Shown: positions 1 through 21,028 of the stretch, piece by piece
Layout: every line of letters starts with the position of its first letter
Numbering within the stretch: position 1 is the first letter of the stretch
Virus record (IMG/VR): IMGVR_UViG_3300032069_000226
Span: 1 to 21,028 of that record
Reading direction: 5' to 3' (one strand)
DNA: 21,028 nucleotides
From: a virus
The notes under the pieces: generated by a model
Databases searched by the model: none
What the model was told of the DNA's origin: nothing
What the model saw: only the letters and a program-made list of their open reading frames with translations
Made by a program: the position numbers and the translations under genes

Positions 1-141
1 GAGTTGTATACGCTCATGGAGATCTACCAACATTGGGACAATTTCCCGGAACACAAAACAGCAACGTACCGAAACGAGTTAGCTCCAGCGATCGTCAGCG
101 TTGGAGAAGTCTTGAACAACATGAGGAAAAAGGAGAACTGA
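1..141 (+). CDS. C-terminal end of an unidentified protein (cut by window edge)
   Basis: An open frame enters from the left edge and stops at 139-141, giving 46 residues. I do not recognise it. The tail is polar with several aromatic residues and ends in basic Arg-Lys-Lys-Glu-Asn. Its last codons contain the AGGAG that serves the next small gene at 146, a layout typical of compact phage operons. A different frame (33-299) is also open but has a low-complexity Ser/Arg composition and no ribosome binding site, so I prefer this one. The start and full length lie outside the window. Confidence 0.5.
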   Translation, partial: ELYTLMEIYQHWDNFPEHKTATYRNELAPAIVSVGEVLNNMRKKEN

Positions 142-145
142 TTAA

Positions 146-241
146 ATGTTCCTCAAGCTTATTATTCTCTGGCTCATCCTCGCTTTCCTCGCATGGGCTT
201 TCATCCGAGGCGGGACGCGCAAGAAGACACCAACGAAGTAA
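146..241 (+). CDS. Small single-pass membrane protein (31 aa)
   Basis: This short gene starts at ATG 146, 10 nt after an AGGAG at 131-135 that lies inside the end of the preceding gene. Residues 2-20 form one hydrophobic helix rich in Leu, Ile, Phe, Trp and Ala. A strongly basic tail follows (Arg, Arg, Lys, Lys, Lys), so by the positive-inside rule the C-terminus would face the cytoplasm. No family is recognisable. Small membrane proteins of this type occur in phage early and lysis regions, but nothing here shows a lysis role. Confidence 0.5.
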   Translation: MFLKLIILWLILAFLAWAFIRGGTRKKTPTK

Positions 242-254
242 AGACTCCAAATTA

Positions 255-271
255 ATGAGACCAAGTCTCAT
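255..271. promoter_or_regulatory. Perfect palindrome ATGAGAC-CAA-GTCTCAT, copy 1
   Basis: Two 7-bp arms around a 3-bp centre form a perfect inverted repeat in the gap before the nuclease gene, ending 8 bp before its Shine-Dalgarno. The identical 17 bp recurs at 14235-14251 inside the small terminase gene. It could be an operator for a dimeric repressor or a small mRNA hairpin near the ribosome binding site. No binding protein can be assigned. Confidence 0.4.
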
Positions 272-291
272 ATTGAACCAAGGAGGAACCT

Positions 292-984
292 ATGGGTAGA
301 AAACTTTCGCCGTCAGCGTTAGGGGATTTCGTTCGATGTCCATGTTGTTTCTGGCTTGATAAAGTGAAAGGCATCAAAGCGCCTCGAGGGATCTTCCCGT
401 CGCTACCGGGAAAGATAGATGAGTTGCTCAAGGAGAGGTATGACGCTCATCGAGAGCAAGGAACTCGTCCAGCGGAACTCAATGAATTGCTGGGTATAGG
501 TTTATATCCCGACCAACGCAAATTGAATCGATGGCGAGAATGGCGCACTGCGCTCGTTGTTGAATTTGACGGTATTCAACTCTCAGGGAAATTAGATGAT
601 CTCTTGTGGGCACCGTCGACGGGACTCGTTTCTGTGCTCGATTACAAGACGAAAGGCGATGAGCCACAAGACGGGTATTCAACAAAGTACTATCAACTTC
701 AGGCTGACTGCTATGACTTGCTGCTTTCGGGGAATGGAATGCGGACAAGCGGCATAGCCTATTTCGTGTATTACTCACCTATGCGACTCGATCAACTCGG
801 TGCTGCAAGGTGGAAAGCGACGGTACAGTCAATTCCCGCCTCTGCGGATAATGCCATGACGGTAGCCAGGGCTGCAACGAAGTGTCTTGAAGGTCGAATG
901 CCGCCGTCATCCTCATGTGAAATGTGTGGCTATGTTTATGCTCGACTTCACAACATGGTACAACTTCAGAAGGAGGAATCATGA
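292..984 (+). CDS. Cas4/RecB-like PD-(D/E)XK nuclease with probable Fe-S cluster
   Basis: A predicted DNA exonuclease of the PD-(D/E)XK superfamily, 230 aa. Visible motifs are GKLDD (Asp102), then VLDYKTK with Asp117 and Lys119 as the metal/catalytic pair, and the following YYQLQADCY, which fits the superfamily Gln-motif helix. One N-terminal Cys group (Cys16, 18, 19) and three C-terminal cysteines (Cys198, 209, 212) match the one-plus-three arrangement that holds a [4Fe-4S] cluster in Cas4 and AddB-type nucleases. The start is fixed by AAGGAGGA at 280-287. The stop overlaps the next start by 4 nt (ATGA). In phages such lone Cas4-like proteins are thought to process DNA ends in replication or recombination; that role is inferred here. 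Confidence 0.85.
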   Translation: MGRKLSPSALGDFVRCPCCFWLDKVKGIKAPRGIFPSLPGKIDELLKERYDAHREQGTRPAELNELLGIGLYPDQRKLNRWREWRTALVVEFDGIQLSGKLDDLLWAPSTGLVSVLDYKTKGDEPQDGYSTKYYQLQADCYDLLLSGNGMRTSGIAYFVYYSPMRLDQLGAARWKATVQSIPASADNAMTVARAATKCLEGRMPPSSSCEMCGYVYARLHNMVQLQKEES

Positions 985-1298
985 CGATTGAACTCAGTGA
1001 TGATAAGAAAGAACTTGCAGCCAGAGACTTTTTGTCTTCTGTCTTTAGTCAGTGCGACATCATCAAACACGTTCTCCAAGATCGGCAACCCCACTCGGCT
1101 TATGAGTTAGCTCGCGCCATCGCAGAGGTCAAGTTTCGCAACGCACCTTGCATTGAACACGGCATCCGCATTGGCGCACGCATTTGGGATTTGAACAAGA
1201 AACTGAAATCAAAGGGGCAAACGATCGTAGGCAAGCGTGACAAAAAGAATCCACAGAAGTATTGGTATCAGTTAGTTGACTCAGACATCGTTCTGTAA
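981..1298 (+). CDS. Winged-helix-like DNA-binding protein
   Basis: A 105-aa protein. I place the start at ATG 981, behind AAGGAGGAATC and overlapping the nuclease stop, rather than at an upstream ATG at 924 inside that gene. Residues about 30-100 look like a winged-helix fold: a helix with YELARAIAE, a recognition-like helix GARIWDLNKKLKSKG, then a basic wing and the strand YWYQL. Such domains are common in small phage regulators and replication accessory proteins. The coupling to the nuclease suggests they are made together. It is the last gene before a 690-bp gene-free stretch. A specific function cannot be given. Confidence 0.65.
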   Translation: MTIELSDDKKELAARDFLSSVFSQCDIIKHVLQDRQPHSAYELARAIAEVKFRNAPCIEHGIRIGARIWDLNKKLKSKGQTIVGKRDKKNPQKYWYQLVDSDIVL

Positions 1299-1988
1299 AC
1301 CTTCCGAAACGCGTTATCTCGTTGTGCAATTCCATCTGCGGTTCAAAAACCTATTTGCCCTTGAATACAAGCGAACTCAGCAGCGATCAGCCCTCCAGCA
1401 TAGCAAATCATATCTGAGTAGCGATCTCCCGTCTCAGCCCTCGTAATCGCGTTACACGCAGTCCCGTTTTTGCCCACAAAAGATTTCGTTCAAAAAAAGC
1501 TCAAAACGAGGATCAGTGAGCAAACAGCACTTGTTCAACTTACTTTTGAAAGTAGCGAAATTGGCTTGTTTTGAAGAGAACTTTCCTCACTTTTTCCTTG
1601 CATTTGAGAGTGTGATTTTGCACATTCAATATAGATGATGATGATCGAGATGCTCACTCGATTGCGGGTCATAAAAAGAGCAGGTCGCAGCGGATGGAGG
1701 CCTAACCGATAAGGAGAAGCCGTCGAAGAAGGCGGATGCTCACAGGGCTGCGAGTCGAAGGCAAGAGCAGTGAAAGCCCCGTAAGACTTCGCTCCGAATA
1801 GAAGCGCGTGTGCTGCGCTGAACGCTTCGGCATAGTTGAAGATCAGTAAATGCAGTCTTCAACATCCTGGAATAAAATTTTTTGTTCGGTAGCGGGTTGC
1901 TCCTACTACCGAGCACGAGTTTCTACCGGATTAGTCAACAAAACAATATGTGCGCATAGATTGAAACAACTTCATAGGAGGAAACACA
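1299..1988. other. 690-bp gene-free stretch
   Basis: No + strand gene is supported here. The first part (1299-1640) is AT-richer and has only short inverted repeats, such as TGAGCAA at 1517-1523 with TTGTTCA at 1531-1537 and TACTTT/AAAGTA near 1540-1555. I see no convincing sigma70 promoter; a TATAGA at 1630-1635 has no well-spaced -35. The second part (about 1644-1940) is GA-rich with several good hairpins and is listed as a candidate RNA. The last 50 bp lead to the AGGAGG for the gene at 1989. Confidence 0.6.
1644..1940 (+). ncRNA. Candidate structured RNA of about 300 nt
   Basis: Several inverted repeats follow one another with no reading frame. ATCGAG 1644-1649 pairs with CTCGAT 1657-1662. 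GGG-CTGC at 1745-1751 pairs with GCAG 1767-1770 and CCC 1777-1779 across a bulge. GAAGCG 1801-1806 pairs with CGCTTC 1823-1828. GTTGAAGA 1835-1842 pairs with TCTTCAAC 1856-1863 (perfect 8 bp). GTTCGGTAG 1884-1892 pairs with CTACCGAGC 1906-1914 (9 bp, one G-U). The 6-mer CTACCG recurs at 1923-1928 and could compete for the last stem. I do not recognise a known RNA family. It could be an intergenic ncRNA or a long structured leader for the gene at 1989. Strand is assumed from the neighbouring genes. Confidence 0.35.
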
Positions 1989-2294
1989 ATGACACTCACT
2001 CAGATTAGATCACTTAAGCAGATTGCAGATAAGTATGGCTGCCCTGCTCATTATATCCCATCCAGCGATATTGGTTCGGGCAACCCGATTTATGTTGATG
2101 GTGTCCGAATGAGCGGTAGGCTCTCACGGCTTGAGGCTGCTTCTGTCGATATACCCGATGGCATCGACGTGCAGCGTTGGGGTATCGGTTTCTTTTTTTA
2201 CCGCGATTCGCAGAACGCCGACAACCCTCGCCGGATCAGCAAATCCCACCTTGCTACCATTGCCAAGATTATGCCTATTGAAGCCAACCCTTAA
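1989..2294 (+). CDS. Uncharacterised phage protein (101 aa)
   Basis: Start ATG 1989 follows AGGAGG at 1976-1981 at a normal distance. The 18 bases 1976-1993, from Shine-Dalgarno into codon 2, recur exactly at 2329-2346 before the next gene. The protein opens with an amphipathic helix (QIRSLKQIADKYG), has Gly/Pro-rich turns in the middle and a central aromatic stretch GIGFFFYRD. I see no metal site, membrane segment or known motif. It follows the possible structured RNA, which may act as its leader. Confidence 0.6.
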   Translation: MTLTQIRSLKQIADKYGCPAHYIPSSDIGSGNPIYVDGVRMSGRLSRLEAASVDIPDGIDVQRWGIGFFFYRDSQNADNPRRISKSHLATIAKIMPIEANP

Positions 2295-2341
2295 ACAAAA
2301 GGTGAAACCTAGATAGTCAAATGATCTAAGGAGGAAACACA

Positions 2342-2572
2342 ATGACGCAGTCAAGATTGCAGGCAATTATCACCCGCACTCTCAATCAGTATCGACCTGA
2401 GTATAGGCCGACCATTAGATGGTATAGTGACAGTGATCCCAATAAGCCTAACATCGTGAGACTTGTTGGCGGAGATTGGAGAGTCAGGAAAGCTATCGAG
2501 GAAGCACTCAGTAAATACCTCGATGCCATAACAAACTATCCTGAAGAAAAAACTCTAAGACTGTTATCGTAA
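2342..2572 (+). CDS. Uncharacterised small protein (76 aa)
   Basis: Start ATG 2342 lies behind the same initiation sequence as the gene at 1989. The protein has an N-terminal helix, a short WYSDSDPNKPN turn and a helix RKAIEEALSKYLDAIT. The overall charge is mildly basic. No family is recognised. It sits between two small genes with strong ribosome binding sites and is probably co-transcribed with them. Confidence 0.6.
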   Translation: MTQSRLQAIITRTLNQYRPEYRPTIRWYSDSDPNKPNIVRLVGGDWRVRKAIEEALSKYLDAITNYPEEKTLRLLS

Positions 2573-2584
2573 AGGAGGACAACT

Positions 2585-2923
2585 ATGAACCAGTCAGATG
2601 TTCTTGTTGAATGTGCAAATTGCGGGTGCAGCGTTCCAGAGTCAGAGGCATTGGAAGGATGGGAAATGTTTCTCAAGCCCGACGATCTCGCACCCGTCCC
2701 GCTGTGTCCGTTCTGCGCCCGATGGCCGGAGTTCGCAAGTCAAAAGAAAATCCTCGAGCATTACGGCCTCGTTGTGATCGGCGTTGCAGATTGGCGCAGT
2801 GTAAAAATGATTCACGCTAACGACGGCAAGCAGACGCTTTGCTTTGACGTGCGAGAAGTCACGAACGAAAGCGTTGCTGTTCACATTCGCGAACACAGAC
2901 AGAAGTTTATGAAAGGAAAATGA
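2585..2923 (+). CDS. Small zinc-ribbon protein
   Basis: A 112-aa protein starting at ATG 2585 behind AAAGGAGG. Two pairs of cysteines, CANCGC near residue 10 and CPFC near residue 41, make a treble-clef or zinc-ribbon site at the N-terminus. The remaining residues predict an alpha/beta segment ending in a basic tail (REHRQKFMKGK). Zinc ribbons of this kind in phages bind nucleic acid or RNA polymerase, but the specific role is unknown. The gene ends 4 nt before the next start. Confidence 0.65.
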   Translation: MNQSDVLVECANCGCSVPESEALEGWEMFLKPDDLAPVPLCPFCARWPEFASQKKILEHYGLVVIGVADWRSVKMIHANDGKQTLCFDVREVTNESVAVHIREHRQKFMKGK

Positions 2924-2927
2924 GACG

Positions 2928-3551
2928 ATGGCTATTACAGGAATCAAATATCGCAAATGGCCGTTGGGAAAGATCGTTCTCGTCAACGAGACGCGCTACT
3001 CAGCACGCGACATCAAGCGGCTGGTTCGCAGTTGTGTCGAGCGCCTTCTTGACTGGCCGCCGACATGGACTGTGAAAGTCCATGCAACGTATCAGAGAAA
3101 GACTGGAGCCTCCGGCGGACGCGGATATGTTGGGTGTCCGGGGATTTGGCTCTACTTGGATCGATGGCGTTATGTTACTGGTACAGACAATGTGGGACGC
3201 TTCGTCGAGGCGTTCAACCACCGACCTGAGGATCTCGCGCATACGATCTTCCACGAACTCGAGCATAACATCGGGAAACGGCATGGCGACGTAATGGGGG
3301 GATACGATACGTCGTGGGCTGCGAATCTTCCTTTGAGACACTTAGGCACGAAACCGAAATCAGAGATCGATCCAGACACGCCAACGTACCTTCGTTGGGA
3401 ACTCATTCGCCAGAGACGCGAAGCTCACGCCAGAAAGATGTTGACTCGCTGCGAGACAAAATTGAAACGGACCAAGATGCAGTTGAAGAAGTGGCAACAG
3501 AAGGTGAAGTACTACGAACGAATCAAAAAAGGAAAAGGAGCCACATCATGA
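2928..3551 (+). CDS. Putative zinc metallopeptidase with metzincin-type motif
   Basis: A 207-aa protein. Residues 109-119 read HELEHNIGKRH, an exact HExxHxxGxxH signature. The first two His and the third His would bind zinc and the Glu would be the general base. The preceding helix (EDLAHTIF) fits the active-site helix of zincins. A long basic, Lys/Arg-rich segment follows from about residue 155, predicted as helix or coiled coil. There is no signal peptide, so it would act inside the cell, possibly on a phage or host protein or as a nucleic-acid-bound peptidase. Some phage proteins keep a zincin motif with no known substrate. The stop overlaps the next start (ATGA at 3548-3551). Confidence 0.6.
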   Translation: MAITGIKYRKWPLGKIVLVNETRYSARDIKRLVRSCVERLLDWPPTWTVKVHATYQRKTGASGGRGYVGCPGIWLYLDRWRYVTGTDNVGRFVEAFNHRPEDLAHTIFHELEHNIGKRHGDVMGGYDTSWAANLPLRHLGTKPKSEIDPDTPTYLRWELIRQRREAHARKMLTRCETKLKRTKMQLKKWQQKVKYYERIKKGKGATS

Positions 3552-3814
3552 CACTCGTCTATACGGATCTGCTCGGCGATAGTAAGACACATCGCGTCAA
3601 GGCGACGATTACCACAGATCATCCGGCATCGTCGTATAACCAGCCCGTCATCGTTTTGGAGGACGGCAGCGGTCTCAACTGGGAGAGTCTCATGCTGTTG
3701 CAATATCGCGTCATCAAAGCAACCCGCAAAGAGATTGAGTTGCTCAATCGGATCATCCCAATCATCCAACAAGCGACTGGATATACGCTGCCTATCGAGG
3801 TGGCTCATGCGTAA
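3548..3814 (+). CDS. Uncharacterised protein (88 aa)
   Basis: I choose ATG 3548, behind AAAAGGAG and overlapping the previous stop by 4 nt; a longer version from 3314 would lie almost wholly inside the peptidase gene. The first half predicts beta strands (MTLVYTDLLG, ATITTD, QPVIVLED). The second half is helical and leucine/isoleucine-rich (EIELLNRIIPIIQQATG). No motif or family is recognised. Its position just before the coiled-coil gene suggests a shared transcript. Confidence 0.6.
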   Translation: MTLVYTDLLGDSKTHRVKATITTDHPASSYNQPVIVLEDGSGLNWESLMLLQYRVIKATRKEIELLNRIIPIIQQATGYTLPIEVAHA

Positions 3815-3843
3815 CCCAAATCCAAGAAAGGAGAAGTAGTCTC

Positions 3844-4527
3844 ATGGGGAACAACGTCAATAAAAGCATCCTTGCCGTGACTCAATACTCAACCGAAGAA
3901 CTTCAGACAGTTCCGCTTGGGATTGACATCGGCGCATTGGAAGTGTCAGCGTCAGAAGTGATGTCATTAGCTCACAACATAATGATTGTGAACGAAGAAA
4001 CCCTCACGCAAGCCATTGACGATCTCGGCAGAGTCAAGCAGCGCGGCAAGGAAATAGAGACGAGAAGGAAAGGATACAGCGAACCGTTGGGCATCATCAC
4101 GAAAAGAATCAACGGACTGTTCATGCCGATTATCAACACCTTCGAGAACGCAGAAAGGTTATTGAAAACCAAAATCGGCAATTACCAGATCGTAAAAGAG
4201 AAAGCCGCAAGAGAGGAACGGGAGCGCCTTGATCGTGAGTATCAAAAGGCGGTTGCCGCGGAAGAGAAGAAGGCCGAGAAGAAAGGCATTGAACCGAAGT
4301 ATGTTCCGCCTCCAGCGTTCGTTGAAGAGATCAGTCCAACGACCCGGGGCAGCGCAGGGTCTGCGACAGTGAAGATGGTATGGAAACACGAAGTAATCGA
4401 CGCATCAAAAGTACCGTTAATGTACTGCTCTCCTGATCCAGCAAAAATCAGAACAGCGGTTGCCTCGGGTGTGCGGAAGATGCCTGGGGTGAGGATTTGG
4501 GAAGAACCAAGTGTCGCAGTGAGGTAA
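3844..4527 (+). CDS. Phage coiled-coil protein ending in GVRxxEExSVAVR
   Basis: A 227-aa protein with an N-terminal helical region, a long charged coiled coil at about residues 50-155 (RGKEIETRRKGYSEPL, FENAERLLKTKIG, then an alternating Glu/Arg/Lys stretch) and a C-terminal beta domain. The ending GVRIWEEPSVAVR matches, from memory, a widespread siphovirus family usually annotated only as a coil-containing protein and often found near single-strand annealing proteins and nucleases. Its function is not established. Start ATG 3844 follows AAAGGAGAAG. Linkage to the Cas4-like nuclease makes a recombination or replication setting plausible. Confidence 0.65.
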   Translation: MGNNVNKSILAVTQYSTEELQTVPLGIDIGALEVSASEVMSLAHNIMIVNEETLTQAIDDLGRVKQRGKEIETRRKGYSEPLGIITKRINGLFMPIINTFENAERLLKTKIGNYQIVKEKAAREERERLDREYQKAVAAEEKKAEKKGIEPKYVPPPAFVEEISPTTRGSAGSATVKMVWKHEVIDASKVPLMYCSPDPAKIRTAVASGVRKMPGVRIWEEPSVAVR

Positions 4528-4550
4528 CTAAGCAAGAAAGGAGAATAAAG

Positions 4551-4904
4551 ATGCCAACAATTTCTCAGTTCTTTTGTCCGCATTGTTGTGTATTCATGCG
4601 CTGTATCCAAGTCGGCGTTATGGTCGAAGAGACAATGGACGGAGGCAAGCCCTACAAGCTCTGGAGTGCGGACATGTATAGATGTGACAAATGTAACACG
4701 CGCGTCATTGGTAACTTTGGGGCAACGCCATTTGCGGAGCATTTCCAGAAAGATTACAGAAGCATAAAAGCCACCCGTAATGAAGCCGGAGTCTACATTG
4801 AAGGTATTGGATTCGCGAGGTCGTACTCGACTAAGGGGAAAAAAAGTGGCAAGCCAACAAAAGAAAGGAGCAAAGTAGTATGGTATATCACTACCGAAGA
4901 CTGA
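4551..4904 (+). CDS. Zinc-ribbon protein whose 3' end runs into a duplicated segment
   Basis: A 117-aa protein. Start ATG 4551 lies behind AAAGGAGAATAA; a longer frame from 4497 overlaps the previous gene and is less likely. Cys pairs CPHC at residues 9-12 and CDKC near 46-49 form a four-cysteine zinc ribbon, followed by a basic region rich in Lys and Arg. The last 13 codons are made of sequence that recurs near the start and inside the DUF932-like gene (4864-4886 with 6718-6740; 4890-4924 with 7167-7201). The natural C-terminus was therefore probably replaced or extended by a rearrangement. Function unknown. Confidence 0.6.
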   Translation: MPTISQFFCPHCCVFMRCIQVGVMVEETMDGGKPYKLWSADMYRCDKCNTRVIGNFGATPFAEHFQKDYRSIKATRNEAGVYIEGIGFARSYSTKGKKSGKPTKERSKVVWYITTED

Positions 4905-4924
4905 ACACATCTTCAATCTACGGA
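4864..4924 (+). repeat. Duplicated fragments of the DUF932-like gene
   Basis: Bases 4864-4886 match 6718-6740 at 22 of 23 positions, including ribosome binding site and ATG. Bases 4890-4924 are identical over 35 bp to 7167-7201, inside the same gene. The two pieces are 3 bp apart here and over 400 bp apart at the source. This looks like the remains of an internally deleted second copy of that gene. Confidence 0.75.
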
Positions 4925-4958
4925 ATGACTGATGAAGGGGAGTTTGTTCAAACGTAAC
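4881..4958 (+). pseudogene. Mini-gene left from an internally deleted copy of the DUF932-like gene (25 codons)
   Basis: ATG 4881 keeps the AAAGGAG ribosome binding site of the DUF932-like gene. The frame reads MVYHYRRLNTSSIYG before unrelated residues, stopping at 4956-4958. HYRRLNTSSIYG is identical to residues 145-156 of the full protein and is in the same frame. It overlaps the end of the zinc-ribbon gene in another frame. It may be translated as a 25-residue peptide or be a relic; I favour a relic because only a dozen residues of the parent remain. Confidence 0.45.
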
Positions 4959-4976
4959 CAACTAACGAGGTGAACC

Positions 4977-5294
4977 ATGATAATTTGGACGATGAAAAAT
5001 ACCGACGTCGCATACCGTTGGGGTCACTGGATAGTCCTCGGTGATTCAGGGAGAGTTACTCTTGCTCTTTGTAACACAGAGACAGAAGCAATAAAGGTTC
5101 AAGGATACCTGAAGCAGTTCCCAGAAATGATCGATGCGTATATTCAGTTCATTGCCGCGCTCGCTCCGTTCATCGAAGAAATGGCGATCGTTATTGAGCC
5201 TTCTGTAACTGTTCCGGAAACCCGGAAGAAGGAAGTTAGAGAACTGCTTAAGAAGTTAACAGAAGTCACGCGGCCTTGGCGAGACAATCAATAG
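4977..5294 (+). CDS. Uncharacterised protein (105 aa) before the repeat array
   Basis: Start ATG 4977 follows GAGGTGA. The N-terminal half looks like a small beta-rich domain (VAYRWGHWIVLGDSGRVTLAL). A helix with hydrophobic spacing follows (IDAYIQFIAALAPFIEEMAIVI), then a charged C-terminal helix. The middle helix could be amphipathic or weakly membrane-associated. No family is recognised. The gene ends 6 bp before the first box of the array, so its transcript would probably run through the array unless processed. Confidence 0.55.
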   Translation: MIIWTMKNTDVAYRWGHWIVLGDSGRVTLALCNTETEAIKVQGYLKQFPEMIDAYIQFIAALAPFIEEMAIVIEPSVTVPETRKKEVRELLKKLTEVTRPWRDNQ

Positions 5295-5300
5295 AAATCT

Positions 5301-5780
5301 GAGCGAGCCATGAAAGAAGAGAAACCCATAAGGATAGAGCGAGCCACGAAGGATGAGAAACCCACCCCGATTGTGCGGAGTACCATAAGAATTAGTGAGC
5401 CACGTTTGAAGAGCAACCCAAAAGGAAGGAGCGAGCCATTCTAAATAAGCAACCCAAGCAGAGAGAGCGAGCCATGTGTCATGAGAAACCCAAGCTTAAG
5501 GAGCGAGCCAGTCCAGATAAGCAACCCAATCAGAGAGAACGAGCCATGATAAATGAGAAACCCAAAGTCAATGAGCGAGCCATCACAGATAAGCAACCCA
5601 AAAAGAAAGACCGAGCCACTAGGAATGAGAAACCCAACGTGAAAGAGCGAGCCAATTGGTAAGAGAAACCCACTGAGAATTAGCGAGCCAAGTTTTAGGA
5701 GAAACCCAAAAAAAAAGAGCGAGCCATGTGTCACGAGAAACCCAATTGAGAGGAGCGAGCCATGAAAGAAAAGCAAACCA
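5301..5780 (+). repeat. Alternating two-box repeat array with 8-bp variable spacers (18-bp grid)
   Basis: Box A (GAGCGAGCCA) and box B (GAGAAACCCA or AAGCAACCCA) alternate, each separated by exactly 8 bp of unrelated sequence, giving an 18-bp step and a 36-bp unit. I count 13 A boxes (nine exact) and 12 B boxes, plus a degenerate B at 5771. From 5411 to 5762 twenty boxes stay on the grid without one indel. Only 5365-5402 is irregular, with a 2-bp phase shift. In the centre B alternates between its two forms (5447, 5483, 5519, 5555, 5591, 5627), a 72-bp higher-order period. Spacers are A/G-rich and nearly all different. Both strands' frames are broken by stops within the array, so conservation is at DNA or RNA level. 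It could be a protein-binding array, origin, centromere-like site or guide-type RNA. Confidence 0.95.
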
Positions 5781-6475
5781 CAGACATCAAGCGTCCTTTT
5801 TTTCTTTTGCGCGCATTGAGCGATACGCGCGATAGACAGATTCAAAAGGCACGGATTCAGTTCAGCAACCGTCTCTCTGCAATCGAGCGCGGAACTGATC
5901 AGGCTGATGGACAACAAAAAATCTTGTGCGAAAAATATGTCAACTATTTCGACGCACTAGAGAAGGAACTAAATAGAGATATAAGTGACGCGCTCAAGGG
6001 AGTGCCAATTTATGCGAAGCTCATAGACATTAAAGGTATCGGGGATACCCTTGCGGCGAAGTTGATTGCAATGGTCGACATCAATGTGTGCAACACAATT
6101 TCAGCTTTGTGGCGCTATGCAGGCTACGGAGTTATCGACGGGAAAAGAGAGAAACCGATCAAGGGCGAGAAATTGCATTACAATGCCAGACTTAAAACGA
6201 CGTGCTTTCTGATCGGCACATCATTCCTCAGACTGCGTGATAAATCGCCTTATAGTTCCCTCTACTATGGACGCAAGGAATTCTACAGCAAGGCGCATAC
6301 AGATTGGACAAAGATGCACATTCATCGCGCGGCGATGCGATACATGATAAAACAATTCCTTGCCGATTTGTGGGTGACGTGGAGAGAACTTGAGGGCTTA
6401 CCTATTCGAGAACCTTATTGTTTTGAGAAGCAAGGCCATACAACTATGAGAGATAGGAAAAATTTCGGATGGTAA
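5762..6475 (+). CDS. IS110 C-terminal (Transposase_20)-like protein linked to the repeat array
   Basis: A 237-aa protein. Residues about 82-106 (IYAKLIDIKGIGDTLAAKL) form the helix-hairpin-helix typical of Transposase_20, the C-terminal half of IS110/IS1111 recombinases, followed by the family-like SALWRYAGYG and a helical tail with WTKMHIHRAAMRYM and LWVTWREL. The N-terminal 80 residues are helical or coiled coil. The RuvC-like DEDD domain that starts true IS110 enzymes is absent, and the conserved Ser-Gly after the YAG motif appears replaced by Asp-Gly, so a complete recombinase is unlikely. ATG 5762 is the end of the last box A, and its AGGAG (5751-5755) spans the last spacer and that box. 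It is probably a nucleic-acid binder acting on the array or its RNA. No terminal inverted repeats or insertion-sequence ends were seen. Confidence 0.7.
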   Translation: MKEKQTTDIKRPFFLLRALSDTRDRQIQKARIQFSNRLSAIERGTDQADGQQKILCEKYVNYFDALEKELNRDISDALKGVPIYAKLIDIKGIGDTLAAKLIAMVDINVCNTISALWRYAGYGVIDGKREKPIKGEKLHYNARLKTTCFLIGTSFLRLRDKSPYSSLYYGRKEFYSKAHTDWTKMHIHRAAMRYMIKQFLADLWVTWRELEGLPIREPYCFEKQGHTTMRDRKNFGW

Positions 6476-6477
6476 AT

Positions 6478-6487
6478 GGAGGTGATC
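6478..6487 (+). promoter_or_regulatory. Extended Shine-Dalgarno GGAGGTGATC
   Basis: Ten bases match the full complement of the usual bacterial 16S rRNA 3' end, 2 nt before ATG 6490. This decides the start of the coiled-coil gene over the in-frame ATG at 6469, which precedes the site. It shows the host has a standard anti-Shine-Dalgarno. Confidence 0.75.
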
Positions 6488-6489
6488 CA

Positions 6490-6684
6490 ATGACAGTGTT
6501 AGATGGAGTGCTGTATACCGTTCGCCGTTGGTACCTTTTGCGGTTGATCCGGCGAGCAGAGGAAGAAGTTGAGTTCGCAGAGGAGACCTTCATTGCTTTG
6601 ACTCACGCAATGAGATTCTATGAGCAGGACATTCGAGAGAAGAAGGAACAACTCAGAAAAGTCAAACAACAAATGGAGGATTGA
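6490..6684 (+). CDS. Small coiled-coil protein (64 aa)
   Basis: ATG 6490 is chosen because the ideal Shine-Dalgarno lies just upstream. The protein has a basic, hydrophobic N-terminal helix (VRRWYLLRLIRRAEEE). A heptad-patterned charged coil follows to the end (EQDIREKKEQLRKVKQQME). It could be a membrane-peripheral or oligomeric accessory protein. It directly follows the IS110-like gene and may be co-translated with it. No family is recognised. Confidence 0.6.
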   Translation: MTVLDGVLYTVRRWYLLRLIRRAEEEVEFAEETFIALTHAMRFYEQDIREKKEQLRKVKQQMED

Positions 6685-6685
6685 A

Positions 6686-6733
6686 ATGACAGGAGAAGTG
6701 AACAAAATCATTCCAGCGAAAGGAGCAAAGTAG
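6686..6733 (+). CDS. Possible 15-aa peptide or leader ORF
   Basis: ATG 6686 follows a GGAGG at 6675-6679 and reads MTGEVNKIIPAKGAK before TAG at 6731-6733, one base before the DUF932-like start. The ribosome binding site of the next gene lies inside its last codons. It may be a translational-coupling leader rather than a functional peptide. Confidence 0.3.
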   Translation: MTGEVNKIIPAKGAK

Positions 6734-6734
6734 C

Positions 6735-7859
6735 ATGGTACAAGAATCAGAACGCTTGCGTGATATCCTTCAGGAGAAGATCACGCAGAAAATAGAAGAG
6801 GCACAACGTCGGTCAAGACCGATCTTGGACAAAATCGAGAAGGACGGAACGATGTTAGAAGACTTCGTTGCTCCTCTCGGAGAACGAGGAAAAGTTTCCT
6901 TCGGTCTGAGTCAAGAGTACGGTCAAGGAGTCAGAATCCGAATAGGAGGAAGTGGCGAAGGATTCCGGCTTCATCCTCATGCCTCTGAACAAGCCGGAGG
7001 AAAACTTGGCATCCCCGGCGCATACATTCGGAATCTCGTTGAAGGTCAGCAGCCTTGGCAACGAGAACTCGCAGCTCGAACGTTGGACGATCACGCTCGA
7101 AACGCGACTCGTCAGAGAATCCTCGTCAGGACGATCGGAGACGAGGCTCGGGGAATTCTTTCCGACCACTACCGAAGACTGAACACATCTTCAATCTACG
7201 GGGCATTTATCACGAAAGTCAAACAAGCGGGCGGCATGGTTCTCGACGCTTTCGCCGATGACTTGAGATCGTGGATCGAGGCGATCATTCCTCAAATTCT
7301 CGAAGTCCCAACGGCGATGAACTCGACGGTTTACATGACCTTCGGAGCGCGTATTAGCTCATCGGATTTCGGGAATGGAGCACTTGAGGTTCGAGCGTTC
7401 TTCCTGGAGTCATGGTGCTTGAACGCTCATGTGCGAGAGAACGTCTTGCGGCAAGTTCACCTCGGGAGTCGATTGCCCGATGAGATGGAACTTTCAAGAA
7501 AGACGTATGAACTCGACACACGGACAATGGCTTCAGCCGTTCACGATATTACGGGTCAGTTGTTCTTGCCGGACGGAATTAAGAAAGGAGCCGAGACGGT
7601 TCAGAAAGCCGGCAATACGCCAATCGACATCATTGAGGAAGTAAAGAGGCTTCCAAAGGTCGGTGTATTGAAGGGTGAAGTTGATGAGGTCGTGAAAGTT
7701 TTCACAAATGGCAGACCTTCGGACGGCGTTGCAGGAGGCAACAGTTTGTGGAAACTATCGCAGGCTGTCAGTGCCGTCGCTCGGGTTGCCCAACCAAGGA
7801 GGAAGAGAGAACTTGAGGAAATCTCAGGCTCTCTCCTTGAATCAGTCAATGGAAAATAA
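6735..7859 (+). CDS. DUF932-like phage protein
   Basis: A 374-aa protein behind AAAGGAG. Residues about 132-158 (RTIGDEARGILSDHYRRL and on) resemble the core RxxxGxxRAxLSDRYxxxD of DUF932/phage-plasmid-like proteins, a family common on phages and plasmids and of unknown biochemical role. The N-terminal 50 residues are helical. A Gly-rich strand region follows (about 50-95), then the core, then a long alpha/beta C-terminal half with a basic end. It is the last gene before the strong terminator, so it closes the left transcription unit. Two of its segments were copied to 4864-4924. The family assignment rests on motif resemblance only. Confidence 0.6.
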   Translation: MVQESERLRDILQEKITQKIEEAQRRSRPILDKIEKDGTMLEDFVAPLGERGKVSFGLSQEYGQGVRIRIGGSGEGFRLHPHASEQAGGKLGIPGAYIRNLVEGQQPWQRELAARTLDDHARNATRQRILVRTIGDEARGILSDHYRRLNTSSIYGAFITKVKQAGGMVLDAFADDLRSWIEAIIPQILEVPTAMNSTVYMTFGARISSSDFGNGALEVRAFFLESWCLNAHVRENVLRQVHLGSRLPDEMELSRKTYELDTRTMASAVHDITGQLFLPDGIKKGAETVQKAGNTPIDIIEEVKRLPKVGVLKGEVDEVVKVFTNGRPSDGVAGGNSLWKLSQAVSAVARVAQPRRKRELEEISGSLLESVNGK

Positions 7860-7882
7860 GGTTTTTTCCGTATCTGACTGTG

Positions 7883-7935
7883 CCCTCGTTTTGCAGTGGA
7901 TATGTTCGTTCCTCTGCAAGGCGGGGGCTTTTTTT
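7883..7935 (+). terminator. Rho-independent terminator
   Basis: CCCTCGTTTTGCAG (7883-7896) pairs over all 14 positions with CTGCAAGGCGGGGG (7914-7927), with three G-U wobbles, across a 17-nt loop. It is followed by C and seven T (7929-7935). It lies 23 bp after the DUF932-like stop and would end transcription of the left block before the modification operon. Confidence 0.85.
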
Positions 7936-7945
7936 GTGTCTGTGC

Positions 7946-7974
7946 TTGACTCCCGCTAAAAAAAGCCGTATGTT
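7946..7974 (+). promoter_or_regulatory. Sigma70-like promoter for the deazaguanine operon
   Basis: TTGACT (7946-7951) and TATGTT (7969-7974) are separated by exactly 17 bp, five and four matches to the sigma70 consensus. It starts 11 bp after the terminator T-run and 112 bp before the QueD start, the expected place for the operon promoter. A second TATAAT at 8047-8052, five bases before ATG 8058, has no good -35. Confidence 0.6.
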
Positions 7975-8057
7975 CGCGCTCGAAGCAATCCGATAGTATC
8001 TCTCTATTGTGATCGCTCGTCTCAGGCTTCGTATGGCTCTCGTAATTATAATCACTC

Positions 8058-8429
8058 ATGTTCGTCCTGCGAAAGTCATTCAGTTTTGAGGCAGCGCATC
8101 GGCTCGTTCATCACGACGGAAAATGCGCGAGGCTTCACGGCCACTCATGGAAGTTGACTGTCGAACTCCGCGGGAAGGAACTTTATGACGGTGGCCCGAA
8201 ACGATCTATGCTTATTGACTATGGTGACATTACTGCCATTGTCAAACCTTTCCTCGATTCTTTTCTCGACCACCACTATCTCAACGAGACGTTGCAAACA
8301 GATTCGCCCACAAGTGAGTTCGTTGCTCAATGGTTGCACGGTCAGTTGAAAGGCCGATTTCCAATAAAGTTTCTTCTGGCAATCACGATTAAAGAAACCT
8401 GCACCTCGAGTTGCCGCTATGACGGTTAG
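8058..8429 (+). CDS. queD: 6-carboxy-5,6,7,8-tetrahydropterin synthase (QueD)
   Basis: QueD converts dihydroneopterin triphosphate to 6-carboxytetrahydropterin, the second step of 7-deazaguanine synthesis. The 123-aa length is typical of this T-fold family. Zinc ligands are His14 (FEAAHRL) and His27/His29 (LHGH). The catalytic Cys23 lies four residues before the LHGH His. IDYGD, DHHYLN with the catalytic-type Asp/His, the helix SPTSEFVAQWL and the pterin-anchoring Glu of IKET complete the active site. The gene overlaps queE by 11 nt. No Shine-Dalgarno is visible before ATG 8058. It is the first gene of the operon after the promoter at 7946. Confidence 0.95.
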   Translation: MFVLRKSFSFEAAHRLVHHDGKCARLHGHSWKLTVELRGKELYDGGPKRSMLIDYGDITAIVKPFLDSFLDHHYLNETLQTDSPTSEFVAQWLHGQLKGRFPIKFLLAITIKETCTSSCRYDG

Positions 8430-8994
8430 CGAAATCGTTTACAGTCTCCAGGGCGAAGGTGCACGTGCCGGAGAACCGTCAATCTTCATCCGCCTAGCGG
8501 GGTGCGATCTCGTTTGCTCGTTTTGCGACACCGAGTTTGAAAGTGGAGAAGAGTTGACAGTGCAACAAATTCTCTCTCACATAGAGAAGTTTCCATGCCA
8601 CTGGATTGTCTGGACGGGTGGAGAGCCGTCATTGCAGTTGACAGAAGAAATTGTTTCCTTCTTCAAGGCAGCAGGTTACTCGCAAGCCATCGAAACGAAC
8701 GGCGGTCATCGCGTTCCTTCAAACCTTGACTGGGTGACGGTTTCTCCAAAGGTAGCGGAACACATCCTTCAAAAGAACTTCAACGGGAACATTACTGAAC
8801 TGAAGTATGTCCGTCATGCCGGCCACCTATCGGTTCCCAAGCCGAAGGTCGAAGCAAAATACTATTTCCTCAGTCCGATGTTTGACGGTCTTCGAGTCAA
8901 CGAGGTCAACCTAAAACACTGTATCGATCTTTGTCTTAAACATCCCCAATGGAGATTAACAATTCAGCAACACAAGTTCTGGAAAGTGCCGTAA
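8419..8994 (+). CDS. queE: 7-carboxy-7-deazaguanine synthase (QueE)
   Basis: A radical-SAM enzyme that contracts 6-carboxytetrahydropterin to 7-carboxy-7-deazaguanine. The family opening IVYSLQGEGARAGEPSIFIR is followed by C29xxxC33xxC36, the [4Fe-4S] ligands, then DTEFE. WTGGEPSLQ binds S-adenosylmethionine and AIETNGG follows. The C-terminal QWRLTIQQHKFWKVP is the usual QueE ending. The length of 191 aa is normal for the shorter bacterial and phage type. It overlaps queD by 11 nt and folE by 46 nt, so translation is probably coupled. A divergent paralogue lacking the cysteines lies at 11114-11713. Confidence 0.95.
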   Translation: MTVSEIVYSLQGEGARAGEPSIFIRLAGCDLVCSFCDTEFESGEELTVQQILSHIEKFPCHWIVWTGGEPSLQLTEEIVSFFKAAGYSQAIETNGGHRVPSNLDWVTVSPKVAEHILQKNFNGNITELKYVRHAGHLSVPKPKVEAKYYFLSPMFDGLRVNEVNLKHCIDLCLKHPQWRLTIQQHKFWKVP

Positions 8995-9503
8995 AAGCAA
9001 TCCTCGCTCAGTTCGACGACCCCGCGCGTGAAGGGTTGAAAGACACTCCCGCTCGTGTCTCACGGATGTATCAAGAGCTCTTGACTCCTGGAACAGTTGA
9101 CTTCACGACGTTTCAATCGAACGGGTATGATGAACTGATCGTGTCACGAGACATCCCGTTTTATTCTCTTTGTGAACATCACCTGTTACCTTTTTTTGGA
9201 ACTTGTACGATTGGTTACTTGCCTGCCGAAAGGATTGTTGGAATCTCAAAGTTAGCCCGGGCAGTAGATTTTTTCTCACATCGATTGAACACACAAGAAT
9301 ACATGACGCAGAACATTGCCAAATTTATAGATGAGAGGCTCGCGCCACGAGGCATTGGAGTCATCGTTCAAGGTCGTCATCTTTGTCAGGAAATCCGAGG
9401 TATTAAACGGCGTAGTGAGATCGTCACGAGTTGTCTTCTCGGAACGTTCCAGACCGATCCTGCGTTGAGACAGGAATTTTTGAAATTCGTCAATAGAACA
9501 TGA
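8949..9503 (+). CDS. folE: GTP cyclohydrolase I (FolE)
   Basis: FolE opens GTP to dihydroneopterin triphosphate, the entry step for both folate and 7-deazaguanines; here it supplies QueD. The 184-aa protein has the full active site: SLCEHHLLPF with the zinc Cys and the two His, the central GISKLARAV, then RLNTQEYMTQNIA, and GRHLCQEIRGIK with the second zinc Cys. REGLKDTPARV near residue 28 is the usual N-terminal motif. ATG 8949 lies inside queE with no clear Shine-Dalgarno, so it relies on coupling. The stop overlaps the next start by 4 nt. A phage copy bypasses host control of the pathway. Confidence 0.95.
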   Translation: MEINNSATQVLESAVKAILAQFDDPAREGLKDTPARVSRMYQELLTPGTVDFTTFQSNGYDELIVSRDIPFYSLCEHHLLPFFGTCTIGYLPAERIVGISKLARAVDFFSHRLNTQEYMTQNIAKFIDERLAPRGIGVIVQGRHLCQEIRGIKRRSEIVTSCLLGTFQTDPALRQEFLKFVNRT

Positions 9504-10240
9504 ACGTCATCTTTGCTCCACACCTTGACGATGAGGTGATCGGCTGTTATTCAATCCTCGACGAGGTCGAGCGGATTGTATTTTTTCAGAACGACTACCG
9601 CGTTCGGTCTTTGACGGGCAATCGGTATATTTGGTATGAGGATTGGGTGAAAACAGACAAGGTTTTAACGAATGAAGACGTTCTCTACATCCCATCGAAG
9701 TTTGATTACCATCCGCTCCACAGACGAGTTCGCGCTATCGGTATTCAGACGCTTGCAAAGCTGCGGTACTATTCAGTCGAAATGAACGTACCTTGGTTAG
9801 AGGAAGAGGCGAGTCCGGAAAAAAAGCAGGCACTGTTTAACGAATTGTATCCGTTAGAGCACTTGACGGATAACAAGTATTGGTTGTTCAAGTCTATCAA
9901 ACCGTTCGATGACATTGTGTTTGCAGAGGTCACAGTTGACTTCATACGATTGCACCGTTTCCCCGATGCGTCTCCTTCGGTTTCGTTCCTCAAAAATCTC
10001 CATAGGCATAAGTTCTATTTGACAGTCTGGATTCAACAGTTCGAAGGTGATCGAGAAGTTGAATATCTCATGTTCCAAGCATTTGTGCGTCAAATTGCCG
10101 ACGACATTGTCTGGCATGAGACCACAAGTTGTGAAGAGTTCGCCAATAAAGTCTTGCGACGAGTGCAGATCGAGTATCCCGGAAGGCTCGTGCGCGTTCG
10201 ATTTTCGGAAGACAATGAAAACGGTTGTTTGATTCTCTAA
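9500..10240 (+). CDS. PIG-L-like deacetylase / QueD-like T-fold fusion
   Basis: A 246-aa two-domain protein. The N-terminal part (about 1-135) begins VIFAPHLDDEVIGC, the PHxDDE zinc motif of PIG-L/LmbE N-deacetylases (His8, Asp11), and has DYHPLHRRV (70-78), matching the downstream HPDH-type ligand region. The C-terminal part (about 140-246) aligns with QueD: LHRF (His152), LHRHKFYLTVW (His168, His170), the SCEEFANKVLRRV helix and FSEDNENG with a Glu near 237. All three zinc His are kept but the catalytic Cys position before LHRH is Leu. I infer a pterin- or deazaguanine-binding domain joined to a hydrolase, perhaps removing an acyl group from a pathway intermediate or modified base. The fusion is read from the sequence; the activity is not established. 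Confidence 0.65.
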   Translation: MNVIFAPHLDDEVIGCYSILDEVERIVFFQNDYRVRSLTGNRYIWYEDWVKTDKVLTNEDVLYIPSKFDYHPLHRRVRAIGIQTLAKLRYYSVEMNVPWLEEEASPEKKQALFNELYPLEHLTDNKYWLFKSIKPFDDIVFAEVTVDFIRLHRFPDASPSVSFLKNLHRHKFYLTVWIQQFEGDREVEYLMFQAFVRQIADDIVWHETTSCEEFANKVLRRVQIEYPGRLVRVRFSEDNENGCLIL

Positions 10241-11124
10241 TGTTACCCGTCCATCAAAAACAAGTTCATGCCTTCGGACTTTTCGGTTCGGAGAGTCTTG
10301 GCAAGACGACTATTGGTTATCTTGTTACCGGGAGATTGCGAACACACGGGTATTTAGCTGAGTTCGTCACCGATAGTTCAGCAGCGATGCCTTTTTCTCC
10401 AGCGGAGTTTGACAAGAATCCACTTGCATGGTACTATGTCTGGACCCGGAAGGTAATGAAGGAGTGTGAGTATGCGTTGAGAGCGAATGTTGACATGATC
10501 GTTTCAGATCGTACGCCTTTTGATCTTTGGTTGTATATGCAGTTCAAGAGTTATTGGCATGAAGGGTTGCCGAATAGGTTTCTCCGTGAGGCATTAGAAA
10601 ACTTTTCTCTTGAATGGTTGAAGTATTATGACCTTTTGTTCTGGCTGCCATCGGAAGGCACGACATATCGGTATGACAAATTCCGAGAAGAGACAGAGGA
10701 GTCACGCAACGCTGTTGAGGAAATGATTCGAGATAAACTCTCACTGTTGACAAAACTACCCAGCTTTGTTGAAGCCAATGGTTCGTATCGAGAGAGGTCG
10801 GAGTTTATTTACCACCGCATCCTTTCGAAACTGACGGGCAAAACGAAGCCTCTGGATGTGTTAGAAAAAGTCAGCCGCGTTGCACGTGCAAACCTCGTCG
10901 GTGTGAAGGAAATATATTTTGAAGGTTCACACTCGGTTCATCGGTTCCACGTCCCGAAAGAGACGGATGACTTCGACATTGTCATTGTTGTTGAACAGGA
11001 AAATAGATTGCTTTTGCAAACGCAGCAAATCATTGACGGGATGAAGGATTGGTTAGAAAAAGTCTGTGAGGCGACGCTCGACATCAAGGTTGTCAACGAA
11101 GCGATGAAGCCGTATGAAGTCTGA
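10240..11124 (+). CDS. P-loop kinase / nucleotidyltransferase-like fusion
   Basis: A 294-aa protein from ATG 10240, whose first base is the last base of the previous stop; a TTG at 10225 is the alternative. Residues 16-23 (GSESLGKT) form the Walker A loop. SDRTPFDLWLY near 89-99 resembles the Walker B/base-recognition region of NadR/AAA_28-type nucleoside kinases. From about residue 225, FEGSHS followed by ETDDFDIVIVV (Asp243, Asp244, Asp246) and LDIKVV (Asp281) fits the GS-x-DxD plus third acidic residue of Pol-beta-type minimal nucleotidyltransferases. I infer an enzyme that phosphorylates and then activates a nucleoside or deazaguanine-linked substrate. Location inside the deazaguanine operon supports a role in base hypermodification. 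The C-terminal assignment is less certain than the kinase. Confidence 0.6.
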   Translation: MLPVHQKQVHAFGLFGSESLGKTTIGYLVTGRLRTHGYLAEFVTDSSAAMPFSPAEFDKNPLAWYYVWTRKVMKECEYALRANVDMIVSDRTPFDLWLYMQFKSYWHEGLPNRFLREALENFSLEWLKYYDLLFWLPSEGTTYRYDKFREETEESRNAVEEMIRDKLSLLTKLPSFVEANGSYRERSEFIYHRILSKLTGKTKPLDVLEKVSRVARANLVGVKEIYFEGSHSVHRFHVPKETDDFDIVIVVEQENRLLLQTQQIIDGMKDWLEKVCEATLDIKVVNEAMKPYEV

Positions 11125-11713
11125 GCCTCGAGCGATCATCGGCAAGGTTTTTTCTTCCATCGAAGGCGAGGCCCAATACGCTGGATTGCCTACGTTCTTC
11201 GTTCATGTAGCTGACGGTCATAAAAAAACTGTTAGTCAATGCCTTGAGACGCTTTTGAGTGAGCCTGTAGTTGTGTTGGATACGTGCGAAGCTGTATATT
11301 TCCCTTGGCAAGAGTTCGCTCATGCGTTTTTGTTCCATGTTCAGTCGCTCAAAAGGATCGCAGTTCTTGAGACGCGGGGAGAAAAAGACCTGTCTCCGTA
11401 TTTATCAACGGCAAAGACAATTTACCTGAATTACACATTAGGAACGACTCACGACGGCAACTTGAATTTTTTGCGCCAATGCGATCAGGTAAAGTTTCTT
11501 TGTTACGACATCGAAGAGTTCAAGGAAATGACCTTTATCATGAACGAAGTTTGTAAGAAGACATCGGCAGTCTGTTACGTGATGCCACGTGGACTTTCTG
11601 TCGCAGAGACGGGTGAGTTCTTCGACGCATTTCGTACGTTGAAACATGCAAGAGTATTGTCAGAAGACCTGCGTATTGGCCTCATTGTTCACGAACTGTT
11701 AGGCATCGAATGA
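11114..11713 (+). CDS. QueE paralogue lacking the radical-SAM cysteines
   Basis: A 199-aa protein clearly related to QueE at both ends. GKVFSSIEGEAQYAGLPTFF matches the QueE opening. LETRG corresponds to IETNG. DLRIGLIVHELLGI matches the closing RLTIQQHKFWKV. The CxxxCxxC cluster is missing: after VHVADG the aligned stretch reads HKKTVSQC with one Cys only, and TGGEP is not recognisable. It therefore cannot bind the usual [4Fe-4S] cluster and should not do radical chemistry. It may be a non-catalytic partner of QueE or a binder of 7-carboxy-7-deazaguanine for a later enzyme. It overlaps the previous gene by 11 nt and the next by 4 nt. The frame is intact over the full family length, which argues against a decaying pseudogene. 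Confidence 0.7.
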   Translation: MKSEPRAIIGKVFSSIEGEAQYAGLPTFFVHVADGHKKTVSQCLETLLSEPVVVLDTCEAVYFPWQEFAHAFLFHVQSLKRIAVLETRGEKDLSPYLSTAKTIYLNYTLGTTHDGNLNFLRQCDQVKFLCYDIEEFKEMTFIMNEVCKKTSAVCYVMPRGLSVAETGEFFDAFRTLKHARVLSEDLRIGLIVHELLGIE

Positions 11714-12774
11714 AAGTTATTTATTTGCCAATCGAGCCTCTGGAAGAACGCTATACCGCGCAATGGTACAAGTGGTTCCCTGAGGAAATGAAAGCGATGG
11801 AGATAGAGTACATTGTCATTGATGGAGAGCCGTTGACAAAGGAGGTAGAGGTCGGGACATTTCTGGACATCAACTCGACCTTGCATTACAAAGCAACGCA
11901 ACTCCAGAGGATTGCAGCAATGTTCCATCGGAAGGAGATCTATAATGGAGATGTGTTCCTTGTTGCAGACATTGAGTTTTGGGGCATCGAAAGTATTCGT
12001 TACCTTGCAGATTTGAACGGCATCAACGTAAAACTCTGTGGATTCTGTCATGCGGGAAGTTACACACGTGAAGACTTCATGGGGAAGTGCTCATCCTATG
12101 CTCAATGGTTCGAAAGAGCATGGTTCAACGTCTTTGACAAGATTTTCGTTGGCTCTCAGTACCACAAAATCCAAATGATTCAAAAGCGGCAAGTAAATCC
12201 ATGCAAGGTCATCGTCACCGGGAACCCTTACCGGGTAAAGGATTTAAGGCTCAAGTTCAGTAACGTAGAAAAAATCAACCGCGTCATCTTGACGAATCGA
12301 CCCGACGATGAGAAACGACCTGAGGTGTCGCTTATGGTCATGGCAGCACTGAAACGGCACCATTCCGATTGGCAATTTATAGTCACGACGAGTCGCAAGA
12401 CATGGGGCAAAAGCGCACTGCGAGAGTTCGTCTTATTCTTTGCTGACCAAGGAATCGTTGTTCTCCGTGAAGGTCTATCAAAAGATGAATATCTGCAACT
12501 CCTTGCAGAGTCGCGGGTTATGATTAGCAACAGCATTGAAGAAAACTTCGGCTATTGTGTTCTTGAAGCGATGGCAGTTAATACGATTCCAATCGTTCCG
12601 AACGCCTATTCTTACCCCGAACTAATTTCTGACCCCCGGTGTTTGTTCAACTCACTCAGTGAGCAGTTATTGTTAGTGAAGCGCGCAATAGAAAAACCGT
12701 TCGACGTGTGGGGTTATGCGATGAAATACGATGACAGCCTCAAGGCCATCCTCAAGGAGACGATCACGGCATGA
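11710..12774 (+). CDS. GT-B glycosyltransferase (family 4-like)
   Basis: A 354-aa protein with a two-lobed GT-B layout. The N-terminal acceptor lobe reaches to about residue 185, where VTGNPYRV marks the linker. The C-terminal nucleotide-sugar lobe carries LSKDEYLQLLAESRVMIS and then EENFGYCVLEAM, the EX7E motif of group 1 transferases, followed by VNTIPIVPNAYSYPELI. It lies between the QueE-like gene and DpdA, with 4-nt overlaps on both sides, so a role in glycosylating the modified base or its precursor is likelier than a surface-sugar role. That is inference from context. The sugar donor cannot be read from the sequence. Confidence 0.8.
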   Translation: MKVIYLPIEPLEERYTAQWYKWFPEEMKAMEIEYIVIDGEPLTKEVEVGTFLDINSTLHYKATQLQRIAAMFHRKEIYNGDVFLVADIEFWGIESIRYLADLNGINVKLCGFCHAGSYTREDFMGKCSSYAQWFERAWFNVFDKIFVGSQYHKIQMIQKRQVNPCKVIVTGNPYRVKDLRLKFSNVEKINRVILTNRPDDEKRPEVSLMVMAALKRHHSDWQFIVTTSRKTWGKSALREFVLFFADQGIVVLREGLSKDEYLQLLAESRVMISNSIEENFGYCVLEAMAVNTIPIVPNAYSYPELISDPRCLFNSLSEQLLLVKRAIEKPFDVWGYAMKYDDSLKAILKETITA

Positions 12775-13571
12775 AATACTTTGTTGTCTCGAACGATCGG
12801 AGGAAAGAGCGAGTATACCTTGCTCCCGCAGGAGCAAAGAACATCCTCAGTAGTTTTTACTACATCAACAAGGGCTATCAGCCCTGGGCACTTGTCCGTG
12901 AGCCTTCGATCAGTCTAATGATTGACTCCGGTGCACATAGTTTTCGCATGGCACGAGGCAAGGCGTCACGATTTTCTCTGACGAAGTTCGCGGAGTATTA
13001 TATCGAGTTCATTCGGAAGTTTCAGGGATTGTTCCATTCGTTCGCCGAGTTAGATCTGGAAGAAGTCGTGGGTCAAGTAATCTGCGACAGGTGGTTTGAG
13101 CAGTTGAAGGCGGTTGCTCCGAAGCTACGCTGCATTCGTGTGTGGCATCCCTGGCACGGATTTGATCGATGGAAACTATATTGTAAACAGACAGACTATG
13201 TCGGGATCGGAGGAGGTTGGAACACACGCAATCGCGTTTCTCGTTCGATATTGACGAAACTTGTTCACTATGCCTATGAACGTGGGGTCAAGGTACACGC
13301 CTTTGGTTGCACGTCGGTGAACTTTTTGTATGACATTCCTTTCTACTCCGTTGATTCATCGAGTTGGGTTGCGGGAGAAATGTATGGCAAAGCATACGAA
13401 CTCAAAGGCGGACAATTAGTGCAGCACGACCTCAAAAACAACACTGGAACGTTGAAACAGTTGAACGAATACAGCGAAATCACGTTGCAAAACCTCAAGG
13501 TATTTTTGGAGTTTGAGACTTTTCTCACAGAACTCTGGAAAGAGCGAGGAATTGTCTGGAATGAGACCTGA
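12771..13571 (+). CDS. dpdA: DpdA-like DNA deazaguanine transglycosylase
   Basis: A 266-aa relative of tRNA-guanine transglycosylase in the phage DpdA group, which exchanges guanine in DNA for a 7-deazaguanine. Motifs run in the expected order: LMIDSGAHSF (Asp52, base-binding/catalytic region), ELDLEEVVG (93-101), a HPWHG segment, YVGIGGG (143-149, substrate loop), VKVHAFGCTS (173-182) and FYSVDSSSW (191-199, Asp195, probable nucleophile region). It has no tRNA-specific PUA-type extension. Translation is coupled: ATG 12771 overlaps the glycosyltransferase stop. With folE, queD and queE upstream, it makes the operon a DNA-modification pathway, probably protecting phage DNA from host restriction. 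Confidence 0.85.
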   Translation: MKYFVVSNDRRKERVYLAPAGAKNILSSFYYINKGYQPWALVREPSISLMIDSGAHSFRMARGKASRFSLTKFAEYYIEFIRKFQGLFHSFAELDLEEVVGQVICDRWFEQLKAVAPKLRCIRVWHPWHGFDRWKLYCKQTDYVGIGGGWNTRNRVSRSILTKLVHYAYERGVKVHAFGCTSVNFLYDIPFYSVDSSSWVAGEMYGKAYELKGGQLVQHDLKNNTGTLKQLNEYSEITLQNLKVFLEFETFLTELWKERGIVWNET

Positions 13572-14211
13572 ACCTACGATCGTTCGATTGCCGATTGAAA
13601 GCCTTGTGCCTGCAGACTGGAACTGGAAAACGAAAGGCGAGAACGAACGCGTCGAGAAATTCATTCGCAGCATCGAACACGATCGGTCAGCAGGAGTTCT
13701 TGCGGTTCGGGAATTAGGGAATAAAAAGTATGAAGTCATTGACGGGAACCATCGCCTGACCGCATTGAAGCAGTTGAAGTGGAAAGCCGTACCATGTGAG
13801 AACTTCGGCGCATTGTCTCTTGCAGAAGCAATGACGACGGCGCGAAGGAGAAACTTTGACTGGTTCGAAGACGACATCTTCAAATATGCGAAGGCATTCC
13901 AGAGCGTTACTGAGGAGATACCCGTGGCAGAACTGGCAATGTTCATGCCTGAGACCCGAAATGAGCTTGAAACTCTCGCGCACTTTACAGATTTTTCATG
14001 GCAGAAGCACGATGCCCTGGGAGAGACTTCAGAGAAGACGACATTCGTTGTAACACTCAAAGTTGACGCTCCGAATCACAAACTCTGGTTGAAGCTCCTC
14101 GGAAGTTACTATAATCGGTTAGGGGTTGAAGACCCAGCGCATGTGTTCATTGACCTTATAAAAGAAAAACTCCAAAAGTTCAACGGGCAAAAGAAAAAGA
14201 ATAGACCATGA
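13561..14211 (+). CDS. ParB/Srx-type nuclease-like protein
   Basis: A 216-aa protein. I choose ATG 13561 (MRPEPTIVRLPIESLVP), overlapping dpdA by 11 nt, over a frame start at 13513 inside dpdA. The N-terminal 90 residues are a ParB-N/sulfiredoxin-like domain with the VIDGNHRLTALKQL motif. The rest is helical with a final alpha/beta segment and a Lys-rich end. Phage ParB-like proteins often precede terminase genes and may nick DNA, hydrolyse a nucleotide or assist packaging. A link to the modified DNA is possible. It overlaps the small terminase start by 4 nt. Confidence 0.75.
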   Translation: MRPEPTIVRLPIESLVPADWNWKTKGENERVEKFIRSIEHDRSAGVLAVRELGNKKYEVIDGNHRLTALKQLKWKAVPCENFGALSLAEAMTTARRRNFDWFEDDIFKYAKAFQSVTEEIPVAELAMFMPETRNELETLAHFTDFSWQKHDALGETSEKTTFVVTLKVDAPNHKLWLKLLGSYYNRLGVEDPAHVFIDLIKEKLQKFNGQKKKNRP

Positions 14212-14807
14212 CCGACGGTGATGGGCAAGCTAAAATGAGACCAAGTCTCATAAAGAAAAAGCACGCAGGTGGCCGACCATCCAAATACGGCTCGATTAGT
14301 CTTGAGCAAGTCGAGACTGCGGGAAGGCTTGGAGGTACAAACGAAGAGATTGCAATCCTTCTCGGAATTAACGTCTCGACGTTGCTTCGGTACAAGAAAA
14401 TTCCAGAGTTTTGCACAATCTTAAAAAAAGGGAAAGTTGAGGCAGACAACCGTGTCGTATTGAGTCTTTATCAACGAGCGATGGGATATAACTTCACAGA
14501 AGAGACGCAAGAGTTGATGAACATTCCTGATCCGAATCATCCGGGGCAGAGATTGAGTTTGCAACAAATGGTTGTCACAAAACGGGTGACGAAACACATA
14601 CCACCGGACGTTGCTGCGACGTTCATTTGGTTAAAGAACCGAAGACCAGAAGAGTGGAGAGACGTACATGAGTTCAAGGCTCAAGAGCCGAAAAAATATG
14701 AAGACCCGTTCCTCGAGCTTGCCCGTCTCCTTGGAGAAGCGGGCATCCCTGTTGAGGAAGCGATTGACAGAAGACCAAGTCGTCCAAGCAATTCCGAACC
14801 TCAATAG
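14208..14807 (+). CDS. terS: Terminase small subunit
   Basis: A 199-aa protein just before the large terminase. After a basic N-terminus with GGRPSKYG comes a helix-turn-helix (GGTNEEIAILLGINVSTLLRY, residues about 43-65) for recognising the packaging site. A helical oligomerisation region follows with LYQRAMGYNFTEE, and ATFIWLKNRRPEEWRD, a segment typical of HTH-type phage small terminases. The C-terminal 45 residues probably contact the large subunit. The 17-bp palindrome at 14235-14251 lies in codons 10-15. The start overlaps the ParB-like stop; no Shine-Dalgarno is visible. Confidence 0.8.
   Translation: MTDGDGQAKMRPSLIKKKHAGGRPSKYGSISLEQVETAGRLGGTNEEIAILLGINVSTLLRYKKIPEFCTILKKGKVEADNRVVLSLYQRAMGYNFTEETQELMNIPDPNHPGQRLSLQQMVVTKRVTKHIPPDVAATFIWLKNRRPEEWRDVHEFKAQEPKKYEDPFLELARLLGEAGIPVEEAIDRRPSRPSNSEPQ
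14235..14251. promoter_or_regulatory. Perfect palindrome ATGAGAC-CAA-GTCTCAT, copy 2
   Basis: The same 17 bp as at 255-271, here inside the terminase small subunit gene just after its start. Identity and symmetry over two distant, otherwise unrelated places suggest a protein-binding site. This copy could be part of the packaging-site region often found in or near terS, or an operator shared by early and late blocks. Confidence 0.35.
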
Positions 14808-16296
14808 GATTGTGTGGGGGAAAAAACCGCTGATCTTTTTTTCTGATAGATTCAGTGTTCCACGTGAAACGATTGACTGGACGCTTCTGCCGGAGTATAA
14901 GTCTCACCGGTGGGATGGGACTCCAAATCCTCTGGTAGAAATCATTCGAGCTATTCAAGAAAACAAATGGGTCGGAGTTGAAAGTGGAACGGGAACGGGC
15001 AAGACATTCCTCGCCAGTCTCCTAACTCGATGGTGGTTAGAAACTTACGAGAACTCCATTGTCGTGACGAGCGCACCGAAGCAGAAACAACTTGAGCTTC
15101 ACGTCTGGAAAGAATTAAGATTGCTCCAAGACCTTGCTCCCGTCGGAGAGATGCAAACCCTAATGTTGAAAATGAAACCACCCGATGACAAGGCATGGAT
15201 TGCGGTAGGTTTTGTTGCTGGCACACGCGCCAATGAGGAAATAGCATCACGGGCCAGAGGGTTCCACGCTGAACACATGCTTATTATCCTCGAAGAGACC
15301 CCGGGCATTCCAATGCAGACGATCCGAGCGTTTGAGGCTACTTGTACCGCGCCTCATAACATCATCGTGGCAATGGGCAATCCTGACTTCAAACTGGACA
15401 ACCTTCATCAGTTCTGTGAACTTCCGAACGTGAAACACATCAGGATCTCCGGGTATGATTATCCGAACGTGGTTCTGGACAAACCGATGTTTGTCAAAGG
15501 AGCTCAGAGTCGCGTCGGGCTTGAGAGACTTGCACAAGTTTACGGCGGGAAAGACACACCTCTATACCTGAGTCGTGCTCGAGGCATTTGTCCAGAGCAA
15601 GCGGTTGATGCACTGATCAGGATTCAATGGTGTGTTGAAGCACAGAACCGATGGAACGAAGTAGAAGGCAATCTCACGGGGTTGCCTGCACTGGGAATAG
15701 ACGTAGCGAACAGCGAACAAGGAGATCGGGCTGCAATTGCCTATGGTCGAGGCTCTCAGTTGATAAAGGTCGATGCGTTTGCGTGCCCCAATGCCAATCA
15801 CCTTGGCGGGCAAGTATGGCGGATGATGAAGGACCATACGATCATGCCTGAGTATGTTGGCGTTGACGGAGTCGGAGTTGGTGCGGGCACGATCAACGAA
15901 CTGATTCGCCTCGGAACTTACGTTCAAAATCTCATTGGTGGAGAGAAGCCTCTCGAAGACAGATCACAGGCAGAACGATTCAATAATCTTCGTAGCCAGA
16001 TGTGGTGGAAAATGCGACAGGATTTGCAGTTCGGTCGAATTGCTTTACCTCTTGATGACGAGTTGTTAGCTGACTTAACGATGCCGAAGTTTTCAGAAGA
16101 ACGAGACGATAGAACGATTCGAGTAGAGTCAAAAGAAACCCTGAGGAAGCGTCTCGGTCGCAGTCCAGACAAAGGTGATGCAGCGGTCTATTGGAATTGG
16201 GTTAGGTCGAGCGGCGAAAGAGGAACGTCGTTGCAGGCGATCAGAAACGTGAGGATTCAGGAATCAGAAACCTCTGAAGTCACTACCCTCTATTGA
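14764..16296 (+). CDS. terL: Terminase large subunit (ATPase and nuclease)
   Basis: The packaging motor, 510 aa from TTG 14764 (GAGG at 14754-14757, 44-nt overlap with terS). Upstream in-frame ATGs at 14668 and 14698 would overlap by over 100 nt, and GTG 14812 is the alternative. Using this start, Walker A is ESGTGTGKT (73-81) and Walker B LIILEE (173-178). The C-terminal RNase H-like nuclease shows GIDVANSEQGD (Asp313), VGVDGVG (Asp368) and KGDAAVY (Asp472), the three metal-binding acidic positions. SRARGFHAEH precedes Walker B as in other phage terminases. It cuts concatemeric DNA and drives it through the portal made by the next gene. Confidence 0.9.
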   Translation: MTEDQVVQAIPNLNRIVWGKKPLIFFSDRFSVPRETIDWTLLPEYKSHRWDGTPNPLVEIIRAIQENKWVGVESGTGTGKTFLASLLTRWWLETYENSIVVTSAPKQKQLELHVWKELRLLQDLAPVGEMQTLMLKMKPPDDKAWIAVGFVAGTRANEEIASRARGFHAEHMLIILEETPGIPMQTIRAFEATCTAPHNIIVAMGNPDFKLDNLHQFCELPNVKHIRISGYDYPNVVLDKPMFVKGAQSRVGLERLAQVYGGKDTPLYLSRARGICPEQAVDALIRIQWCVEAQNRWNEVEGNLTGLPALGIDVANSEQGDRAAIAYGRGSQLIKVDAFACPNANHLGGQVWRMMKDHTIMPEYVGVDGVGVGAGTINELIRLGTYVQNLIGGEKPLEDRSQAERFNNLRSQMWWKMRQDLQFGRIALPLDDELLADLTMPKFSEERDDRTIRVESKETLRKRLGRSPDKGDAAVYWNWVRSSGERGTSLQAIRNVRIQESETSEVTTLY

Positions 16297-16321
16297 CATT
16301 TATTGAATTATGTTGTACCCT
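16293..16321 (+). promoter_or_regulatory. Possible late promoter before the portal gene
   Basis: TTGACA (16293-16298), overlapping the terminase stop, is followed after exactly 17 bp by TACCCT (16316-16321), only three of six matches to a -10. It sits in the only real gap (49 bp) between terminase and portal. The perfect -35 may be chance. Confidence 0.3.
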
Positions 16322-16345
16322 TGCCTCCAATCAAGGAAATGAACG

Positions 16346-17692
16346 ATGGCTGCACCTAAGACATCAAACCAACTTACCAGACGGTTGCCTGAGTACGGTG
16401 AACTCATTTCTTTGATGCAGACTGAGACCGCTTCCATTATTACGGACTACATCCGTCAGTATGTCGGCATCATATCTCAAACACCGGAGCCGGGGCAAGG
16501 CATTTTCATCAACTGGGATCGAATTCTGAGGACGCAATTATTCCAAGAGCTTGCCTGGTATGAACTTTATCAAGAGGTGGAGCGCGATCCACACGTGGCA
16601 GCCGTCATGAGTTCGGCAAAGTTGAACATTGCTGGATTGAAGTGGGATGTGACAGGGTACATGGAACCGGGAGAGAGAGAGCCTTCTCCACGTAACAAAG
16701 CCATCGCGGGTTTTGTGAAGCAGGCCTTGTTGAATGTGGGGTTTTTGCCTCAACATCTTTACAACCTGATGAGCGCGCTTGGGATGGGTTTCGCAGTTTC
16801 GGAAATCATTTGGGACGTCACCGATAAAGGCGTCACGATAGGTCGAATCCTTAATCGTCCGCAGCGAAGGTTTCAATTTGATGCAGTTGATAGATCGCTC
16901 AAACTTAGGAATATGCAAGAGCCTTACTATGGCATACCGTTACCGGATAAAAAGTTCATCGTTCACCGTTGTTCGGGGCAATGGGACAATCCATTCGGAG
17001 ATGCTCTCGACCAATCGCTGTATTGGATGTGGCTCTTCAAAAAAACCGTCATCAAGTTTTGGATGCAACACTTAGAAGTCCAGGCCTCTTCCATTCCGAT
17101 TGTGAAACACCCCATAAGTGCAACGCCAGAGTTGAAAGCAGAGGCACTGGAAATTGCAAAGATGATTCGGAACGGAGCTTACGGCAGGCTTCCAGACAAC
17201 TTTGAACTTATTTTTGCGGAGGTAAAAAGCTCTGTCCAGAACGCTGAATCTTACCAGATGTTCGTGAGGATGTGCAATGACGAAATCTCAAAATGCGTGA
17301 ATGGGCAAACATTGACCACGGAAGCGAGTTCAGCAACGGGAATGGGCACACGTGCATTGGGCACTGTACATCAAGTGACACAAGACCAGAGAAATGTGTT
17401 CCGTGGAGAGGGATTAGCAGCGACGCTTAATCAAACTATTGTCCGATGGATGGTAGATTTCAACTTTGCCAATGTGGACGGCTATCCGCAGTTCAGATTC
17501 GACATTGAAGCGCCGAAGGATTTGCTACAGGAATCTCAGATTGTCAAGAACCTGTCTGAGGCAGGATATGATTTTGATGAGCAGGAATTGTCCGAGAAGT
17601 TCAATTATACGATCCTAAAGAAAGCGCCAGTAAAAGTAGCTCCAATTCCGTCACCATTGCTGAAACCTTCACCAGTAGAGGAAATCACATGA
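16346..17692 (+). CDS. Portal protein, Mu gp29-like (DUF935)
   Basis: A 448-aa portal that forms the dodecameric DNA gate at the capsid vertex. DUF935 hallmarks are ERDPHVAAVMSSAKLNIAGL (about 78-97), GMGFAVSEIIWDV (145-157), GIPLPDKKFIVHRCSG, the NPFGDALDQSLYWMWLFKK stretch and GQTLTTEASSATG with RALGTVHQV in the C-terminal third. The proline-rich end (PVKVAPIPSPLLKPSP) is probably disordered. Start ATG 16346 has AAGGAA eight bases upstream. Next to TerL it fixes the identity of the packaging module. Confidence 0.9.
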   Translation: MAAPKTSNQLTRRLPEYGELISLMQTETASIITDYIRQYVGIISQTPEPGQGIFINWDRILRTQLFQELAWYELYQEVERDPHVAAVMSSAKLNIAGLKWDVTGYMEPGEREPSPRNKAIAGFVKQALLNVGFLPQHLYNLMSALGMGFAVSEIIWDVTDKGVTIGRILNRPQRRFQFDAVDRSLKLRNMQEPYYGIPLPDKKFIVHRCSGQWDNPFGDALDQSLYWMWLFKKTVIKFWMQHLEVQASSIPIVKHPISATPELKAEALEIAKMIRNGAYGRLPDNFELIFAEVKSSVQNAESYQMFVRMCNDEISKCVNGQTLTTEASSATGMGTRALGTVHQVTQDQRNVFRGEGLAATLNQTIVRWMVDFNFANVDGYPQFRFDIEAPKDLLQESQIVKNLSEAGYDFDEQELSEKFNYTILKKAPVKVAPIPSPLLKPSPVEEIT

Positions 17693-17719
17693 ACGGTCAA
17701 AGTATTAGAGAACTGTAGC

Positions 17720-18574
17720 GTGATTACACTCGGCATCACGACATACAACCAAGAAGTCCTCTGGCTTCGACGTGAACTCTGGAATGCGTTGATCGCTCAG
17801 ACTGACAAAGACTTTGAATTGGTTATTGTAGACGACAATTCCGGTGACCAAACGAGCCTTGTCATCAAGGAACTCTGTGCAGTCTATGAGCCTCCATTCG
17901 ACCTGCGGCTGTTCCGATGTACCGCAGAGAAGAAAGGCTTTGGGGTGAATGCCTTGCCACAAAACATTGTATTCAAGGAAGCGAGAGGAGAGGTTGTAGT
18001 TCTCTGCGACGATGATGGGGTCGTCGATTCAGCATTGATTGAATACGTTAAGAGCCTGAAGGTGCAGGAGACAAATGGGGTTTACTACGGCTCTCAGCTT
18101 TACATCGACCCGAAGACCAAAGAGATTCTTGAGTATGATAAGCGACTCGGGCGTTATGGATCAGTTCCGTTCTTTGGCAGAGTGAAGCGAATTGACAAAG
18201 ACGATTTGCATGAGTTGGGAGCATTGGTTGTATTTCCAACAAGCCTCATTCGTTCTATCGGCGGGCATGAGATGGAGAACGTCGGATGGAGAGGTAACGA
18301 CGCTCGCCTGGGTGGCAGGTTGAAGCAAGTTACGCAGACGTATTTCGTCACCGACATTGCGATGAGGTTTTTGCACTTTGGATTGAGTTGGCACATGCAG
18401 GCACACAAAGAAAATCGTCACGCTGAAATACGCGAAAGAACGTTAAGCCCGAACCTCGGGCAATGTGAACTCACTCCGATAGCCAATGGCGGCGAGAAAT
18501 TCTGGACAAGCGGAATTCTCGATTCACTGTACCACGAACAATTCGTTTGGGAGGTAGAACATGCCACAGGTTGA
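17720..18574 (+). CDS. GT-A glycosyltransferase (family 2-like) within the head module
   Basis: A 284-aa protein. GTG 17720 is the only plausible start, as the frame closes at 17690. ITLGITTYNQ and VIVDDNSGDQT (about residues 2-46) are the family 2 nucleotide-sugar-binding strands. LCDDDGVVDSA (about 94-104) carries the acidic metal motif, and the GGHEMENVGWRGNDARLGGRL stretch (residues about 180-200) holds the base/acceptor region with Glu-Asn and Asn-Asp. It sits between portal and protease. It could glycosylate virion protein or the modified DNA. A 9-codon ORF (17689-17718), starting in the portal stop, may couple its translation. Its stop overlaps the next gene by 14 nt. Confidence 0.75.
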   Translation: MITLGITTYNQEVLWLRRELWNALIAQTDKDFELVIVDDNSGDQTSLVIKELCAVYEPPFDLRLFRCTAEKKGFGVNALPQNIVFKEARGEVVVLCDDDGVVDSALIEYVKSLKVQETNGVYYGSQLYIDPKTKEILEYDKRLGRYGSVPFFGRVKRIDKDDLHELGALVVFPTSLIRSIGGHEMENVGWRGNDARLGGRLKQVTQTYFVTDIAMRFLHFGLSWHMQAHKENRHAEIRERTLSPNLGQCELTPIANGGEKFWTSGILDSLYHEQFVWEVEHATG

Positions 18575-20033
18575 AGGTGCTCCGAAAGGACTGAACGATA
18601 TTCTTGAGTCTGCCTACCAAAGTGCGCTCAAGAAGTATCCCGGCAATAAAGGCAAAGCAGCGAAAATTGCATGGGGGGCTGTCAAGAACGCTGGATGGTC
18701 GAAAAACAAAGACGGCAAATGGGTGAAAAAGAAAAAAGAGATGGCTGACGTTACGGCAAAAGACCTTGTGATTTTTAAGGCGGGGCACTGGAACGGCGAG
18801 ACCTTCACGGAAGAGGATTTGGACAACATGGTCAAATCGTTCAATACCGAAGAAGGCATCCCGATCATCATAGGTCATTCGTCTGACTACAAAGGGCACA
18901 CGCGCATTCCTGCTTTTGGACGTATCCTCGGAGGATTGAAACGTATTGGTCAGGATTTGATTGCTTCAGGCGTGCAGTTCAACGACAAACTCGCTCATTG
19001 GATACAGGAAGGCTTCTACAACAAACGAAGCATCGAACTGACGAGAGACAATAAAAAAGTTCTTGCCGTCGGCATGCTCGGAGCCGTTCCTCCGGCAGTC
19101 ACAGGATTACCCGGGAACGATGAGGCGTTGAACGAAGTCGCATTGCAATTTGCAGCGATGAGTGACGCAAAGGTAATTGAGTTTGCACAAACGGATGATG
19201 GACAAACCTCTGCCGACGGTGGAGCTGTCGATGAGGTTGAGGCAATTGGAACAGACGACACGGTCAAAGACATAACTGAGTACTGCGCCAACTTTATCTC
19301 ATTAGTTGAGGATAATCTGAACGCCGATGTTGATGCTGAGACGTGCAAGCAGAGAATCAATTTAGCGGCTTACGATCTGCAAAGTGAAATCCAAGAGTGT
19401 CTCAGCATGCACTTTATGTTCATCGATAAACTTGAGAACATCGAGGAGCATCAGGAGTCCGAGATGTCAGAGAAAAAGAACTGGCTGGCACAACTGGCCG
19501 GGAAAATTATTCATAAACAAAAGGAGTCCGCTATGGACAAAGAGAAGGAGGAGACGTATCAGAACAAAATAGTCGCCCTTGAGACTCAGAACCAAGAGTT
19601 TGCCGAAAAGGAACGGCTGGCAAACGAGGCGAAGGTGAAAGCCGCGAAAGACGCGGAGGAAATCGCACGAGTTACTGAGGTAAAGACCTTCTGCGATGCC
19701 GCGATCAAGGAAAACCGCATGAGTCCAGCAATGCGTGAAGCCGATGAGAAAATCATGCTGGAGCTTGCAAAGGTTTCACCGGACGCATTGAAGTCTTTCC
19801 GGGAGAAGTATGCCAAGCCCATCATACCGCTTGGTGTTACAGTGGAAGTAGACGCAAACGATCCGAATGACAAACGTCCTCAGGTCATTGTGAGTGCAGA
19901 GAAATACGTCCAAGCAAACCCGAAAGAATTTTCTGGCTTAACGCCGGATCAAGCACTTTCGCGGGCTATCTTCCTGCACTCAATCGGGCAAATCAAATTT
20001 GAGGGCGGCCAAACCATTTTGAAAGGAGCCTAA
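18561..20033 (+). CDS. ChaB-like domain fused to Mu I-like prohead protease/scaffold
   Basis: A 490-aa protein; ATG 18561 follows GGGAGGTAG. Residues 1-58 resemble ChaB: LNDILESAYQSALKKYPG, then AAKIAWGAVK and GKWVKKKK. Residues about 65-190 match Mu I-like proteases: FKAGHWNGETFTEEDLDNMV, IPIIIGHSSDYKGHTRIPAFG, an IQEGFYNKRSIEL segment and GMLGAVPPAVTGL. The last 190 residues are a charged coiled coil (MSEKK to about 400) plus a C-terminal part, suiting a scaffold. The protease would cut itself, the scaffold and perhaps capsid during maturation. The ChaB fusion is the odd part; ChaB proteins are otherwise small and poorly understood. Confidence 0.8.
   Translation: MPQVEGAPKGLNDILESAYQSALKKYPGNKGKAAKIAWGAVKNAGWSKNKDGKWVKKKKEMADVTAKDLVIFKAGHWNGETFTEEDLDNMVKSFNTEEGIPIIIGHSSDYKGHTRIPAFGRILGGLKRIGQDLIASGVQFNDKLAHWIQEGFYNKRSIELTRDNKKVLAVGMLGAVPPAVTGLPGNDEALNEVALQFAAMSDAKVIEFAQTDDGQTSADGGAVDEVEAIGTDDTVKDITEYCANFISLVEDNLNADVDAETCKQRINLAAYDLQSEIQECLSMHFMFIDKLENIEEHQESEMSEKKNWLAQLAGKIIHKQKESAMDKEKEETYQNKIVALETQNQEFAEKERLANEAKVKAAKDAEEIARVTEVKTFCDAAIKENRMSPAMREADEKIMLELAKVSPDALKSFREKYAKPIIPLGVTVEVDANDPNDKRPQVIVSAEKYVQANPKEFSGLTPDQALSRAIFLHSIGQIKFEGGQTILKGA
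19464..20033 (+). CDS. Possible internally started scaffold (nested in the protease gene)
   Basis: In-frame ATG 19464 (Met302 of the full protein) has AGGAG at 19453-19457 six bases upstream. A second in-frame ATG at 19533 (Met325) has AAAAGGAG, also six bases upstream. Either would give the coiled-coil half alone, 189 or 166 aa. In Mu the scaffold gpZ comes from an internal start in gene I, and lambda C/Nu3 is similar. Product inferred, not proven. Confidence 0.4.
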   Translation: MSEKKNWLAQLAGKIIHKQKESAMDKEKEETYQNKIVALETQNQEFAEKERLANEAKVKAAKDAEEIARVTEVKTFCDAAIKENRMSPAMREADEKIMLELAKVSPDALKSFREKYAKPIIPLGVTVEVDANDPNDKRPQVIVSAEKYVQANPKEFSGLTPDQALSRAIFLHSIGQIKFEGGQTILKGA

Positions 20034-20035
20034 CC

Positions 20036-20446
20036 ATGGCGACCTATGTGGGTGGGGACAAATTAGTCCTCAACAAAGAGTACGTCACGGCAGCGGCAAA
20101 TCTCGCTGACAAGACACTCGTCACCGTCGCAGGTGCAGTGCCAAGCTCAGCGGCGGTTTGCTTTGGCGTGGTAGAAAAAGATACCGCGAGCGGTGACCTC
20201 GCAACGGTGAAAACTGCGCCGGGTATCGTGGAAGTGGTAGCATCTGGAACGGTCACCAAAGGAACAAAGGTGGAGGCATTGCAAGGTAGCATCTATGCCA
20301 ACATCAATGGAACTTCAACCAGCATCACCTATGCTGGCGTTCAAGACTTGGTGAGCGGGTATCCAATAGGGATAGCTCACACAAGTGGGGTTGCAGGCGA
20401 TACGGTTCTTGTTCAACTGTTCGCCAACCAAGCCAAATCAGCCTAA
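20036..20446 (+). CDS. Capsid decoration/cement protein (DUF2190-like)
   Basis: A 136-aa protein behind AAAGGAG, 2 bp after the protease stop. Composition is rich in Ala, Gly, Thr and Val with almost no helix-type charge pattern, as in small beta-rich head decoration proteins. VTVAGAVPSSAAVCFGVVEKD and the SGTVTKGTKVEAL region fit the repeating strand-turn pattern of DUF2190-like cement proteins encoded between protease and capsid genes. The position is the strongest argument. It would bind the outer capsid surface after expansion and stabilise the head. Confidence 0.65.
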   Translation: MATYVGGDKLVLNKEYVTAAANLADKTLVTVAGAVPSSAAVCFGVVEKDTASGDLATVKTAPGIVEVVASGTVTKGTKVEALQGSIYANINGTSTSITYAGVQDLVSGYPIGIAHTSGVAGDTVLVQLFANQAKSA

Positions 20447-20458
20447 AGGAGAACGACC

Positions 20459-21028
20459 ATGAAGAACACCTATTATGTTCGCAACTCCCAGTCTGGTTTG
20501 CTCGAGGTGAAAGAGTTTGCGGCAGATTCGCAGCTTGCTTTACTGCGTATCTCAGACCCTGTTGCAACCGCTTTGGTGCAGGGATACACAAACGCAGAGG
20601 TGATCGGCGACAAACTGTTCACGCCTGTAAGGATGTCGAAAGAGACTGGGCGCTTTCCAGCGTTCGGCAAAGAGGCGTTCATCATTCCGGCAAACATTAA
20701 ACGTGCTATTGGAGAAAAAGTCCAGCGCGTTCAAGTGCAAACCGGATACGTTACCATGTCCTTGAGCGAGTATGCTCTTGGCGTAGCGATTGAGAACAGG
20801 GAACGCAACGAGTGGGCGGGTTCGCCGGATATGCTCATCAACGGGAAACTGTTGACAGTTACCCAGAAGATCGCCTTGTACCGGGAGAAACTTCAGGCAG
20901 TGCTGGCTACGACCAGCGCGAACTATGCCTCTGGATTAGTTTTCAATGGCGCAGGGAAAGCATGGGCAACGACGGGAGATCCGGTTCAGGATATGTTGGA
21001 CTTGAATCAAGCGATCTTGAAGCAGAAC
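20459..21028 (+). CDS. Major capsid protein, N-terminal part (cut by window edge)
   Basis: The first 190 residues, starting at ATG 20459 behind AAAGGAGAACG. DPVATALVQGYTNAEVIGDKL, then FTPVRMSKETGRFPAFGKEAF, matches the typical opening of a common HK97-fold major capsid family: a helix, VGxxLFPVV and a GKxPxFGKEAF strand. This is followed by the EYALGVAIENRERNEW helix. The frame is open to the window end; usual length is about 300-350 aa. Order after protease and decoration protein fits. Confidence 0.8.
   Translation, partial: MKNTYYVRNSQSGLLEVKEFAADSQLALLRISDPVATALVQGYTNAEVIGDKLFTPVRMSKETGRFPAFGKEAFIIPANIKRAIGEKVQRVQVQTGYVTMSLSEYALGVAIENRERNEWAGSPDMLINGKLLTVTQKIALYREKLQAVLATTSANYASGLVFNGAGKAWATTGDPVQDMLDLNQAILKQN

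What the first reader, a model, noticed from the sequence alone, without database searches (positions are those of the whole stretch)
5301..6475. Two-box repeat array with 8-bp variable spacers, joined to an IS110-like protein: a possible new DNA- or RNA-guided phage element
Boxes A and B alternate on an exact 18-bp grid with 8-bp spacers that are almost all different. Box bases are kept even at codon third positions while spacers are free, and no reading frame on either strand spans the array, so the conserved unit is DNA or RNA. The adjacent gene encodes a protein like the C-terminal half of IS110 recombinases. Full-length IS110 enzymes use bridge RNAs with short guide segments of roughly this size (established). 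The inference is that transcribed A-N8-B-N8 units, or the DNA itself, are bound by this protein, with spacers perhaps acting as short guides. Competing ideas are an iteron-type origin, a centromere-like site or a decoy array. The + strand is strongly purine-rich, which would also favour R-loops.
Basis: partly seen in the sequence, partly recalled or inferred. Interest (0 to 1): 0.93.

Follow-up and report, generated by a model that had tools for sequence, protein, structure and literature searches.

The report
Phage TIGR-TasA RNA-guide array
The repeat array and its IS110-like neighbour gene are a phage-borne TIGR-Tas system (a CRISPR-like but unrelated kind of short paired RNA guides plus one guide-binding protein, published in 2025), here in the form without a DNA-cutting domain, so it is a new example of a recently known system and not a new kind.

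Summary
Two 10-nt boxes, GAGCGAGCCA and (G/A)AG(A/C)AACCCA, alternate with 8-nt spacers on a 36-bp period from 5301 to about 5793, with one slip at 5373-5392. The 237-aa protein scores 188 bits against NCBI's TIGR-Tas model (cut-off 100), matches TasR and TasH in the PDB by sequence and by predicted fold, and lacks any N-terminal nuclease. Of 79 related loci, 71 carry a ~36-bp array within 1.2 kb of the gene. The window's edge repeat is one base from that of the characterised Salicola phage CGphi29 array. The base pairs expected in the edge repeat co-vary across 58 arrays. Likely mechanism: processed 36-nt tigRNAs guide a TasA dimer to DNA sites paired on both strands, giving binding and bending without cutting. 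Targets remain unknown; no self-target was found in 29 phage contigs. Two unusual points: the last guide unit overlaps the tasA start codon, and some guide pairs are conserved between diverged related phages.

The parts
5301..5372 (+). TIGR sub-array 1: two units, edge GAGCGAGCCA at 5301 and 5337, loop GAGAAACCCA at 5319 and 5355, 8-nt spacers
5373..5392 (+). grid slip: aberrant edge-like GTGCGGAGTACCA plus a 7-nt remnant
   Evidence: read directly
5393..5752 (+). TIGR sub-array 2: ten regular 36-nt units (edges at 5393, then every 36 nt to 5717; loops 18 nt later)
5753..5793 (+). last unit: edge 5753, spacer A TGAAAGAA, loop AAGCAAACCA 5771, spacer B CAGACATC, truncated edge AAGCG 5789-5793; overlaps the tasA start
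   Evidence: loops of the RAGNAAACCA type occur in relatives
5762..6475 (+). tasA: 237-aa solo Nop-domain TIGR-associated protein, no nuclease domain
   Evidence: NCBIfam NF052498.1 188.4 bits, cut-off 100; PDB 9mty E 2.7e-23 and TasH 21kl E 4.4e-19; fold match to TasH/TasR
5748..5755 (+). Shine-Dalgarno-like GAGAGGAG just before ATG 5762, made of the last bases of a spacer and the first of the last edge repeat
   Evidence: read directly from sequence

Best explanation
It is a TIGR-TasA system of a tailed phage. The 5301-5793 array is transcribed towards tasA and cut in the edge repeats into about a dozen 36-nt tigRNAs (half edge, spacer A, loop, spacer B, half edge). A TasA dimer holds each tigRNA by the box D/box C motifs of the edge and loop repeats. 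Spacer A pairs with one strand of a DNA target and spacer B with the other strand next to it. As TasA has no HNH or RuvC domain, it should bind, unwind and sharply bend the target and not cut it, probably to block transcription or replication of a competing element or of a host gene. Shown here: the array, the protein family, the fold, the co-variation, and the conservation of gene and array together. Inferred from published work on relatives: transcription, processing, dual-strand targeting. Guessed: the biological target and effect.
For: NCBIfam TIGR_Tas_endo 188.4 bits, cut-off 100. phmmer hits to TasR 9mty and TasH 21kl, with no other PDB sequence at E up to 10. AlphaFold model pLDDT 86, pTM 0.81; Foldseek top hits TasH 9w04 (E 1.2e-12, TM 0.81) and TasR 9mty (TM 0.71), then the IS621 recombinase at E 8e-5. 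71 of 79 related loci have a 33-38-bp-period array within 1.2 kb of tas; of the 8 misses, one lies at a contig end whose other end has the array, and two show short arrays by eye. Salicola phage CGphi29 (the SpTIGR of Faure et al.) has edge AAGCGAGCCA, loop AAGACAACCA and 8-nt spacers. The pairs expected for tigRNA edge repeats: position 4-7 is C-G in 47, T-A in 10 and neither in 1 of 58 arrays; position 3-8 is G-C, G-U or A-U in all 58. Box D base 2 is the same in edge and loop in 54 of 58. Specific A+B guide pairs are shared between diverged phages (17 pairs at 3 or fewer mismatches, against 1-3 for re-paired controls), as expected if the pair is the functional unit.
Against: No expression or processing data. 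No target found: none with 1 or fewer mismatches in the window, none above re-paired controls in own genomes or 1.55 Mb of related phage DNA; three window guides gave only scattered background-like hits in IMG/VR. The usual terminator after the array is absent here. The published processing was shown for other Tas proteins, not this one.
Confidence: 0.93

Rival explanations
1. The array is a DNA site (iteron origin, centromere-like or decoy array) bound directly by the protein.
For: Purine-rich direct repeats on a fixed 18-bp grid beside a DNA-binding-like gene; a ParB-like gene lies at 13513-14211 in the same phage.
Against: Repeats co-vary as RNA base pairs across 58 arrays; arrays sit up- or downstream of tas (24 and 61 of 79 loci); the protein's nearest solved relatives are RNA-guided; spacers are conserved as pairs, which a DNA iteron would not need.
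Confidence: 0.03
2. The array is a translated repeat protein or a relic of a coding region.
For: A 158-aa minus-strand ORF and a 62-aa plus-strand ORF cross parts of it.
Against: No frame spans the whole array; it is explained fully by the TIGR architecture seen in 71 of 79 loci, where spacers differ between loci.
Confidence: 0.01
3. A decayed, no longer working TIGR locus (TasH derivative that lost its nuclease).
For: No nuclease domain; one grid slip with an aberrant edge.
Against: Intact ORF; nine relatives at 45-55% identity align over the same Nop region only, with arrays, so the nuclease-free form looks like a stable lineage; 13 units with near-perfect boxes.
Confidence: 0.03

Closest known systems
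TIGR-TasH of Salicola phage CGphi29 (SpTIGR; Faure et al. 2025, PMC12045711)
   Same: Phage-borne; edge repeat differs by one base (AAGCGAGCCA against GAGCGAGCCA); A-rich loop repeat; 8-nt spacers; 36-nt unit; homologous Nop domain (28.6% identity).
   Different: TasH has an N-terminal HNH domain (about 70 aa) that the window protein lacks; its array is downstream with a terminator, here upstream and running into the tas start codon.
TIGR-TasA with dual-repeat array (e.g. Flavonifractor plautii FpTIGR in PMC12045711)
   Same: Solo Nop protein plus dual-repeat array.
IS110/IS621 bridge-RNA recombinases
   Same: Shared Nop-like RNA-binding fold (Foldseek E 8e-5); short guides.
   Different: No DEDD catalytic domain; NF033542 score 18.5 against cut-off 140; multi-unit array in place of one bridge RNA.
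Archaeal/eukaryotic box C/D snoRNP (Nop5)
   Same: Nop fold (weak match 1nt2), box C/D logic.
   Different: No K-turn or L7Ae, no fibrillarin recruitment domain; the characterised Tas relatives target DNA.
Microcystis phage Mvi-JY20 locus (PP438412)
   Same: 35% identical Tas without a nuclease; dual-repeat array with edge ATGCGAGCCA.
   Different: Array is downstream of the gene and ends in a hairpin with a T-run.

Membership tests
TIGR-Tas (dual-repeat) | Two alternating 8-12-nt repeats separated by short spacers (9 nt as a rule, 8 in SpTIGR, up to 12), 36-nt unit, several units, next to the tas gene | tested here: met
   10-nt repeats, 8-nt spacers, 36-nt period, 13 units directly upstream of the gene
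TIGR-Tas (dual-repeat) | Tas-family Nop-domain protein | tested here: met
   NF052498.1 188.4 bits, cut-off 100; TasR/TasH best PDB matches by sequence and fold
TIGR-Tas (dual-repeat) | Box D/box C motifs shared by edge and loop repeats, with co-varying pairs in the edge | tested here: met
   CCA box C present; box D reads AG here where TasR has UG; pairs 3-8 and 4-7 co-vary over 58 arrays
[quoted passage not shown]
   Truncated edge AAGCG at 5789-5793 is present; no terminator found after it; several upstream arrays of relatives also run into the tas gene
TIGR-Tas (dual-repeat) | Array transcribed and processed into 36-nt tigRNAs bound by Tas | not testable with these tools
   Needs small-RNA sequencing
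TIGR-Tas (dual-repeat) | Tandem-spacer targeting of both DNA strands | not testable with these tools
   Target searches found nothing above controls
TasA subtype | Solo Nop domain without HNH or RuvC | tested here: met
   Homology starts at residue about 15; the TasH N-terminal region is absent
IS110 recombinase | N-terminal DEDD/RuvC catalytic domain and full-length IS110 model match | tested here: not met
   NF033542 18.5 bits, cut-off 140; no N-terminal domain
TIGR TasA-TasParB operon | parB-like gene in an operon with tasA | tested here: not met
   ParB-like ORF lies at 13513-14211, about 7 kb away, beside the terminase genes

The most novel reading that the evidence does not exclude
Array maturation also controls TasA synthesis. 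The last tigRNA unit (5753-5793) contains part of the ribosome-binding region and the first codons of tasA, so Tas-dependent cutting of that unit would remove the start of the tasA message and give negative feedback. Together with guide pairs kept across diverged phages, this would mean that a TIGR-TasA array is a regulated set of fixed regulatory guides and not an immune memory.
Probability: 0.2. Interest if true: 0.6.

Novelty: new member of a known kind. Interest (0 to 1): 0.4.

Why it matters
TIGR-Tas is a recent, PAM-free RNA-guided DNA-targeting family whose natural role, targets and array origin are open questions (PMC12045711). The window adds a nuclease-free phage example with an array fused to the tasA start. 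The comparison made for it (637 guide units in 61 loci) shows that guide pairs are inherited as whole units, that some survive between phages whose array-and-tas region is only about 65-73% identical in DNA while others turn over, and that no matches to a phage's own guides were found in its own genome. These facts narrow what the guides can be for.

Tried and rejected
Self-target search of the window's guides in both possible orientations and gaps 0-2: nothing with 1 or fewer mismatches, counts equal to shuffles. Self-targets for 265 guides in 29 phage contigs: same as re-paired controls. Cross-phage targets in 1.55 Mb: 3 exact hits, against 0 and 3 in the two controls. Window guides in IMG/VR: 15, 14 and 8 scattered hits over three gap lengths, taken as background. 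A 72-bp higher-order period in the window array (alternating AAGCAACCCA and GAGAAACCCA loops): spacer similarity at two units is not significant (p 0.07-0.16). Conserved guide TGTTCAGG/ACATGTCT of related phages: five gap-0 sites in 147 genomes of the phylum of L087, all in Ser/Thr kinase YMSPEQ motifs, but MSPEQ is a common peptide and also accounts for the gap-0 hits in IMG/VR, so kept only as a lead. Three other conserved guides gave no concentration. Rfam: no match. The genome-contig scan gave one relative only, in a Cloacimonadota MAG. The window has no near relative in the phage collection by megablast, so spacer turnover could not be studied for the window itself.

Full report
Observation. 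The window holds a regular array from 5301 to 5793: edge repeats GAGCGAGCCA and loop repeats GAGAAACCCA or (A/G)AGCAACCCA alternate with 8-nt spacers. Identity at lag 36 is 0.74 over 150 nt, against at most 0.41 in shuffles. One slip at 5373-5392 divides it into two units and eleven units.

Protein. The 237-aa product of 5762-6475 hits NCBIfam NF052498.1 (TIGR_Tas_endo) with 188.4 bits against a cut-off of 100, and IS110 with 18.5 against 140. Sequence search of the PDB returns only TasR (9mty) and TasH (21kl and others). An AlphaFold model built on ten sequences (pLDDT 86, pTM 0.81) matches TasH and TasR first, then the IS621 recombinase, then Nop5 weakly. The protein starts where the Nop domain starts; the HNH region of TasH is missing, so it is a TasA. 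The NCBI model name says endonuclease, but no nuclease domain is present in this member.

Relatives. 78 loci from IMG/VR and one from a Cloacimonadota MAG encode relatives. 71 of the 79 have a 33-38-bp-period array within 1.2 kb: upstream in 24, downstream in 61, both in 14. Of the 8 misses, L018 lies at a contig end whose other end (L019) carries the array, and L043 and L048 show short arrays by eye. Known phages with the gene include Salicola phage CGphi29, the SpTIGR of the original paper (L003), and Microcystis phage Mvi-JY20 (L002); both arrays were read directly. The window's consensus edge and loop repeats are identical to those of L030, L050, L052 and L053. Actinobacteriophage relatives (L005, L007, L008) lack dual repeats and appear by eye to have stem-loop material upstream instead, as published for other Tas clades.

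RNA features. Across 58 arrays, edge positions 4 and 7 are C-G in 47 and T-A in 10; positions 3 and 8 are G-C, G-U or A-U in all; loop positions 3 and 8 are G-C in 57. The second base (box D) is the same in edge and loop in 54 of 58. This is the box C/D pairing and the extra edge pair seen in the TasR structure, and it argues that the repeats act as RNA. The arrays were found partly by an edge-repeat pattern, but that pattern did not require these pairs.

Mechanism. By the published targeting rules each 36-nt tigRNA pairs with both strands of adjacent sites, here 8 nt each. The 8-nt 3' overhangs reported for TasR imply a target of the form spacer B followed by the complement of spacer A; this orientation is my deduction. 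Without a nuclease, TasA should bind and bend DNA.

Targets and array evolution. No self-targets were found in the window or in 29 phage contigs with 265 guides, and no excess in 1.55 Mb of related phage DNA. Among 637 guide units, A+B pairs are shared between phages L026, L029, L033, L034 and L051, whose array-and-tas regions are mostly about 65-73% identical in DNA (about 85% for L033/L034); 17 pairs agree within 3 of 16 bases, against 1-3 for re-paired guides. In the close pair L033/L034 some units are conserved while others have been lost or replaced. So guides are inherited as whole units, some under constraint, others turning over. One conserved guide matches Ser/Thr kinase YMSPEQ codons in five genomes, and the two differences between its versions are synonymous in that frame. 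This is suggestive only, since MSPEQ is a common peptide.

Array and gene start. In the window the Shine-Dalgarno-like GAGAGGAG straddles the junction between the second-last spacer and the last edge repeat, and the ATG of tasA lies at the end of that edge repeat, so the last guide unit covers the first eleven codons. In relatives with upstream arrays (L014, L016, L030) the truncated last edge also lies close before a ribosome-binding site and start codon. Coupling of array processing to tasA expression is therefore plausible but untested.

Verdict. A genuine TIGR-TasA locus: new member of a known kind.

Noticed in passing
L026:4774-5496, L029:4753-5437, L033:4731-5486, L034:2825-3220, L051:4754-5763: Identical or nearly identical tigRNA guide pairs (both 8-nt spacers) occur in arrays of diverged phages, far above re-paired controls; implies conserved targets.
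   Followed up: partly
L253-L257 (genomes of the phylum of L087): The target form of the conserved guide TGTTCAGG/ACATGTCT (with the L026 variant) matches the YMSPEQ codons of Ser/Thr kinases in five genomes; the differences between guide versions are synonymous in that frame.
   Followed up: partly
window 4863-4922: Partial copy of the gene at 6735-7859 (phrog_1362): its ribosome-binding site and start (23 bp, 96%) joined to an internal 34-bp stretch (100% identical to 7167-7200). The TIGR-tasA module lies between this remnant and the intact gene, perhaps a trace of its insertion.
   Followed up: no
window 8058-9503 and 12771-13571: QueD-, QueE-, FolE-like genes and a queuine tRNA-ribosyltransferase-like (possibly DpdA-type) gene: probable 7-deazaguanine modification of the phage DNA.
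   Followed up: no
window 5301-5318 and 5753-5770: The first and last array units share 18 identical bases (edge plus spacer TGAAAGAA), although their second spacers differ; spacer A of the last unit also encodes the first tasA codons.
   Followed up: no
L007, L008 (Mycobacterium phages BPBiebs31 and Scowl), upstream of the tas gene: Annotated 'transposase' or 'DNA binding' genes of many mycobacteriophages are relatives (L007 matches the TIGR-Tas model) and have inverted-repeat-rich, rapidly diverging DNA upstream that looks like stem-loop TIGR arrays; host and many phage genomes are known, so a good place to look for targets.
   Followed up: no
window 13513-14211: ParB-like protein near the terminase genes; not in an operon with tasA.
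   Followed up: no
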